Source: an uncultured Clostridia bacterium
Lineage (GTDB): Bacteria; Bacillota; Clostridia; UBA1381
Reading direction: 5' to 3'
Assembly: GCA_947631085.1 (NCBI GenBank)
Contig: CANRJY010000009.1
Location: 1-64,000, forward strand
Length of the DNA: 64,000 nucleotides
The position numbers and the translations under genes were made by a program. The notes beneath the pieces were generated by a model that saw only the letters and a program-made list of their open reading frames with translations, had not been told where the DNA came from and did no database searches. Below are positions 1 to 64,000 of this stretch, in pieces. How positions within the stretch are numbered: the first letter of the stretch is position 1; the number at the start of each line of letters is the position of its first letter.

Positions 1-7
1 TTATTTT

Positions 8-31
8 TTATCCTGTTTCAAAATTTTTCAT
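8..31 (-). other. Seven-codon leader-like ORF at window edge
   Basis: On the minus strand an ATG at position 31 follows a good GGAG ribosome binding site about six bases away, and the frame closes after seven codons (M-K-N-F-E-T-G) at a TAA. It lies about 65 bases behind a consensus-like promoter. It may be a leader peptide for a gene beyond the left edge, or chance. Nothing is recognised in it. Confidence 0.25.
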
Positions 32-103
32 CTTTTTCTCCTTTTCCTATTGACTTTTAATAGTTAGTCTTTCTTAATATTTTGCGTTTCAGCAACTTTG
101 TCT

Positions 104-132
104 ATTATACAACATTTTACCGCATATTGCAA
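104..132 (-). promoter_or_regulatory. Sigma-A-type promoter reading left out of the window
   Basis: Minus-strand TTGCAA (127-132) and TATAAT (104-109) are separated by exactly 17 bases. It fires away from the exonuclease gene toward the left edge. Confidence 0.5.
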
Positions 133-179
133 GGAAAAATTTAAAGCTTAGAAAATATTATAAAAAATGTAATATTTCT

Positions 180-208
180 TTGACATTCGTAGGAAAAAGT
201 TGTATAAT
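180..208 (+). promoter_or_regulatory. Sigma-A promoter of the exonuclease gene
   Basis: A perfect TTGACA (180-185) and TATAAT (203-208) stand 17 bases apart, about 35 bases before the exonuclease start codon. Confidence 0.7.
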
Positions 209-242
209 ATCTTGGAATGAGTTTTGATTTGGAGATAATATT

Positions 243-872
243 ATGGATTTTGTCGCTATAGACTTTGAAACAGCCACGTCAAATTACACAAGTATTTGCA
301 GTATGGGTATATGCGTGGTTGAAAATAATATAATAACGGACCGTAAAGAAATATATATTCGCCCCGTACCGTTCGAATTTCACGAATACAACATTCAAAT
401 ACACGGCATAACGCCCGAAATGGTTGCGAACAAGCCCACGTTTGACATGTATTGGAACGAGGTGAAGCCGTATCTTGAGGGAAAGACCGTAATCGCGCAT
501 AACGCGGGCTTCGATGTGGGCGCGCTATGCGCTACGCTCGACTACTTCGGAATAGAATACCCGACGTTCGACTATCTTTGCACGGTAAAGCTTTCGCAAA
601 AGGCGTACCCCGAGCTTAAAAGCCATAAGCTAAACAACCTCTGCGCGGCTCTCGGAGTCACTTTTGAACACCATCAGGCATACGACGACGCGTACGCGTG
701 CGCGAAGGTTCTTCTGCGGATTTTGGAGGATTACAGCTTGTACACGCTCGGCGAGGTCGATGAATGCTTTGAAATAGAGGTGGGACATTTGTACCCCGGC
801 TGTCATATGCCGTGCAGAAAAAACAAGAAAAAGGAAAAACAAAAAACAGAGAAAATACCGTCCAAAAAATAA
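243..872 (+). CDS. DnaQ-like 3'-5' exonuclease (DEDDh family)
   Basis: This 209-residue protein has the fold of the epsilon subunit/RNase T exonuclease family, which removes nucleotides from 3' ends in the cytoplasm. The DEDDh residues are visible: DFET at residues 7-10, HNAGFD from residue 86, and H144 with D149 in the HHQAYDDA segment. After residue 180 a short tail carries two cysteines (GCHMPC) and a lysine-rich end, which is not part of the catalytic domain and might bind metal or nucleic acid. The gene is monocistronic, with its own promoter and a terminator overlapping its stop codon. It is a stand-alone exonuclease, distinct from the proofreading domain built into PolC at 5-9 kb. The family is clear; the substrate is not. 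Confidence 0.85.
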   Translation: MDFVAIDFETATSNYTSICSMGICVVENNIITDRKEIYIRPVPFEFHEYNIQIHGITPEMVANKPTFDMYWNEVKPYLEGKTVIAHNAGFDVGALCATLDYFGIEYPTFDYLCTVKLSQKAYPELKSHKLNNLCAALGVTFEHHQAYDDAYACAKVLLRILEDYSLYTLGEVDECFEIEVGHLYPGCHMPCRKNKKKEKQKTEKIPSKK

Positions 873-884
873 CGGACGGTATTT
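853..884 (+). terminator. Hairpin overlapping the exonuclease stop codon
   Basis: An 11-bp stem (853-863 with 874-884) has a 10-base loop containing the TAA stop. The T run after it is short, so termination may be partial. Confidence 0.5.
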
Positions 885-910
885 ACATTTCGAGTATTAT
901 TTAGTATAAT
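882..910 (+). promoter_or_regulatory. Promoter of the FeoA-FeoB fusion gene
   Basis: TTTACA (882-887), a 17-base spacer and TATAAT (905-910) lie about 30 bases before the start codon. The -35 overlaps the preceding terminator. Confidence 0.5.
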
Positions 911-938
911 TATATTATCTGATATTGGGGGCGGAAAA

Positions 939-3284
939 ATGACATTAAAGGAACTTGAAATCGGAAAATCGGCAATCATAACCGCCGTAGGCGGAGAGGG
1001 CGCGCTCAGGCAGCACTTTCTTGACATGGGCGTTATTCCCGACGCGGAGGTTACGCTAGTAAAATACGCGCCTATGGGCGATCCTATGGAGCTTTTGATA
1101 CACGGCTACGAGCTTACGCTTCGGCTTGACGACGCGGAAAAAATAGAAATAAAGCCTGTAGATACAACAACGGAAAAAGCCGCGGACAAAAGCGACAGAC
1201 GCAGACGCGAGCACCCGGGTCTCGGCGAGGGCGGACGCTTTCACGAAAAGAAAAGCGAAAATCCGCTTCCGAAAGGGACGGTGCTGACATTCGCGCTCGC
1301 GGGCAACCAAAACTGCGGCAAAACCACGCTTTTTAACCAACTCACCGGCGCAAATCAGCATGTCGGCAATTTCCCGGGCGTAACGGTAGATAAAAAGAGC
1401 GGTCCAATACGCGGCGACACGCATACGCTCGTGACGGATTTGCCCGGCATTTACTCGCTTTCGCCCTACAGCAGCGAGGAGATCGTGACGCGTCAATTCA
1501 TTCTCGACGAAAAGCCCTACGGCATTATAAACATCGCCGACGCGACTAACATCGAGCGCAATTTATACCTCACAATGCAGCTTATGGAGCTTGACATACC
1601 TATGGTTCTCGCGCTCAACATGATGGACGAGGTACGCTCGAACGGCGGCGCGGTTTACATAAATGAGATGGAGGAAATGCTCGGAATACCCGTTATCCCG
1701 ATATCGGCGGCGAAAAACGAGGGTATCGGCGAGCTTATAAGCCACGCGATGCACGTCGCGCAGTATCAGGAAAAGCCGCGTCCGACAGACTTCTGCGGAC
1801 CTGAAAATAACACGGCGGCAGTTCACCGCTGTCTGCACGCTATTATGAGCCTTATCGAGGATCACGCGGAAAACGCAGGAATACCTCCGCGCTTCGCCGC
1901 GAGCAAGCTCGTAGAGGGCGACGAGATAGTCACCGAAGCGCTGAAGCTTTCGGACAGGGAAAAGGAAATCGTAGAGGAAATAATATGTCAAATGGAAACT
2001 GAGCGCGGGCTTGACCGAGCGGCGGCGATAGCGGATATGCGTTTCACATTTATCAAGAGCATATGCGAAAAATGCGTAGTCCGTCCGCGCGAGAGCAAGG
2101 AGCACGAGCGAAGCCGCAAAATCGACGCTGTTCTGACGGGCAAATACACGGCTCTGCCCGCGTTTATCGGGATCATGGCTTTGATATTTTGGCTTACGTT
2201 CAACGTGATAGGCGCGTGGATGCAGAGCGCACTCGAAAGCGGAATAGATTTGCTTACAAATCTCGCAGACCAAGCGCTCGGGGCGTGGCATGTAAACACG
2301 GTGTTGCACTCGCTTATAGTGGACGGCATTTTCAACGGCGTTGGAAGCGTATTGAGCTTCCTTCCGATTATCGTGACGCTGTTTTTCTTCCTGTCTCTTT
2401 TGGAGGACAGCGGCTACATGGCGCGCGTGGCGTTTGTTATGGACAAACTGCTCAGACGCATAGGCTTGTCGGGCCGAAGTATAGTTCCTATGCTTATCGG
2501 CTTCGGCTGCACAGTCCCGGGAGTTATGGCAAGCCGCACTCTGCCGTCGGCGAGGGACAGAAAAATGACGATTATGATGACGCCGTTTATGAGCTGTACC
2601 GCGAAGCTGCCCATCTATGCGTTTCTGACAGCCGCGTTTTTTCCGAAATACGGCGGTCTGGTAATGATAAGCCTGTATATTATCGGTATACTCGTCGGAA
2701 TACTTTTCGCGCTGATATCGCGTAAGATCCTGTTCAAGGGCGAGGCTGTACCGTTCGTAATGGAGCTTCCCAACTACCGTATGCCGGGCGCAAAAAACGT
2801 CGCGCGGCTTTTATGGGACAAAGCGAAAGACTTCTTGCAGCGCGCTTTTACGGTAATATTCGTTGCGACGATCATCATATGGTTTTTACAGACGTTCGAT
2901 ATGCGCCTTAATCTCGTAGATAATTCAAGCGAGAGCATACTCGCCGCTATCGCGGGAGTGATAGCTCCGATTTTCAAGCCTTTAGGCTTCGGCGACTGGC
3001 GCGTTTCCACGTCGCTTATCGCGGGATTTATGGCGAAGGAAAGCGTTGTTTCGACCATATCGGTGCTTTTCGGAAGTACGGCGGCGATGATAGAGACTAT
3101 AACACCGCTCGCGGCAATGTCGCTTCTTGTATTCTGCCTGTTATATACGCCGTGCGTCGCGGCGGTATCGTCGATAAAACGCGAGCTCGGCGGAAAATGG
3201 GCGTTCTGTATCGTCGTAATGCAGTGCGCGATAGCGTGGGTATGCGCGTTTATTGTGAGATTGATCGGTATGATTTTTGTATAA
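939..3284 (+). CDS. feoB: FeoA-FeoB fusion ferrous iron transporter
   Basis: This 781-residue protein joins a FeoA (SH3-like) domain at about residues 1-75 to a full FeoB GTPase and permease. A charged linker follows the FeoA part. The G-domain starts near residue 120 (GNQNCGKTTLFNQLTG) and continues with DLPGIYSLSPY (G3) and NMMD (G4). The membrane part from about residue 395 carries the two Gate repeats and the conserved segments GYMARVAFVMD and GCTVPGVMASRT. FeoB moves Fe2+ across the inner membrane using its GTPase domain. In most Clostridia FeoA is a separate peptide; here it is fused in frame with no sign of a frameshift. A second, unfused feo operon lies at 17.1-19.9 kb. GGGGGCGG precedes the ATG by about six bases. 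Confidence 0.95.
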   Translation: MTLKELEIGKSAIITAVGGEGALRQHFLDMGVIPDAEVTLVKYAPMGDPMELLIHGYELTLRLDDAEKIEIKPVDTTTEKAADKSDRRRREHPGLGEGGRFHEKKSENPLPKGTVLTFALAGNQNCGKTTLFNQLTGANQHVGNFPGVTVDKKSGPIRGDTHTLVTDLPGIYSLSPYSSEEIVTRQFILDEKPYGIINIADATNIERNLYLTMQLMELDIPMVLALNMMDEVRSNGGAVYINEMEEMLGIPVIPISAAKNEGIGELISHAMHVAQYQEKPRPTDFCGPENNTAAVHRCLHAIMSLIEDHAENAGIPPRFAASKLVEGDEIVTEALKLSDREKEIVEEIICQMETERGLDRAAAIADMRFTFIKSICEKCVVRPRESKEHERSRKIDAVLTGKYTALPAFIGIMALIFWLTFNVIGAWMQSALESGIDLLTNLADQALGAWHVNTVLHSLIVDGIFNGVGSVLSFLPIIVTLFFFLSLLEDSGYMARVAFVMDKLLRRIGLSGRSIVPMLIGFGCTVPGVMASRTLPSARDRKMTIMMTPFMSCTAKLPIYAFLTAAFFPKYGGLVMISLYIIGILVGILFALISRKILFKGEAVPFVMELPNYRMPGAKNVARLLWDKAKDFLQRAFTVIFVATIIIWFLQTFDMRLNLVDNSSESILAAIAGVIAPIFKPLGFGDWRVSTSLIAGFMAKESVVSTISVLFGSTAAMIETITPLAAMSLLVFCLLYTPCVAAVSSIKRELGGKWAFCIVVMQCAIAWVCAFIVRLIGMIFV

Positions 3285-3310
3285 AAAACGGGTTTATTTG
3301 CCCGTTTTTT
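3283..3310. terminator. Bidirectional terminator between convergent genes
   Basis: AAAAAACGGG (3283-3292) and CCCGTTTTTT (3301-3310) form a 10-bp stem with A and T runs on each side. It serves feoB (+) and the nuclease-like gene (-). Confidence 0.75.
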
Positions 3311-4511
3311 ATTTTGAAAGCTCGTTTTTATATTCATCTCTGATCAACGCATACAATATAATGTGATTAATTATTTCCGTAAATTCGGGAGTATCGGCAT
3401 ACAGCGGTCTGTCTCCCGGACATTTTCCGAGAAAAATTTTACCGCCTTTGATCATGTTTTCGTCAGCCGCATACAGCCGTCTTTTAAGCTCCTCCGAACG
3501 GGCGCCTTTTTTCATCACGGCTCCGTTATGAGTAAGATAAAATACATTATCACGTACGGTAAGAAATTTATTCAGGTCAAGCTGCAGAGCCATTTCGTCA
3601 TGCTCATTGTCGCTTACGGAAACTACGAGCACGCTTTTTGACTCTCTGTTTCCGTATACCGGATCGTTTATTGATTTGCCCGTTGACATAATACCGATAT
3701 TTATTATCCTGTTTCCTTTTTTATAATCGTCTATCATAACGGAACGATATGTGCCCGTTCCGAATGTGCCGCCGGACGCGTCGCCGTAGCCCAAAAAATA
3801 GCAGCCCAGATCCTCCGTTATTTCAAAAAAATTATTTTTACTTTGCGGAATACTGTGTGACATATCACGAAGCGCGTCAAATATATTCGCGATATACGGT
3901 ATTAACTCTTCGGGCGTATCCTCTCCTGCGTATCCGTTGATCAAGCCGTCTTTTTTTATAAAATCAATATTGAACAGTTCTTCCGCGGTGCATCTTCTGA
4001 AGGTATGCGGATGATCAGCCTCTCCCGCGCCGATAAGCATATTACCGTAATTTACCGCGCCGTCAAGCAAAACATATGTCTTTTTTTCATTGTCATACCG
4101 AAATTGGAACAGCTCCGAACCGTTTGTTAAAATGACATAGCCGCATAAAACCGCGTCCGCATAACGGCACGCCTGACCGACGGTCTGAGCCGTCAAAGGA
4201 ACGCTTGCCGCTTTACATTCAACTATCGCAAGCGTTTTGCGTTGATTATTTTCATTGATCGCATCAATAACAATATCAATACGTCCGTTTTCTTCAACTC
4301 CCTCATAACGGTGAAGATGTACCTCTGTTTCTATGTTACCGTGCGGCACGTCTAAATATTGTTCGAGATATACCGCTGTCTTCTGTCTGATCAATTCCTC
4401 CGGAGTTGACGGAAGAAAAATGTTCCTGTACGGATCGTAATACACACTTTTTCCGTTATTGTTATAAACCTTAGGCGTAGGAATTTTATCAAAAATTTTT
4501 CGTATATCCAT
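3309..4511 (-). CDS. Orphan protein with HsdR N-terminal nuclease-like domain
   Basis: This 400-residue protein resembles the N-terminal domain of type I restriction subunit HsdR. Residues 25-135 contain a PD-(D/E)XK-like core: the acidic RIDIVI strand, then AIVECKA. The rest (about 150-400) has no helicase motifs and I do not recognise it. It lacks the DEAD-box motor of a real HsdR, and no HsdM or HsdS is nearby, so it is not a restriction system on its own. It is the last gene of the minus-strand run after the metallophosphoesterase, 18 bases away, with GGGAGG before the ATG. It could be a stand-alone nuclease, a defence remnant or a DNA-metabolism accessory protein. Confidence 0.65.
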   Translation of the reverse strand: MDIRKIFDKIPTPKVYNNNGKSVYYDPYRNIFLPSTPEELIRQKTAVYLEQYLDVPHGNIETEVHLHRYEGVEENGRIDIVIDAINENNQRKTLAIVECKAASVPLTAQTVGQACRYADAVLCGYVILTNGSELFQFRYDNEKKTYVLLDGAVNYGNMLIGAGEADHPHTFRRCTAEELFNIDFIKKDGLINGYAGEDTPEELIPYIANIFDALRDMSHSIPQSKNNFFEITEDLGCYFLGYGDASGGTFGTGTYRSVMIDDYKKGNRIINIGIMSTGKSINDPVYGNRESKSVLVVSVSDNEHDEMALQLDLNKFLTVRDNVFYLTHNGAVMKKGARSEELKRRLYAADENMIKGGKIFLGKCPGDRPLYADTPEFTEIINHIILYALIRDEYKNELSK

Positions 4512-4529
4512 TGTTCCCTCCCGATATTT

Positions 4530-5228
4530 TTATTCCCGTATCAGCATAGGCTCGAAACGGAGGTAATCCGCCGAGACAAGCTTGTATTCTGTTCCGTCAA
4601 CTATACCCTCGACCGCGCTTTTGTGTGCCGGTCCGTGGAGGTGTCCGTAGAAGCATTTTTTTACTCCGTATTTTTTCATCACATCGGTAAACGCGTTCGG
4701 CTCGCGCTGTACGGATAACGGCGGATAGTGGGTAAACACTGTTATTTCATCACACTCCCCCGCCGTTTTTATCGACAGCTCCAAGCGCTGCGCCTCGCGG
4801 CTGAATATTTTCTCGTCCTCGTCGGAAAAACTCTCCCACGACGGGTTCAGCCAGCCGCGCGTTCCGCATATGGCGGTGTTTTCGTATTTGTATGAGTTGT
4901 TATGAAGGAAATCTATATCCGAAAAGCCATTGTCAGCGATAAAGGTCCTCAGCTTATTAAGCGTCGTCCACCAATAATCGTGGTTGCCCTTCAGCAGTAT
5001 TTTCCGTCCGTTGAGCTTATGCAGAAACTCGAAATCCCTGTACGACTGCTCAAGATATGTCGCCCAGGAAAAGTCACCTGGCATTACTACCGTGTCGCCG
5101 GTCTTTATTTTGCTTTGCCAGTTGTCCGCGAGCCGCTCAACATAGCCGCTCCATGCGGCGCCGAATATATCCATCGGCTTGTCTATTCCGAGCGGTAAAT
5201 GCAAATCCGCGATTGTGTAAAGCGCCAT
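4530..5228 (-). CDS. Calcineurin-like metallophosphoesterase
   Basis: This 232-residue enzyme shows the metal-binding motifs of the calcineurin-like phosphoesterases: DLHL near residue 8, GDFSW near 52, KGNHDYWW near 80, THYPP near 165 and YGHLHG near 195. There is no signal peptide, so it acts in the cytoplasm, most likely on a phosphodiester. The gene starts 13 bases after the polC stop and is probably co-transcribed with it. The sub-family is that of short predicted phosphohydrolases common in Clostridia; the substrate is unknown. Confidence 0.85.
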   Translation of the reverse strand: MALYTIADLHLPLGIDKPMDIFGAAWSGYVERLADNWQSKIKTGDTVVMPGDFSWATYLEQSYRDFEFLHKLNGRKILLKGNHDYWWTTLNKLRTFIADNGFSDIDFLHNNSYKYENTAICGTRGWLNPSWESFSDEDEKIFSREAQRLELSIKTAGECDEITVFTHYPPLSVQREPNAFTDVMKKYGVKKCFYGHLHGPAHKSAVEGIVDGTEYKLVSADYLRFEPMLIRE

Positions 5229-5241
5229 ATATTATCTCCTT

Positions 5242-8200
5242 TTAATCAAACAGCGATACCTGATCCGCGTCAGGAAGCTCGCTGAAACAGCCGTTCGCCT
5301 CTAATATATCGAGCATCGATTTTGTTACTCCCGTCCTTAAACGCAAATCCTCAACGGTTTTAAATTCACCCTTTTCGCGTTCCGCCGTTATACTTTCCGC
5401 CGCCGTGTCGCTCATTCCAGGGAGCGAATTTAGGGGCGGCAAAATTCCTTCGGGAGTCTGCAAAAAGTGAGTCGCATGGGATTTGTATAGATCCACCTTC
5501 ACAAAATTAATTCCGCGCGCGTACATCTCTATGCACAGCTCCAAAATCGGAACGAGGTTCTCCTCCTTCGGTGTAACCGTTCCGTCGCTCTTTTTTTTCT
5601 GTATATCCTTAAGGGCAGCACGGGCTGTTTCCATGCCGTTCGCCATTATGGACGCGTCGAATAAATCGGCTCTTACCGAAAATGTCGCCATATAGAACGC
5701 CTCGGGATAATGCACCTTAAAATACGCTATTCTGAACGCCATCGTAACATACGCGACCGCGTGCGCCTTCGGGAACATGTATTTTATCTTTTTACACGAG
5801 TCAAGATACCACTCCGGCACGTCCGCCGCGCGCATAGCTTCCTCATCCTCGGGCTTTAATCCCTTGCCCTTTCTGACCGATTCCATGATCCTGAACGAAT
5901 GTCCCGCTTCCACGCCTTTTGAAATAAGGTAGATCATAATATCGTCACGGCAGCAGATGGATTCGGAAAGTGTCGTTACGCCCTGACGGATATAATCCTG
6001 AGCGTTATTGAGCCACACATCCGTGCCGTGGGAAAGTCCGGAAATCCTGACAAGCTCAGAAAACATTGTCGGCTTCGTGTCCTCAAGCATCTGACGCACA
6101 AATTTTGTTCCGAACTCTGGAACGCCGTATGTGCCTAAGTTTGTGCCGATGTCATCCTTGAGCTTGAGCGCCTTGTTAGACGTAAACAAACTCAGCGTTT
6201 CCTTGTCGTCAAGCGGGATTTTGCGCGCGTCCACGCCGGTTATGTCCATTAGCATTCGAATTACCGTGGGATCGTCGTGACCGAGCTCGTCGAGCTTCAG
6301 AAGGTTTTGGTCGATCGAGTGATAATCAAAATGCGTTGTTATTATCGTTGAGTTAGGGTCGTCCGCCGGATGCTGTACGGGACAAAATTCATGGATATTG
6401 TTTGTGTACGGTACAACGATTATACCTCCCGGGTGCTGTCCCGACGTGCGCTTTACTCCGACGCAGCCCTGCGCGAGACGGTTCATTTCCGCCTGACGCA
6501 TAGTAATACCCCTGTCCTCGCAGTAGCGTTTTACATATCCGAACGCGGTCTTTTCCGCGACAGTTCCTATCGTTCCCGCGCGGAAAACGAATCCCTCTCC
6601 GAAAAATGTTTCCGTGTATTTATGGATGACGGGCTGATATTCGCCGGAAAAATTCAAGTCAATATCAGGCTCCTTATCGCCCTTGAAGCCGAGGAAGGTT
6701 TCAAAAGGTATGTCGTGTCCGTCCTTTTTATACGGCGTACCGCATTTGGGACAAACTTTGTCGGGCAGGTCGCAGCCCGAAACGCCGGCGCTGCCCTCGA
6801 CAAATTCCGAATTTTTACAGTTCGGGCAGATATAGTGCGGCGGAAGTGAATTGACCTCCGTTATGTCCGACAAAAACGCCACAAACGACGAGCCTACCGA
6901 GCCTCTCGAGCCTACGAGATAGCCGTCCTGGAGCGAATGGCGCACAAGCTCCTGCGCTATTCTGTACATTACCGAGAAGCCGTACGTCGTAATCGAGTGA
7001 AGCTCCTTGTCGAGCCTTTCCTGAACAATCGGCGGAAGCGGGTCCCCGTAAATTTCCTTCGCTTTTTTCATGGAATCGTTTACAATTCCCTCCTCCGCGC
7101 CCTCGACAACAGGCGGGCATTTTTCCTTTGGTATCGGACGCACGTTTTCTATCATGTCCGCGATTTTATTTGTATTTGTGACTACCACCTCATATGCTTT
7201 TTCCTTGCCGAGATATTTAAATTCCTCAAGCATTTCCTCGGTTGTGCGCAAATACAGCGGTGCCTGATTGTCCGCGTCCTTGAAGCCCTTGTAATTCATA
7301 AGTATTTTTCTGTAGTCCGCTCCCTCGGGATCAAGAAAATGCACGTCGCATGTGGCGCAGACGGGTTTGTTGTATTTCTCGCCGAGCTTTACAATACGGC
7401 GGTTAAAATCCATAAGGTGCTCATCGGACGTTACCTGCGGGAAATCATCAGAATACTTCATATACTCGTTATTTCCGATAGGCTGAATTTCGAGATAATC
7501 GTAAAAATCAACCATATCCTTCAGTTCTTCGTCCATTTTTCCGTCAACGACCGCGCGGAACAGCTCGCCTGCCTCGCACGCAGAGCCGAGAATAAGTCCT
7601 TCGCGCTTCTCCTCGAGCAAACTGCGCGGTATTCTCGGAGTGCGGTAAAAATAATTGAGATGCGACGCGGATATCATTTCATATATGTGTCTCAGACCAA
7701 TCTGATTTTTCGCTAAAATTATTATGTGATACGCCTTTGTTTTTTTCGCCGCGCCGCGCAAATCAAAAGCGTCGTTCAGCTTAGAGATCTCCGTTTTTCC
7801 CTGTTCTCGGAGCTCGGCGAGCATCTTAACAAACGCGTCGGCGGTAGCTTTTGCATCGTCCACCGCGCGATGATGATTATCGAGAATTACATTCAGATTT
7901 TTCGCGAGCGTGTCAAGACGGTGGTTATTCCATTCCGGATACATACAGCGCGCGAGAGTGAGCGTGTCGAGCACACAGAAATTATACGCAAGTCCGTTAC
8001 GCTCTGCCGCAGTCTTTATAAATCCCGTATCAAACGATGCATTGTGCGCCACAAGCACCGAATCCTTTGCAAATTCAAAGAAATCACCGAGTATCTCCCC
8101 GATTTTCGGCGCGTCCTTTACCATTTCGTTACTTATTCCGGTAAGACGCTCGATATTCTGCGGTATCGGCTGACACGGATTTACAAAAGTTGACCATCTG

Positions 8201-9279
8201 TCCGTAATCTCCCCGTTTACTACCTTAACAGCGCCTATTTCCGTTATCGCGTTTTTTTCATTGTTAAGTCCGGTTGTTTCTATGTCAAAAACCACAAATG
8301 GAGAGTTGATAGTTTCATTTCCGGCGTTATAGACTATTTTCGCCGCGTCATCCACCAAATAGCCCTCCACGCCGTATATGACCTTTATTTTCTCGTTCAG
8401 ATCTGACGCCTTCATCGCGTCCGGATAAGACTGAACCACGCCGTGGTCTGTAATCGCGATCGCCTTGTGTCCCCATTCGACAGCTCTGCCGATCAGCGCC
8501 TTGGTTTCGGAAACACCGTCCATCGCGGACATCTGCGTATGCAAATGCAGCTCGACGCGCTTTTCCTCGGCGTTATCCATACGCTTCGGCGGAGGCGCGA
8601 TCTCGGCTATGTCATTAAGCATTACGACCGCCTCACGCGCGTATTCGTCATACTGCGCTTTTCCTCGGCAAACGACGTAAATTCCGCCGCTTTTAATACC
8701 TGTCTTAAGTCTGCCGTAAAGTTTTTTAAAAGCGTCGTCATCGTTCTTTTTTGTAATGAACATTTTGCACGAAATCGAGTCGGTGTTATCGGTTATATCC
8801 ATTGTCAGAAGATGAAATTCCTTGCCTGTCTTTTTTGAGGTTATCTCTCTTTCGTCAGCAGCGAACACTCTTCCCGAAAATGTCACTCTCCCCGAATTTT
8901 CTCCTATTGAAGAAATGGGGACAATGCTGTCTTTGATGGGTCTGCCGTAAAGCATATCACTCACGTCCGCGTGTCCCAGCGTGCGCCGCGCCGTTTTCGG
9001 CGCGGACGGGTTATCAGTATAATTCTGCGGCACCTCATAAATCATAATATTTTTCTTTTCGCCGTCATTTTTCTCTTCCGCAATTACAATGACCTTGTTC
9101 AGATTGCACGCCTTTTTAACCTCTTCCGCGGCTTTATCGGCTATGTCTTGCGCTACGCTGTTTTGAAGAATTATCTTCATTTCCCGTTTTGATTTTGACA
9201 GCAATATTTTTTCAACAGAAAGATTAGCCAATTCCTCGTCCTTTATGGACGGAATAATCATTCCGAGTTTCGGTTTCAA
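5242..9279 (-). CDS. polC: DNA polymerase III alpha subunit, Gram-positive type (PolC)
   Basis: This 1345-residue protein is the replicative polymerase of Firmicutes. In order it has a shortened N-terminal region, an OB-fold segment (about 110-230), the first PHP half (VELHLHTQMSAMDG), an inserted DEDDh proofreading exonuclease (VFDIETTGL, LVAHNASFD, HRAVDDA; about 325-495), the second PHP half, and the C-family polymerase core. The core carries GSRGSVGSS, a four-cysteine zinc finger (CPNC and CPKC) and the catalytic acidic PDIDLNF. C-terminal helix-hairpin-helix segments follow. It is somewhat shorter than the Bacillus protein, chiefly at the N terminus. It lies downstream of purL and a phosphatase gene and upstream of the metallophosphoesterase. 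Confidence 0.97.
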   Translation of the reverse strand: MKPKLGMIIPSIKDEELANLSVEKILLSKSKREMKIILQNSVAQDIADKAAEEVKKACNLNKVIVIAEEKNDGEKKNIMIYEVPQNYTDNPSAPKTARRTLGHADVSDMLYGRPIKDSIVPISSIGENSGRVTFSGRVFAADEREITSKKTGKEFHLLTMDITDNTDSISCKMFITKKNDDDAFKKLYGRLKTGIKSGGIYVVCRGKAQYDEYAREAVVMLNDIAEIAPPPKRMDNAEEKRVELHLHTQMSAMDGVSETKALIGRAVEWGHKAIAITDHGVVQSYPDAMKASDLNEKIKVIYGVEGYLVDDAAKIVYNAGNETINSPFVVFDIETTGLNNEKNAITEIGAVKVVNGEITDRWSTFVNPCQPIPQNIERLTGISNEMVKDAPKIGEILGDFFEFAKDSVLVAHNASFDTGFIKTAAERNGLAYNFCVLDTLTLARCMYPEWNNHRLDTLAKNLNVILDNHHRAVDDAKATADAFVKMLAELREQGKTEISKLNDAFDLRGAAKKTKAYHIIILAKNQIGLRHIYEMISASHLNYFYRTPRIPRSLLEEKREGLILGSACEAGELFRAVVDGKMDEELKDMVDFYDYLEIQPIGNNEYMKYSDDFPQVTSDEHLMDFNRRIVKLGEKYNKPVCATCDVHFLDPEGADYRKILMNYKGFKDADNQAPLYLRTTEEMLEEFKYLGKEKAYEVVVTNTNKIADMIENVRPIPKEKCPPVVEGAEEGIVNDSMKKAKEIYGDPLPPIVQERLDKELHSITTYGFSVMYRIAQELVRHSLQDGYLVGSRGSVGSSFVAFLSDITEVNSLPPHYICPNCKNSEFVEGSAGVSGCDLPDKVCPKCGTPYKKDGHDIPFETFLGFKGDKEPDIDLNFSGEYQPVIHKYTETFFGEGFVFRAGTIGTVAEKTAFGYVKRYCEDRGITMRQAEMNRLAQGCVGVKRTSGQHPGGIIVVPYTNNIHEFCPVQHPADDPNSTIITTHFDYHSIDQNLLKLDELGHDDPTVIRMLMDITGVDARKIPLDDKETLSLFTSNKALKLKDDIGTNLGTYGVPEFGTKFVRQMLEDTKPTMFSELVRISGLSHGTDVWLNNAQDYIRQGVTTLSESICCRDDIMIYLISKGVEAGHSFRIMESVRKGKGLKPEDEEAMRAADVPEWYLDSCKKIKYMFPKAHAVAYVTMAFRIAYFKVHYPEAFYMATFSVRADLFDASIMANGMETARAALKDIQKKKSDGTVTPKEENLVPILELCIEMYARGINFVKVDLYKSHATHFLQTPEGILPPLNSLPGMSDTAAESITAEREKGEFKTVEDLRLRTGVTKSMLDILEANGCFSELPDADQVSLFD

Positions 9280-9307
9280 GAAAATTCAACCCTTTCCAAT
9301 GTATACA

Positions 9308-9325
9308 GGGCTGCATACGCAGCCC
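9308..9325 (-). other. Hairpin between purL and polC
   Basis: GGGCTGC and GCAGCCC form a perfect 7-bp stem with a four-base loop in the 61-base gap between purL and polC. There is no T run on either strand, so it is more likely an RNA-stability or processing element than a full terminator. Confidence 0.35.
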
Positions 9326-9340
9326 GTTGATACTGTTTTA

Positions 9341-12300
9341 TTACCTAAAATAATTTACGCCCGCTTCAAACAGCTTTTGGTTTTTGTTGCCCGGGACATT
9401 GAACGCGGTATTGTCAAGCGTCGTACGTTCGCTGTGACCCATCTTTCCGAGCACGCGCCCGTCGGGGCTTGTTATGCCTTCGATCGACGATACGGAGCCG
9501 TTCGGGTTCCACGCTATGTCGTAGGTCGCTTTGCCGTCGAGGTTTACATACTGCGTTGCGATTTGTCCGTTGTTCGCCAATTCCGCGACCTGCTCGGGTG
9601 ACGCGATAAATCGTCCCTCGCCGTGCGATACCGCGATTGTGTGAATATCTCCCGCGTTCACATTCGCGAACCACGGCGATTTATTCGACGCAATCCTCGT
9701 CTGTACCATGCACGAAACGTGTCTGCCAATCGTGTTAAAAGTAAGCGTCGGCGAGCTGTCGTCAAGGTCGCGTATCTCGCCGTACGGCACAAGTCCGAGC
9801 TTGATAAGAGCCTGGAAGCCGTTGCAGATGCCGAGCATCAGTCCGTCGCGGTTTTTGAGCATATTCATGACCGCGTCCTTCACAAGCGGATTGCGGAACG
9901 CCGTCGCGATAAACTTACCGCTGCCCTCCGGCTCGTCTCCGCCCGAGAAGCCGCCCGGGATCATCACTATCTGCGAATTGTTGATACGCTTTTCCATCTC
10001 GCGCATCGAATACTCAACGTCTCTGCCGCTTAAATTTCTGATAACGAACACGTCGGCAGCGCCGCCCGCGTCCTCAAAACAGCGCGCTGTGTCGTACTCG
10101 CAGTTTGTGCCGGGGAATACCGGAATAAATATTCTCGGCTTCGCGAATTTTTCGGTTGCGACCGTGATACCGCGCTTGTCGTATGTGTATGTTTCCGGCT
10201 CGGACGTGAATTTGCCCGCCTTTGTCGGAAATACCTTTTCAAGCGGCTTCGTCCACGCGTCAATTGCCTCGTCGAGCGGGATTTTTACGCCGCATACGTC
10301 AATTTGAGCAGCGTCGGTAGTTTCGCCGAGCTCCACAATTTCGGGCATATTATCGTCTGCTGTAAACAGCGCCGTCATATCCTCAACTTCCAAAACTATA
10401 GAGCCTATCGGCGCGCCCCAGATTTCATCGGCGCTTATGTTTTCATTAAACTTAAATCCAATCTTATTTCCGAACGCCATTTTTGAAATTGTTTCCGCAA
10501 GACCAAATCCCTTTACGACGCTCGCGGAAAGGATTTTCGCGCCCGCTTTGATCTGCTTGCCCTTTATTTCAACCGTTTCCTGAGGCGTGTCAAGGAAACG
10601 CACCAAATCGTACATAGCTTTGAGCTTGTCAAAATCGGGCATATCGTTTTCGTCACGCTCGGCTTTGAACATGATCACGGTTGAACCCGTCTTTTTAAAC
10701 TCCTGCGACTTGACCTTGTCCGCCTTTACGGGAGCGACCGCGAACGACGTAAGCGTCGGCGGTACGTCGAGTTCATTAAATGAGCCGCTCATCGAGTCCT
10801 TGCCGCCTATCGCCGCGATACCGAGCTCAAGCTGCGCTCTGTACGCGCCCATCAGTGCCGCGAACGGCTTACCCCAGCGCTTCGGGTCAGTGCCGAGCCG
10901 CTCAAAATATTCCTGGAAGGTTAAGTAAATCTTCTTATAGTCCGCTCCGAGAGCGACAGCCTTTGAAACAGACTCTACAACCGCGTACGCCGCGCCGTGA
11001 TACGGGCTCCACTTTGCCAATGTCGGATTATAACCGAACGTCATAACGGTAGCCGTATTTGTCTTGCCGCCTTGAACAGGCACTTTCGCAGCCATTCCGT
11101 CGGACGGAGTAAGCTGATACTTGCCGCCGAACGGCATAAGTACGGAGTTCGCGCCGATTGTCGAGTCGAATCTCTCAGAAAGTCCCTTCTGCGAGCAGAC
11201 ATTGAGATCCGACAAAACATCAAGCCATTCCTTCTTTATATCCGTAATTTTCTTCTCTTTGAAATATCCGTTTTCGCCGTCGGGAAGCTCCACCTCCACG
11301 TCGGTGTTCTTTGTCGCTCCGTTGGTATTTAAGAAATCGCGCGAGATGTCGCATACCGTTTTGCCGCGCCAGTTCATCACGAGCCTGTTCGCGCTCGTCA
11401 CTACGGCAACCTCGGTCGCCTCTAAGTTTTCCTCATGCGCGTACTCTATAAATTTCTCCGCGTCTGACTTTCTCACAACGACAGCCATTCTCTCCTGCGA
11501 CTCGCTTATCGCAAGCTCCGTGCCGTCAAGTCCCTCGTACTTTTTCGGCACCTTGTCGAGGTTGATTGTAAGACCGTCCGCAAGCTCGCCTATCGCAACC
11601 GACACGCCGCCCGCGCCGAAGTCGTTGCAGCGTTTTATAAGCGTCGTGACCTTCTCGTTTCTGAAAAGGCGCTGAATTTTGCGTTCAACGGGCGGATTAC
11701 CCTTCTGAACCTCGCTTCCGCAGGTTAAGACGCTCTGCTCCGTATGAGCCTTCGACGAGCCTGTCGCGCCGCCTATGCCGTCGCGTCCCGTTCTGCCGCC
11801 CAAAAGTATGATAACGTCGCCCTCCGACGGCACTTCGCGTATCACGTTCTTCTTCGGAGCCGCGCCGATAACGGCGCCTATCTCCATGCGCTTCGCAACA
11901 TAGCCCTCGTCGTAAATTTCCTGTACCTGTCCCGTCGCAAGACCGATCTGGTTTCCGTACGAGCTGTAGCCCGCAGCCGCGCCGCGCGTGATTTTGCGCT
12001 GCATGAGCTTGCCCTGAAGCGTGTCCTTGAGCGACGCGCGCGGATCTCCGCTGCCCGTTACGCGCATAGCCTGATACACATATGAACGTCCCGACAGCGG
12101 ATCGCGGATAGCTCCGCCGAGGCACGTCGCCGCGCCGCCGAAGGGTTCGATTTCTGTCGGGTGGTTGTGCGTTTCGTTTTTGAACATGATAAGCCAGTCC
12201 TCATCAACACCGTCCACGTCAACGGGAACAACTATCGAGCAGGCGTTTATTTCTTCGGATTCGTCTATTTCCTTTAAAAGTCCGCGCTTTTTGAGCTGTT

Positions 12301-13141
12301 TTACTATAATCGTCGCCATGTTCATAAGACAAATATCCCTGTCGGGCGCGTATAATTCCGCCTTTGCTTTCTTGTATTCCTCGTAGGAAGCGCGGATAAT
12401 GTCCGCGTATTTGCCGTCGCCTATCGTGACGTTGTTGATACGCGTCGAAAACGTGGTGTGGCGGCAGTGGTCGGACCAGTATGTATCAATCATACGAAGC
12501 TCCGTAACGGTCGGGTCGCGGTGCTCGGTATTTTTGAAATAGTCCTGACAAAACTTCAAATCGTCCAAATCCATCGCGAAGCCCATTTTAGCTAAAAACT
12601 CGTTCATAGCCGCTTCGTCCATACCGATAAAACCGTCAACTACGGCAACGTCGTCGGGTACAATATGCTCCATATCGAGCGACTGCGGCTTTTCAAGACT
12701 TGCCTCGCGCGCCTCGACGGGGTTAATTACGTACTTTTTTACGCGCTCAACGTCCTCATCGGAAACGTCGCCTTCAAGCACGTACACCTTCGCGCTTCTT
12801 ACCCTCGGGCGCTCCTTCTGCGTGAGAATGGAAATACATTCCTCAGCCGAAGCCGCGCGCTGGTCGAACTGTCCCGGAAGATACTCGACCGCGAAAACCT
12901 TTCCGCTCTCTATCGGAATATTTTCGTCATATGCGTCGTCCACGGGCGGCTCTGAAAAAATCAATCCGCGTGCCGCCGCGTACTCGTCGTCCGTGATGCC
13001 CTCTACGTCGTAGCGGTTTATAAGGCGCACGTTGGTTAAACCCGTCATTTCAAGGTTTTCGCGCAGATCCTCGAAAATTCCCTTCGCTTCAACGTCGAAG
13101 CCGTCCTTTTTTTCAACGTAAATTCTTCTTACCTGTTCCAT
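9341..13141 (-). CDS. purL: Phosphoribosylformylglycinamidine synthase, single-chain
   Basis: This 1266-residue enzyme performs the fourth step of purine synthesis, converting FGAR, glutamine and ATP to FGAM. It is the large single-chain form, with the synthase (AIR-synthase-like repeats, including NETHNHPTEIEPFGGAAT and GGKDSMSGSF) fused to a C-terminal class I glutaminase. The glutaminase has PGGFSGGDEP, the nucleophile cysteine in LGICNGFQ near residue 1107, and the His/Glu pair in SHGEGRF. Small separate PurS and PurQ subunits are therefore not needed. The gene lies 10 bases after a histidine phosphatase gene and upstream of polC. No other purine genes and no purine riboswitch are seen nearby. 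Confidence 0.96.
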   Translation of the reverse strand: MEQVRRIYVEKKDGFDVEAKGIFEDLRENLEMTGLTNVRLINRYDVEGITDDEYAAARGLIFSEPPVDDAYDENIPIESGKVFAVEYLPGQFDQRAASAEECISILTQKERPRVRSAKVYVLEGDVSDEDVERVKKYVINPVEAREASLEKPQSLDMEHIVPDDVAVVDGFIGMDEAAMNEFLAKMGFAMDLDDLKFCQDYFKNTEHRDPTVTELRMIDTYWSDHCRHTTFSTRINNVTIGDGKYADIIRASYEEYKKAKAELYAPDRDICLMNMATIIVKQLKKRGLLKEIDESEEINACSIVVPVDVDGVDEDWLIMFKNETHNHPTEIEPFGGAATCLGGAIRDPLSGRSYVYQAMRVTGSGDPRASLKDTLQGKLMQRKITRGAAAGYSSYGNQIGLATGQVQEIYDEGYVAKRMEIGAVIGAAPKKNVIREVPSEGDVIILLGGRTGRDGIGGATGSSKAHTEQSVLTCGSEVQKGNPPVERKIQRLFRNEKVTTLIKRCNDFGAGGVSVAIGELADGLTINLDKVPKKYEGLDGTELAISESQERMAVVVRKSDAEKFIEYAHEENLEATEVAVVTSANRLVMNWRGKTVCDISRDFLNTNGATKNTDVEVELPDGENGYFKEKKITDIKKEWLDVLSDLNVCSQKGLSERFDSTIGANSVLMPFGGKYQLTPSDGMAAKVPVQGGKTNTATVMTFGYNPTLAKWSPYHGAAYAVVESVSKAVALGADYKKIYLTFQEYFERLGTDPKRWGKPFAALMGAYRAQLELGIAAIGGKDSMSGSFNELDVPPTLTSFAVAPVKADKVKSQEFKKTGSTVIMFKAERDENDMPDFDKLKAMYDLVRFLDTPQETVEIKGKQIKAGAKILSASVVKGFGLAETISKMAFGNKIGFKFNENISADEIWGAPIGSIVLEVEDMTALFTADDNMPEIVELGETTDAAQIDVCGVKIPLDEAIDAWTKPLEKVFPTKAGKFTSEPETYTYDKRGITVATEKFAKPRIFIPVFPGTNCEYDTARCFEDAGGAADVFVIRNLSGRDVEYSMREMEKRINNSQIVMIPGGFSGGDEPEGSGKFIATAFRNPLVKDAVMNMLKNRDGLMLGICNGFQALIKLGLVPYGEIRDLDDSSPTLTFNTIGRHVSCMVQTRIASNKSPWFANVNAGDIHTIAVSHGEGRFIASPEQVAELANNGQIATQYVNLDGKATYDIAWNPNGSVSSIEGITSPDGRVLGKMGHSERTTLDNTAFNVPGNKNQKLFEAGVNYFR

Positions 13142-13151
13142 AAAATCCTCC

Positions 13152-13742
13152 TTATATGTTCAAGCCTGTTAATATCCGTTCGTTTCCCTTGATTACTATT
13201 CTTGCCGTTTTCGCGTTGTCGAGTGTGAAGCGCCAGCTTTGCTCCGTGATAAGTCCCAGCGCGTGTGAAATAATATGCCGCGCCGTGCCGAGATGCGTTA
13301 CAATCAGCACGCATTTACCGTAATTTTCCAATAAAATCTTGTCCACGGCGGCAGAAATCCGCGCCTGCGCCTCGTCCGAGCTTTCTCCGTTCGGAATTTT
13401 GAAGCCTGTCCAATTTTCCCGCCATTCGGCGTATTCCTGCGGGTATTTCGCTTCGATTTCCTCAAAGGTCATATCGTCCCAATCGCCGAAATCGCGTTCG
13501 ATCAAGCCGCGGCTGATATTGATTTTAAGCCCTTTTTCATCAGCAACTCCGGCGGCGGTATCTACCGCGCGGCTCAGAGGGCTTGAATAAACAGCGTCTA
13601 TCGGAATATCGCGGAATTTCCCGATAAGCTCTTTCGCCTGTTCAAATCCGGCGGCGTTGAGCGGTATATCCTTATGCCCCAAGCAGGTGTGCCTGATATT
13701 TGAATCCGTTTCGCCGTGGCGGACTATGTATAGTGTAGTCAC
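13152..13742 (-). CDS. Histidine phosphatase (phosphoglycerate mutase-like)
   Basis: This 196-residue protein belongs to the histidine phosphatase superfamily. The catalytic RHGET motif is near residue 9, SPLSRAVDTA near 60, the acidic RDFGDWD near 83, and the second histidine in VTHLGTARHI near 150. Such proteins range from phosphoglycerate mutases to alpha-ribazole and other small-molecule phosphatases; the length fits the phosphatases. I chose the GTG at 13742 because a GGGAGG site sits seven bases upstream; an ATG lies five codons earlier inside that site. It heads the run phosphatase-purL-polC, but a shared role is not evident. Confidence 0.85.
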   Translation of the reverse strand: MTTLYIVRHGETDSNIRHTCLGHKDIPLNAAGFEQAKELIGKFRDIPIDAVYSSPLSRAVDTAAGVADEKGLKINISRGLIERDFGDWDDMTFEEIEAKYPQEYAEWRENWTGFKIPNGESSDEAQARISAAVDKILLENYGKCVLIVTHLGTARHIISHALGLITEQSWRFTLDNAKTARIVIKGNERILTGLNI

Positions 13743-13820
13743 AAGCGTTCCTCCCATAGTTTTATCCTAAATATTGTATCATAAACCGCCGCGCTTTTCA
13801 ATACAAATTTAACATATAAA

Positions 13821-13853
13821 AAGAAAAACTTACGGGGCTTTATACCCCGTAAG
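13821..13853 (-). terminator. Terminator of the two-component operon
   Basis: A 9-bp stem (829-837 with 845-853 of the 13-kb block) with a seven-base loop is followed on the minus strand by a T-rich run. It lies directly after the histidine kinase stop. Confidence 0.75.
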
Positions 13854-13861
13854 CCGTCATT

Positions 13862-16003
13862 TTATACAATATCAAATTCCACTCTTACCTTAAACAAATC
13901 CCCGTCAACCGTCACCTCAAACGCTCCGCCGCAGGCTTCGGTGTAGCTTTTCGCTATCGCAAGCCCAAGACCGCTGCCGCCGTCGGTGCGTGATTCGTCG
14001 CCGCGGACGAAACGCTCCGTGATTTCGTCGGCGCTGAAATTCATGCGGTAGTTGGCGATATTTTTTATTTCGGTCACGGCTTTTCCCGCGTGCTCCCGCA
14101 CACTCACATATACGCGTGTACCCTTCATTGCGTATTTTATGCAGTTTACAAGCAGATTTTCAAACACGCGCGAGAGCTTTTTGCCGTCGGCTTCTATCAT
14201 AATTTCCTTTTCGGGAATGCTCACCGCAAATTCCAGCCCCGATTGCTTTATGCCGCTGTCGAGCTCGCCGAGCGTCTGACGAAGCAACAGGCATACGTCG
14301 AGCTTTTCCCGCGCTATTATCTCGTTTCCGCTTTGCACCTTTGAAATATCGAATAAATCAGCCGTCAGGTTTTTGAGCCGCTCGCCCTTTTTACGGATTA
14401 TTTTCGCGTAGTCGTTCGCCTCGGGCGGGGTCAAGCTTTCGGCGCAGAGCAGGTCGGCATAGCTGATGATCGATGTGAGCGGCGTTTTTAAATCGTGCGA
14501 CACGTTTGTGATAAGCTCCGATTTCATACGCTCCGACTTTATGCCCTTCTCCACAGCCTCGCGCATACCGTCGCCTATTCCGTTTATATCGTCAGCCATG
14601 CACAAGAGCACGCCCTCGGGACAGCCCTCGATTTTATGGTCGGTATCGCCCCCGCATATCTTTTCCACGCCCTCGCGGATTTTTTCAAACCCGATAAGGC
14701 GGTTTCTCAGATACACCGCCGCGGCAAGCACGATAACCATCATAAACGCGAACGCTACAATCGCTCCTTCCTCGCGTATCAGTCCCATAAAAAGGCTGAT
14801 AACAGCCAGCGCTACGCTGTATACCGCGAACAGCGCCGCGATTATTACATTCGATTTGCGCCGCCCGATATAGCGTTTGAAATCCGCGTAATTGCTCCGC
14901 ATTTTTCTCGACGCGCGCTTTGCAAATTTCACAAACCAACGCCATATTTTTTTGATTATGCCGATAGCCCATACGCATACGCGGTAAATGAGCGAGTGCT
15001 TCAAAAACTCCCTCGCCTTCATGTTCCGCGCCATAGACAGCGCGAACGCGAGCGCGATTGCGGCAAACGCGAGCGTTACGGCGAATACGAGCGTATACCC
15101 GGCTTCGAGCTGCTGCCATCCCACCAATTCATCGACAATTAATATATCCAACATAACCATCGCGAGCAGCGCCCCCGCGAACAGCGCGAATGATATTTCG
15201 GTGAACAAGCGGTCAACGAGCATCAGATGTATTTCCCTGTCGTCCGCGCGCCGTCCCGCCGCTGTGAACAGATACGCCGCCAAAGCGATAATCAGAATCA
15301 GCAGAATGACTATCGCGGGGATCGCCTTATCCGCCTGCGATTTCATCTCGTCCCATGCTTCTTTATTGGCGGCGATACCCTCCGCCGATAGTCTGACGCA
15401 CGCCGTTATCGAATCGTCCGAATATCCGACATAAAACGGATCCGCTCTGTTGCCGCCGTACATAACGGGATGACAGTAATAGTCTAAATGATTATATGTT
15501 GATACTACGCCCGCGGAAATCGGACTGTCCCCGAATGCCCTGTATGATTTATCGTATGTGTTAGAATATTCTTTGCCGTTGAAATTTAAATAATACTCGC
15601 CGTTATAACGTTCGATACGCGCAAGGTTGCTTTTTATATACTCGTCGATTTTCTTATCCACTTCCTCGTCGGAAAGCGGCTTCGGCGTTGGCTCGGGAAT
15701 TTTTTCGGCTGTGTCAGCCGTTTCTTCAGCTGTTTCCGAAATTACCGGATCGTCCATTCTCTCCTTCTCCGGATCTTGCTTCATAAATTGCGCCTGCTGG
15801 ATAATCTGGCTGAGCTCAAAAGTCAATGTTTCGAGCGTCCGACGCGCCATATAGCTTTCCTCGTAGCTGTCCTCCATAAGATAAAGCGAGCCGCCGACAT
15901 CGGTAAACGACGTTGCCGCGAGATACGCGCACGATGCGGTGAATATCACGCATAAAATAAACGCGGTTAGTTTTGTTATGTTGGAGTAAAATATTTTTTT
16001 CAT
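13862..16003 (-). CDS. Membrane sensor histidine kinase
   Basis: This 713-residue kinase pairs with the response regulator encoded just upstream. An N-terminal membrane segment (about 12-32) precedes an extracytoplasmic region to about residue 225 with a Pro/Glu-rich stretch. Then come five or so further membrane segments between about 230 and 430, an unusually large membrane part. The dimerisation domain carries NVSHDLKTPLTS with the phospho-accepting histidine near residue 502, and the ATPase domain ends in GSGLGLAIAKSY. A good AGGAGG site precedes the ATG. The signal is unknown; the organisation resembles VanS-like kinases of Clostridia. A short palindromic repeat lies between it and the regulator gene. 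Confidence 0.92.
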   Translation of the reverse strand: MKKIFYSNITKLTAFILCVIFTASCAYLAATSFTDVGGSLYLMEDSYEESYMARRTLETLTFELSQIIQQAQFMKQDPEKERMDDPVISETAEETADTAEKIPEPTPKPLSDEEVDKKIDEYIKSNLARIERYNGEYYLNFNGKEYSNTYDKSYRAFGDSPISAGVVSTYNHLDYYCHPVMYGGNRADPFYVGYSDDSITACVRLSAEGIAANKEAWDEMKSQADKAIPAIVILLILIIALAAYLFTAAGRRADDREIHLMLVDRLFTEISFALFAGALLAMVMLDILIVDELVGWQQLEAGYTLVFAVTLAFAAIALAFALSMARNMKAREFLKHSLIYRVCVWAIGIIKKIWRWFVKFAKRASRKMRSNYADFKRYIGRRKSNVIIAALFAVYSVALAVISLFMGLIREEGAIVAFAFMMVIVLAAAVYLRNRLIGFEKIREGVEKICGGDTDHKIEGCPEGVLLCMADDINGIGDGMREAVEKGIKSERMKSELITNVSHDLKTPLTSIISYADLLCAESLTPPEANDYAKIIRKKGERLKNLTADLFDISKVQSGNEIIAREKLDVCLLLRQTLGELDSGIKQSGLEFAVSIPEKEIMIEADGKKLSRVFENLLVNCIKYAMKGTRVYVSVREHAGKAVTEIKNIANYRMNFSADEITERFVRGDESRTDGGSGLGLAIAKSYTEACGGAFEVTVDGDLFKVRVEFDIV

Positions 16004-16024
16004 GGTATTGTTCCTCCTTTGTTG

Positions 16025-16075
16025 GGATTGGAAATGTGTAGCCTTGCGGGCGGATAATATCCGCCCCTACAATCC
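16025..16075. repeat. Dispersed short palindrome, copy 1
   Basis: The core GGGCGGATAATATCCGCCC (from 16048) is a perfect inverted repeat. Flanking GGATTG and CAATCC extend the symmetry imperfectly. It sits between the response regulator and kinase genes. Related cores occur at 22193 and 34488. Confidence 0.55.
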
Positions 16076-16077
16076 GG

Positions 16078-16767
16078 TTACGAAATTTTATAGCCTATGC
16101 CCCATACGACCTTCAAATATTTCGGTTCTTTCGGGTTGATCTCTATTTTCTCCCGAATATGCCGTATATGCACCGCCACCGCGTTGTCGCTCACGATCAC
16201 ATCGTCGTTCCAGCAGCGGCGATAGATCTCGTCGGCTGAGAATACGCGTCCTCGGTTTTTGCTCAGAAGCTCCAGTATGCGGTACTCCATCGGAGTTAGG
16301 CGCGCGTCCTCGCCGTCGACCGTTACCGTTTTCGATTTCGTGTCCACGCGCAAGCCGTCAATTTCTATAACGTCCTCGGTTTTTACCATCGCGCCGAGCT
16401 GCGTGTAGCGGCGAAGCTGCGATTTTACTCTCGCGACTAGCTCCGACGGGTTGAACGGCTTTGTGATATAATCGTCCGCGCCGGCGGTCAAGCCGAGTAT
16501 CTTGTCGCTGTCCTCGGATTTGGCGCTCAGGAGAATTACCGGTATATTCTTCCTTTCGCGAAGCCTTAAAAGCGTCTGTATTCCGTCGAGATTAGGCATC
16601 ATGATATCCAGTATTATCAAATGAATATCGTTCTCCGCCGCCGCCTCGAGCGCGTCGATCCCGTTATACGCCTTATACACACCGTAGCCGTCCGCGCCGA
16701 GGAAAATCGCTATACTTTCGACTATTTCCTTGTCGTCGTCAACAACAAGAACATTGAGCTTTTCCAT
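16078..16767 (-). CDS. OmpR/PhoB-family response regulator
   Basis: This 229-residue regulator has a receiver domain (1-118) with acidic residues VVDDD, the phospho-accepting aspartate at about residue 54 (ILDIMMPNLDG), and the conserved lysine in ITKPF. A winged-helix DNA-binding domain (about 130-229) includes LTPMEYRILELL and VAVHIRHIREKIE. It is of the VanR-like group and should be phosphorylated by the kinase encoded 74 bases downstream. A GGGGGCGGG stretch precedes the ATG. Confidence 0.93.
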   Translation of the reverse strand: MEKLNVLVVDDDKEIVESIAIFLGADGYGVYKAYNGIDALEAAAENDIHLIILDIMMPNLDGIQTLLRLRERKNIPVILLSAKSEDSDKILGLTAGADDYITKPFNPSELVARVKSQLRRYTQLGAMVKTEDVIEIDGLRVDTKSKTVTVDGEDARLTPMEYRILELLSKNRGRVFSADEIYRRCWNDDVIVSDNAVAVHIRHIREKIEINPKEPKYLKVVWGIGYKIS

Positions 16768-17100
16768 ATTCCCGCCCCCTTTTCTTGTATAATACCATGA
16801 AATTCTTTATATTTTACTCGGATAATTCTTAAGATTTTATTAAGATTGCGTACTGTTTTTGATTTTATCATAACTGCAAGGCGGCAGCGTCGCCGCGGCG
16901 TTATTATATCACAAAACGTCGTTTCTTTCAAGCTGACGGCTTTAAAACATTTATTTTAAAAAATTTCAAAAATGCTATTGACAAAATTTCTTAATTGTAG
17001 TATTATAACATCTGTTAGCGGCGAATAACCTATATTATGTATAACTAATATATTTTATTCAATGCATATAAAAGTTTTATATAGATTACGGAGGGAGTGT
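16768..17100. promoter_or_regulatory. Divergent intergenic region (response regulator / feoAAB)
   Basis: This 333-base AT-rich gap separates divergent operons. A promoter for the feo operon is at 16978-17006 (TTGACA, 17 bases, TATTAT), about 95 bases before feoA. That leaves an untranslated leader in which I see no clear riboswitch. No confident promoter for the regulator gene and no Fur box could be picked out by eye. Confidence 0.5.
16978..17006 (+). promoter_or_regulatory. Promoter of the feoA-feoA-feoB operon
   Basis: TTGACA (16978-16983) and TATTAT (17001-17006) are separated by 17 bases. Confidence 0.6.
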
Positions 17101-17316
17101 ATGACTATGCCATTATCAATGGTGGATATCGGTGAAACGAAAAACATAGTTAAAATAACCGGAAAGGACGAAACGCGCCGTTTTCTGGAAAACCTCGGCT
17201 TCGTCGAGGGAACGGAAGTAACGGTAGTTTCGGCTATTTCGGGAAACATGATAGTAAACGTCAAAGACGCGCGTGTCGCGATTGACAGATCTATGGCTAA
17301 CAGAATAATGGTATAA
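17101..17316 (+). CDS. feoA: FeoA domain protein, first copy
   Basis: This 71-residue protein is a small SH3-like FeoA domain, a partner of the FeoB iron transporter. The ATG at 17101 follows a GGAGGGAG site; a reading from an in-frame ATG at 17062 would have no such site. The sequence shows the usual turn LENLGFVEGTEVTVVSA and ends ANRIMV. It is the first gene of feoA-feoA-feoB, 16 bases before the second feoA. The two FeoA proteins are clearly different in sequence, so they are not a recent duplication. Confidence 0.88.
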   Translation: MTMPLSMVDIGETKNIVKITGKDETRRFLENLGFVEGTEVTVVSAISGNMIVNVKDARVAIDRSMANRIMV

Positions 17317-17332
17317 AAAGGGAGGTTTAAAT

Positions 17333-17554
17333 ATGAAAACATTACGAGACGCGAAAATCGGCGAGACAGTCAGGGTGCTGAAGCTCGACGGTGAAGGCGC
17401 GGTTAAGCGGAGAATTATGGACATGGGCATCACCAAAGGCGTGGACGTGTTTGTCCGCAAGGTCGCGCCGCTCGGCGATCCGATCGAAGTAACCGTGAGA
17501 AATTACGAGCTTTCAATAAGAAAAGCCGACGCTCAGATGGTATTGGTGGATTGA
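17333..17554 (+). CDS. feoA: FeoA domain protein, second copy
   Basis: This 73-residue FeoA domain protein has the typical core GEGAVKRRIMDMGITKGVDV and LGDPIEVTVRNYELSIR. It resembles the FeoA part of the fusion protein at 939 more closely than it resembles its neighbour at 17101. It precedes feoB by 20 bases, with AAGGAGG before the next start. FeoA is cytoplasmic and thought to modulate FeoB. Confidence 0.9.
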   Translation: MKTLRDAKIGETVRVLKLDGEGAVKRRIMDMGITKGVDVFVRKVAPLGDPIEVTVRNYELSIRKADAQMVLVD

Positions 17555-17574
17555 AAACAAGGAGGTACATATAA

Positions 17575-19746
17575 ATGGCAATAAAAATCGCGCTTGCCGG
17601 AAACCCGAACTCCGGCAAAACAACATTATTTAACGCATTAACAGGCTCAAATCAGTACGTCGGCAACTGGCCCGGCGTTACGGTCGAGAAAAAAGAGGGA
17701 CGCTTAAAGGGCAGAAAAGACGTTATAATCGAGGATCTGCCCGGTATTTACTCGCTCTCCCCGTACACTCTCGAGGAGGTCGTAGCGAGAAATTACCTTA
17801 TAAACGACAGACCGGACGCGATATTGAATATCGTTGACGGCAGCAATTTGGAAAGGAATCTCTACCTCACAACACAGCTTACCGAGCTTGGCATACCTGT
17901 TGTCATGGCTGTAAACATGATGGACGTTGTCAACAAAAAAGGCGACAGGATAGATATGTCCAAGCTCGGCAAAGCACTGGGATGCGAGGTCGTCGCAATT
18001 TCCGCGCTCAAAGGCACGGGAGTTAAGGAGGCGGCGGATAAGGCTGTCGCGGCGGCTTCCGGAAAGCCGTTCAAAGCGGTTCATACGTTTGACAATAAAA
18101 TAGAGGGTTATCTTAATAAAATCGCGGAAAAGCTGGATAATTCGATCCCCGAAACACAAAAGCGCTTTTACGCGATAAAACTCTTCGAGCGCGACGACAA
18201 AATCGCGTCTCAGCTTAAGTCCGTTCCCGACGCCGAGGAAATAATCGCGGCAGCCGAAACGGAACTGGACGACGACAGCGAAAGCATCATCACAAACGAG
18301 CGTTACACATATATTACGTCGATAATCGGCGGCTGTTACAGGAAAAAGAGTACGGCGGCGAAAAACAGTCTTTCCGACAAAATAGACAAAATCGTCACAA
18401 ACAGAATACTCGCCCTTCCGATTTTCGCGGCTGTAATGTTTATAGTGTACTACGTTTCGGTAACGACGGTCGGAACGTGGGTCACGGACTGGATGAACGA
18501 CGGAGTTTTCGGCGAAAGCTGGAGCTTGTTCGGACTTGAGATCCCCGGTATACCCGTACTTATAGGAAACGCGCTCGAGGCGCTCGGCACGGCGGAATGG
18601 CTCAACAGTCTTATCCTCGACGGCATTGTCGCCGGAGTGGGCGCGGTGCTCGGATTTGTACCGCAAATGCTCGTGCTGTTCATATTCCTCGCGTTTTTGG
18701 AGGGCTGCGGCTACATGGCGCGTATCGCGTTTATCATGGACAGAATTTTCAGACGCTTCGGTCTGTCGGGCAAGTCGTTTATACCCGTTCTTATCGGCAC
18801 GGGCTGCGGCGTACCCGGAATTATGGCTTCGCGTACGATTGAAAACGAGCGCGACAGGCGCATGACTATTATGACCACGACGTTTATCCCCTGCGGCGCG
18901 AAGCTCCCGATTATCGCGCTTATCGCGGGCGCTCTGTTCGGCGGCGCGGCGTGGGTCGCTACAAGCGCGTATTTTGTAGGTATTGCGGCGATAATCGTTT
19001 CGGGAATTATACTCAAAAAGACGAAGATGTTCGCGGGCGATCCCGCGCCGTTCGTGATAGAGCTTCCCGAATACCATCTTCCGACGGTCGGCAGTATATT
19101 GCGCAGTATGTGGGAGCGCGGCTGGTCGTTTATCAAAAAAGCGGGAACGATCATCCTTCTCGCTACGATACTCATATGGTTCCTGCAAGGCTTCGGCGTT
19201 GAGGACGGCTCGTTCGGCATGGTCGAGGATATGAACAACTCAATTCTCGCGGCGATAGGAAATATAATCGCTCCGATATTCGCGCCGCTCGGCTGGGGCG
19301 ACTGGAAGGCGGCTGTCGCGGCAGTCACGGGACTTATCGCGAAGGAGAACGTCGTCGGCACGTTCGGCATACTCTACGGCGGCTTCGAGGAGGTCGCGGA
19401 GGACGGCTACGAGGTATGGACAAATCTCGCGATGAACTTCACGCGTCTTTCCGCATACTCGTATCTCGTGTTCAACCTGCTCTGCGCTCCGTGCTTCGCG
19501 GCAATAGGCGCGATAAAGCGCGAGATGAACAGCGCGAAATGGACGTGGTTCGCGATTGGCTGGCAGTGCGCGCTCGCTTACGCGGTATCACTGTGCATCT
19601 ACCAGCTCGGTACGCTCTTTACCGGCGGCGGCTTCGGAATAGGCACTGCTGCGGCAATACTTATCGTGATTGGATTTATATATCTGCTTCTCCGTCCGTA
19701 TAAGGAGAGCACGCGTTTGGGCGTTAAGGGCGGACTTAAGGCATAG
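17575..19746 (+). CDS. feoB: Ferrous iron transport protein B
   Basis: This 723-residue FeoB has a G-domain at its N terminus (GNPNSGKTTLFNALTG near residue 8, DLPGIYSLSPYTLEE, NMMD), a GDI-like helical spacer, and the membrane permease from about residue 280. The conserved motifs GYMARIAFIMD and GCGVPGIMASRT match those of the fused FeoB at 939. It is the main gene of a feoA-feoA-feoB-FeoB-associated operon. Its close paralogue 14 kb away may differ in metal (Fe2+ or Mn2+) or in regulation. The ATG follows AAGGAGG. Confidence 0.95.
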   Translation: MAIKIALAGNPNSGKTTLFNALTGSNQYVGNWPGVTVEKKEGRLKGRKDVIIEDLPGIYSLSPYTLEEVVARNYLINDRPDAILNIVDGSNLERNLYLTTQLTELGIPVVMAVNMMDVVNKKGDRIDMSKLGKALGCEVVAISALKGTGVKEAADKAVAAASGKPFKAVHTFDNKIEGYLNKIAEKLDNSIPETQKRFYAIKLFERDDKIASQLKSVPDAEEIIAAAETELDDDSESIITNERYTYITSIIGGCYRKKSTAAKNSLSDKIDKIVTNRILALPIFAAVMFIVYYVSVTTVGTWVTDWMNDGVFGESWSLFGLEIPGIPVLIGNALEALGTAEWLNSLILDGIVAGVGAVLGFVPQMLVLFIFLAFLEGCGYMARIAFIMDRIFRRFGLSGKSFIPVLIGTGCGVPGIMASRTIENERDRRMTIMTTTFIPCGAKLPIIALIAGALFGGAAWVATSAYFVGIAAIIVSGIILKKTKMFAGDPAPFVIELPEYHLPTVGSILRSMWERGWSFIKKAGTIILLATILIWFLQGFGVEDGSFGMVEDMNNSILAAIGNIIAPIFAPLGWGDWKAAVAAVTGLIAKENVVGTFGILYGGFEEVAEDGYEVWTNLAMNFTRLSAYSYLVFNLLCAPCFAAIGAIKREMNSAKWTWFAIGWQCALAYAVSLCIYQLGTLFTGGGFGIGTAAAILIVIGFIYLLLRPYKESTRLGVKGGLKA

Positions 19747-19757
19747 GAGGCGGTAAT

Positions 19758-19892
19758 ATGGCTGCGACTGTAATAATCAGCGTTATACTCGCCGGAATAA
19801 TCGCGCTCGCGGCGCGGTCGGTGATAAAAAGGCATAAAAACGGCGGCTGTGGCTGCGGCTGCGCGGACTGCCCGCATAAATGTAAAAAATAA
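19758..19892 (+). CDS. FeoB-associated Cys-rich membrane protein
   Basis: This 44-residue ORF follows feoB by 11 bases with an AGGAGG site. One membrane helix (about residues 4-20) is followed by a basic stretch and a Gly/Cys-rich tail, GGCGCGCADCPHKC. That is the layout of the small Cys-rich proteins found behind feoB in many Firmicutes. A role in handling Fe2+ or assisting FeoB is presumed from position; the biochemistry is not established. Confidence 0.8.
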   Translation: MAATVIISVILAGIIALAARSVIKRHKNGGCGCGCADCPHKCKK

Positions 19893-19900
19893 GCACAAAA

Positions 19901-19930
19901 AAGCCGCCGATAAAAATCGGCGGCTTTCAA
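19901..19930. terminator. Terminator between feo operon and the C_GCAxxG_C_C gene
   Basis: AAAGCCGCCGAT and ATCGGCGGCTTT pair around a short loop, with A and T runs outside. It can serve both converging operons. Confidence 0.7.
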
Positions 19931-19944
19931 TTTGTCTTTTGAAT

Positions 19945-20391
19945 CTATTTCATCAAATATTTTTCCGCTATGCGCGCGCAGTCCTCAATGCATCTCACGC
20001 ACGGACGTTTTTTATAAAATTCGGAAGTCCTCTCCTCCGCTCTCGCTCCGTTATCCTTCGGCATTGACGAGCCGAGAAGCTCCGAGCAAATAATCGAGCC
20101 GTTCCTGTTCTTAAACTCATCCGACATTTCCCGCACCGTTTTGTAGATAAGCGTTTTTGTTTCAACATCGCCCGCCTTCGCTTCACTGTATTTCAGTCCT
20201 GCCAAAACTGCCATTCCCGCGACGGCGCCGCATGTCAGACGCATTCGTCCGAGCCCTCCTCCGAGAGGCTCCGTCGCTTTCATGATAGTTTCAAAATCCG
20301 CGCCAAGCGCCTCGCAGAACGCGCCCGCTACCGACTGCGAACAATTATATCCGGATTTGAACAAGTCGACCGCTTTTTGTACTCTGTCCAT
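19945..20391 (-). CDS. C_GCAxxG_C_C family redox-type protein
   Basis: This 148-residue protein has the cysteine pattern of the C_GCAxxG_C_C family: NCSQ near residue 17, the CGAVAGM signature near residue 54, and the C-terminal pair CVRCIEDC near 133. Family members are putative redox-active or metal-binding proteins, often near oxidoreductases; none has a firm function. It is the last gene of the minus-strand cluster, two bases after the adenylating ligase, so it is probably made with that pathway. Confidence 0.8.
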   Translation of the reverse strand: MDRVQKAVDLFKSGYNCSQSVAGAFCEALGADFETIMKATEPLGGGLGRMRLTCGAVAGMAVLAGLKYSEAKAGDVETKTLIYKTVREMSDEFKNRNGSIICSELLGSSMPKDNGARAEERTSEFYKKRPCVRCIEDCARIAEKYLMK

Positions 20392-20393
20392 AG

Positions 20394-21914
20394 CTATTTT
20401 ATTATCAAATTCCTCTTTATCTTTTTTGACGATGTTTTTTCAAACTCCGTATCTCTCCAAACAACACCGTGTATCTGCTTTGCCGCGGGCAAGGTATCGT
20501 TAATACGGTCTATTTCAGCTTGTATCTCCGCTTGTATGTTGTCCGATTCGTAATCGGGATTGGGATATATCTGCGCCGTAATTACTCCGTCCTTATCGTA
20601 TACGACCATTTCCTTTATCGGCTCGAACGCCGCGAATATGTTCTCAATCTCCTCCGGCGATACGTTCTCGCCGTTATCGAGTATGATCAGATTCTTCTTT
20701 CGTCCCGATATGAACACATAGTTATCCTTAACATATCCCAAATCGCCCGTCATTAACCAACCGTCCTCGGTCAGAGCCTTCGCGGTTTCTTCGGGATTTT
20801 TATAATATCCAACCATTATTGACGGACTTCTCGCCCATATCTCGCCGTCCACGATTTTTACCTCGCAGCCCTCGACGATCCTTCCGACCGACTCGGGATA
20901 CGGACAATCCTTGACGCCCGTGCTTATTCGAGAAGCCGTTTCCGTCATTCCGTAGCCCTGCGCGATCTCGATTCCGAACTCGGCATAGCCCTTGATGATT
21001 TCGGGGCTCAGATACGCTCCGCCCGCGAAGAGAATTTCGAAATCCTCGCCGAATACCGCTTTGCCGACTGCGATTTTATCCGGATTTTTCTTTGCTTCCT
21101 GACGCATTTTATTAAGTATCGAGGCGGCAATCATCGGCACGAATGTAGTCTCGTGCGGCTTGTACGCCTGCAGATTTTTCGGTATTCGCATAAGCGAGTC
21201 ATTCACGCATACGGTCCTTCCGTACCAAAGCGCCGTGAGAATATCGCATGTAAAGCAGAATATATGATGTATCGGCAGTATCGAAAGCCTTCTGTGTCCG
21301 TGATATCCCCTATCCGGCTCGCATGTGGCGTTATCCGCAAAATTGGCGTGGGAAAGCATTACTCCCTTGCTCTGACCGGTAGTGCCTGATGTGAATATGA
21401 TCGCGGCTATCATTTCAGGAGTGATTTCCGTTTTCGGCTCACAGCCCGCGTATTTTTCAAGTATTCCCGAAAGCGGTACTGTACCCGGGTAATCCGAGTG
21501 CATATGCACAACGACCTTCACCTGCGGACAGAGTTTTTTTAATTCCTCAACGCAGGATTCGCGCTTTTCGTCAATAAATATAACCTCCGAATCGGAACGG
21601 TTGATCTCATCAGCAAGCGCCTCAACGCTGTTTACGACCGCCAGCGGAACAGACACGCCGCCGCTCAGCACCGCGCCGAACCAACCGATTATAAACTCAT
21701 AGCTCGTCGCGCCGAATATAGCCGAATGCACCGCGCGTCCGAACGTGTCCTCGAACCACGCCGCGACGGCGTTCGCGTCACGCCTGAACTCGTTAAAGCT
21801 TTTATCGATAAATTCCTTCTTGACGTGCGTTCTGAAAAACGGCTCGTCAGAAAACCGCGCGGCAGCTGTATCAACAAGATCCCGCAGCGTTTTTATATTT
21901 TCACGCGAAAACAT
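20394..21914 (-). CDS. AMP-binding adenylate-forming ligase
   Basis: This 506-residue enzyme belongs to the ANL superfamily of acyl-CoA synthetases and NRPS adenylation domains. It activates a carboxylate as its AMP ester and transfers it to a thiol. Motifs in order: FTSGTTGQSKGVMLSH (phosphate-binding loop), GYGMTETAS, TGDLGYV, SGRKKNLIILDNGENVSPEE, and the C-terminal catalytic lysine in SSKKIKRN. I chose the ATG at 21914 because AGAGG lies seven bases upstream. The acyl carrier protein gene ends 28 bases before it, so the acceptor is probably that ACP rather than CoA. It resembles long-chain acyl ligases more than amino-acid-activating domains, but the substrate cannot be read with confidence. 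Confidence 0.88.
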   Translation of the reverse strand: MFSRENIKTLRDLVDTAAARFSDEPFFRTHVKKEFIDKSFNEFRRDANAVAAWFEDTFGRAVHSAIFGATSYEFIIGWFGAVLSGGVSVPLAVVNSVEALADEINRSDSEVIFIDEKRESCVEELKKLCPQVKVVVHMHSDYPGTVPLSGILEKYAGCEPKTEITPEMIAAIIFTSGTTGQSKGVMLSHANFADNATCEPDRGYHGHRRLSILPIHHIFCFTCDILTALWYGRTVCVNDSLMRIPKNLQAYKPHETTFVPMIAASILNKMRQEAKKNPDKIAVGKAVFGEDFEILFAGGAYLSPEIIKGYAEFGIEIAQGYGMTETASRISTGVKDCPYPESVGRIVEGCEVKIVDGEIWARSPSIMVGYYKNPEETAKALTEDGWLMTGDLGYVKDNYVFISGRKKNLIILDNGENVSPEEIENIFAAFEPIKEMVVYDKDGVITAQIYPNPDYESDNIQAEIQAEIDRINDTLPAAKQIHGVVWRDTEFEKTSSKKIKRNLIIK

Positions 21915-21942
21915 ATTATACCTCTTTTCCTTCCCCTGAAAA

Positions 21943-22167
21943 TCACTTCTGTCCTTCCAAATACGCAATCAATTCCTCTACGGTTTTGCATTTGCCCGCC
22001 TCATTTTCATCTATTTCCACGTCAAACTCGTCCTCAGCGTCGCCGAGCATACACATGAAATCGTAGGAATTAAATCCCAAATCCTCCGAGAAATGTGATT
22101 TTTCCGTTATTTCGTCCTCGTTTACCTCTACATAATTGCATATAAGCGCTTTTAATTGTTCCAGCAT
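21943..22167 (-). CDS. Acyl carrier protein
   Basis: This 74-residue acidic protein is a stand-alone phosphopantetheine carrier. The serine that takes the cofactor is in LGFNSYDFM (about residue 33), where most fatty-acid ACPs have DSLD, so it is a specialised carrier rather than the housekeeping AcpP. It sits between the condensation-domain gene and the ligase gene, and should carry the acyl group activated by the ligase. An AGGAGG site precedes the ATG. No phosphopantetheinyl transferase gene is in the window. Confidence 0.88.
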   Translation of the reverse strand: MLEQLKALICNYVEVNEDEITEKSHFSEDLGFNSYDFMCMLGDAEDEFDVEIDENEAGKCKTVEELIAYLEGQK

Positions 22168-22192
22168 TTTGTTATCCTCCTTATTTATTTAC

Positions 22193-22212
22193 GGGCGGAC
22201 ATGATCCGTCCC
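22193..22212. repeat. Dispersed short palindrome, copy 2
   Basis: GGGCGGACATGATCCGTCCC lies between the condensation-domain and ACP genes. It is a diverged relative of the palindromes at 16048 and 34488. Confidence 0.45.
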
Positions 22213-22225
22213 TGTTTCCGATTCA

Positions 22226-23635
22226 TCAAACCATATCCTTTATTTCCTCAACCGTCGCATTCGGATTCTCGATACTTCTGAACAGCACGCGTCCGAGATA
22301 GTAATACAAAAATTCTATCTCATTCGGCGTCGCGATGTCGCTCTGATATCCGAAGTGGAACGTAAGACCGCCGTCGCTCGGGCGATGCATCGCTGTCAGA
22401 TAAAATGCCTGCGGCTGCTTTCCGCTTGAATACCAGTAGCTTTTGTACGGTATATCCCTTAAATACGGAACTATGCTTTTCAGCGTAGCCGGCTGATATG
22501 TAAAGCCTATGCTCTCATATCCGCCTCTCGGGGCGTAGCCGTACGTTTCACGCTGTATTCTGTAAAACGTCATCGGACCGTATTCAGAATGCTTAAACAT
22601 CTCGTTCTGAGCTTTGTCGATTTTCGCCATTGATTCAAGCACCGTGTCGGTCGGCTCGACTATGGTTCTCAGCGTCATGCAGTGCATCCGCACTCCGCCG
22701 CATTTTTTCGCGAGCAGCGTTGAGCGACGCGCAACGAAGTCCTTTATGCACACGTCCTTTTCATCGTTATTGAATTTTGACAAAACAGTGCGCAGTCCGT
22801 GCAGAAGCAGCACACTTACGGGGAATCCGTATTCCTCGCAGAAATCCACAAGCTTCTTCGTTGAATCAACATCAAGGTCATACGTTACCGTGCTTCCCAC
22901 AGCGTCGCGTGAAATCAACGCCGCTGCGCGCTGATTTGGATTTTTGTTCTCCAATCTCTGAGCATACAGTCTGCCCGGGCCTGTGAAATCGGTATAAATC
23001 GGCTCGTCGCGCGCAAACTGTTCCATCCAGTATTTTTCATCAGCATCCTTCTTTTTGCATCCCGCCATATACTCCATGTCCTTCTTGACCGACTCGATAT
23101 ACGACGTCATAGGCTTAGGATACGGCAGATCATAGCGCAGACTGCAGTAAATATCCATAACATCGCGGCTGAACGCAATAATAGAAGCCGCGTCCATAGT
23201 CGCGTGGTGAACATTCATATAAAAACCGTTCCATCCGTCCGGCATTGACACAAGAACTATGCGCGATAACGGGCCGCCGAACGTGTCGAAAGGCTGACTT
23301 GTCCAGCCGTCAAGAATATCCTTTACCTTTTCCTCCGTTAAATCCGAAAAATCATAATACTCGAAATATTGATTCTCATACGGCATAACATACTGCCATA
23401 TCTGCCCCGTTTCAGGCTCCTTCCAAAGCCTAAGCCTCATCGTTTCGCAGCGCGATACGGCGCGGTTCAAAGCTTCCCTGAGAATTGACAAATTCATATC
23501 CATTTTAAGATATCGTCCCGTACCGAGATTTACTATCTCCTGTGTCGGACTGAATGTCATTGTATACAGATGCAGCATCTCCGCTTCCGTAATCGGGTAG
23601 CAGTCGCGTTTAATTCCGCCGATAATTTTCTCCAT
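22226..23635 (-). CDS. Stand-alone condensation-domain acyltransferase
   Basis: This 469-residue protein has the chloramphenicol-acetyltransferase-like fold of NRPS condensation domains. The catalytic motif HHATMDA (HHxxxDx) is intact near residue 144, and a DFVARRS-like segment follows around residue 300. There are no attached carrier or adenylation domains. It heads the cluster with the ACP and ligase, so it probably joins the ACP-bound acyl group to an amine or alcohol. Alternatives are a lipid-forming acyltransferase of the WS/DGAT or PapA type. GGAGGG precedes the ATG. Confidence 0.8.
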   Translation of the reverse strand: MEKIIGGIKRDCYPITEAEMLHLYTMTFSPTQEIVNLGTGRYLKMDMNLSILREALNRAVSRCETMRLRLWKEPETGQIWQYVMPYENQYFEYYDFSDLTEEKVKDILDGWTSQPFDTFGGPLSRIVLVSMPDGWNGFYMNVHHATMDAASIIAFSRDVMDIYCSLRYDLPYPKPMTSYIESVKKDMEYMAGCKKKDADEKYWMEQFARDEPIYTDFTGPGRLYAQRLENKNPNQRAAALISRDAVGSTVTYDLDVDSTKKLVDFCEEYGFPVSVLLLHGLRTVLSKFNNDEKDVCIKDFVARRSTLLAKKCGGVRMHCMTLRTIVEPTDTVLESMAKIDKAQNEMFKHSEYGPMTFYRIQRETYGYAPRGGYESIGFTYQPATLKSIVPYLRDIPYKSYWYSSGKQPQAFYLTAMHRPSDGGLTFHFGYQSDIATPNEIEFLYYYLGRVLFRSIENPNATVEEIKDMV

Positions 23636-23866
23636 TGATTATCCCTCCGTTCTGATAATGAAATAATATTCAAATAATATACAGTTATTATTCTTACACT
23701 ATTCCCCGCCAATTCCTATATTTTCTTATTTCAGTTTACCATATATATTCCGCGATGTCAATTAAAACATAGCATTATTCACAATTTCTTCATAATATAT
23801 TTGACCGGTTTTGTCATTTACGATACCGGTGAAATATGTTATACAACTCCGCATAAATAATAAAAA
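23636..23866. other. AT-rich intergenic region upstream of the condensation cluster
   Basis: This stretch separates the condensation-cluster start from the GH2 operon terminator. It must hold the minus-strand promoter of the cluster, but I see no convincing -35/-10 pair and no gene. Confidence 0.4.
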
Positions 23867-23895
23867 CTGCCGCGGACAAATTTTGTCCGCGGCAG
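23867..23895 (-). terminator. Terminator of the GH2 operon
   Basis: CTGCCGCGGACAAA (867-880) and its exact complement (882-895) form a long stem, followed on the minus strand by TTTTTATT. It begins just after the GH2 stop codon. Confidence 0.8.
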
Positions 23896-23899
23896 CTTA

Positions 23900-26611
23900 T
23901 TATACTATTACGACAGGCTTGGAGATGCCACCCCTGCCGTTTTCGCTGTACGCGAGCACGGCAAGCGTACATTCGCCGCTCATGCCCGCAAGCGGGAACT
24001 CCGCCCTCATGCCGTTTTCGCAGTTATGGTCGAAACGCTTTTCGCCATTTACATAAATTTCCACCCGCTCGCCAGTCACCTCACGGAACACGAGCATACT
24101 GTCATTATCGGAGATCTCCGTTTTTGCGCGGTACATGCACCAGCCCTTATTGTCTATGAATAAATCGTCACAGCCCGCGCCGACGCCTATAACGCCCATT
24201 GTGTTCATGTCGCTGTCCTCGATTTCTGTGAGCGGATCGGGTTTTTCGTCTGTCAAGGCAACGCTGTTACGCCACGTCGCGACGTATTTTTCGTTTATCG
24301 AGTAAATGTAATTTATCGGATCTTCCCGCCGCTTTACGGGGATCTCGGTCTCAGCCGTCCCGATACCGTCGGCATACGCTTTGATTATGACCTTTTCCGC
24401 GCCGTCGATTTCCTTTACTATCGCCTGACAAAGTCCGTGGAACAAATGTCTTTCGGAGGCTTTATCGGCTTCGTGCGAGTTCGGGTCGCCGTTTCCCACG
24501 CCTATCACCTCGCCGCCCTCGACGGTAAAACGTACGAGCGCGTTCTCATTGGGGACATAAAAACCGTTTTTGTCAACAGCTTTCACATTGACCGCTATCG
24601 CGTCGTCACAGCCGTCGTACAGGTATTCTCGGCTCGGTTCGATTTCGAGCTTTTTAGTCTCCCCCGCCGTATGTGTCTCATTCTCGCATACGGCTTTATT
24701 GTCCCTATAGCCTATGACTTTTAGTGTCCCTTTTTCAAACGGGACGCGCCAATTCGCCATATCGTATTTCGGAACGCTTTGCCGTCCGAGGCTTTCGCCG
24801 TTTAAGAACAGCTCCGCTTCATCGCAGTTAGTATATGCCGCGACGCGTATTTCCTCGCCCTCGCTCCAATTCCAGTGCGGCAGGAGATGTATTACAGGCT
24901 CGTTTACAAAGAACGATTTGTTCAGATAGTATACGTCCTTTTTAAAGCCGCAGGTGTCCATAATGCCGAACTGCGTGCCGATCGAGGGCCATTCGAATGG
25001 GGTCGGCTCGCCGCGGTAGTCGAAGCCCGTCCAGATGAACATACCCATTATGTGCTTTCGTTGGTCGATTTGTTTAAAGCCGTCGCGGTAGCTGTTGCCC
25101 CACGGCGCTTTTTCGCTGTCGTAATTGTCGATTATATGCTTGTCCCAATCGGTTTTGTACTCGCCGCGCGTCGCGAAGGCACTGTCGTTTTCCGTTCCTA
25201 GCATCGGCACATCGGGATATTTTTCGCGGAACTCGTCGTAAATATGCGTGACATAATTAAATCCCGTCAAATCAAGCGCGTCGCACACGCCGCCGTCGGA
25301 GGTGAGCCCCGTGTTCATAGCGCCGAGGATAAAGCGGGTGTCGTCGAGCTCTTTTATCTCCTTTTCCATTCGTTTCGCGAGTCTGCGTCCCGTCGGGGTA
25401 CCCTGGAGCGGTTCTTCGTTGAAAAGCGAGTACATCACTACGCACGGATGGTTCCTATCGCGCGTGACCATGTCGCGCACCTGCTTCAAGCCGTCGGCGG
25501 ACGTGTTGAAATTGCGGTTTTCGTCCATTACGAGTATGCCGTATTTATCGCAGTAATCAAGTATTTCGGGAGACGGGTTGCCGTGAGCCGAGCGGTACGC
25601 GTTAGTTCCCATTTCCTTTAAAAGACGTATTCTGTACTCGTTGACCGAATCTGGGACGGCTACTCCGACTCCAGCGTGATCCTGATGATTGCATGTTCCG
25701 TAAAGCTGTATGCGTCTGCCGTTTAATTGAAAACCGTTGTCCTTGTCGATTTCTATCGTGCGAAAACCGAACGAGGTTTCGGCTCTGTCCGCAAGAGTGT
25801 CACCGTCGTACAGCTCGCTTACCATGGTGTATAAATTCGGCGAGTCAATGTCCCATAAATCGGGGCTGTATGTCAGGACGCTCTGCTTGACCGTCACCTT
25901 GTCGGCGCACTCGAACGCGGTTTCCGCTTTGCCGACTATGTTGTCTTTAATGTCCCTTATTGTCGTCACGAGACGGCACTTTTTAGTGTCCCCCATGTTT
26001 TCTATCTCCGTATCGGTGAGCGCGTCCCACATATCAACCGTGCGTTTTTCGGGATGCACGAAAACTCCTCTGTGCGCGATATGGAGCGGGTTTCTCTTGT
26101 ACAGATCGACGTGGCGGTAAATTCCCGCGCCCTCGTACCACCAGCCTTCGATAACCTCCGCGTCAACGAAAACCGCGATGTGGTTCACGCGGTCGCCGTA
26201 GACCGCCATATCGGTAACGTCTATCGCGAACGAGTTGTAGCCGCCGAAATTGCGTCCGACGACCGAGCCGTTCATGTATACTGTGCAGTGCGACGAAACG
26301 CCGCCGAATTCAATTATAATCTGTTTGTTCCGATCGGCTTCGTCGAGGCGGAAGCGCTTTACATACCAAGCCTTGCCGCGCTTTTTGTAGCTGTTGGCGG
26401 GACCCCATTTTTCTTCGAAATCATTAAAAACGGCGAAATCATGCGGTAGATCCACGTTCTCCCATGAGCTTGTGTCATAGTCGGGACTTGCCGTGCCGAT
26501 CGCGCCGCCGGCTTTCGCCGCCATATAGCTCGCCGCGTGTGAATTGGTAAGCGGCGCGCTTATATCTCCGTTATGAAATTTCCATTGTCTGTCTAAGCTG
26601 AATTTTTCCAT
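23900..26611 (-). CDS. Glycoside hydrolase family 2 enzyme (beta-galactosidase type)
   Basis: This 903-residue protein has the GH2 order: sugar-binding jelly roll (about 1-190), immunoglobulin-like domain (190-300), TIM barrel (300-600) and C-terminal beta domains. The acid/base glutamate is in YSLFNEEP near residue 390 and the nucleophile glutamate in MLGTENDS near 478. The C-terminal part includes an Ig-like segment typical of the DUF4982-bearing galactosidases. There is no signal peptide, so it acts on oligosaccharides already inside the cell. Beta-galactosidase is most likely; beta-glucuronidase or mannosidase cannot be excluded. It is the last gene of the operon with the broken methyltransferase and dCMP deaminase, which is probably a chance arrangement. 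Confidence 0.9.
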   Translation of the reverse strand: MEKFSLDRQWKFHNGDISAPLTNSHAASYMAAKAGGAIGTASPDYDTSSWENVDLPHDFAVFNDFEEKWGPANSYKKRGKAWYVKRFRLDEADRNKQIIIEFGGVSSHCTVYMNGSVVGRNFGGYNSFAIDVTDMAVYGDRVNHIAVFVDAEVIEGWWYEGAGIYRHVDLYKRNPLHIAHRGVFVHPEKRTVDMWDALTDTEIENMGDTKKCRLVTTIRDIKDNIVGKAETAFECADKVTVKQSVLTYSPDLWDIDSPNLYTMVSELYDGDTLADRAETSFGFRTIEIDKDNGFQLNGRRIQLYGTCNHQDHAGVGVAVPDSVNEYRIRLLKEMGTNAYRSAHGNPSPEILDYCDKYGILVMDENRNFNTSADGLKQVRDMVTRDRNHPCVVMYSLFNEEPLQGTPTGRRLAKRMEKEIKELDDTRFILGAMNTGLTSDGGVCDALDLTGFNYVTHIYDEFREKYPDVPMLGTENDSAFATRGEYKTDWDKHIIDNYDSEKAPWGNSYRDGFKQIDQRKHIMGMFIWTGFDYRGEPTPFEWPSIGTQFGIMDTCGFKKDVYYLNKSFFVNEPVIHLLPHWNWSEGEEIRVAAYTNCDEAELFLNGESLGRQSVPKYDMANWRVPFEKGTLKVIGYRDNKAVCENETHTAGETKKLEIEPSREYLYDGCDDAIAVNVKAVDKNGFYVPNENALVRFTVEGGEVIGVGNGDPNSHEADKASERHLFHGLCQAIVKEIDGAEKVIIKAYADGIGTAETEIPVKRREDPINYIYSINEKYVATWRNSVALTDEKPDPLTEIEDSDMNTMGVIGVGAGCDDLFIDNKGWCMYRAKTEISDNDSMLVFREVTGERVEIYVNGEKRFDHNCENGMRAEFPLAGMSGECTLAVLAYSENGRGGISKPVVIV

Positions 26612-26615
26612 ATAT

Positions 26616-27275
26616 TTAATCTGCTCTTTCCGTAAATTTTTCTATTGCCGGTTTTACATGAAGCATCGTTTTAAGCTTCTCGTATTCCGCGCGGGATTCG
26701 GCGTTTTTTCTGCCGGTGTATACCGCGCGGAGCATTATGTTTTTCGGCGTTTCCAAAGGCGAAATATATTCTATCATGCTGACCTTATATCCCGCGCCCT
26801 CGAGGTATGCCGCGCGAAGTCCGTCGGTGAGCGTGTCGGCGAGACGCGCCTTTAATATGCCATGCTTCGTAATCGCCGCGAACGGCTCGTATGAATATTG
26901 CTTTAAAATATCCTTGTGACAGCACGGGACGGACACTATCGCCTTTGCGCCCGAGCGTATGCCGAGCGCGAGAGCCATATCGGTTGCCGTGTCGCAGGCG
27001 TGGAGCGATACTACTATGTCAGGCTTTACCGCGGGCGTGTAGTTTGTGAGGTCAGCCTTTATAAATTCCATGTTGTTGTAGCTGAGTTTTTCCGCTGTGC
27101 GCTTTGACGCGGTTATTACCGTTTCGGAATAATCCACACCGATAAAGCGGCACTTCTTTTTCAGGATGTCGCGCATATAGAAATTGAGTACAAACGAAAG
27201 ATAGCTCTTTCCGCAGGCGGCGTCGAACACGATATACTCGTCTCTCTCCCCTATTTCGTCGAGAACGCCCTTCAT
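26616..27275 (-). CDS. SAM methyltransferase domain: C-terminal piece of a split gene
   Basis: This 219-codon frame holds a class I SAM-dependent methyltransferase domain: the cofactor loop VFDAACGKSYLSF near residue 18, SLHACDTATD near 92, and SVPCCH near 117. The sequence resembles the Methyltransf_32 group, in which this domain follows an N-terminal module. That module is exactly the 162-codon frame just upstream, in the same frame, separated only by TAG and one CTT codon. The ATG here has no ribosome binding site. It is therefore best read as the back half of a gene broken by a nonsense mutation, although re-initiation could still make the domain. Confidence 0.75.
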   Translation of the reverse strand: MKGVLDEIGERDEYIVFDAACGKSYLSFVLNFYMRDILKKKCRFIGVDYSETVITASKRTAEKLSYNNMEFIKADLTNYTPAVKPDIVVSLHACDTATDMALALGIRSGAKAIVSVPCCHKDILKQYSYEPFAAITKHGILKARLADTLTDGLRAAYLEGAGYKVSMIEYISPLETPKNIMLRAVYTGRKNAESRAEYEKLKTMLHVKPAIEKFTERAD

Positions 27276-27278
27276 AAG

Positions 27279-27767
27279 CTACACAAAATAGTCTATTTGA
27301 TTGTATTTGCGTATTTTATCGTTTTTGATTTTGCCATTTTTCGCGAGTATGCCGATTTCCGTCAGCAGATCCGACGCGAGCGCGGGATTTACCACATATT
27401 CGCGCCCGCTCTCCACAACGCTCGTCTGCGGCTCGGCGGCGGTCACGTCCTCATGGCGCATATTGACGCGCTTATCGTCGGCTTCAATAACTATTCTCGC
27501 GCCGCGCTCCGAGTAAATTATCCGCGCCGAATCGTATTTTGAAGCCTCGGTGGGAATAAACTCCGCAAGCTCGTCCGCGGAAAGCGTTCGTTTTACCGCC
27601 TGATAATTCAGGATAAAACCGTTATCATACGTTATTTTTGCGGGAAACGGCTTTGTTCCGGATTTGTATTCAACGGTTATATCCGTGAAAAAATCCTTGT
27701 TTTCCTCGGCGCGCGATAAAAGTCCCGCGAAAAACAGCTTGATTTTAGATGTTGATTTTTTGTTCAT
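27279..27767 (-). CDS. N-terminal piece of the split methyltransferase
   Basis: This 162-codon frame encodes the N-terminal module that normally precedes a Methyltransf_32 domain. It ends KNDKIRKYNQIDYFV and then TAG. Family members read on here through a residue (often Glu) into the next helix and the SAM-binding loop, so a GAG to TAG change would explain the break. Its start overlaps the dCMP deaminase stop (ATGA at 27764-27767). The function of the whole protein is unknown; rRNA or tRNA methylation would be a guess. Confidence 0.7.
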   Translation of the reverse strand: MNKKSTSKIKLFFAGLLSRAEENKDFFTDITVEYKSGTKPFPAKITYDNGFILNYQAVKRTLSADELAEFIPTEASKYDSARIIYSERGARIVIEADDKRVNMRHEDVTAAEPQTSVVESGREYVVNPALASDLLTEIGILAKNGKIKNDKIRKYNQIDYFV

Positions 27768-28243
27768 AGCTCGATTATAAGTTTGCGTCCCGTCTGCTCG
27801 TATTGCCTGTACTTTACTCCGACCATGTCGAACATACGCTTCGACGCGACGTTATCGTCCGCGCCGTCGTACTTGTCCGAAAGATAAATGACCTCGCGTA
27901 TACCGCTCTGGATAATAGCCTTCGCGCACTCGTTGCACGGGAAAAGCGTCACATACAGCTTCGCGCCCTCAAGCGAGCCCGAGCTGCGGTTTAAAATGGC
28001 GTTTAGCTCAGCGTGGCACACATACATATACTTCGTATTTACCGGCTCGCCCTCGCGCTCCCACGGCATTTCGTCGTCGCTGCAGCCCGTCGGCATACCG
28101 TTATAGCCGAGCGACAGGATCTTATTTTCATGATTTACTATACATGCGCCGACCTGAGTATTGTTATCCTTCGACCTCTGCGCCGACAAAAGTGCGATAC
28201 CCATGAAATACTCGTCCCACGTTATATAATCGGATCGTTTCAT
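27764..28243 (-). CDS. Deoxycytidylate (dCMP) deaminase
   Basis: This 159-residue zinc enzyme converts dCMP to dUMP for thymidylate synthesis. The zinc and catalytic residues are in HAELNAIL (near residue 75) and PCNECAKAII (near 103), and NTQVGACIV is typical of the family. I chose the ATG at 28243 because GGGGGAG lies about six bases upstream. A longer reading to 28300 would run toward the adjacent toxin-like promoter and has no site. Its 3' end overlaps the split methyltransferase gene by four bases. Confidence 0.9.
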   Translation of the reverse strand: MKRSDYITWDEYFMGIALLSAQRSKDNNTQVGACIVNHENKILSLGYNGMPTGCSDDEMPWEREGEPVNTKYMYVCHAELNAILNRSSGSLEGAKLYVTLFPCNECAKAIIQSGIREVIYLSDKYDGADDNVASKRMFDMVGVKYRQYEQTGRKLIIEL

Positions 28244-28315
28244 TTCCACTCCCCCAAGTTTATTTTTTACTATTCTAACATTAATACCGATATAAGTCAA
28301 GACGTTTTGCGTTTA

Positions 28316-28344
28316 TTGACAACGCCTGTCGGATATTGTATAAT
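28316..28344 (+). promoter_or_regulatory. Consensus promoter of small-peptide locus 1
   Basis: A perfect TTGACA (28316-28321), a 17-base spacer and TATAAT (28339-28344). Transcription should start near 28351. The same promoter, with much of its flank, is repeated at 28635. Confidence 0.85.
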
Positions 28345-28383
28345 TATCACGTCGGCGCTTCTGGCTGAAGGGAGGTGGGACGA

Positions 28384-28482
28384 GTGATTATAAAATCCAT
28401 AATATCTGTTCTTCTGTCTGTAGCAATCGGTGTAATCAGCAATTACATATATGATTGGCTCAACAGGCGCGCCGGTAAGTAA
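28384..28482 (+). CDS. Fst/par-like type I toxin peptide, locus 1
   Basis: This 32-codon ORF starts with GTG behind AAGGGAGG (8 bases). The peptide is one hydrophobic helix followed by YIYDWLNRRAGK. A short membrane helix ending in an aromatic-W-L-x-R-R tail is the hallmark of the Fst/PepA1 family of type I toxins, which damage the membrane when over-expressed. The setting fits too: a consensus promoter, an intrinsic terminator right after the stop, and a convergent consensus promoter beyond it. Assignment to Fst rests on layout and tail pattern; toxicity is inference. The copy at 28704 shares the C-terminal half almost exactly. Confidence 0.72.
   Translation: MIIKSIISVLLSVAIGVISNYIYDWLNRRAGK
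28396..28421 (+). repeat. Pairing segment in toxin mRNA 1
   Basis: TCCATAATATCTGT (28396-28409) and TCTGTCTGT (28413-28421) at the start of ORF 1 recur as direct repeats at 28548-28561 and 28557-28565, at the 5' end of the convergent RNA. The two RNAs would therefore be complementary at the translation start as well as across the terminator. Confidence 0.7.
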
Positions 28483-28483
28483 C

Positions 28484-28567
28484 CGAAAGAAAACCCGAAG
28501 AGTTGCCGCTCTTCGGGTTTTCGTTTTTGTGAGACACAATGATTAATTCCATAATATCTGTCTGTCA
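28484..28567 (-). ncRNA. Putative antisense antitoxin RNA, locus 1
   Basis: A minus-strand RNA of about 80 bases is predicted from a perfect promoter (TTGACA at 28597-28602, 17 bases, TATAAT at 28574-28579) to the shared terminator. It contains no ORF of note. Its first bases are complementary to the start of toxin ORF 1 through the direct repeats, and its 3' part is complementary to the toxin mRNA 3' end. This is the RNA I/RNA II plan of the pAD1 par locus. Confidence 0.7.
28489..28522. terminator. Bidirectional terminator of locus 1
   Basis: A 14-bp stem (489-502 with 509-522) follows the toxin stop codon, with CGTTTTTGT beyond it. Both convergent RNAs of the locus would end here. Confidence 0.8.
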
Positions 28568-28573
28568 GGATAT

Positions 28574-28602
28574 ATTATACTACAGCGATTGAGATTTGTC
28601 AA
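28574..28602 (-). promoter_or_regulatory. Consensus antisense promoter, locus 1
   Basis: On the minus strand, perfect TTGACA (28597-28602) and TATAAT (28574-28579) with a 17-base spacer, facing the toxin gene. Confidence 0.85.
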
Positions 28603-28634
28603 CTGTATTGTATGATTTTTCAGGCGCGATTTTA

Positions 28635-28663
28635 TTGACAGGAATTGTCGGATATTGTATAAT
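28635..28663 (+). promoter_or_regulatory. Consensus promoter of small-peptide locus 2
   Basis: Perfect TTGACA (28635-28640) and TATAAT (28658-28663), 17 bases apart. The following 30 bases are nearly the same as in locus 1, including a CTTC/GAAG hairpin touching the ribosome binding site. Confidence 0.85.
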
Positions 28664-28703
28664 TATCGCGTCGGCGCTTCCGGCTGAAGGGAGGTGTTCC
28701 GTA

Positions 28704-28802
28704 ATGATAGTAAAAGCAATTCTTTCCGTTGTTTTGTCTGTAGTCATAGGCGTAGTAAGTAATTACATATACGATTGGCTCAACAGACGCGCCGGTAAGT
28801 AA
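28704..28802 (+). CDS. Fst/par-like type I toxin peptide, locus 2
   Basis: This 32-codon ORF starts with ATG behind AAGGGAGGTG (9 bases). It has the same build as ORF 1: one hydrophobic helix, then YIYDWLNRRAGK. The last 12 residues match locus 1 exactly, while the first third differs in the bases that pair with the antisense RNA. An in-frame ATG far upstream at 28596 is not the start, since it lies before the promoter. Function as a membrane-active toxin kept silent by its antisense RNA is inferred from the architecture. Confidence 0.72.
   Translation: MIVKAILSVVLSVVIGVVSNYIYDWLNRRAGK
28717..28738 (+). repeat. Pairing segment in toxin mRNA 2
   Basis: CAATTCTTTCC (28717-28727) and TTTGTC (28733-28738) near the start of ORF 2 recur at 28873-28883 and 28885-28890. 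They differ from the pairing segments of locus 1, so each antisense RNA matches its own toxin. Confidence 0.7.
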
Positions 28803-28804
28803 GC

Positions 28805-28890
28805 CGAAAGAAAACCCGAAGATCTGACCATCTTCGGGTTTTCGTTTTTGTGGTGTTACCATAATAATATGACAATTCTTTCCCTTTGTC
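28805..28890 (-). ncRNA. Putative antisense antitoxin RNA, locus 2
   Basis: A minus-strand RNA of about 85 bases is predicted from the promoter at 28897-28925 to the shared terminator. Its expected first base falls at the edge of the repeat complementary to the ORF 2 start. The layout is the same as locus 1. Confidence 0.7.
28810..28843. terminator. Bidirectional terminator of locus 2
   Basis: A 14-bp stem (810-823 with 830-843) follows the stop of ORF 2 and differs from the locus 1 stem by a compensated end pair and loop changes. Confidence 0.8.
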
Positions 28891-28896
28891 AAATAT

Positions 28897-28925
28897 ATTA
28901 TACTGCAATAATTGAGATTTGTCAA
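28897..28925 (-). promoter_or_regulatory. Consensus antisense promoter, locus 2
   Basis: On the minus strand, perfect TTGACA (28920-28925), 17 bases, and TATAAT (28897-28902), facing the toxin gene. Confidence 0.85.
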
Positions 28926-28938
28926 CACATAATGTTGA

Positions 28939-29844
28939 TTATTTCACGGATTCCGCAACTTTGATAAGCTCGCCGTCCGTTATGCCGCTTTCGCCGCTTG
29001 AAAGGGCAACGGAAACTCCGTCCTGCTCCCACATTATACTGTGAGCCGAAATCGCCGCGGTACAGCCGTTTATTTTGCCCTCGGTGACGGTTTCGTCGGT
29101 TGACGCGGTGTATCGCGTTTCGTCGTTTATTATGCGCTCGTGAATTGTAAATTCGTTTTTGCCGTCGTAGTAAACGAGCACCGCGTAATTACCCGACATA
29201 ACGCCGTCCTCATTGGTGAAACCGTAACCGTATAGGAAGCTCCAGCCCTCGGGCATATACTCTGGCGTTTTAAGCGTAAAGCTGAGCTTCGGGCTTAATT
29301 CCCCGATCGAGGTGAATACCTCTTTGCCGTCTCCGCTCTCGGGGATAACTCCCGCCTCTTTCGGCGCGCCGACATTAATCGTCACATCTTCATCATCTTC
29401 TATCAAGCCCTTTTCCTTGAACAGCTTTGTAATGCTTTTCTCGTCATACTGCTCGCCGTTCGCGTCGTATAAGTCGGTATATGACGTTATTCCGTCGAGC
29501 GACATTATTTCGTTTCCGTCCTTGTCAAAAAAACTGCCCTTGAGCATCTGCGGAAGCGCCGCCTCCATTTCGCTGAAATCCGTTTGGATCACGTCGTTGT
29601 GACCCGTTGTTACGACCTTGATAATACGCTCTGCCATATCACGCGCGAAGCTCGTCTGAGCCGCTATCGCGAGCGACGCCACGCAAGCCGCAATCACCGC
29701 GCACTTTTTCCATGAGAATTTTCTCGTTGTTTTCTTTATTTCCTTTTTCATTTCAACACGCTCCTTATCCGTTAATTCCATAGCTTCATATTTTGAAAAA
29801 TCCATTTTTGCATCGTTCAGATAGTCAAATTCGTTTTTCATCAT
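28939..29844 (-). CDS. Anti-sigma factor-like membrane protein
   Basis: This protein of about 301 residues has a cytoplasmic N-terminal part of about 50 residues, one membrane helix (KKCAVIAACVASLAIAAQ, about residues 48-66) and a large extracytoplasmic domain resembling DUF4367-type sensors. Its gene overlaps the end of the ECF sigma gene by about 20 bases, the usual sign of a sigma/anti-sigma pair made together. It should hold the sigma factor until an envelope signal releases it. The ATG at 29844 or the next one at 29841 follows AAGGAG; a GTG at 29850 lies inside that site. Confidence 0.75.
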   Translation of the reverse strand: MMKNEFDYLNDAKMDFSKYEAMELTDKERVEMKKEIKKTTRKFSWKKCAVIAACVASLAIAAQTSFARDMAERIIKVVTTGHNDVIQTDFSEMEAALPQMLKGSFFDKDGNEIMSLDGITSYTDLYDANGEQYDEKSITKLFKEKGLIEDDEDVTINVGAPKEAGVIPESGDGKEVFTSIGELSPKLSFTLKTPEYMPEGWSFLYGYGFTNEDGVMSGNYAVLVYYDGKNEFTIHERIINDETRYTASTDETVTEGKINGCTAAISAHSIMWEQDGVSVALSSGESGITDGELIKVAESVK

Positions 29845-30373
29845 TCTCACTCCTTATAAGGATATTTTTTAATCTCCGCCTTCCGCGCGAGAGCCTGTTA
29901 TAGACCGCCGATGATTTTACACCGTTTTCCGCCGCGATCATCTCCACGCTTTCGCCGTCTATATAGCGGCGGCGGAAAATTTCGCGGTCGCGCTCGGGAA
30001 GCGACTGTAAAAGCTCGTTTATTTCCGCTTCGATCTCAGCCTTTATTATGCCGCTTTCCGCGCTTGCGGGCGACGGGATACGCTCGTCAAGCTCCGAAAA
30101 CTTCTCATTGTAATATTTGCGCTTGTAGTCTATGCATTTATATTTGCAGACCGCGCCTATCCAGTTTTTCAGAGAATTTTTTTCGGGATCGTAGCGCTCC
30201 ATGTTCCGCCATAGCGAAAGCAGTATATCGTTCATGCACTCGCCGCGGTAGTTTTCATGGAGATGGTACGCCACTATCGACTTGATAAGCCCGCCGTACT
30301 TGTCTATCAGAGCGTCGAGCGCGCGCTCGTTGCCGCCGATTATTCCCTCGGCGATTTTCTCATCGGTCATCAT
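29825..30373 (-). CDS. ECF-type RNA polymerase sigma factor
   Basis: This sigma-70 family protein of about 182 residues has region 2 (ECMNDILLSLWRNMERYDP and LKNWIGAVCKYKCIDYKR) and region 4 (ERDREIFRRRYIDGES, then a helix-turn-helix AAENGVKSSAVYNRLSRG), without regions 1 and 3. It is controlled by the membrane protein encoded right after it. The ATG at 30373 (or 30370) follows GGGAGGTG. A perfect GAAACGTTTC palindrome lies about 35 bases upstream and may be part of an autoregulated promoter. Confidence 0.88.
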   Translation of the reverse strand: MMTDEKIAEGIIGGNERALDALIDKYGGLIKSIVAYHLHENYRGECMNDILLSLWRNMERYDPEKNSLKNWIGAVCKYKCIDYKRKYYNEKFSELDERIPSPASAESGIIKAEIEAEINELLQSLPERDREIFRRRYIDGESVEMIAAENGVKSSAVYNRLSRGRRRLKNILIRSENDEKRI

Positions 30374-30454
30374 AACACCTCCCTTGCATACGGTATAAGA
30401 AACGTTTCTCATTTATTAATACGGAGTGGATTTGTTTTTTCTATCAAAAATCAA

Positions 30455-30482
30455 AATAAAAGGGAACAAAATTATTGTTCCC
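30455..30482 (-). terminator. Terminator of the thi operon
   Basis: GGGAACAA (462-469) and TTGTTCCC (475-482) form an 8-bp stem followed on the minus strand by TTTTATTTTG. It overlaps the last codons of the ThiE-like gene. Confidence 0.6.
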
Positions 30483-31053
30483 ATAAACTCATTGATTCAA
30501 TAAAGCCGCGTACATCCGCGCATTTCATCAGCGCTGACATAATGCATACGCCGTCCGCTCCAGCTCCGACGGCTGATTTTGCGTTTTCCGCATTTATGCC
30601 GCCTATAGCGTATACCGGTATTTTCACTTTTTCGCACACTCCGCGCAGAAACTCGAGCCCGCGCGGCGGAACTCCTTTTTTACAGTCCGTCGCGAAAATA
30701 TGTCCCGCCGTAACATACGACGCACCCAGCCTTTCCGCCTCAGCGGCTTCGTCGGCGGAATGCACCGACACGCCTATTGTGTCAAATTCATTCAAATTGA
30801 TATAATGCTCCCGAAAAATCGGCATGGACAAATGTATTTTTTTACACCCGAGCCGCTTCGCGGCGTTTATGTATGTATGCAGTGTAACAGTTGAACATAT
30901 TTTCATCACCTCAGCCGCCAGCTTCTCATATTCCGCTTCGGGCAAATCCTTTTCCCGCAGAATTATTTCAATGCCGCAGTTCGATATTTCTTTTACGCGT
31001 CCCAAAAAATCGGAGCACTGTTTTCTGTTTGTAACCGAAATTATTTTATACAT
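30472..31053 (-). CDS. thiE: Thiamine phosphate synthase / TenI family protein
   Basis: This 193-residue TIM-barrel protein belongs to the ThiE/TenI family, which either joins the HMP and thiazole halves of thiamine or tautomerises the thiazole phosphate. The phosphate-binding AIGGINAENA near residue 150 and GHIFATDCKKGVPPRGL near 120 are family features. Telling ThiE from TenI needs an alignment. The ATG at 31053 overlaps the thiH stop region (ATGTATAA); a GTG at 31065 is an alternative. It is the last gene of thiSG-thiH-thiE. Confidence 0.82.
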   Translation of the reverse strand: MYKIISVTNRKQCSDFLGRVKEISNCGIEIILREKDLPEAEYEKLAAEVMKICSTVTLHTYINAAKRLGCKKIHLSMPIFREHYINLNEFDTIGVSVHSADEAAEAERLGASYVTAGHIFATDCKKGVPPRGLEFLRGVCEKVKIPVYAIGGINAENAKSAVGAGADGVCIMSALMKCADVRGFIESMSLWEQ

Positions 31054-32196
31054 ATATATAATCACTCATAACGGGCTGCATACCCTGTCGTTCAATAGCC
31101 TCAAAGACCTCGTCAACGCTGCGTCCGTCCGATATTTCAAATTGCGCGTCGCCCTTTTCCTCGCCTTCATGTCCGCCTATTCCTACCGATACGCCGGCGC
31201 TGATTTTCGTCGCCGCGATTTTTATTATATTATCGCGGAAGCGCTCGCATTCGCGGGTGGAAATAGTGATGCTCGCGAACGGCAGAAGCAGTCTGTACGC
31301 GCAAATCACCTGGAGCAACTGCGGCTCGTGCACGTCGCGCGGATTAATTTTTTCATTATTTATGATCGGGCGCAGTCTCGGACACGATATCGCTATTTCC
31401 GCATGCGGATATTTGCGCTGCAGCAAATGCGCGTGATAGCCCGTCGCGAACGCGTCCTTTCTGAAGTCGTCAAGTCCCAAAAGCGCGCCGAAGCCCACGC
31501 CGCGCATTCCGCCCAAAACAGCGCGTTCCTGCGCGTAGAAGCGATACGGGAACACGCGCTTGTGTCCTTCCAAATGCAGCGTTTCATATTTATCGCTGTT
31601 GTACGTTTCCTGAAAGACCGTTACAAAATCCACTCCGCATTCATGCAAATACGCGTATTCGTCCACGTTCATCGGATATACCTCTATGCCTACGATTTTA
31701 AAATATTTACGCGCGATTTTGCACGCCTCGCCGATATATTTCACATCCGACATCTTCCTGCTCTCGCCCGTAAGAATAAGAATTTCCTGCAATCCCGTAT
31801 CGGAAATGGCTTTCATTTCCTTTTCTATTTCATCCGGTTCAAGCTTTGCGCGGTTGATTTTGTTGTGACAGTTAAATCCGCAGTAAATACAGTAATTCTC
31901 ACAGTAATTCGCTATGTAGAGCGGAGTGAACATATATATAGAGTTCCCGAAATGCTTACGCGTTTCCGCCTGCGCCTTCTTCGCTATTTCCTCAAGAAAC
32001 GGCATAGCCGCCGGCGAGAGAACGGCTTTGAAATCCTCCGCCGTGAATGTTTCGTGCGCGAGCGCTCTCCGCACGTCTGCGGCGGTGTATTTGTCGTAAT
32101 CATACGCGTTCATTTCCGATATTACTTCATCAAGAATGTGTGAATCGATTACATCCATTCCTTCCATATATTCCATGTGATTTGTTCTGTTTGCCA
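31046..32196 (-). CDS. thiH: 2-iminoacetate synthase ThiH
   Basis: This 383-residue radical SAM enzyme cleaves tyrosine to give dehydroglycine for the thiazole ring. The cluster-binding CENYCIYCGF (CxxxCxxC) is near residue 80, and the C-terminal BATS-type region follows. I chose the ATG at 32196, which has GAGGTG seven bases upstream; an earlier ATG overlaps the thiG end. The gene follows thiSG and precedes the ThiE/TenI gene. Use of ThiH rather than the oxygen-requiring ThiO fits an anaerobe. Confidence 0.93.
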
Positions 32197-32207
32197 TTTT
32201 GTTCACC

Positions 32208-33173
32208 TCAGTCATGTAAAAATCCCGTCAGCGGCGACGACGCGGACGCTCCCTTTTCTATTACGCGTCCCATTCCCGACAAATACGCGCCGCGTCCGGC
32301 TTCTATCGCCTTCCTGAACGCCTCCGCCATCGCGGGCACGTTTCCGGCTGTGGCTATCGCGGTGTTTGCCATGACCGCGGCGGCGCCCATTTCCATCGCC
32401 TCGCATGCATGTGACGGTCTGCCTATGCCGGCGTCCACGATTATCGGCAAATCTATTTCGTCTATCAATATTTTAATAAATTCCCTTGTACATATTCCCT
32501 TGTTCGAACCTATCGGCGCGCCGAGCGGCATTATCGAAGCGGCTCCGGCGTTTACGAGGTCGCGCGCCGCGTTCAAATCCGGATACATGTACGGCATGAC
32601 AATAAATCCCTCTTTGGCGAGAATTTCCGTAGCTTTGATCGTCTCGTAATTGTCGGGAAGCAGATATTTCGAGTCGCGTATACATTCTATTTTAATAAAA
32701 TCTCCGCATCCGACCTCGCGCGCCAGTCTTGCTATGCGCACCGCTTCCTCGGCGTTTCTCGCGCCTGATGTGTTCGGCAAAAGCGTCACGTTTTCGGGGA
32801 TATAATCAAGAATATTAGCGACGTCTCCCGTAGCGGCGCGTCTTAAGGCAAGCGTGATTATCTGCGCGCCCGCGTGCTCAACGGCGGCTTTTATAAGATC
32901 GAGCGAGTATTTGCCCGAGCCCAATATAAATCTCGACGTAAATTCGTGACCTCCTATCACGAGCGTATCGTTATCCTGCGAGCCGCCGCCCATGAAATGA
33001 ACGACCTCTATCACATCGCTGTCCTTTAAAATTATTGAACCGTATTCGCTTTTTTGCGGTATCTCTCCGTTCAGCTCCACAGCTATCATGGGAATGCGGT
33101 AGCCGCGTTCCTCAAGCAGCGATTCGAGCGTTATGCCGTCTTTTACCGAAATATTTTCTCCGTTCAGTACCAT
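32208..33173 (-). CDS. thiG: ThiS-ThiG fusion (sulfur carrier plus thiazole synthase)
   Basis: This 321-residue protein joins a ThiS ubiquitin-like carrier (about 1-65, ending VHFMGGGS) to thiazole synthase ThiG (about 72-321). In ThiG the Schiff-base lysine is expected in FIKIECIRD, and the phosphate-binding segments [11 protein letters not shown] and [12 protein letters not shown] are clear. ThiS normally needs a free C-terminal Gly-Gly to be adenylated by ThiF and loaded with sulfur. Here the Gly-Gly is internal, so cleavage or a different mechanism is required. Such fusions are annotated in other genomes. No thiF is in the window. It is the first gene behind the riboswitch-like leader. 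Confidence 0.92.
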
Positions 33174-33188
33174 ATCTCTTTCTCCTTT

Positions 33189-33244
33189 AAAAAAATAGGA
33201 CCACGAATAAAGCTGCGCCCAAGGTGGTGCACCCCTTCGTGATC
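33189..33244 (-). promoter_or_regulatory. Candidate HMP-PP (thiS motif) riboswitch
   Basis: The minus-strand leader folds as one hairpin: outer stem GATCACGAA (236-244) with TTCGTGGTC (199-207), enclosing a conserved-looking GGGGTGCACCACC internal part, then CC-T-A and seven T's (189-195). The terminator stem thus contains the whole putative aptamer. This is the terminator-embedded design known for HMP-PP riboswitches (thiS motif), which occur before thiS in Clostridia. TPP-riboswitch signatures (CTGAGA, ACCTGA) are absent. The downstream gene starts with ThiS, as expected. The match to the Rfam consensus was made from memory, not computed. Confidence 0.7.
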
Positions 33245-33260
33245 GATCACTCTGTTTAAT

Positions 33261-33288
33261 ATTATATCAGATTTTTACCGTTTGTCAA
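33261..33288 (-). promoter_or_regulatory. Promoter of the thi operon
   Basis: On the minus strand TTGACA (33283-33288), a 16-base spacer and TATAAT (33261-33266). The start near 33254 leaves just enough leader for the riboswitch hairpin. Confidence 0.7.
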
Positions 33289-33471
33289 TAAGACCTCACG
33301 CACAAAATTCTAGTAATATGTTACAAATATGAAACAAAACAGTATCAAATTTTTGGCTAATATTAAAAGCAGATTAAATTTACTTTATTAAAGCCACAAA
33401 GCGGATTTTATGTGATAAAATATAGACAATCTAACATCGGATAATTCATCGAAACAAAGGAGGGCAAAAAA

Positions 33472-34458
33472 ATGACAGGGCGAGAAGAACGAGAGTATAA
33501 GGCTGAGCAGCAGATGGAGGAGCTCATCAAGGATCAGCCGGACTATATTTCCGGCTTTTATTATTATATGGATTTCCACGAGCATACGACGCGCGCGGTA
33601 TATGTAAGGAAAATCATAAAATTTCTGAAGGATCTCGGCAAGGACATTGAGTTTATTGATATGGACGACATATCGCAGTATATATCAAGGCTCAAAAAGA
33701 AAAACGGCGAAGCCGCGTCTGACTCATACAAGACCGGAACATACGCGGCGCTCAAAGATTTTTTCAACTATCTTATGCGCTCCGGAAGAATAGCGGTTAA
33801 CCCTATGGTAAACACCGTCTCGCCGAAGCGGAAAAAGAGCTCGGATGTTGGCAGAACGGATGTGTTAAACCTCGAGGAAACGCAGAGATATCTGTATCAA
33901 GTCGAGCACGGAATAGGCACGTCGAAGGCGCGCAAGCATCAGCACGCATGGAAGGAGCGCGATATTGCAATTATCACGCTGTTTCTCTATACGGGCATGC
34001 GCTGCTCGGCGCTGACGGAGATAAACATCGGCGATATCGATGTGAAGCGCAAGCGCATTGTGTCGGTAACGAAAGGCGGATACACAAAAGAATTTGAGCT
34101 CAACGGCGAGTGCATGGACTATCTCTGCGCGTGGATGGCGAAAAGAGCGCATATTCTTAACGGCGTCAACTGCGACGCACTATTTATATCAAACAAGAAA
34201 AACCGCATAAGCCCGCAGGCTGTAAGCAATATCGTCAAGAAATACGCGGCAAATATCAGCGGCAAACGCATTACGCCGCATAAGCTGCGCGCAACCTACG
34301 GAACATATCTGTATCAGCAGACCGGCGATATATATTTCGTAAGCCGCTGCATGGGACACGCATCCATCGACACAACGAAAATTTACATACGCGGCATAGA
34401 AAATCCGACACAGCGCGCCGCCAATATCATGTCGGGATTAATAGGGCGAAAGGATTGA
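33472..34458 (+). CDS. Tyrosine recombinase (XerC/D-like integrase)
   Basis: This 328-residue protein has a SAM-like core-binding domain (about 35-110) and a catalytic domain. The latter holds TGMRCSALTEI (first Arg, about 176), HKLRATYGTYLY (His and second Arg), CMGHASIDTTKIYI (second His and nucleophile Tyr near 305). All catalytic residues are present. It starts behind AAAGGAGGG. No excisionase, phage or plasmid genes and no obvious att repeats flank it, so it could be a chromosomal Xer-type protein or the last trace of an integrated element. Next to it is the serpin gene, whose promoter overlaps its stop codon. Confidence 0.87.
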   Translation: MTGREEREYKAEQQMEELIKDQPDYISGFYYYMDFHEHTTRAVYVRKIIKFLKDLGKDIEFIDMDDISQYISRLKKKNGEAASDSYKTGTYAALKDFFNYLMRSGRIAVNPMVNTVSPKRKKSSDVGRTDVLNLEETQRYLYQVEHGIGTSKARKHQHAWKERDIAIITLFLYTGMRCSALTEINIGDIDVKRKRIVSVTKGGYTKEFELNGECMDYLCAWMAKRAHILNGVNCDALFISNKKNRISPQAVSNIVKKYAANISGKRITPHKLRATYGTYLYQQTGDIYFVSRCMGHASIDTTKIYIRGIENPTQRAANIMSGLIGRKD

Positions 34459-34483
34459 CTTATAATTTATAAAAGTGTATAAT
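34455..34483 (+). promoter_or_regulatory. Promoter of the serpin gene
   Basis: TTGACT (34455-34460), 17 bases and TATAAT (34478-34483). The -35 includes the integrase stop codon, and a short palindrome follows at the expected start of transcription. Confidence 0.6.
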
Positions 34484-34487
34484 TATG

Positions 34488-34507
34488 GGGACGGATAATT
34501 CCGTCCC
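34488..34507. repeat. Dispersed short palindrome, copy 3
   Basis: GGGACGGATAATTCCGTCCC is a perfect inverted repeat with a four-base centre, followed by CTAC as in copy 1. It lies in the 5' untranslated region of the serpin gene. Confidence 0.5.
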
Positions 34508-34531
34508 TACATTTTTTAGGGGAGAATTGTA

Positions 34532-36187
34532 ATGAAAAAACCTATTAAAAAAATAATTTCCGCTATACTTGCGTGCGCGACGGCGTTCGCGATCGTGCCT
34601 GTCATGGCGGAGGACGATATAACGGTGACGGTGGACGGAAAGAAGCTTGACTTTGACGTGCCGCCGATCATGGAAAACGACCGCACTCTTGTGCCGCTTC
34701 GGATGATATTCGAAGCGCTCGGCGCAAAGGTGCAGTGGAACGAGGAAGATCAAATTGTTTCCGCGGTGATGGAAACCGGTAAAATGAGCACCGGAATTAC
34801 CCAAACGTCAATTTCTTTGACCATCGGCAGAAGCGAAATGTTTAAAAAGGTCACGGAGCTAAAGCTGGCTGCGAACGAATCCGGCGGCAGCGAAGCCGTA
34901 TCGGATATTATCGGAAACGAAACCATAACTCTTGACGTTCCCGCAAAAATTATCGGCGACCGCACTCTCGTGCCGCTCAGAGCCGTATCGGAGGCGTTCG
35001 GCGCAAATGTGGAATGGGACGAGACTTCAAGCTCGGTAACAATAACATCCGCTCCCGAGCCCACTGCCGCTCCCCAATCACAGCCCGAGACAAAGCAGGC
35101 TACTCTCGCGCAGAAGCTTATGGCGCATATGCCGCACGACCAAAATTATATGCTCTCGCCGTTTTCGCTCAGAATGGCGCTGATGATGGCGGCAAACGGA
35201 GCATCGGGCGAAACGAGAAAGGAAATTCTCGGCGCGCTCAATATTGACGAGACTAACGTGGGCGATTATAACGACTACGCGCTGTCGTTTGTCGAGTATA
35301 TCGAAAACGCAAAGAAGTTAAATTCCGAGACCGCGGACGACGAGTATAAGCGTCCGGAGTTCGCGCTCGCAAATTCAATTTGGTTAAACGAAGATATTCT
35401 GCCGGAAGCGAAATTTTCAAAGGAATTTGAGGACTTGATTATAAACAAGTACGGCGGAACGTCCGAGACGGTCAATAATTCAAACGCGGTCGAGCGCGTA
35501 AACGGCTGGGTAACGGAAAAGACGAACGGCAATATAAATAACCTTATCGACAGCCCCGATTTTCTCGCGGCAATCGTGAACGCGATTTATATGAAGGCTC
35601 AATGGGAGAGCCAATTCCCCGAAAGCGCGACGAAAAAAGACACATTCACCGACAGAAACGGCAAGAAGACCGAGCTCGATTTCATGGAGCAGACGGGACA
35701 TTTCTATTACTACGAAAACGAAAACACGGAAATAGTCCGCCTGCCGTATTACGGGGGCTTGAGCGCGTACTTCATAATCGGCGACATGATAGATATTGAG
35801 CATCAAAACTTTGATTCAGGATTTAAAACCGTCCATGTAAAAATCCCGAAATTCCGTCTTGACAGCAGCTTGGATTTAAAAGACATACTTGAGGAATTGG
35901 GCGTAAAAAAGGCGTTTATAAAGGATTCCGCCGAATTTTCGCCTATGTTTGAAAACTCCGAGGCGTATATAGACAGGGTTATACAGAAAACGCATATAGA
36001 CATGAACGAAAACGGAACGGAAGCCTCCGCGGCGTCTGTTGCGTTGATGGCTCCCACAAGCGCGGCGCCCTCCGGCACGCCCGAGCCTGTAATGGAATTT
36101 GTAGCCGACGAACCGTTCGAGTTCTACATCTGCGACGACGAAACGGGCGAGATATTCTTCATGGGCGAGTACGCGTTCCTTGATTGA
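34532..36187 (+). CDS. Secreted serpin with stalk (copper-amine-oxidase-N-like) domains
   Basis: This 551-residue secreted protein has a signal peptide (about 1-26, ending VMA). Next come two stalk-type repeats resembling the copper amine oxidase N-terminal domain, each with a DRTLVPLR motif (near residues 49 and 146). A short Pro/Gln linker leads to a full serpin fold from about residue 185. The serpin hinge ENGTEASAASVAL has the small-residue pattern of inhibitory serpins, and the C-terminal EFYICDDETGEIFFMG matches the family. It should trap serine or cysteine proteases outside the cell. The reactive loop is Pro/Ser/Ala-rich, so the target protease cannot be read off. Serpin fused to stalk repeats is uncommon. 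Confidence 0.9.
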   Translation: MKKPIKKIISAILACATAFAIVPVMAEDDITVTVDGKKLDFDVPPIMENDRTLVPLRMIFEALGAKVQWNEEDQIVSAVMETGKMSTGITQTSISLTIGRSEMFKKVTELKLAANESGGSEAVSDIIGNETITLDVPAKIIGDRTLVPLRAVSEAFGANVEWDETSSSVTITSAPEPTAAPQSQPETKQATLAQKLMAHMPHDQNYMLSPFSLRMALMMAANGASGETRKEILGALNIDETNVGDYNDYALSFVEYIENAKKLNSETADDEYKRPEFALANSIWLNEDILPEAKFSKEFEDLIINKYGGTSETVNNSNAVERVNGWVTEKTNGNINNLIDSPDFLAAIVNAIYMKAQWESQFPESATKKDTFTDRNGKKTELDFMEQTGHFYYYENENTEIVRLPYYGGLSAYFIIGDMIDIEHQNFDSGFKTVHVKIPKFRLDSSLDLKDILEELGVKKAFIKDSAEFSPMFENSEAYIDRVIQKTHIDMNENGTEASAASVALMAPTSAAPSGTPEPVMEFVADEPFEFYICDDETGEIFFMGEYAFLD

Positions 36188-36281
36188 CAAAGCGGAGGAA
36201 CGATAACAAGCCGGCCGGTCAACAGATTATAAATAGACAGCGGATATTGTAAGATACGCCAAAATTCCATAGGAGGACGCC

Positions 36282-37094
36282 ATGCATAAAATAAAGCACC
36301 GTATTTTTGAAATAATACAGGTTTCCGATGAAAATGACCTTGCAAGCAAGGTTTTTGACCTGTTCATAATAGCCTTGATAATACTAAACGTAATACTTGT
36401 AATAGCCGACACTTTTACTTTGCCCGAAAATATAAAATCGGCTATGCAATATGTGGACATATTTACGGTGGTAATCTTTACCGCGGAATATTTACTGCGA
36501 ATATGGACGGCGGATTTGCTGTACCCGCAATACAGCAAATCCAAAGCGAGAATAAAATATATCTTTTCATTTATGGCGCTGATAGATTTGTTCGCGGTTC
36601 TGCCGTTCTATGTTCCGCTGCTTATCCCGATAGATTTACGCGTTCTAAGGATCCTGCGTGTCGTAAGGCTTTTAAGAATATTCAAATTTAACCGCTATAC
36701 AAGCGCGCTGGCATCGGTTGCGGAGGTTCTGAAAAAAAGGTCAAGTCAGCTGATTTCATCTATGCTCATAGTTTTATTGCTGATGATAATATCGTCGGTC
36801 ATTATGTACAGCGTAGAAAATCCCGCTCAGCCCGAAGTATTCACAAACGCTTTCTCGGGATTATGGTGGGCTGTGGCAACATTTACAACAGTAGGCTACG
36901 GCGACATCTATCCGGTAACCGCCGTCGGCAAAATTTTATCCGCGATTATCGCCATGCTCGGCATAGGACTGATAGCCGTTCCCACCGGAATAATATCCGC
37001 CGGTTTTATGTCCGAAATAGAACACGGAACAGAGGATGAAGAGACATATAATCAAAAGCATTATTGCCCTTATTGCGGCAGACGGCTGGATTAA
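36282..37094 (+). CDS. Voltage-gated-type potassium channel
   Basis: This 270-residue membrane protein has the six-helix plan of Kv-like channels. The S4 helix carries regularly spaced arginines (RVLRILRVVRLLRIF, near 115-130) and the pore has the selectivity filter TTVGYGD (near 205). After S6 a short cytoplasmic tail ends in HYCPYCGRRLD, a zinc-ribbon-like knuckle with only two cysteines and a histidine. It would conduct K+ across the cytoplasmic membrane. AGGAGG precedes the ATG. No regulatory RCK domain is present. Confidence 0.9.
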   Translation: MHKIKHRIFEIIQVSDENDLASKVFDLFIIALIILNVILVIADTFTLPENIKSAMQYVDIFTVVIFTAEYLLRIWTADLLYPQYSKSKARIKYIFSFMALIDLFAVLPFYVPLLIPIDLRVLRILRVVRLLRIFKFNRYTSALASVAEVLKKRSSQLISSMLIVLLLMIISSVIMYSVENPAQPEVFTNAFSGLWWAVATFTTVGYGDIYPVTAVGKILSAIIAMLGIGLIAVPTGIISAGFMSEIEHGTEDEETYNQKHYCPYCGRRLD

Positions 37095-37211
37095 GGAATA
37101 TAAAACGTCAAATGATAGGGAGATTGGTCCTTGTCACCGCGGCGGACCGTTTAATGTAATCGTTGATATTACAGCAAAAATAATATACAATATTGCACAG
37201 AGGTGTTAAAT

Positions 37212-37637
37212 ATGAAGATCACATCAAGATTTACCGTGGCGGTTCACACCCTTCTCGCAATTTATGTTCTCGGTAATGAATATAAAATGACGTCGGATTT
37301 TATTGCGTCGAGCGTCAATGTAAATCCCGTGATTATAAGACGAACGCTCTCAAGCCTGAAAGCGGCAGGAATAATAGACGTTAAAGCCGGAAGCGGCGGC
37401 GCTATGCCCGTACAGGATCCGGATGCTGTTACTCTTTACGACATTTACACGGCGGTCGACTGCGTTGACGGCGATTTGTTTAATTTTCACGAAAATCCAA
37501 ATCCTGAATGTCCGATCGGGAAAAATATTCACGCGGTATTGGATTCACACCTCGCGGACGCTCAAACAGCGTTGGAAAACGAGTTGAAAAGCGTTACTCT
37601 CTCCGATTTGATGAAGCGGCTGAATATATTGCTATAA
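37212..37637 (+). CDS. Rrf2-family transcriptional regulator
   Basis: This 141-residue protein has the Rrf2 winged helix (about 1-75, including TLSSLKAAGIIDVKAGSGG) and a C-terminal dimerisation helix. Two cysteines (AVDCVDG and PECPIG) are present instead of the usual three that hold an iron-sulfur cluster, so it is of the YwnA-like group and may sense thiol oxidation or electrophiles. I chose the ATG at 37212 with GAGGTG six bases upstream. The cupin gene 110 bases on has a perfect palindrome over its promoter and is the probable target. Confidence 0.87.
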   Translation: MKITSRFTVAVHTLLAIYVLGNEYKMTSDFIASSVNVNPVIIRRTLSSLKAAGIIDVKAGSGGAMPVQDPDAVTLYDIYTAVDCVDGDLFNFHENPNPECPIGKNIHAVLDSHLADAQTALENELKSVTLSDLMKRLNILL

Positions 37638-37664
37638 AAATATTTATTTTTTTCGTTGTAACTA

Positions 37665-37726
37665 TTGACATTACATCAAAAGTATGTTAATATATGGTTG
37701 TAACAAAAACAGTTACAACCATATAT
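37665..37726 (+). promoter_or_regulatory. Cupin promoter with perfect 15-bp-arm operator palindrome
   Basis: TTGACA (37665-37670), 17 bases and TAATAT (37688-37693) form the promoter. Over the -10 and start lies a perfect inverted repeat, ATATATGGTTGTAAC (690-704) with its complement (712-726) and a seven-base centre. A third half-site GTTGTAAC lies at 37655-37662. It is a strong candidate operator for the adjacent Rrf2 regulator. Confidence 0.75.
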
Positions 37727-37747
37727 TTATTTTCGGAGGTGTTTTTT

Positions 37748-38101
37748 ATGAAAAACTACAGCAAAGTAAACGTTAACGGCACGGATAGAGTAGAACTGCA
37801 CGATATGCTCGGGCTCACGGGCGCGGAGGTAAGCGTAAATTATATGCCCGCGGGTGCGGGTGTGCCGTTTGTTCACGCGCATAAGCAGAACGAGGAAATT
37901 TATATTATCCTCGAAGGCAAGGGATGCATGGAGATTGACGGCGAAAAAGTAGAGCTTGCGGCGAATGATTTTCTACGCGTATCGCCCGAAGCTAACAGAC
38001 AGCTTTTCGCGGCTGAGGACAGCCCAATTAAATATCTGTGCGTTCAGGTAAAAGCCGGCTCACTCGAGGAATACACGGCAAATGACGCGGTTATGGCGTA
38101 A
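37748..38101 (+). CDS. Small cupin-domain protein
   Basis: This 117-residue single-domain cupin has the metal-site motif HAHKQNEEIYIILEGKG (about 41-57) and the second motif near FLRVSPEANRQLF. Such proteins bind a metal and act as small isomerases, dioxygenases or sensors; the substrate is unknown. GGAGGTG precedes the ATG. Its promoter carries a strong palindrome next to an Rrf2 regulator gene, so it is probably induced by the signal that regulator senses. Confidence 0.85.
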   Translation: MKNYSKVNVNGTDRVELHDMLGLTGAEVSVNYMPAGAGVPFVHAHKQNEEIYIILEGKGCMEIDGEKVELAANDFLRVSPEANRQLFAAEDSPIKYLCVQVKAGSLEEYTANDAVMA

Positions 38102-38174
38102 TTATTACTCAATGTGGATGTGATTTTGTTTATTCCGAATAATAGCCATTTGCAATTTTCTTAATTTATGCAAT

Positions 38175-38210
38175 AAAAAACATCACGATTTTTATCTCGT
38201 GATGTTTTTT
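38175..38210. terminator. Bidirectional terminator (cupin / symporter)
   Basis: AAAAAACATCACGA (175-188) pairs with TCGTGATGTTTTTT (197-210) around an eight-base loop, serving both convergent genes. Confidence 0.85.
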
Positions 38211-38213
38211 TAA

Positions 38214-39716
38214 TTATTCCGCACCTTTTTTAACTTCCTCCGCATGAGCCTTCTGAATATCGGGATGCATTGAAAGCATAGGCTCGACGTTTTTATGCCT
38301 GAAGTGCCTGTCAACATAATTCTTCGTGCATTCGTATACAAGCGGAGAAAGGACGAGAACACCGATAAGGTTCGGGAGCATCATAAGTCCGTTGAACGTG
38401 TCGGATAAATCCCAAGCTAAGTTTTCACCCATCAGCGCGCCGCCTAGGATAGCGACAACGAATATAACTCTGTACGGCATTGTTGATCTTGTGCCGAACA
38501 TATACTCGCATGCCTTTGTTCCGTAGTGGCTCCAGCCCAGAAGCGTCGAGAACGCGAACAGCAGAAGCGCGGCCGCGACAAACATCGATCCTATCTGACC
38601 GAACGTCTGACCGAAAGTTACGCCAACAAGCGAGCCTGTATCGGTGATCGATGTGTCGGCAAGCATGCCTGTATTAAGGTCGATAAGACCGGACGAGAGA
38701 ACGGAAAACGCGGTCAATGTGCAGACAACTATTGTATCGGCGAATACCTCGAATATGCCCCACATGCCCTGACGGACAGGCTCTCTTACGTTTGAGTTGG
38801 AGTGAACCATAACCGACGAGCCGAGACCCGCTTCGTTAGAGAATACGCCGCGCTTCATGCCCATTTGAACAGCCATCGCAACGCCGGAGCCGACGATACC
38901 GCCGCCCACTGCTTTAAGACCGAACGCGCCCTTGATTATAGACGAGAAAACAGCGCCGAACCGGTCAATATGCAAAATGCAAATAACGACCGTGCCTATG
39001 ATGTAAAGTATAACCATGAACGGAACGATTTTTTCCGTAACAGCCGCAATTCTCTTGATACCGCCTACGATAACGAGACCCGCAAGAAGCATTATTGCAA
39101 GACCTGTAACAATCTTCGGAATACTGAACGCCGACTGCATATTTATTGCGATCGTGTTTACCTGCATCATGTTTCCGATACCGAACGACGCCAAAAGACA
39201 GAAGCACGAGAACAGCACCGCGAGAACAGCGCCTATCTGCTTGCATCCCTTCTTCGAGCCCAAGCCGTACTTTAAGTAGTACATAGCTCCGCCGCTCCAT
39301 TCGCCATTCTTGTTCTTGATTCTGTAGAGAATACCGAGAACGTTTTCCGAAAAGTTTGTCATCATGCCGAAAAACGCGATTGCCCACATCCATAATACAG
39401 CACCCGGTCCGCCGGTTACGATTGCCGACGCAACGCCCGCGATATTACCCGTTCCGACAGTCGCCGCGAGAGCCGTGCAAAGACTCTGGAACTGCGAAAT
39501 GGATTTGTCTTTGGTGTGCTTTGTTACTTGTTTGTCCTTGAAAATCGCGCCGATTGTGTTCTTGAACCAGTGTCCTATATGCGACAGCTGAAAAAACTTG
39601 GTAAGACAAGTCATCAATACGCCCACAAACGCGAGAAGAATAAGAGCGGGCCAGCCCCATACTACGCCGTTTACAGCGTCGTTGACCTTCTCAACAACAC
39701 TTAAAAAACCTTCCAT
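38214..39716 (-). CDS. Alanine/glycine:cation symporter (AGCS family)
   Basis: This 500-residue transporter has about 11 membrane helices and the AGCS signatures ATVGTGNIAGVA (near residue 83) and MGMKRGVFSNEAGLGSS. It imports alanine or glycine with Na+. I chose the ATG at 39716, behind GGGGAG; an upstream in-frame ATG at 39752 lacks a site. The gene lies behind a glycine riboswitch and leader terminator, so glycine is likely its substrate and signal. Confidence 0.93.
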   Translation of the reverse strand: MEGFLSVVEKVNDAVNGVVWGWPALILLAFVGVLMTCLTKFFQLSHIGHWFKNTIGAIFKDKQVTKHTKDKSISQFQSLCTALAATVGTGNIAGVASAIVTGGPGAVLWMWAIAFFGMMTNFSENVLGILYRIKNKNGEWSGGAMYYLKYGLGSKKGCKQIGAVLAVLFSCFCLLASFGIGNMMQVNTIAINMQSAFSIPKIVTGLAIMLLAGLVIVGGIKRIAAVTEKIVPFMVILYIIGTVVICILHIDRFGAVFSSIIKGAFGLKAVGGGIVGSGVAMAVQMGMKRGVFSNEAGLGSSVMVHSNSNVREPVRQGMWGIFEVFADTIVVCTLTAFSVLSSGLIDLNTGMLADTSITDTGSLVGVTFGQTFGQIGSMFVAAALLLFAFSTLLGWSHYGTKACEYMFGTRSTMPYRVIFVVAILGGALMGENLAWDLSDTFNGLMMLPNLIGVLVLSPLVYECTKNYVDRHFRHKNVEPMLSMHPDIQKAHAEEVKKGAE

Positions 39717-39811
39717 TTGAATATACTCCCCTATCTTTATTAATTTTTTCATAACCCTGATAAATAACGCGAAACGCGCGCGAAGAAAAAGGTATTGTTA
39801 AAAATCTCACA

Positions 39812-39847
39812 AATAAAGAAAGAGCCAAAATCAAAGGATTTCGCTCT
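39812..39847 (-). terminator. Leader terminator of the glycine riboswitch
   Basis: On the minus strand AGAGC-g-AAATC pairs with GATTT-tg-GCTCT, followed by TTTCTTTATTTG. It lies between the aptamer and the symporter start, as the expression platform would. Confidence 0.6.
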
Positions 39848-39884
39848 CAATAAAAGGGGTCGATATATAAGGCTTACCGCCCGA

Positions 39885-39975
39885 ATATCTCCGTCCTTTT
39901 GCCTGAGAGATTGGCGCGTACAGCGCCGTACACCTTCGGCACCCTTTTGAGGGCTTCTCCGGAGCGTTACCGATA
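39885..39975 (-). promoter_or_regulatory. Glycine riboswitch (single aptamer)
   Basis: The minus strand carries the hallmark segments GGGTGCCGAAGG and CTCTCAGGCAAAAGGACGGAG around a variable GTACGGCGC/GCGCC helix. Both are specific to glycine aptamers. Only one complete aptamer is seen; further leader structure upstream (to about 40040) may be the partner or ghost domain of a singlet riboswitch. It precedes the AGCS symporter. Glycine switches can turn transporters on or off; the terminator downstream suggests transcriptional control. Confidence 0.88.
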
Positions 39976-40150
39976 AATACGTTGCCGCACAAGCGCGGAA
40001 ATTCACCCCTTTGCGTATCAACGCTTTGCGCGTATTCATCAGGATAACCTTTCAATGTTTAATTATAACATCAATATGAAAAAAATGCAATAGCTTTTTT
40101 TCTTTTTGTTATATTATTTTTTACTTTTTTGTAACATTATGCGGAAAAAT

Positions 40151-41353
40151 TTACTCGTCGCTCGTCACGTCAACGCCAATCGTTTTAAGATCGTCGATAT
40201 TTTTCACGATCATGCCGTATTTTCCGCGCGCTTTGACGTTTTCGAGGTATATGTTTTTAAAATGTCTTTCCGGCAAACCGCAGAAATAGACCGCGTTTCC
40301 GGCTATAGTGCGCGCGGTTATGTTTTTGAAGTAGATCCCGTCAACCTCCGGCGTTCCGTCGTTTATTTCGGAGGGAATATTCGGGTCGGACACGTCGTCG
40401 CCGTAAAATCCGTCTATATACAGCGCTCCGCGGAACCATTTTGTGTCCGATATTTCCGTATTGTTATTCACAAGCGAGCAGTTTTCGTAATGAATATTTT
40501 TTATGTAAGCGCCGCGTCCGCGAATGGCTTTGACGCTCGCTATACTGTGAGTATTTTCGAATTTGCAGTTTTTCACGAAAACGTCCTTTACTCCGCCCGA
40601 CATCTCGCTTCCTACCGCGATTCCGAAGCCGCTTTTGAAAACGCAGTTTTCGATCGTGACGTTCACCGACGGAATACCTACGCGCCGCCCTTCCTCGTTC
40701 CTGCCGGATTTTACCGCTATACAATCGTCCTGGCTGGCTATGAGCGAATTGCGGATAACAACGTCACCGCACGAGTCTATATCAATTCCGTCGCCGTTGT
40801 AAATTCCCTCGTATTGATTGCCGTTTTCGTCGTATTTCGTGTGGACTTCAATATTTTCGAGCAGTACGTTTTTACAATATATAATATGCAGTCCCCACGA
40901 CGGCGACTGTCGTATGGAAACGCCCTTGATCGTGACGTTTTCCGTATTGCGTATGCAGACCGCGCGCCCGCGTTTTGCCTTGTTTTCGCTCATTTCGGCG
41001 GCGAAAAGCGCCGCTCCGTTCGCGTCGATAACGCCCTCGCCCTCAATCGTAATATTTTTAAAAAGCGCGTTCGAGGTGTTTATAAGGCTCGTATAGCACA
41101 GCTGGTCCAAGCCCTCGAACGGATAGCCCGCTATAGGAAAATCCGCGATATCGGAGCTTCCGAGAAGCCTCGCGCCATTTTCGAGCCTGAGCGTCATATC
41201 GCTTTTAAGATACAGCGCGCCCGAAACGAAGCACCCCTCCGGTATAACCACCGTGCCGCCCTTATCGCACGCGTCGATCGTGGCTTGTATTTCCTTTGTG
41301 CAAACAGTCCCGTCCGGCTTCGCGCCGTAGTCGGTTATATTGAAAATCGCCAT
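40151..41353 (-). CDS. Glycoside hydrolase family 28 (polygalacturonase-like)
   Basis: This 400-residue protein is a right-handed beta helix of GH28, which cleaves pectin galacturonan. It begins NITDYGAKPDGT, the usual opening. Catalytic motifs are visible: NGDGIDIDSCGD near 215, SQDDCIAVKSG near 237, and the GxGxxxGSE-like GFGIAVGSEMSGG near 268. There is no signal peptide, so it probably works on imported oligogalacturonides. AGGAGG precedes the ATG. It is monocistronic as far as can be seen. Confidence 0.93.
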   Translation of the reverse strand: MAIFNITDYGAKPDGTVCTKEIQATIDACDKGGTVVIPEGCFVSGALYLKSDMTLRLENGARLLGSSDIADFPIAGYPFEGLDQLCYTSLINTSNALFKNITIEGEGVIDANGAALFAAEMSENKAKRGRAVCIRNTENVTIKGVSIRQSPSWGLHIIYCKNVLLENIEVHTKYDENGNQYEGIYNGDGIDIDSCGDVVIRNSLIASQDDCIAVKSGRNEEGRRVGIPSVNVTIENCVFKSGFGIAVGSEMSGGVKDVFVKNCKFENTHSIASVKAIRGRGAYIKNIHYENCSLVNNNTEISDTKWFRGALYIDGFYGDDVSDPNIPSEINDGTPEVDGIYFKNITARTIAGNAVYFCGLPERHFKNIYLENVKARGKYGMIVKNIDDLKTIGVDVTSDE

Positions 41354-41437
41354 GATTTTATCCTCCTGATATTTGGATCGCACATATTATACAGCGATAT
41401 GCTACCTGTGTCAATCTTTTTTCATAATTTCATGCGT

Positions 41438-43732
41438 TTATCCCAATTTGCTTAGCATCACCGCCGCTTCGGCGCGGGTCACATTCGCGTTTGGACGGAT
41501 AGTGTTGTCCTCGTAGCCTGTCACTATACCCGCGCTTACGAGGCTTTTTACTCCCGATACAGCCCAGCTCGGAATTTCGGCATTGTCGGCAAAGTGTATC
41601 TCCTTTTCCGTTTTCGACGAAAGTATACGCCCCAAAGTTGTCATGGCTTCCGCGCGTGTTATACTGTCGTTTGGATTAAAGCTGTAACTGCCGTCGGGAT
41701 TTTCTCCGCCTTGGATAATACCCGCCTCGCTCATAGCCTGAACGCTTTTGCGCGCCCATTCGGGGATTTCGTTCCTGTCGCTGAAAATCTGATTTGAGCC
41801 GCTGTATTTCGATAAGTCAAACTGCATAAAATTCCCCATCATAACGGCAAATTCCGCGCGTGTCATATCATTGTCGGGATGAAAATATATTCTGCCGTTC
41901 TCCTCGGAGCCGCGTATCACGCCGCCTGCCGCCATCAGCGAAATTGTCTCCTCCGCCCAGTGTCCGCTCGTGTCCGCGAACGGATTGACAGGTTTAGGAT
42001 AATCCGCGATTATTACCTGTATTTCTTTTGTGAGATTTCCTGCCGTTACCTTTATTTTTCCGGATTTGTTCACGGTGTCCGCGAGAGTGAAAAGTCCTTC
42101 CCCGGTTATCTCGCCTATTTCCCCTTCCGTTTCCCACTTGAACAGCCTGTCCTCGGATTGTATCCTTTCACCGTTCACAAACGCTGCCGCCGTCAAATCG
42201 AGCTGAAGCTCTTCGTTGGCTTCGGTGCGTATTTCCGCGATCTCACGGCTGTCTGTCGAATTGTAAATCTTTATTTCATCGGGCGTTTCGAAGCTTTCAA
42301 AATACGCGTCCGCTGTCGCTCCGTCAACCTCGGCGGTGATTTTCACTCCGCCTTGTCCCGCCATGGTCACAAGTCCGTTTTTATCCACAGACGAGGCTCC
42401 GTTTTCGGAGTTTTCAGCCGTATAATTAACCTTGCCATATTTTTCAATCTTGTAATTATGCGTGTCATATACGGAATTGACCGATGTTTGAACGGTCATG
42501 CCGGCAAGATATTTTTTCGCTTCGGGTACGTCAAAATTGACAATCCACGCCGTTCCCGTCGGCTGACGATTGTCTTTTATAAAAATATAGTTTGCCGCGC
42601 GGCGAAGCTCTCCGTCCGACGGCGAATTTACGACCATAGCCGCGTTGCTTCCCGGGAACACGCCCGTAATTGCCGTTGAGCCGCCGCCGTCGAGGTTTAT
42701 CGCATCCGTGCAGCCGAGCTCCTTCATGCGTTCCGCAAGAGTGGTCAGCCGCGCGCCGCTGCTGTAACCCGACTGCCGTCCGTCCAATACATAAAAAATA
42801 ATTTTCCCGTCCGGCTTTATTCCTATCGCGGTCCTCGGCGCGCTGCCCGCCTCAAAGCCCGAGCCGATTTCCCCGTTACTGAGCAATCTGCCTCCCACGC
42901 TGCTCAGCCCGCTTTCAGCCTCGTTCCAGCGCGCGTCGCCTACCGCCTCGTTTGTTATCTTTATCGTCTGTCCCGCTTTCAGAGAGCGCAAAAAATCAAG
43001 CTGTTCGGGATTTGTATGCGTGTCGGCAAGCAATATCATTTTCCCCGACGGAATTGCCAAGTCGCCGTTATACACACTGTTGTCGTCGACCGTGAGCGTA
43101 AGCTCCTTTCCTATTCCGAGCTTTCCCTCCTTCGGAGTACACGTTACGAAAACACATTCCGACTCCGTCTTGGTCGATGACCCAAACTTGTCCGTTATAA
43201 GATAAACCGCATCAAAACCCGCCTGGCACCATTTGTTTATGAATGTTATTTCAATGCTTCTCGCGCCGTCCGACACGTTGGTTTTTAAATCGAGCCGTCC
43301 GATAAAACCGCTTCCGTCGGCTCGGAAACCGACGGCGTCCTGCGCCTCGTTGGTTTTCGAATATATCTCCCCGTCAATAATCGTATGTCCCATAGGTATT
43401 CCCGTCAAAAACGAAAAATAATCCGCGTTAACTCCTATCATCGGGCGCATGCCGTTTTTTCTCATATAGTTTACCGCTTCGTTTATGTCGCGCCTTCCCC
43501 ATATCGACTCGCCGTTTACGACTATCGGCACAGCTTCGGTATTCGGTGTGTATTCGGCGTAATATTCCGTTTGCCGTCCCTCGGAGGAATTATATATTGT
43601 ATTGTAAAAGTATGTGTACGCGCCCATGTCGGCGCTCCAACCGCCCGTCACATCGCCGAGCACCGCCGCGTCGGCAGTTTGAGAGCACATCAGCATAAGC
43701 GCCAAAACCGCGCTAAGTATATTTTTCCTCAA
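41438..43732 (-). CDS. SLH-anchored phosphodiester glycosidase (NAGPA-like)
   Basis: This protein of about 764 residues has a signal peptide (RKNILSAVLALMLMCSQTADA), then a NAGPA domain (about 60-380). Typical motifs are IGVNADYFS, PRTAIGIKPDGK and DAINLDGGGSTA. Next come Ig-like segments and three SLH repeats (about 590-764; GHWAEETI, PEWARKSV and PSWAVSGV, each with a TRAE motif) that bind cell-wall polymer. It probably cleaves a GlcNAc phosphodiester on the surface. I chose a TTG start at 43732, seven bases after GGGAGGG; a longer reading adds a tail unlike a signal peptide. Confidence 0.9.
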   Translation of the reverse strand: MRKNILSAVLALMLMCSQTADAAVLGDVTGGWSADMGAYTYFYNTIYNSSEGRQTEYYAEYTPNTEAVPIVVNGESIWGRRDINEAVNYMRKNGMRPMIGVNADYFSFLTGIPMGHTIIDGEIYSKTNEAQDAVGFRADGSGFIGRLDLKTNVSDGARSIEITFINKWCQAGFDAVYLITDKFGSSTKTESECVFVTCTPKEGKLGIGKELTLTVDDNSVYNGDLAIPSGKMILLADTHTNPEQLDFLRSLKAGQTIKITNEAVGDARWNEAESGLSSVGGRLLSNGEIGSGFEAGSAPRTAIGIKPDGKIIFYVLDGRQSGYSSGARLTTLAERMKELGCTDAINLDGGGSTAITGVFPGSNAAMVVNSPSDGELRRAANYIFIKDNRQPTGTAWIVNFDVPEAKKYLAGMTVQTSVNSVYDTHNYKIEKYGKVNYTAENSENGASSVDKNGLVTMAGQGGVKITAEVDGATADAYFESFETPDEIKIYNSTDSREIAEIRTEANEELQLDLTAAAFVNGERIQSEDRLFKWETEGEIGEITGEGLFTLADTVNKSGKIKVTAGNLTKEIQVIIADYPKPVNPFADTSGHWAEETISLMAAGGVIRGSEENGRIYFHPDNDMTRAEFAVMMGNFMQFDLSKYSGSNQIFSDRNEIPEWARKSVQAMSEAGIIQGGENPDGSYSFNPNDSITRAEAMTTLGRILSSKTEKEIHFADNAEIPSWAVSGVKSLVSAGIVTGYEDNTIRPNANVTRAEAAVMLSKLG

Positions 43733-43799
43733 AATATTTCCCTCCCGATATTTATTATACCACACTGCCGTTCAAAATCAAACAGGAAAATATGTCCGT

Positions 43800-44966
43800 T
43801 CAAACAATAATCGGCGAAACAGTAAAATCACGTCCGCCCGTCCTTTTTTCCTTGTTTGGGCTGCACAGCGCGGCGATATCGGTCGCGCGCGTTTCCGCTT
43901 CAAATATCCTGTCGTTTTCTCTGTAATCCGCCGTTTTCACTATAATCGGTAAAGAGCATCTGCCGTTTATTTCTTTCAGTATGCTTTTTCCGGTTTCGTT
44001 CATGCCCAGCACCCGCGCATATGACGGCGGCATGGTGCACAGATCCTTTGTGAGCCCCAAAAGCGATGAAATCAGAATACGCTTTATCCGCGTATACGCG
44101 TATCTTTTGGTTTTTATCGCATCGGCAAGCTCCTCTATTGAAGAGCACCGCGCCGCGGCGGCTTTTATTCTGTTATGAAGCCCTTCCGAAATGTCGTTTA
44201 TCCGCTCCAGCCGCTCGGCGTTCATCAGGCGTACAGCCGAAATGACAGCCCCGTCGAGCGCGGAGAGCGAATACGGCATATCGGCGTTTTTATATACATC
44301 CAGCGCCGCCTTCGGCACAAGACCGCTTATGTCCCCGCCGTTTGTCAGAATTTCACGCACCGCCGAAGCGCTTGCGATATTTCCCGATACCTCCGTGTCG
44401 TGATGTCCCGCCTTATACCGCTTTATTGTGACCGGTTTTATGCCGCTTTCGAGGCTATCAAGGGCGCGGATGTATTCCACCGCCAAAATATTATTGGGCT
44501 CCGAAAGAAGCTCCGGCTCTATTATCCCGTCAAACGCCGCCTGCCTCGCCGCCGGATAGCTTGATCCGCTCTCAAGCAGACGCTTTATTTTTGCGGATAC
44601 CTCCTTCGGCTCGTTGTTCAAAATAACCGCCGCGCGGCGGAGCTTTTCTATATCTCCGCTCTCGGAGCCGAAGCAAAGCTCGTCAACAACTCCGAGCGCG
44701 CCAAGAAGCGCGGCACCGCCCCACGCGAATTTCTGCGCCGTGTTCAGCGCGTATATGACCGGCAGCTCAAAAACAATATCCGCGCCGCATCTGAGCGCCG
44801 CTTCCGCGCGCGTCCATTTATCCGCCGCGGCAACGTCTCCGCGCTGAACAAAGCTTCCGCTCATCACCGCTATTACCGCGTCCGAGCCGCGCTTTATTTC
44901 ATCTATCTGATATTTATGTCCGTTATGAAAAATATTATATTCCGCGATTATTCCTGTAATTTTCAC
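43800..44966 (-). CDS. tmcAL: tRNA(Met) cytidine acetate ligase (TmcAL)
   Basis: This 388-residue protein belongs to the nucleotidyltransferase-like family that acetylates the wobble cytidine of elongator tRNA-Met using acetate and ATP. The nucleotide-binding FHNGHKYQ is at residues 13-20, with SGSFVQRGDVAAADKWTRA next and DIVFELP further on. The product improves AUG decoding. It lies between the SLH protein and sigK genes, all on the minus strand, with no sign of shared control. Confidence 0.92.
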   Translation of the reverse strand: MKITGIIAEYNIFHNGHKYQIDEIKRGSDAVIAVMSGSFVQRGDVAAADKWTRAEAALRCGADIVFELPVIYALNTAQKFAWGGAALLGALGVVDELCFGSESGDIEKLRRAAVILNNEPKEVSAKIKRLLESGSSYPAARQAAFDGIIEPELLSEPNNILAVEYIRALDSLESGIKPVTIKRYKAGHHDTEVSGNIASASAVREILTNGGDISGLVPKAALDVYKNADMPYSLSALDGAVISAVRLMNAERLERINDISEGLHNRIKAAAARCSSIEELADAIKTKRYAYTRIKRILISSLLGLTKDLCTMPPSYARVLGMNETGKSILKEINGRCSLPIIVKTADYRENDRIFEAETRATDIAALCSPNKEKRTGGRDFTVSPIIV

Positions 44967-45033
44967 CGATAACCGCCTCCTTTTGTACTATTATATACGA
45001 TTTTATCCGTCGGCGCAAGTGCCTAATTCCGCC

Positions 45034-45717
45034 CTACGGTTTCATTTCCTCCGCAAGTCTCTCTATGCACCTCTTTTCTATACGGCTGACATAGCTGCGG
45101 CTTATACCGAGAACATCCGCTATTTCCTTCTGCGTCCGCCGTTTTGTGCCGCCGAGACCGTATCGCCAGCATATTATGTTAACCTCATTGGGCGACAGCA
45201 CGCGCTTCATCGCATCGTAAAGCCTGTCGGTTTCCAGCTTGTCGGAAATAATGTCGGCAAAATCGGTATTGTCGGCTGTTAGAATGTCGGAGAATGTCAT
45301 GTTGTTGCCCTCTCTGTCAGTTCCTATGCTTTCGTCAATGGAGACCTCGCGCTGGAGCTTGCGGCTTGAGCGCAGATGCATAAGTATTTCGTTTTCAATG
45401 CATCGCGCGATATAAGCCGATAGCTTTGGATTTTTTTCGGGATTGAAGGTATTTATCCCCTTTATCAGACCTATAGTGCCTATGGAGATCATGTCCTCAA
45501 GGCTGTTTTCGTCGGCATATTTTTTGGAAATATGTGCCACAAGACGAAGATTGTGCTCAATAAGTATATTTTTGGCGCTTTCATCGCCCTCGGACAGCTT
45601 CTTAAGATACTCGCTTTCCTCCTCCGGCGTAAGCGGCTTCGGGAACGCCGCGCTGCCCGAAACATAGCCCGCCATTATGAGTATTGTTTTTATCCATTCG
45701 AAAATTATGCCAATCAC
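45034..45717 (-). CDS. sigK: Sporulation sigma factor K, pro-form
   Basis: This 227-residue sigma factor governs late mother-cell genes in sporulation. Region 2 (LIEHNLRLVAHISKKY, ISIGTIGLIKGI, ARCIENEILMHLR) and region 4 (RRTQKEIADVLGISRSYVSRIEKR) match SigK. Before the conserved AFPKPLTPEEE there are about 25 hydrophobic residues (IGIIFEWIKTILIMAGYV), which look like the inhibitory pro-sequence that SpoIVFB removes. The gene is intact, with no skin-type interruption. I chose the GTG at 45717, eight bases after GGAGGG; a TTG at 45723 is too close. spoIVFB is divergently encoded next door. Confidence 0.93.
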   Translation of the reverse strand: MIGIIFEWIKTILIMAGYVSGSAAFPKPLTPEEESEYLKKLSEGDESAKNILIEHNLRLVAHISKKYADENSLEDMISIGTIGLIKGINTFNPEKNPKLSAYIARCIENEILMHLRSSRKLQREVSIDESIGTDREGNNMTFSDILTADNTDFADIISDKLETDRLYDAMKRVLSPNEVNIICWRYGLGGTKRRTQKEIADVLGISRSYVSRIEKRCIERLAEEMKP

Positions 45718-45855
45718 GTCCAAATCCCTCCGCTTTCATTAATAACTTACTTATATAATTATGAAATCACGATTACTCCCGTGCAAGTACAGCCGTCCGA
45801 ATACGCGAATTTTCGTTTTCTCAGACTCATATATATAGTCCGGAGGGTTCATGGC

Positions 45856-46680
45856 ATGATACGTTTTGGAAAACATATTTATATAAATCCGCTCACATTG
45901 GCTCTGTTTGCGTTTTGTTTCATAAACCGCCGCGCGGAGCTTCTTTGCGTCACCTATGCCGTAATGACTGTGCATGAGCTGTCGCACCTCGCCGCCGCTC
46001 TCGCCATAGGGCTCAAGCCGTCGCATATAACATTCCATCCGTTCGGAGTCAATTTAAAGCTAAGCAATAAAATCATTTACGGTCTTGCCGATGAAATTAT
46101 ACTCTATGCCGCGGGACCGCTCTGTAATATTCTTCTTGCCTGCGGCTCGGCAGCCGCATATTCACATTATCCGTACGGCCTTCTGCGCTTTTTCTATACC
46201 GGAAATATACTGCTTTTCTGTGTAAATATGCTTCCCGCGGTGCCGCTTGACGGAGGTATAATTCTGAAAAAAATCATCTCGCACCGCATAGGAAGCCGCC
46301 GTGCCGAACGCGTCATGCGCGCCGTATCAGTAATGATAAGCGCAGCTCTGCTCGCCGTCGGCGGATATGTGGTATATGTGACAAAATTTAATTTTTCCAT
46401 ATTGCTTCTCGCTGTTTTCCTCGCCGGAAGCATATTCACGCAAACCGAGAAATACAATATAGACTTCGTCAGAGAGCTTATGTACTACAAAAACAAGCCG
46501 CGAAGTAAAATAAGATTTATCGCGGCAGACAAGAACGACGATCCCGCAAAAACAGCGGAACGGTTCGTTCCGGATAAATTTTCCGTTGTGTTGATAATCA
46601 ACAAAAAAGGCGAAATTGACGATATCTTGACGGAAACACAAATAATAGACCGTCTCATCGATGAGCGTAAATTTTCGTAA
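45856..46680 (+). CDS. spoIVFB: SpoIVFB-like site-2 protease with CBS domain
   Basis: This 274-residue M50 intramembrane metalloprotease has the zinc motif HELSH near residue 42, the second motif NMLPAVPLDGG near 127, about six membrane helices, and a C-terminal CBS-like domain (from about 205). SpoIVFB in Bacillus cuts pro-sigma-K in the forespore-engulfing membrane; the CBS domain senses ATP. Its divergent neighbour here is sigK with a pro-sequence. The ATG at 45856 follows GGAGGG by eight bases. The frame stays open upstream, but that part is antisense to sigK. Confidence 0.9.
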   Translation: MIRFGKHIYINPLTLALFAFCFINRRAELLCVTYAVMTVHELSHLAAALAIGLKPSHITFHPFGVNLKLSNKIIYGLADEIILYAAGPLCNILLACGSAAAYSHYPYGLLRFFYTGNILLFCVNMLPAVPLDGGIILKKIISHRIGSRRAERVMRAVSVMISAALLAVGGYVVYVTKFNFSILLLAVFLAGSIFTQTEKYNIDFVRELMYYKNKPRSKIRFIAADKNDDPAKTAERFVPDKFSVVLIINKKGEIDDILTETQIIDRLIDERKFS

Positions 46681-46717
46681 TAATTTTTATCCAATATGAA
46701 AATAGTATAAACGGGTA

Positions 46718-46746
46718 TTGTATATTTTTGAATTTAGTGCTATAAT
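46718..46746 (+). promoter_or_regulatory. Promoter of the metallophosphoesterase operon
   Basis: TTGTAT (46718-46723), 17 bases and TATAAT (46741-46746), about 30 bases before the start codon. Confidence 0.55.
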
Positions 46747-46776
46747 ATCATAAGAATTATTTCAGAGGAAAGTATA

Positions 46777-47607
46777 ATGAAGCTTATAAAAACACTCGCT
46801 TTAACCGGCGGCGTTCTGTGCCTCGCCAAGGGACTTGATGACCGCCTCGAAACAACCCGATATGTGATACGCTCCAAAAAGCTGCCGGACGCGTTTGACG
46901 GATACAGAATTTCGCAGATTTCCGACTACCACGCCGACAGCGTCCCGGGACTTGTGTCCGAAATCGAAAGCGAAGCTCCCGATATAATCGTTTCAACCGG
47001 CGATTTGGTTCACGATGACGGCAGCTACGCCGCAGGCATACGCCTTTGCGAGCGTCTTACGAAAATCGCTCCCGTATATGCAGTAAACGGCAACCACGAC
47101 CTGTGGCGCAGCGATTATGAAGAATTTGAAGCGGAGCTTGCTTCAACGGGAGTAAAAATGCTCCATAACGAGCGCAGGGAAATAGAAAAGGACGGCGCGA
47201 AAATCGGTCTCGCCGGAATCGACGACCCGTTCTCGCTCGACGGCGCGAAAATCGTAAAAACGGTAAAAAGCGCGGCGGACAAGCTGCCGCCGTACAACGG
47301 TTTTGACATACTGCTCTTTCACCGCGCGAATATGCTGGACATGCTTAAAAACCGCGGCTTTGATTTGATAATATCCGGTCACATGCACGGCGGTCAGTTC
47401 AGGCTTCCCGTTCTCGGCGGAGTCGTCTCGCCCAAATCAAGCTGGAGCAGTGAAAAGTCGGCATTCTTTCCGAAATATTTTGCCGGACATTACTCTTATA
47501 AAGAAACAAATATGATAGTGAGTCGAGGTTTGGGAAATCCGATGCTTATACCGCGCATTTTCAACAGACCCGAGCTCGTTACCATAACATTAAAAAAGGA
47601 GAAATAA
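46777..47607 (+). CDS. Membrane-associated metallophosphoesterase (YkuE-like)
   Basis: This 276-residue enzyme has an N-terminal signal-like segment (KTLALTGGVLCLAKG) and the calcineurin motifs ISDYHAD, STGDLVHDD, NGNHDLW, and GHMHGGQ. The last motif and length fit the YkuE/LpxH-like group of surface or membrane phosphodiesterases acting on lipids or UDP-sugars. The C-terminal SRGLGNPMLIPRIFN is typical of that group. It is two bases from the deacetylase gene and probably co-transcribed with it. Confidence 0.88.
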   Translation: MKLIKTLALTGGVLCLAKGLDDRLETTRYVIRSKKLPDAFDGYRISQISDYHADSVPGLVSEIESEAPDIIVSTGDLVHDDGSYAAGIRLCERLTKIAPVYAVNGNHDLWRSDYEEFEAELASTGVKMLHNERREIEKDGAKIGLAGIDDPFSLDGAKIVKTVKSAADKLPPYNGFDILLFHRANMLDMLKNRGFDLIISGHMHGGQFRLPVLGGVVSPKSSWSSEKSAFFPKYFAGHYSYKETNMIVSRGLGNPMLIPRIFNRPELVTITLKKEK

Positions 47608-47609
47608 TC

Positions 47610-48413
47610 ATGCTTAAAACAATCTACACATGCTTTCCCGAAGGAAAGCACAAGGTTCTTACCATGAGCTACGACGACGGCAAGCAAGCCGACAGACGGC
47701 TGGTGGCGCTTTTTAACAAAAACGGAATAAAGGGTACGTTCCACATTAACGCCGGAATAACAATGCGCGACCCAGAGCGCGTGCAGCTCGACGAGATCCC
47801 GACGCTTTACGCGGGACACGAAGTCTCGTCGCATACATATACTCACCCCACGATCGAGCGCTGTCCGCTCGACCAGGTGGTACAGCAGATAATCGAGGAC
47901 AGGCGGCTGCTTGAGGCAGCGGCAGGCTATCCCGTGCGCGGCATGAGCTATCCCAACGGTTCTTACAGCGAGGATATAAAGAAGCTTCTTCCCGCGTGCG
48001 GCATCGAATACAGCAGAATTGTCGGAAGCAGCGATAATTTCGCGATGCCAGCCGACTATCTTGAATGGATGGCTACCTGCCATCATGGTCACAATCTTAT
48101 GGAAAACGCTAAAAAATTCAGTGAGCTTCATAAGACGCAGTATCTATATATGATGTATGTATGGGGACACAGCTACGAGTTCGACCGCGATAACTCCTGG
48201 GGACTCATTGAAGAATTTTGTGAATTTATCGGTGGCCGCGATGATATTTGGTACGCGACAAATATTGAAATAGTTGACTATATGAAAGCCGCCAAAAACA
48301 TGAAATATACCGTAAGCGGCGACACGGCATACAATCCGAGCGCTATTTCCGTATGGATTTCCGTCGATAACAAAATCTGTGAAATCAAGGCCGGAGAAAC
48401 AAAAAAGATATGA
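47610..48413 (+). CDS. Polysaccharide deacetylase (NodB homology)
   Basis: This 267-residue protein has the NodB core: motif 1 MSYDDG near residue 23, GIKGTFHIN, and motif 2 SSHTYTHPTIE with the zinc histidines near 73. The motif 4-like region (YMMYVWGHSYEF) follows. It lacks a signal peptide, so it may act on intracellular or unusual substrates rather than peptidoglycan. It ends in an ATGA overlap with the next gene, which suggests translational coupling. Confidence 0.87.
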   Translation: MLKTIYTCFPEGKHKVLTMSYDDGKQADRRLVALFNKNGIKGTFHINAGITMRDPERVQLDEIPTLYAGHEVSSHTYTHPTIERCPLDQVVQQIIEDRRLLEAAAGYPVRGMSYPNGSYSEDIKKLLPACGIEYSRIVGSSDNFAMPADYLEWMATCHHGHNLMENAKKFSELHKTQYLYMMYVWGHSYEFDRDNSWGLIEEFCEFIGGRDDIWYATNIEIVDYMKAAKNMKYTVSGDTAYNPSAISVWISVDNKICEIKAGETKKI

Positions 48414-49108
48414 CGGAGAAGGATTTATTCGCGCCGGTTCGGGAATTGTTCGTAAAAGACGGCTATTGTGTCAACGCCGAGGTAAAGGGCTGCGACATGA
48501 CCGCGCTCAAGGATGACGAGCTTGTAATTATCGAGCTTAAGAAAAATCTGACAGTTGCGCTCCTCGCCCAAGGGCTCGACCGTCAGCGCGCCGGCGCGAA
48601 AGTATATGTTGCGGTGCCAAAGCCGAAAAATTATTCTCCGCGAAAATTTGCGGATACCTTGAAAGTAATAAAAAAGCTCGAACTCGGACTGATTTTCGTG
48701 ACGCTTCGGGAAAATCATTCATTCGCGGAGATAGCCGCAGAGCCCGAAGAATATTTCCCGCCGGCGTCCGTAAACCGAAAAAAGCGCAGGGCGATACTTG
48801 ACGAGATCAACGGGCGCACCGTCGATATGAACGTCGGCGGCGTAACAAAGAAAAAAATCGCGACGGCATATACGGAAAAATGTATACACATCGCGTGCAT
48901 TCTCGATACATACGGCGAAATGTCCGCCGCCGAGCTCCGAAGGCACGGCGCCGACGAAAAGGCCTACAGTATCCTTCATTTTAACGCCTACGGCTGGTTC
49001 AAAAAGGTCCGCAAAGGGGTTTACGGAATAACCGACAAAGGCAGACGCGGACTTTTGGAATATCCCGAACTGGAAGCGTACTATACAGAAAAGCTTTTGG
49101 GCGGCTGA
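48410..49108 (+). CDS. DUF2161 protein, putative PD-(D/E)XK phosphodiesterase
   Basis: This 232-residue protein resembles the DUF2161 family. An N-terminal nuclease-like core (about 1-110) has the acidic residue of CDMTAL and the ELKK strand near 44. A C-terminal winged-helix-like segment (from about 160) includes KAYSILHFNAYGWF and ends KGRRGL. Catalytic activity has not been shown for the family. It overlaps the deacetylase gene by four bases; why these two are coupled is unknown. Confidence 0.75.
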   Translation: MTEKDLFAPVRELFVKDGYCVNAEVKGCDMTALKDDELVIIELKKNLTVALLAQGLDRQRAGAKVYVAVPKPKNYSPRKFADTLKVIKKLELGLIFVTLRENHSFAEIAAEPEEYFPPASVNRKKRRAILDEINGRTVDMNVGGVTKKKIATAYTEKCIHIACILDTYGEMSAAELRRHGADEKAYSILHFNAYGWFKKVRKGVYGITDKGRRGLLEYPELEAYYTEKLLGG

Positions 49109-49109
49109 C

Positions 49110-49436
49110 TCACGCGAACACAAACTGCACCATAACCATATAGAAAATTGTACCGCACAACACGGATAAAAGCGTGTTGTGTTTCCATTTGTGCAAAACC
49201 GCGACAAGCGCCACGGCCGCTATTTCGGGTATACCGTGAGAAGCGCTTTTAAAATCCGTTCCCTTTAAGCAATATACCAAAAGCATAGCCACAAGCGAAT
49301 ACGGCAGCACGCTTCCGAGATACAGCACAGCCTTCGGCGTATGCTTTGAAAACACAAAATACGGCAGGAACCGCAGAAGTATCGTCACTCCCGCAATAAC
49401 TGCAATTAAAATCAGCGAATGCTTTGCGTCAATCAT
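49110..49436 (-). CDS. azlD: AzlD family transport subunit
   Basis: This 108-residue protein has four short membrane helices and the conserved RFLPYFVFSKHTPKAVLYLG segment of AzlD. With AzlC it forms a branched-chain amino acid exporter (azaleucine resistance). Its gene overlaps azlC by eight bases. Confidence 0.9.
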   Translation of the reverse strand: MIDAKHSLILIAVIAGVTILLRFLPYFVFSKHTPKAVLYLGSVLPYSLVAMLLVYCLKGTDFKSASHGIPEIAAVALVAVLHKWKHNTLLSVLCGTIFYMVMVQFVFA

Positions 49437-50139
49437 GCTTTAGCGCCTCCCTTTCCGCGTTCTCGATACGCTTTCTGAAAATAAACAGCCCCGCGCTTAT
49501 GCCGAGCATTGACGGAATGAGAAAATTATCCGCTCCGAATATGAAAAGGCACGCGAGCGACACGCCCAGTCCCAGATAAATCGGGATGCGGCAGCGCGAT
49601 ATTTCCCACTGCTCTACGAAAATTATCACAAACAGAGCCGTCATCGAGAAATCGAGTCCCGCCGAGTTAAACGGAATAAGGCTCGCCAAAAACGCGCCGA
49701 GAAATCCGCCGATGATCCAGTATATTTGGTTCATCAGCGTGAGCAGAAAATTAAAATCACGCCTGTCCGCGCCCTTCGGAAGTCTCGGTTCAAGGCAGAT
49801 AAGCGAATACGTCTCGTCGGTCAGACCGAAAAACGCGTACCACTTGCGCCAGCCCATGTCCTTGTAGCGTTCAAGCATGGATATGCCGTAAAACAGATGA
49901 CGCGCGTTTACCGTCAGCGTAATTATTGCCGTCGAAATGACTGACGCGCCCGCACCGAGCAAATTCACGCCGACATACTGCATAGTGCCGGAAAATATCG
50001 TTACGCACATCAAAATCGCCCACCAAAACGAATATCCCTTCGCCGCCAAAAGCACGCCGAAGCCCATTCCGAGGACTATGTATCCCGCCATGATCGGCAG
50101 CGACGCTTTAAACGCCGCTTTTACCGTAATTTTATTCAT
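49429..50139 (-). CDS. azlC: AzlC family branched-chain amino acid exporter
   Basis: This 236-residue membrane protein has the AzlC features GYIVLGMGFGVLLAAKG, NARHLFYG and FGLTDETYSL. With AzlD it exports branched-chain amino acids. I chose the ATG at 50139, since KITVKAAFKASLPIMAGY is the usual opening; the region upstream to 50205 is AT-rich and unlikely to be coding. Confidence 0.92.
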   Translation of the reverse strand: MNKITVKAAFKASLPIMAGYIVLGMGFGVLLAAKGYSFWWAILMCVTIFSGTMQYVGVNLLGAGASVISTAIITLTVNARHLFYGISMLERYKDMGWRKWYAFFGLTDETYSLICLEPRLPKGADRRDFNFLLTLMNQIYWIIGGFLGAFLASLIPFNSAGLDFSMTALFVIIFVEQWEISRCRIPIYLGLGVSLACLFIFGADNFLIPSMLGISAGLFIFRKRIENAEREALKHD

Positions 50140-50253
50140 TAATTTCACTCTTTCCGTAATTTCACTCTTTTTCAAAATAACCAAATAATTATAACACAAC
50201 AACATTTCGTTTTCAATATAAAATCACGAAATAAAAAATTTTTTTAAAACCTA

Positions 50254-50302
50254 TTGACAAATATATTCTACAATGGTAGAATATATTAAACTACAGCTGT
50301 AG
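50254..50302 (+). promoter_or_regulatory. BlaI-type promoter with two operators
   Basis: TTGACA (50254-50259), 17 bases and TAGAAT (50277-50282). A perfect inverted repeat with 11-bp arms covers spacer and -10 (261-286, centre AATG). A second palindrome, CTACAGCTGTAG, follows at 291-302. Both contain the TACA/TGTA half-sites of BlaI/MecI/CopY operators. Confidence 0.8.
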
Positions 50303-50323
50303 AATATCATTGGAGGTGATTGT

Positions 50324-50692
50324 ATGGAAATCAATATAGGAGACTCGGAACTTGAAATAATGAAGGTACTGTGGAGCGCGAACGAGCCGATAACGTCGGT
50401 TGATATCGGCAAGGCGGTAGCGGAGCGCGGCTGGAAAAAGACCACGATCGCGACGTTTCTCACGCGGCTTACAGAAAAAGGAGCGGTATCAGCACGCAAG
50501 CGCGGAAAGCTGTATTATTACACGCCGCTTATCTCGGCGAAGGAATACAAAAAATCGCAGACGAAAAATCTCATAGGAAGTCTTTTCGGCGGTTCGGTAA
50601 AGGATTTCGCGGTGTCGCTGTTCGAGTACGCGGGATTAACGGAAAGTGATATTGAGGAATTGAAGGCGAAATTTGAACCAAAGGAGAAATAA
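50324..50692 (+). CDS. BlaI/MecI-type repressor
   Basis: This 122-residue winged-helix repressor has the family pattern SELEIMKVLW, TTIATFLTRLTEKGAV and KLYYYTPLIS. It should bind the two palindromes in its own promoter and be inactivated, usually by cleavage, when the neighbouring M56 receptor senses its signal. It lies four bases before the first receptor gene. AGGTGATTGT precedes the ATG. Confidence 0.92.
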   Translation: MEINIGDSELEIMKVLWSANEPITSVDIGKAVAERGWKKTTIATFLTRLTEKGAVSARKRGKLYYYTPLISAKEYKKSQTKNLIGSLFGGSVKDFAVSLFEYAGLTESDIEELKAKFEPKEK

Positions 50693-50695
50693 TCC

Positions 50696-51700
50696 ATGCT
50701 TGAATATATTTTCAAATCGCTCCTGTGCGCGGGAGCGGCGGGGACTGTGTTGGCGGTTTTGATGACGCTTGTTAAGCCGATTACGAAAAAGCGCTTTCCG
50801 GCGGCGTGGCATTATTACATGTGGATTGCGGTTGTCGTTGTGATGCTTGCTCCGGCGAGATTTAATGTATCGCTGCCGCAAATTCGGTTTGCTCCGTCGG
50901 ATAATGCTCCGGTGCGTGTCGAACAATCCGCACCCGTACAGGCGCTGCGGGAAACTGATGTTGTCGCATCGGTTGAAACGGAAAACGAGCCGGTAACGCC
51001 CACACAAAACGAACCGAAGGGATTTAATTTTACCTTCGAAACAGCGGCATGGATATGGCTTATTGTCATGGTGGGATTGTTCATTGGGCGGCTCGCGAAA
51101 TATTGGGCGTTTATTATCAAATTAAAAAGAAATTCGGTCGCGGCGGAATGTTCGGAATTGGAGAATTACACAAAAAGAAAAATTCCCATTCGGAGAAGTA
51201 AGGACGCGTTATCGCCGCTTGTGGTAGGCTTTTTCAAGCCGTGTTTGATACTGCCCGACAACGATATCGACGCTGACAGGCTTGGTTATATTCTGCGCCA
51301 CGAAACGACGCATTTTCGGCGCGGCGATATACTTTGGAAATGGCTCGCGACGATTGCTAAATGCGTGCATTGGTTCAATCCCGCGATATACTTTATCGCG
51401 GATAGAATTAACGCGGAGTGCGAAATATCCTGCGACGCGGCTGTTACGCGCAATATGAGCGAAATCGAAAAGAGAGAATATATCAACACAATTTTATCAC
51501 TTCTAACTACATCAAAACCCGCTCCGCTCACAACTCAAATGAGCGGAAACGCGAAAAGGCTTGCGGAGCGGTTCACCATGATAAACACCGCGCGCAGAGC
51601 GGGTAAAAGGGCGGCGGCTGTGTCGTCGGTGTTGGCGGTATGCGTACTCGGCGCGGCGGTTTTCGCGGGCGGAGTTATGGCGGACGGTGTGCTCGGGGAC
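50696..51700 (+). repeat. Duplicated receptor module, copy 1
   Basis: The first 1005 bases of this gene are about nine-tenths identical by eye to 52559-53572, except a short linker that is three codons longer in copy 2. Similarity stops abruptly right after the shared GVLGD. Confidence 0.8.
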
Positions 51701-52528
51701 AATTACGCGATTGAGATAACCAACAACGGCGAAAGAATAACGCTTGAAAATAAGCCGTTTGTTGAAAACAATACAGTTTATCTGCCGCTGCGCGAAATGC
51801 TGAACATAGAGGGCATTACCGATATTACTTATAACGATAACGGATATGCGGAATTTTTTGTATACCCTCCGAATATGAACGTCAAGCTCGGGGCAATCAG
51901 AAACAGGGTGCAAATAGGCAATTCATACGCATATATTTGGGGATATTCCGGCGGGTCAACGGAAAACGCGGAATTGATAAGTCCGCCGATTTTGAAGAAC
52001 GATATAACTTATGTGCCGTATGACCTGTTCGATAAGCTGAAAAACTCCTCGCAGGGTTTGGTGTTTGACGGCATGAACGTCGCGGTAAATGACGGCAGCT
52101 CCGCTCTTGCGGGAACGCTGTACAGAAATGACAGCTTGAACTTCAAGGTCACGCTGCCTCTCGACTGGGCGGAGAAATGTCGGATCATTGAACACGACAA
52201 TTCCGTCAGCGTCGTACAAAAGTCTGCGTATGATAAATACGGAGTTGGGCTTTTGTGTAATATTGAGATCGTTGAGTCCCACGAAGCCGACGAACTGTTA
52301 AATATGCTCGGCGGAAGCGCGCTGCTGTACAGAGATGAAAATTACGCGTACATTTATACAATTCCCGTAGATGTGCAATACCCGATATGGGTGGACCATG
52401 ATGAAGCGGATACCGCGCTCGTGACGGAATATATGGCGATGTTTGAGGAAATTGATATGGTCAAGGACAGCTTTGATTTATTGGCAAGGATTTCAAGCTA
52501 TTATTATAACGCCGTCAAGCACCCATAA
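50696..52528 (+). CDS. M56/BlaR1-like receptor 1 with stalk-type sensor
   Basis: This 610-residue protein has the BlaR1/MecR1 plan. Three N-terminal helices lie between about 1 and 130, followed by a cytoplasmic zinc protease with HETTH near residue 201 and CHWFNPAIYF after it. A fourth helix near 310-330 leads to an extracellular part. That part holds a copper-amine-oxidase-N-like stalk segment (ENNTVYLPLREML, near 365) and an unrecognised domain, with no penicillin-binding motif, so the signal is probably not a beta-lactam. The first third is nearly the same at the DNA level as the next gene. Confidence 0.87.
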   Translation: MLEYIFKSLLCAGAAGTVLAVLMTLVKPITKKRFPAAWHYYMWIAVVVVMLAPARFNVSLPQIRFAPSDNAPVRVEQSAPVQALRETDVVASVETENEPVTPTQNEPKGFNFTFETAAWIWLIVMVGLFIGRLAKYWAFIIKLKRNSVAAECSELENYTKRKIPIRRSKDALSPLVVGFFKPCLILPDNDIDADRLGYILRHETTHFRRGDILWKWLATIAKCVHWFNPAIYFIADRINAECEISCDAAVTRNMSEIEKREYINTILSLLTTSKPAPLTTQMSGNAKRLAERFTMINTARRAGKRAAAVSSVLAVCVLGAAVFAGGVMADGVLGDNYAIEITNNGERITLENKPFVENNTVYLPLREMLNIEGITDITYNDNGYAEFFVYPPNMNVKLGAIRNRVQIGNSYAYIWGYSGGSTENAELISPPILKNDITYVPYDLFDKLKNSSQGLVFDGMNVAVNDGSSALAGTLYRNDSLNFKVTLPLDWAEKCRIIEHDNSVSVVQKSAYDKYGVGLLCNIEIVESHEADELLNMLGGSALLYRDENYAYIYTIPVDVQYPIWVDHDEADTALVTEYMAMFEEIDMVKDSFDLLARISSYYYNAVKHP

Positions 52529-52558
52529 ATCACAATTTACAAAAAGGAGGTACGAATC

Positions 52559-53572
52559 ATGTTAGAATATATTTTCAAATCGCTCCTATGCGCGGGAGCG
52601 GCGGGGACTGTGTTGGCGGTTTTGATGGCGCTTGTTAAGCCGCTCACGAAAAAGCGCTTTCCCGCGGCGTGGCATTATTATATGTGGATAGCGGTTGTTA
52701 TTGTAATGCTCGCTCCGGCGAGATTTAATGTGTCGCTTCCGCAAATTCGGTTTGCCCCGTCGGATAATGCTCCGACGAGGATAGAGCAATCCGCGCCCAT
52801 ACAGATACCGAAAAACGACATTCAGACGGACATTGCCGCGCCGGTTCAGACTGAAACCGCGCCGGTAACGCCCACGCAAAACGAGCCGGAAGGATTTAAT
52901 TTTACGTTCGAAACAGCGGCATGGATATGGTTTATTGTCGCGGCGGGGCTGTTTGTTTGGCGGCTCGCGAAATATTGGGCGTTTATTATCAAATTAAAAA
53001 GAAATTCGGTCGCGGCGGAATGTTCGGAATTGGAGAATTACACAAAAAGAAAAATTCCCGTTCGCGAAAGCAAAAACGCGATGTCTCCGCTTATGGTCGG
53101 ATTTTTCAAGCCGCGTCTGATACTCCCCGACAAGGATATCGACGCTGACAGGCTTGGCTATATCCTGCGCCACGAAACGACGCATCTGCGGCGCGGCGAT
53201 ATATTGTGGAAGTGGCTCGTAACGATTGCTAAATGCGTGCATTGGTTCAATCCGGCGGTGTATTTTATCGCAAGCAGAATTAACGCGGAGTGTGAAATCT
53301 CCTGCGACGCGATTGTTACGCGCGGTATGAGCGAGAACGAAAGGGGCGAATACATCAACACAATCTTATCGCTTCTCACCACATCAAACCCCGCTCCGCT
53401 CACAACGCAGATGAGCGGAAACGCGAAAAGGCTTGCGGAGCGGTTCACCATGATAAACACCGCGCGTAGAGCGGGTAAAAAGGCGGCGGCTGTATCTTCA
53501 ATATTGGCGGTATGCGTGCTCGGCGCGGCGATTTTCGCGGGCGGAGTTATGGCTGACGGCGTGCTCGGGGAC
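52559..53572 (+). repeat. Duplicated receptor module, copy 2
   Basis: Partner of 50696-51700; the two run parallel from the start codon to a sharp end after the fourth membrane helix. Confidence 0.8.
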
Positions 53573-55072
53573 AGTAGGCTGTTCGTGCCGAAGCCGTCCA
53601 AAAACAGGCTCGAGCGGGTGTACGCGCACAGAAATACCGCTGTCACCGACACCGAAGGAATTAAAGAAATTTTAGAGCTTACCGATACCGTGCCGATAGA
53701 TTTATATGACTGCGAAATGACGAACATACCCACTCCGAACACGCTCCATGTACGATACACAACGCATAAACGGTCGGATTGGCGCGCGCTCGACGAACGG
53801 TATTTCCTGAGAGCCGAAGCGTTTCTGTTCGCGCTCGTTCCCGATTTAAACGATGTTCTGTTTTGCGCGTTTGACGATTACAGCGATATCGAAAATTCTG
53901 AAACAGCGTTTTATTCGCAGTACGGAAGCAGACAATCGCTGTATGAAAACACGGCGTATTATTCCGAGTACCCGATTACAGATGAGGATATAAAAAACGC
54001 CGTGTCGGATACAGACGCGTTTGAGGACTTTTATATGCGGGCTATGGCGATCAACCCGGAGAAGCCGTTTGACGCGCGGCGTTTAAAGGTTTGGGACTAT
54101 ATCGGCGAGGATAACGAAATTATCATAAACAGCGGACTGAGGGAAACGGAAACGCTGACGCGGGAGATCGCGGACGAGTGGGATCTGCCCGGCGAGCTTG
54201 ACAAATATATCGGAAAGGAAATCGAGGTATGGACTGAGGACGTTCATAACTATGCAGCGGCATACGAAGACCCATTAAGCGGCGAGGATTACACCGACAC
54301 ATATATGTTTATATTCGTCGGAGACGAGCTTGTACACGTGCAGGCGGTTGAGGATTTCGGAGCCTATTTTCATATTGACGACGGCGCGCCAGATTATACC
54401 GTCTATTCCGGCAGAAACGGAGGCTGGCAGTGCGTTCTGCAAATCCCGGGAACTCCCGACAGCAACGGCATATTTGATCATGACTTGCTTGTTGTTTACA
54501 CAGACGGCGACCTTCCGCTCGGAGTACCGGCGGATATACGCTTAATACACGGAAATGTGGTAATCGACAGATGTGAAGTAAGCTCCGTTTCGTCAAATAC
54601 GTTTAATGTCGGCGGCGGCTCGTCCTCTATGCCGTATTACACTCAGCCGCTTTACGTAAGTATAAAAATCGGCGATAACGAGCCGGAATACGTCAATTTG
54701 TACCAAGACGGAGACGTACAGGATTTCAGGCTTTATATAAACCACGAATATCTCGTTGTCCGCCACGGAGTAATCGAGCAGCGCGGCAGGCTGGACGAGT
54801 TTATCGATGATGTAGATAACAATCGCGAGTCGGAGCTTATATATGTTAATTACACCATAGAGGGAGCTCCGATCGTAAATACCATTCTTTACGACGGAAG
54901 CGCGTTTGACGTATGGATCGACACCCGCTTTGACAGCTACGGCGGCGAACCTCGGACGCGGCGGGAGACTTACTCCTATCTTTTAAGCGAAAACACGGAA
55001 AACGGAACACGTTATGTTTTATCGCGTGACGATAAAATAAGCGATGGCGATTTTGAACTCGCCGCCGATTGA
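52559..55072 (+). CDS. M56/BlaR1-like receptor 2 with a different sensor
   Basis: This 837-residue protein repeats the N-terminal membrane and zinc protease module of the previous gene (HETTH near 204, CHWFNPAVYF). From about residue 340 it has a wholly different extracellular domain of about 500 residues, rich in Asp, Glu and Tyr, which I do not recognise. Both receptors lie downstream of one BlaI-type repressor and may feed two signals into it. AAAGGAGG precedes the ATG. Confidence 0.85.
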   Translation: MLEYIFKSLLCAGAAGTVLAVLMALVKPLTKKRFPAAWHYYMWIAVVIVMLAPARFNVSLPQIRFAPSDNAPTRIEQSAPIQIPKNDIQTDIAAPVQTETAPVTPTQNEPEGFNFTFETAAWIWFIVAAGLFVWRLAKYWAFIIKLKRNSVAAECSELENYTKRKIPVRESKNAMSPLMVGFFKPRLILPDKDIDADRLGYILRHETTHLRRGDILWKWLVTIAKCVHWFNPAVYFIASRINAECEISCDAIVTRGMSENERGEYINTILSLLTTSNPAPLTTQMSGNAKRLAERFTMINTARRAGKKAAAVSSILAVCVLGAAIFAGGVMADGVLGDSRLFVPKPSKNRLERVYAHRNTAVTDTEGIKEILELTDTVPIDLYDCEMTNIPTPNTLHVRYTTHKRSDWRALDERYFLRAEAFLFALVPDLNDVLFCAFDDYSDIENSETAFYSQYGSRQSLYENTAYYSEYPITDEDIKNAVSDTDAFEDFYMRAMAINPEKPFDARRLKVWDYIGEDNEIIINSGLRETETLTREIADEWDLPGELDKYIGKEIEVWTEDVHNYAAAYEDPLSGEDYTDTYMFIFVGDELVHVQAVEDFGAYFHIDDGAPDYTVYSGRNGGWQCVLQIPGTPDSNGIFDHDLLVVYTDGDLPLGVPADIRLIHGNVVIDRCEVSSVSSNTFNVGGGSSSMPYYTQPLYVSIKIGDNEPEYVNLYQDGDVQDFRLYINHEYLVVRHGVIEQRGRLDEFIDDVDNNRESELIYVNYTIEGAPIVNTILYDGSAFDVWIDTRFDSYGGEPRTRRETYSYLLSENTENGTRYVLSRDDKISDGDFELAAD

Positions 55073-55077
55073 TTTTC

Positions 55078-55113
55078 AAAAACGGCTTGAACCGATTGTT
55101 CAAGCCGTTTTTT
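55078..55113 (+). terminator. Terminator of the BlaI/M56 operon
   Basis: AACGGCTTGAA and TTCAAGCCGTT pair around a seven-base loop and are followed by a T run. Confidence 0.85.
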
Positions 55114-55222
55114 GCTTGCCGCAGGTGAGCCGTTGTCTTTTGTCGGCGTATTATTACAGAATGATTATTTTTTTGCGAAATTTTAAGAAAAACTTTTATA
55201 AGGGCAAAATCTTGCGTTATAT

Positions 55223-55258
55223 AAAAAATACAGCCCCCAAATCATAGGCGCTGTATTT
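55223..55258 (-). terminator. Terminator of the SCP2-tail gene
   Basis: On the minus strand AAATACAGC and GCTGTATTT pair around a 15-base loop and are followed by TTTTAT, directly after the stop. Confidence 0.65.
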
Positions 55259-55274
55259 GTGTTTATCATGCAAA

Positions 55275-55769
55275 TTATTTCTTAGTCGCTTTCGCTGCCG
55301 GTTTTTTTGCCGCCGCCTTCTTCGCGGGTTCAGCTTTTTTTACCGCTGCCGCTTTCTTTGCGGGCTCAGCCTTCTTAACTGCCGCCACTTTCTTCTCCGC
55401 GGGTTTTGCAGCTGTCGCTGCCTTCTTCGCGGGCGCTTTCTTTTCTGCCTTCGGAATGACGGATCTAAGCGCGTCAACTTTAGCCGCGTCGCCATAAACC
55501 GAACCGTTGCATTCAGCGAGAGCCTTGTCAAGACTTGATCTTCTGCCGAGATAGCCGAGCAACGCCGATTTTGATATGTTAACAGCCGCATTGTTGTCGT
55601 GGTAGTCATACGGCTCTACGGCCAACACACCATTCTTTATCTCTGCATAGAATGTTCCGCCGCAGTCCTCGTCAGAAAACGTAATTTGGATAGCCAAATC
55701 ACCTACTTTGCTCGCGTCTGCGCCGTTAAACTTTTTCTTAATGCTATCAAAAGCCTTTTCAAATGTCAT
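55275..55769 (-). CDS. SCP2-type protein with Lys/Ala/Pro-rich histone-like tail
   Basis: This 164-residue protein begins with an SCP2-like lipid-binding fold (about 1-105; TFEKAFDSIKKKF, then FYAEIKNGVLAVEPYDYHD). It then has about 55 residues made of AKKA/AEPAKKAA repeats ending KATKK. Tails of this kind are found in bacterial histone H1-like proteins and some ribosome or nucleoid proteins, and bind nucleic acid non-specifically. I chose the ATG at 55769, behind AAGGAGG. What the hybrid does is unknown; lipid or acyl-chain binding at the nucleoid would be a guess. Confidence 0.75.
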   Translation of the reverse strand: MTFEKAFDSIKKKFNGADASKVGDLAIQITFSDEDCGGTFYAEIKNGVLAVEPYDYHDNNAAVNISKSALLGYLGRRSSLDKALAECNGSVYGDAAKVDALRSVIPKAEKKAPAKKAATAAKPAEKKVAAVKKAEPAKKAAAVKKAEPAKKAAAKKPAAKATKK

Positions 55770-55968
55770 CTTACAGTTTCCTCCTTTCGTAGGGTACAAA
55801 AAATAACATTCATTACCTTTTGCTCAAAGAATTATTAACAATTATTTAATAACTCTGTAAAAATTATACTCCTAATTTCATCTGTTGTCAACTGTACAAT
55901 TTGCCGATAAAACAGGGATTTTTATATGAAAATCAGTCATTTTTTTACTTTTGTCCGATTTTTGGCGG

Positions 55969-56631
55969 TTAATTGTTAAATCCGTTCAGGAGCCTTGTCG
56001 CGTATGACGAGTCCACCGCTTCCCATCCGAAGCTGTACGGCTTTACTCCCGATTCGCGGAGCTGACGGTATACCGTGTCATAGGAATCCTTCGGAACAGC
56101 GGATGTATATACCTGATTTTCCTTTCTGTCATGTATCATAAATTCCAGCGCGTCGTTTTCGAGCTTGCCGAAGCGGCATACGCGCACGTCCGCTTTTTCC
56201 AAATCCTGCGACAAAATCATTAACTTTATCACCTCTATTGCCTTATCGTTTAAATCGGCGTCGAAAATCAAAATTTTCTCCAAAAGCTCATTATATTCGG
56301 TGACAAAGCGCAGATTATAACCCTCGAATTTTTCGAGCGCGCCCGACTCCTTCGAGGTGGCGACAACATCGTCATATATTTTGCGTCTAAGCCGGTCTTC
56401 ACATGGGGTGAAAGAAATAAGCAGCTTTTTATCCTCGTCGTGATAGAGCAGATGCGTCGGCATAAGCGCCGTGTACCCGCACGAGCCGCAGCGGAATATA
56501 TTTATTTTTCCGGCGAGCAAATCCGCTTTTAAATCGGGGCTGTCCTTGACTGTAACCGCGTTCCAAACAGTCACCTCGCTAAGCTCTCCGCATGACGGAC
56601 ATTTTACGTTTTGTTTTGAATTTACGCTCAT
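55969..56631 (-). CDS. CpXC-domain protein
   Basis: This 220-residue protein starts with a zinc-knuckle-like CpXC domain: VKCPSCGELSEV and, about 40 residues on, FRCGSCGYTA. The rest is an unrecognised alpha/beta region. Its ATG overlaps the stop of the PLP-enzyme gene (ATGA), so the two are translationally coupled. The frame runs open farther upstream but only inside that gene. The function of the family is not known. Confidence 0.8.
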   Translation of the reverse strand: MSVNSKQNVKCPSCGELSEVTVWNAVTVKDSPDLKADLLAGKINIFRCGSCGYTALMPTHLLYHDEDKKLLISFTPCEDRLRRKIYDDVVATSKESGALEKFEGYNLRFVTEYNELLEKILIFDADLNDKAIEVIKLMILSQDLEKADVRVCRFGKLENDALEFMIHDRKENQVYTSAVPKDSYDTVYRQLRESGVKPYSFGWEAVDSSYATRLLNGFNN

Positions 56632-57905
56632 AATCTTAATATTCCCTCCGCTGCCTGCATTATACCTAATTTTGCGGATTCGTAAGTAAGTCCGCCCTGC
56701 ATATACGCCGTATATGGCGGTTTTATCGGACCGTCGGCAGACAATTCTATTGACGCGCCCTGCACGAATGCTCCGGCAGCCATTATTACTTGATCCTGAT
56801 ATCCCGGCATATCCCACGGCTCGGGATTTACGAAGCTGTCAACCGGCGCGCCCTTTTGTATGCCCCTGCAAAACGCGATAAGCTTATCTTCGGAGCCGCA
56901 TTTTACCGATTGGATTATATCATGTCTTATGTCGTTCGGCTTCGGGTCTACCTCAAATCCGAGCCGTTCAAACACAGCCGCACATAATGATGCGGATTTT
57001 AGCGCCTGCGCAACCGTGTGAGGCGCCATGAATAATCCCTGATACAGAGCGCGGTTAAAGCCGAGCGAAGCGCCGCACTCCTTCCCTATTCCGACCGATG
57101 TAAGACGATATGCGCAAAGCTCCACATGTTTCGCCTTCCCTGCAATATAGCCGCCGGTCGGCGCAAGTCCGCCGCCTGCATTTTTTATAAGCGAGCCTGC
57201 GGCTAAATCAGCGCCGTAAGCGGTTGGTTCAAGAGCGTCAACAAACTCGCCGTAACAGTTGTCAACCATGCAAATCGTGTCGGGCGACGCCTTTTTTATA
57301 AACCGTATAATAGCGCCGATTTCCTCCGCGCTGTAAGTAGGTCTCCAGCCGTAGCCCTTTGATCGCTGTATCGTTACTGCCTTTATTTTTCTGCTTTTCA
57401 AAACTCGCTCGATTTCCGCAAAATCTGGCTGACCGTCGGGCTTTAATTCAACCTCGATATAATCAACTCCGAAATCCTTTAAAGAGCCGTTTCCGTTTTC
57501 GCCCGAAATTCCTATAACCTCTTCGAGAGTGTCATATGGCTTGCCTGTAACGGACAAAAGCGTGTCGCCCGGACGCAGTACGGCAAAAAGCATGGTAGAA
57601 AGCGTGTGCGTGCCGGAGATAAAGTTATGCCGCACAAGCGCGTCCTCCGCACCGAAAACATCGGCGTAAACCTTGTCGAGAGTGTCGCGTCCCAAATCAT
57701 CGTAGCCGTAGCCGGTGGTCGGTACAAAATGCGCTTCCGACACACGATTATCCGAAAACGCCTTCATAACCTTGAATTGGTTTATCTCCGCGATTTCGTC
57801 AATCCGGCGAAAGTTTTCCTCAAGTGATTTTTCCGCTTCATCGACAAGCTTTAACACCTCTTCCGATATATTAAAATTTTCCCTGACATACCGCCGTTTA
57901 TCCAT
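56628..57905 (-). CDS. Methionine gamma-lyase family PLP enzyme
   Basis: This 425-residue PLP enzyme belongs to the family named after methionine gamma-lyase and aluminium resistance (PF06838). The PLP-binding lysine is expected in SLIKNAGGGLAPTGGY (near residue 235), and DNCYGEFVDALEP and ISGTHTLSTMLFA are characteristic. Its true substrate is uncertain; the names come from homology. I chose the ATG at 57905; an AGGGG stretch lies a little far upstream. It overlaps the CpXC gene. Confidence 0.87.
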   Translation of the reverse strand: MDKRRYVRENFNISEEVLKLVDEAEKSLEENFRRIDEIAEINQFKVMKAFSDNRVSEAHFVPTTGYGYDDLGRDTLDKVYADVFGAEDALVRHNFISGTHTLSTMLFAVLRPGDTLLSVTGKPYDTLEEVIGISGENGNGSLKDFGVDYIEVELKPDGQPDFAEIERVLKSRKIKAVTIQRSKGYGWRPTYSAEEIGAIIRFIKKASPDTICMVDNCYGEFVDALEPTAYGADLAAGSLIKNAGGGLAPTGGYIAGKAKHVELCAYRLTSVGIGKECGASLGFNRALYQGLFMAPHTVAQALKSASLCAAVFERLGFEVDPKPNDIRHDIIQSVKCGSEDKLIAFCRGIQKGAPVDSFVNPEPWDMPGYQDQVIMAAGAFVQGASIELSADGPIKPPYTAYMQGGLTYESAKLGIMQAAEGILRL

Positions 57906-58096
57906 AATAATATTTATTCCCCTTTGATTTTTGTTTAATTGTACCACAACGCCGGAGGAAAATCAATCGTCAATTTGAAAGAAATGATTTTTAAGCGATT
58001 ATAATTTATCCGTTAAAATTTATGTATTTTCATATTTACAAATCTGTCCGAAAATGTTATAATTTTAATATAATTAAATACAAGGAGGAAAAATCA

Positions 58097-59080
58097 ATGT
58101 ACATCGCAAATCCTGCAAGATACGATCAAATGAAATACAACCGCTGCGGCAGAAGCGGCTTGATGCTCCCCGCTCTTTCCCTCGGAATGTGGCACAACTT
58201 CGGCAGCGGAGACAATTACGATAATATGGTCGCGATGATCACGACCGCGTTCGACTGCGGAATTACCCACTTTGACCTCGCAAACAATTACGGACCGTAC
58301 GCCGGAAGCGCCGAGGAAAACTTCGGAAAAATACTCGCAAACAAATTAAAGCCATACCGCGATGAAATCATAATTTCAACAAAAGCCGGATACGGCATGT
58401 GGGCGGGACCGTACGGTGACCATGGCTCGCGCAAATACCTCATCGCAAGTCTTGACCAGAGCTTAAAGCGTATGGGAGTGGATTATGTTGATATTTTCTA
58501 TCATCATCGTCCCGACCCCGATACTCCTCTCGAGGAAACAGCCGCCGCGCTCGACCATATAGTCCGCAGCGGTAAGGCGCTTTACGTCGGAGTTTCAAAC
58601 TATAATCCCGAACAGACGCAGAAAATCTCGGAAATCCTGAGAAAGCTCGGCACGCCGCTTCTGATTCATCAGCCGCGGTACAATATGTTTGAGCGCTGGA
58701 TCGAGGACGGTCTGCAGACGGTTCTCGAACACGAGGGCGTCGGCTCGATATCGTTCTGTCCTCTCGCCCAGGGACTTCTCACAAACAAGTACATACACGG
58801 TATACCCGAAGGCTCGCGCGCGACCAAGTCGCATTTCCTTACTCCCGACAGGATTACCGACGATAAGATTTCAAGAATCGTAAAGCTTAACGAATTGGCG
58901 GAAAAGCGCGGGCAGTCTCTTGCTCAGATGGCTGTTGCATGGAACCTTCGCGGCGGAAAGCTTACAAGTGTATTGATCGGTGCGTCAAGACCGTCGCAAA
59001 TTACCGAAAATGTCGCGGCGCTTAACAATCTTGATTTTACCGATGCGGAATTACAGGAAATTGACAGCATCTTAAAATAA
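58097..59080 (+). CDS. Aldo/keto reductase
   Basis: This 327-residue NAD(P)H-dependent reductase has the AKR barrel. The tetrad residues are visible: Asp in HFDLANNYG, Tyr in the same segment, Lys in ISTKAGYGM, and His in FYHHRPDPDTPLEE. The opening and length fit the YghZ-like group, which reduces glyceraldehyde-3-phosphate or methylglyoxal. AAGGAGG precedes the ATG. It is monocistronic with its own terminator. Confidence 0.92.
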   Translation: MYIANPARYDQMKYNRCGRSGLMLPALSLGMWHNFGSGDNYDNMVAMITTAFDCGITHFDLANNYGPYAGSAEENFGKILANKLKPYRDEIIISTKAGYGMWAGPYGDHGSRKYLIASLDQSLKRMGVDYVDIFYHHRPDPDTPLEETAAALDHIVRSGKALYVGVSNYNPEQTQKISEILRKLGTPLLIHQPRYNMFERWIEDGLQTVLEHEGVGSISFCPLAQGLLTNKYIHGIPEGSRATKSHFLTPDRITDDKISRIVKLNELAEKRGQSLAQMAVAWNLRGGKLTSVLIGASRPSQITENVAALNNLDFTDAELQEIDSILK

Positions 59081-59103
59081 ACGCGCTGTAACACTTATAA
59101 TCG

Positions 59104-59137
59104 ACAAAGAGCGGATTATGTCCGCTCTTTGTTTTTC
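59104..59137 (+). terminator. Terminator of the aldo/keto reductase gene
   Basis: ACAAAGAGCGGA and TCCGCTCTTTGT pair around TTATG, followed by TTTTTC. Confidence 0.85.
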
Positions 59138-59300
59138 GGGATTGTTTCATATAAATTTCAACAACTTTTCATAAAATTAAACCTTTTCTTACAAATTTCA
59201 TTATATGCCCTATTTGACAGTATTTAGAAGCACTTGACATCACCTTGTATGTTTATTTCTTTTTCGGTTTTTTTATAATATCAAATTAGGAGGTGCATTT

Positions 59301-59489
59301 ATGCCTACAACACGAGTAACTTTAAGCGTTAGGGTAACACCCGAAATAAATGCTAAGCTTAAAAAAATGGCTAAAATAGAGGTTCGTTCCGTAGCGAATT
59401 TGATTGACTATTTCATCCAAAAGGAAATCTCGCAATATGAAGAGAAAAACGGTGTAATCGAGGTTACGGAAGATGACCTGTACAGCTGA
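59301..59489 (+). CDS. Ribbon-helix-helix DNA-binding protein
   Basis: This 62-residue protein has the Arc/CopG build: an N-terminal strand (RVTLSVRVTPEINAKLKK) and two helices ending NLIDYFIQKEISQYEEK. It should bind DNA as a dimer. AGGAGGTG precedes the ATG. No toxin partner follows; the next gene is spo0A, about 155 bases on. Regulation of spo0A or of itself is possible but not shown. Confidence 0.82.
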   Translation: MPTTRVTLSVRVTPEINAKLKKMAKIEVRSVANLIDYFIQKEISQYEEKNGVIEVTEDDLYS

Positions 59490-59531
59490 TTGACAATTTA
59501 ATAAAAAAATGGAAATTTTTTGTATTTCCTA

Positions 59532-59560
59532 TTGATTTATTTCCCAATTTATGGTAATAT
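59532..59560 (+). promoter_or_regulatory. Possible vegetative promoter of spo0A
   Basis: TTGATT (59532-59537), 17 bases and TAATAT (59555-59560). The leader from here to the ATG is about 80 bases. A sigma-H promoter or 0A box was not identified with confidence. Confidence 0.4.
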
Positions 59561-59645
59561 ATGGTATATTAAGGAAATAAATGTGTTTCCTTGTATAAAT
59601 ATAAGTGCAATAAAACACAAATTAAAGAAAGGGGGAAATTTTTCG

Positions 59646-60434
59646 ATGAACAAGAAAATTTCTGTTTTAATTGCAGACGACAATGTAGAATTTGCCAATG
59701 AATTGGCAGAGCACATCAGGGCGCAGGGCGATATGGAGCTCGCGGCTGTGGCGGCAGACGGGGACGAGGCATTTAAGCTTATCCTTGAAACCAAGCCAGA
59801 CGCGGTGCTGCTTGACATGGTAATGCCAAAGCTTGACGGGCTTGGAGTTCTGAAAAAACTCCAAAATCAAAAGCTTGACAAGAAGCCCGTGTATATCGCG
59901 TTTTCCATCTCAGCGCTCCCGCGCACCGTCAAAGCGGCGGTCAGCTTCGGAGCTGACTATTACCTGCTAAAGCCGCAGCCGTTTGAGCGAATTTGCGAAG
60001 CGGTAAGGGATTTCACCAACCCGCGCAAATCGGTTTTGAGCGTTCCGTCGGTAAAACCGACCGCCGGCACAGACGCGTCGAATGAGGTTGACCTTGAGGC
60101 GTTGGTAACGGAGTTCATCCACGAACTTGGAGTACCCGCTCACATCAAGGGATACCAGTACATCAGAAGCGCAATAATGATGGTGATCGAGAACATGGAT
60201 TTGCTCAACTTCATAACGAAGCAGTTATATCCCGAAATCGCAAAAGCGTACAATACGACTGCCAGCCGCGTTGAGCGCGCGATCCGCCATTCCATCGAGG
60301 TTGCATGGACGCGCGGCAAGCCGGAAACGATGAACGACATCTTCGGATACACAATTCACACCGGCAAAGGCAAGCCCACCAATTCAGAATTTATAGCCAT
60401 GGTCGCTGACAAAATAAGACTGCAAATTAAATGA
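59646..60434 (+). CDS. spo0A: Stage 0 sporulation protein A
   Basis: This 262-residue regulator switches the cell into sporulation. The receiver domain has IADDN at the start, the phospho-accepting D57 ([11 protein letters not shown]) and the KPQPFE lysine loop. The C-terminal DNA-binding domain has the Spo0A-specific [19 protein letters not shown], the recognition helix [16 protein letters not shown], and [24 protein letters not shown] precedes the ATG at 59646; an upstream in-frame ATG is in the leader. Unlike in many Clostridia, spoIVB is not directly upstream. Confidence 0.97.
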
Positions 60435-60510
60435 TTGTTCAAAGAAAAGAAAAAATTTCCCACAATTCGATTAAAATATTTTATCGTATCGCATCCGTCT
60501 TAAAAAGACG

Positions 60511-60548
60511 AAAAAACTCCGCCCGAGAAACTCGGGCGGAGTTTTTTT
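60511..60548. terminator. Bidirectional terminator (spo0A / tRNA-Leu)
   Basis: A run of A's, then ACTCCGCCCGAG pairing with CTCGGGCGGAGT around AAA, then seven T's. It serves spo0A (+) and the tRNA (-). Confidence 0.9.
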
Positions 60549-60636
60549 GGTGCCGATGACCGGGGTCGAACCGGTACGGGTATCACTACCCACGGGATTT
60601 TAAGTCCCGGGCGTCTGCCAATTCCGCCACATCGGC
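60548..60636 (-). tRNA. tRNA-Leu (anticodon UAA), CCA encoded
   Basis: The minus strand begins GCCGATGTGGCGGAATTGG and ends with the matching CATCGGC, discriminator A and encoded CCA. The anticodon loop is CTTAAAA with TAA as the anticodon, reading UUA. A long variable arm (GGGTAGTGATACCC) is typical of leucine tRNAs. The T-loop GTTCGAC is normal. Confidence 0.96.
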
Positions 60637-60720
60637 GTCGCTGCTGCAACACATGATATTATAACATATCAATTCCGACAAGTCAAGATATATTTTTAAA
60701 TAATTTATTCGGACCGTTAA

Positions 60721-60750
60721 TAAAATTCCGGGCATTACCCCGGAATTTTA
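60721..60750 (-). terminator. Terminator of the DUF4330/polysaccharide operon
   Basis: TAAAATTCCGGG and CCCGGAATTTTA pair around a short loop, just after the last DUF4330 gene. Confidence 0.7.
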
Positions 60751-60768
60751 TTTGCTCCGTTTTATATC

Positions 60769-61269
60769 TTATTCTATTACCTTTACACTGATTATTTCAC
60801 CCGATGTCCTTACATACTTGGAAAATATGTCGATACTCCTGCCTACCGAAAGCTCGGTTGTGTCATTCATAATATATCCGTCATCCGATTCCTTGCCGCG
60901 CGCCTGTATTGTCACGTTGCATGTGTATCGGTCAGGAAGCGTTGTTTCTATAACTTCGCCCGTGGCTGTAGTGGACTGAAACAGCGCGTCCCCTACCTGC
61001 ACGTCTACTATCTCGCCCAAAGCCTTTTCGGATTTTCTGTCGGTAATTTTACCTTTTTTCTCAAGCGCCTTTACCGTGTATTCTCTGACTGTCGATACAC
61101 GCACCTCATATTCAAACAGCTTGTCCGATTCAACCGCAGCGGTTATATTGCTTTTATATCTGACCACTATTCCGACAGCCACAACAACTATAAGCAGGAT
61201 AACCGCTATATCTATAATATTTATCTTTCCGCCTATTTTTCCATTCTTATCCAAAATCATAATTTTCAC
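60769..61269 (-). CDS. DUF4330 membrane-anchored protein, second copy
   Basis: This 166-residue protein opens with ILDKNGKIGGKINIID, then one membrane helix (about 21-40), then an extracytoplasmic beta-rich domain resembling DUF4330. It has a paralogue directly upstream. Both follow glycosyltransferase and polymerase-like genes and are probably involved in making or exporting a surface polysaccharide. No catalytic residues are apparent. Confidence 0.78.
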   Translation of the reverse strand: MKIMILDKNGKIGGKINIIDIAVILLIVVVAVGIVVRYKSNITAAVESDKLFEYEVRVSTVREYTVKALEKKGKITDRKSEKALGEIVDVQVGDALFQSTTATGEVIETTLPDRYTCNVTIQARGKESDDGYIMNDTTELSVGRSIDIFSKYVRTSGEIISVKVIE

Positions 61270-61277
61270 ACCCTTCC

Positions 61278-61745
61278 TTATTTAACGTTACTCTCAAGAA
61301 TAAATCCCGACGACGCATATCCCTTGCCTCTGATCGGCACCTCCGCACCGACCTGAATTATGATGTCGCCCGTTTTTGCCACGAGATCGGAAATCTCCGC
61401 CTCGGTTTCCACGGTCAAATAAATATCATACTTATCCGGTATTATTTCGTTTTTGTAAATTCCGTCAATACTGTTAAATACCATTTGAACCGCCGGCTCT
61501 ACTCGCATATCCTTTATGACACCGCCGTCTTTCTCGGTAAGGCTCATCGTCACTCTGTCCCCTACATTTATTGCGTCCACCAATGATTTGTCTTTTATTG
61601 TTAGCTGGACCATAAGCTCAACCGGCTCGGTCGATACGCCTATCGCCGACGATATCACCTTTATTGCTCCAAAACCAACCGCCGCAATCAATATCAAGAT
61701 AATAACCGCGTCTATTACGGTAAATTTAGCTTTCCTTTCCGCCAT
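61278..61745 (-). CDS. DUF4330 membrane-anchored protein, first copy
   Basis: This 155-residue protein has a short cytoplasmic start, one membrane helix (about 9-30) and a beta-rich extracellular domain like its downstream neighbour (MVQLTIKDKSLVDAINVGDRV). It begins three bases before the end of the glycosyltransferase gene region and is eight bases from the next gene, so the four genes form one operon. Confidence 0.76.
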   Translation of the reverse strand: MAERKAKFTVIDAVIILILIAAVGFGAIKVISSAIGVSTEPVELMVQLTIKDKSLVDAINVGDRVTMSLTEKDGGVIKDMRVEPAVQMVFNSIDGIYKNEIIPDKYDIYLTVETEAEISDLVAKTGDIIIQVGAEVPIRGKGYASSGFILESNVK

Positions 61746-61747
61746 GT

Positions 61748-62869
61748 TTATTTTCCTCCCTTAATAGTTTTTATATATAATTCTTCCGTTTGTCTCGTCA
61801 TCGCCTCTGCGGTAAAACGCCGATTAAATATCTCCTTGGCTCCCGCCGAGAGACGCTTGTAAAGCTCCTTATCCTTCAGAAGCAGCTCCGTCTTTTCGGC
61901 TAAAGCCTCGGCATCGCATTTCGGTACCACAAATCCGTTTTCTCCGTCCGATATAACGCCCGGATTCCCGCCGAAATCCGATACGACCGCCGGTACGCCG
62001 AGACTCATGCCCTCGAGCAGCGCCAAGCTGGTAGCCTCTGTTCCGAATGACGCGTTTATCTGCACATCGGTTATGTTGAGAAGTTCTTCCACGTTCGTTA
62101 TGAACCCTGTCAAAATTATTTCATTTTCACGTCCAAGTTCTTTTATTTTCTCTTTGAGTATTTCTTCCCTGTCGCCCGTTCCGGCGATAAAGAATTTCGC
62201 TTTTATACCCTTTTTAAGAAGCATATCGGCGGCGTCTATGAAATACTCGTGACCCTTGACCTCGTTTAAACGGGCTATGATTGAGATAACTTTTTCACCC
62301 GTTTTTACTCCGAAGCTTTTCTTTATCTTTTCGCGTTTCAGCGCCGATACGTTTGTCAATCCGTCCACGCCGTTCAGGATAACTGTGATTTTTTTTCCGT
62401 TCACTCCCGTGTCGGTCAGATTTTCCTTCGCGGCTTCGGCAACCGCTATAACGCTGTCGGCAAGATAATTATTAACTGCGCCGTTTATTATTTTTCCCAC
62501 TCCTCGCGATATCTTTTTTGACGGAGGGAATACGCTGTGGCGCGTGTACACTATTTTCGCTCCTGACAGCTTGGCGGCTATTCGCGCCGACATACTCGCG
62601 TGGGTATGCACAAGATCGGGTTTTTCATCTTTAAAGATTTTCTTCAGCTTTCCTATCGCGTCTTTGTCAAGCGATTTATCCGCAATTCCGTCAACCTCTG
62701 TGACCGGTACTCCAAGCGCGTCTATCTGAGGCTTCAAAAGACTGTTTCGCGGAAGAACAACCTTTATGTCAAACTTATCGTAGTCAAAATTTTTAAGAAG
62801 TGTAAGCAGACATTTTCCCGCACCGCCTATGTTTGTATCGGAGGATACCTCTATAATTTTCATTTTCAT
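61748..62869 (-). CDS. Family 4 glycosyltransferase
   Basis: This 373-residue GT-B enzyme adds a sugar from a nucleotide donor. The N-terminal acceptor domain has DTNIGGAGKCLLTLL and HTHASMSARIAAK; the C-terminal donor domain has the GT4 E-x7-E region around GTEATSLALLEGMSLGVPAV and DFGGNPGVI. It starts in a four-base overlap with the O-antigen-ligase-like gene, which points to capsule or teichuronic-type polymer synthesis. Confidence 0.92.
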   Translation of the reverse strand: MKMKIIEVSSDTNIGGAGKCLLTLLKNFDYDKFDIKVVLPRNSLLKPQIDALGVPVTEVDGIADKSLDKDAIGKLKKIFKDEKPDLVHTHASMSARIAAKLSGAKIVYTRHSVFPPSKKISRGVGKIINGAVNNYLADSVIAVAEAAKENLTDTGVNGKKITVILNGVDGLTNVSALKREKIKKSFGVKTGEKVISIIARLNEVKGHEYFIDAADMLLKKGIKAKFFIAGTGDREEILKEKIKELGRENEIILTGFITNVEELLNITDVQINASFGTEATSLALLEGMSLGVPAVVSDFGGNPGVISDGENGFVVPKCDAEALAEKTELLLKDKELYKRLSAGAKEIFNRRFTAEAMTRQTEELYIKTIKGGK

Positions 62870-64000
62870 GCGGCGCTTTCCTCCTTTATATACTTAAGAG
62901 AAATCCCGATTGCCAGCACCATTACAAACACCGCCATTACGCGGTAATTGTAGAATGTGTAATCAAACATACTCTGCGCCAAAAAGCCGATTACTCCGGC
63001 GGCTAACGCGAGCGCCATCGACGAATCGAGGCTCTTTTTATCATCAAGTCTGTAGGCATCGGACATTTTCTTTATAAATATTATCTGCGAAATCAGGAAT
63101 ACCGCCAGCGCTCCCACTCCCGCCTCGACCGTGAGCTGCAGGAATGTGTTGTGCGAATGCGGCGCAACTATGGCGTTATACGAGAAAAACGGATAAACCT
63201 CTCCGAAAGCGGCTTCACCCATACCTATTCCGCCGAGCCAAAAATGCTTCAGCATTCCGAGTGTACCCATCCATATATATACCCTGTAAGACGTTGACGA
63301 ATCTCCCATATTACCAACGCTCATCATTCGCTGAACTATTGAGTCGGGAACCACGAAAGGCAGTATTAAAAGCACCGCCGGAACAAGCGCCCACCATTTG
63401 CCCTCATAAAATGTCACAAATATCACCGCGCTCAGCATAAATCCTATCCAGCAGCCTCTTGACTGCGTAAGCACCAAACAGAGCGCAAGAACTATAAACA
63501 TCGCGCCGTATGCCCATTTGCCGAGATCCTTGAATTTGTATTTCAGCATATACACCGCCGCGACGGGCAATACCAAAATCAGATATTCCCCCAGCACATT
63601 CGGATTGCCGAGCGTCGAATACACGCGCATTCCGGTATCCGCAAACATATTTTCATCAAGCCACGCGTTTGTGGTCGTCCAGCCGAACAGATACTGCATT
63701 ATTCCGTAAACCGCCACAAGCGCGCCCGAAATAACCAAAAGCTTCAAAAGTCCGTATAGCTGTTCCTTTGTTTTAACCGTGTTAATAATCACGAAATAAA
63801 ACGACCAAAACACAAAATACATAGCCCAAACCTTCAGGCTTCCCATTCTCGCGAACGACATCACCGACGATATGAACAAAACTCCGAGCAGGATTATAAT
63901 ACTGAGTCCCATTCCCTCTCTGCGCCATTTGAAATTGCTGTCAACGAGAGATTTTATCACCAACGACAGAACCGTCCATATGCACAGTCCCGCCAAAATC
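62866..64000 (-). CDS. O-antigen ligase family membrane protein (5' end cut off)
   Basis: At least 376 codons are seen and the frame is still open at the window edge, so the N terminus is missing. About ten membrane helices are present. The Wzy/WaaL-like extracellular region includes GGIGMGEAAFGEVYPF and VAPHSHNTFLQLTVEAG, with the conserved H-N-T-F segment of the family. It probably polymerises or ligates a surface polysaccharide with the glycosyltransferase downstream. A TTG at 63996 should not be taken as the real start. Confidence 0.85.
   Translation of the reverse strand, partial: ILAGLCIWTVLSLVIKSLVDSNFKWRREGMGLSIIILLGVLFISSVMSFARMGSLKVWAMYFVFWSFYFVIINTVKTKEQLYGLLKLLVISGALVAVYGIMQYLFGWTTTNAWLDENMFADTGMRVYSTLGNPNVLGEYLILVLPVAAVYMLKYKFKDLGKWAYGAMFIVLALCLVLTQSRGCWIGFMLSAVIFVTFYEGKWWALVPAVLLILPFVVPDSIVQRMMSVGNMGDSSTSYRVYIWMGTLGMLKHFWLGGIGMGEAAFGEVYPFFSYNAIVAPHSHNTFLQLTVEAGVGALAVFLISQIIFIKKMSDAYRLDDKKSLDSSMALALAAGVIGFLAQSMFDYTFYNYRVMAVFVMVLAIGISLKYIKEESAA

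Follow-up and report, generated by a model that had tools for sequence, protein, structure and literature searches.

A stand-alone condensation-carrier-ligase operon, very probably of the fatty acid amide synthase type, in an uncultured Clostridia bacterium

Background

Four minus-strand genes in tight order were found in a 64,000-nucleotide stretch of DNA from an uncultured Clostridia bacterium (the whole of this stretch is referred to as the window). They encode a stand-alone condensation domain protein (C), a carrier protein (T), an adenylating ligase (A) and a protein of the C_GCAxxG_C_C family, and they raise the question of what such a set would make and whether all four genes take part in making it. 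A sequence-only reading had proposed a minimal thiotemplate route to an N- or O-acylated small molecule or lipid and had not recognised it as a known pathway.

Operons of a stand-alone C protein, an acyl carrier protein (ACP) and a ligase that make fatty acid amides (FAAs) have been known from gut Clostridia since a 2021 report (Chang et al., as cited in PMC13142362 and PMC13060934). A crystal structure of one such C protein, OaaC, followed in 2026; OaaC works alongside a separate ligase and ACP and joins acyl-ACP to aminovaleric acid, and its homodimer opens with holo- or acyl-ACP, a behavior shown for OaaC only (PMC13142362). Isolates of Blautia and Coprococcus that carry the CTA operon had higher acyl-ethanolamide levels, and levels were higher in Blautia with the operon than in Blautia without it (PMC13060934). 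The pathway type has thus been in the literature since 2021, and the OaaC structure and the Blautia work have since been added to it.

Results

Gene content and operon structure

All four open reading frames were intact and co-linear on the minus strand, and profile searches placed each in its proposed family well above the cut-offs. The C gene (22226–23635) encodes 469 aa with a single condensation domain (PF00668, E = 2.2e-36), in which HHATMDA was aligned at residues 143–149, intact as had been read. T (21943–22167) is a 74-aa carrier protein (PF00550, E = 8.5e-11) with its carrier serine in LGFNSYDFM. A (20394–21911) is an AMP-forming fatty-acid/acyl ligase of the ANL type (505 aa; PF00501, E = 9.5e-58, and PF23562), and the core motifs attributed to it were all present (FTSGTTGQSKG, YGMTET, TGDLG, SGRKKN and a C-terminal KTSSKKIKRN). 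Its top NCBIfam scores were to long-chain-fatty-acid-CoA ligases, yet below the cut-offs of those models. The fourth gene (19945–20391) belongs to PF09719 (E = 2.8e-33) as proposed, although its motif actually reads CGAVAG, C_GCAxxG being the name of the family.

T lies between C and A, with 58 and 31 bp between the genes. The ligase most likely starts at ATG 21911 rather than at TTG 21968, because relatives share the ribosome site and the ATG, and the ligase gene would therefore not overlap the ACP gene. A sigma-70-like promoter, TTGACA-17-TAAACT, was read directly from the minus strand upstream of C (23733–23761). A similar TTGACA-17-TA(A/C)ACT also precedes C in relatives with unrelated flanks (L006, L007, L009, L011, L012 and L064), and the operon was therefore taken to begin at C. 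An Rfam search of the operon returned no matches.

Conservation and proposed mobility of the C-T-A unit

Related loci were located in public genomes, and C, T and A occurred in this order in 53 of the 57; three of the exceptions were cut by contig ends, and in the other, L021, the ACP was not found in the 384 bases left. Most of the hosts carried the label Oscillospiraceae, Ruminococcus or unassigned Clostridia, and rabbit, deer and goat guts were the source of many. DNA similarity between the window and relatives at 61–94% protein identity ran from just before the start of C to the ligase stop codon, and outside these limits was confined to a 67-bp upstream stretch common to one species of the same genus. 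That C-T-A is kept as exactly three genes amid unrelated flanks marks a functional boundary.

The window C protein was 86–89% identical to proteins from other genera, against 57–71% for Spo0A and 70–77% for a methionine-gamma-lyase-like protein in those genera, and other genomes within the same genera had either no C protein or only a 34–35% version. These identities, and the patchy presence of C within those genera, fit a horizontal transfer of the three-gene unit.

In four loci from rabbit-gut genomes (L006, L008, L009 and L010), non-coding inserts of approximately 320–415 bp with many short inverted repeats were observed between T and A, the flanking genes being intact.

Relationship of the C protein to OaaC and to NRPS condensation domains

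When the C protein was searched against the PDB, 12kh_A was matched at E = 2.9e-87 over residues 8–467, and the next-best match was at 1e-7. This entry is titled "Condensation Domain Protein", has 465 aa and carries the motif DHRLMDS. The PDB table lists it without a gene name, and its identification here as OaaC, the oleoyl-aminovalerate synthase of Coprococcus eutactus, is our own, made because its length, the DHRLMDS motif and an insertion helix at the offset published in PMC13142362 point to that protein. In alignments of C proteins, on which kinship to the OaaC system was measured, the window protein was 32% identical to OaaC and its close relatives up to 35%, as against 16–21% between the window protein and ten NRPS C domains that included those of its own genome. 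A 17-residue insertion in OaaC (helix at OaaC 214–224), which covers the would-be adenylation interface (PMC13142362), aligned gap-free in the window protein and its relatives and was missing or gapped in the NRPS C domains. In a tree that took these ten NRPS C domains, none of them a confirmed starter domain, as the comparison, the window protein, OaaC and 32 relatives fell on one branch with support of 100/99.

HHATMDA agrees with the published FAA active-site rule, (D/H)HxxxD with S or A, rather than G, usually in the next position. Among 127 FAA domains the motif was xHxxxD(S/A), with S in the last position in 42% and A in 36% (PMC13142362). The organization of a canonical NRPS module, with C fused to A and a PCP and with an acceptor PCP, was not found, C being a 469-aa single-domain protein with one carrier nearby. 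A plasmid search for window-type C proteins gave only NRPS C domains at 20–22% as best matches. PDB searches matched the ligase and the ACP only to general ANL enzymes and housekeeping ACPs, and found no solved relative of the C_GCAxxG_C_C protein.

A sister clade with an upstream hydrolase gene

The window clade has the active site HHxxMD(A/S), and its sister clade (L025–L061) has DHMTMDS. In every sister-clade locus with upstream sequence (L025–L060), an alpha/beta hydrolase gene (approximately 325 aa, hydrophobic N terminus) lay directly upstream of C, as did one in the deeper locus L126 (L126:647–1492). A TetR gene was often divergent from the hydrolase gene, and an SCP2 lipid-binding gene followed A in six loci (L025, L038, L041, L042, L057 and L060). 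None of these three genes was found near the window C-T-A or in the OaaC-like loci L123–L125, and a search of the window genome for the hydrolase gave no close copy (best E = 1.7e-4). No mention of the upstream hydrolase was found in the literature searched, a body that did not take in the 2021 founding paper. The hydrolase gene is a possible accessory gene of the sister-clade FAA operons.

A protein encoded elsewhere in the window (55275–55799) has an SCP2-like alkyl-sulfatase C-terminal domain and shares 34% identity with the SCP2 protein found downstream of A in some of the sister-clade operons.

Discussion

Probable assignment to the FAA synthase class

As judged from homology and gene order, the C, T and A genes of the window very probably form a C-T-A-type FAA synthase operon. 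The unit is a divergent member of the known FAA C-T-A class of gut Clostridia and is, at the level of the class, already explained; the genes thus fall to a characterised cluster type, and assignment to a characterised cluster had been named beforehand as an outcome that would refute the earlier reading. Of the minimal thiotemplate route to an N-acylated small molecule or lipid, the part played by C, T and A is upheld as a prediction and that of the fourth gene is not.

The reaction, the fatty acyl donor and the amine acceptor proposed for the window clade are drawn by analogy from the work on OaaC and Blautia. The ligase would activate a free, probably exogenous, fatty acid at the expense of ATP and transfer the acyl group to the phosphopantetheine of the dedicated ACP. 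In C, a small amine arriving by free diffusion would then attack the acyl thioester, and the fatty acid amide would be released, such that both an acceptor carrier and a thioesterase would be dispensable.

The OaaC/OaaACP/OaaA system (PMC13142362; PDB 12kh) is alike in its three stand-alone proteins, the full-length homology of C, the insertion helix and the lack of an acceptor carrier and a thioesterase. It differs in that C is only about 33% identical and in the motif, HHATMDA in the window against DHRLMDS in OaaC; genomes within the window's own family have closer relatives of OaaC, at 54–58% (L070–L072). The CTA operon described in Blautia wexlerae and further Lachnospiraceae (after Chang et al. 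2021) is made up of these three genes, again with T in the middle, but the survey in question (human isolates, 70% identity cut-off) found it in Lachnospiraceae only (PMC13060934), whereas the relatives found here mostly carry other Clostridia labels. The FAA gene unit is thereby extended to a divergent clade beyond the Lachnospiraceae reported from human isolates. Lipo-initiating (starter) C domains of NRPS, described as the class nearest to FAA C domains (PMC13142362), likewise have the general C-domain fold and take an acyl donor, but they act within multidomain synthetases, where the donor is an acyl-CoA and the acceptor an amino acid bound to a PCP. The products of FAA operons are hormone-like lipids with activity on human and animal receptors (PMC13142362, PMC13060934), and the window operon opens no new kind of biochemistry.

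Alternative interpretations

Membership of the fourth gene in the pathway, for example in redox tailoring of the acyl chain or the amine, would be suggested by its position on the same strand 2 bp past the ligase stop, from which co-transcription with C-T-A is probable. When the same four-gene order was sought in other genomes, as had been recommended, C-T-A recurred but the C_GCAxxG_C_C gene adjoined it in none of the other loci, with at least 600 bp of sequence downstream of A in 48 and at least 2 kb in 42. DNA similarity also ends at the ligase stop codon, relatives in the same genus included, and C_GCAxxG_C_C homologues, found in 41 of 61 related genomes, are unlinked to C-T-A and often present in genomes without it. 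A four-gene pathway was accordingly considered very improbable, and because the gene adjoins C-T-A nowhere else and its homologues are unlinked in relatives, it was judged to be a chance neighbor rather than a pathway component. The carrier might instead be the housekeeping ACP and the genes ordinary lipid metabolism, and its nearest NCBIfam models are indeed those of AcpP, though it scored under their cut-offs. The AcpP of this genome, however, has a DSLD motif, shares 33% identity with the window carrier and is encoded on contig C1 within a plsX-fabH-fabK-fabD-fabG-acpP-fabF-rnc run, by which this reading, the second of the outcomes named beforehand, is refuted and its probability reduced to almost nil. 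The window carrier is by sequence a dedicated ACP distinct from the housekeeping one, and either of two phosphopantetheinyl transferase genes in the genome could prime it. Its N-S-Y carrier motif, previously described as unusual, is the norm in this family, N-S-Y/F being nearly universal among the ACPs of related C-T-A loci. The earlier remark that no NRPS or fatty-acid genes are near is correct within the window; the genome itself does have the fab operon with its own ACP on C1 and an NRPS locus on C2. The latter (G000:C2:80000–106000; L001, L002, L004 and L112) is of an ordinary kind: it encodes a 2453-aa protein containing two C domains and has an adjoining phosphopantetheinyl transferase gene.

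With C-T-A read as an FAA synthase operon, the acceptor and the biological role were weighed further. An alcohol acceptor (giving an O-acyl product), an amino-acid acceptor or a non-fatty acyl donor is possible. The proposal that HH...DA marks a different acceptor class, such that the unit would N-acylate an amino acid or make an ester rather than the amide of a simple amine, draws on the separate, supported branches formed by the window clade and by the sister clade and OaaC with their DH motifs; since either D or H already occurs first, and either A or S last, in published FAA domains, and since OaaC-type enzymes are reported to exclude amino acids (PMC13142362), it was thought distinctly unlikely. 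Also unlikely, if somewhat less so, is a broader scheme in which the HHxxMD(A/S) clade, mostly of animal-gut Oscillospiraceae-type Clostridia, would be a branch that has evolved separately, moves horizontally and acylates another acceptor class than known FAA enzymes do, and in which the sister clade would be a four-gene system whose alpha/beta hydrolase frees the fatty acid for conjugation. A more serious contender, to which we would give a little less than an even chance, is that the selected function is fatty-acid detoxification or scavenging, the amide being a harmless by-product and not a host signal. Free fatty acids are toxic to Blautia and conjugation to amines relieves that toxicity (PMC13060934), and identical enzymes would suit either role; by analogy, the cell may benefit here too from relief of toxicity. 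This reading departs from the FAA synthase assignment in biological role only, and the chemistry would be the same.

Other features of the window

Two FeoB systems were noted, one a FeoA-FeoB fusion (939–3284) and the other a feoA-feoA-feoB set (17062–19746), which is followed by a gene for a small Cys-rich protein converging on the C-T-A operon. A serpin with an N-terminal copper-amine-oxidase-N1 domain (34532–36187) adjoins a phage-type integrase (33472–34458). On the minus strand, a glycine riboswitch (39881–39972) was located upstream of a sodium:alanine symporter gene (38214–39752).
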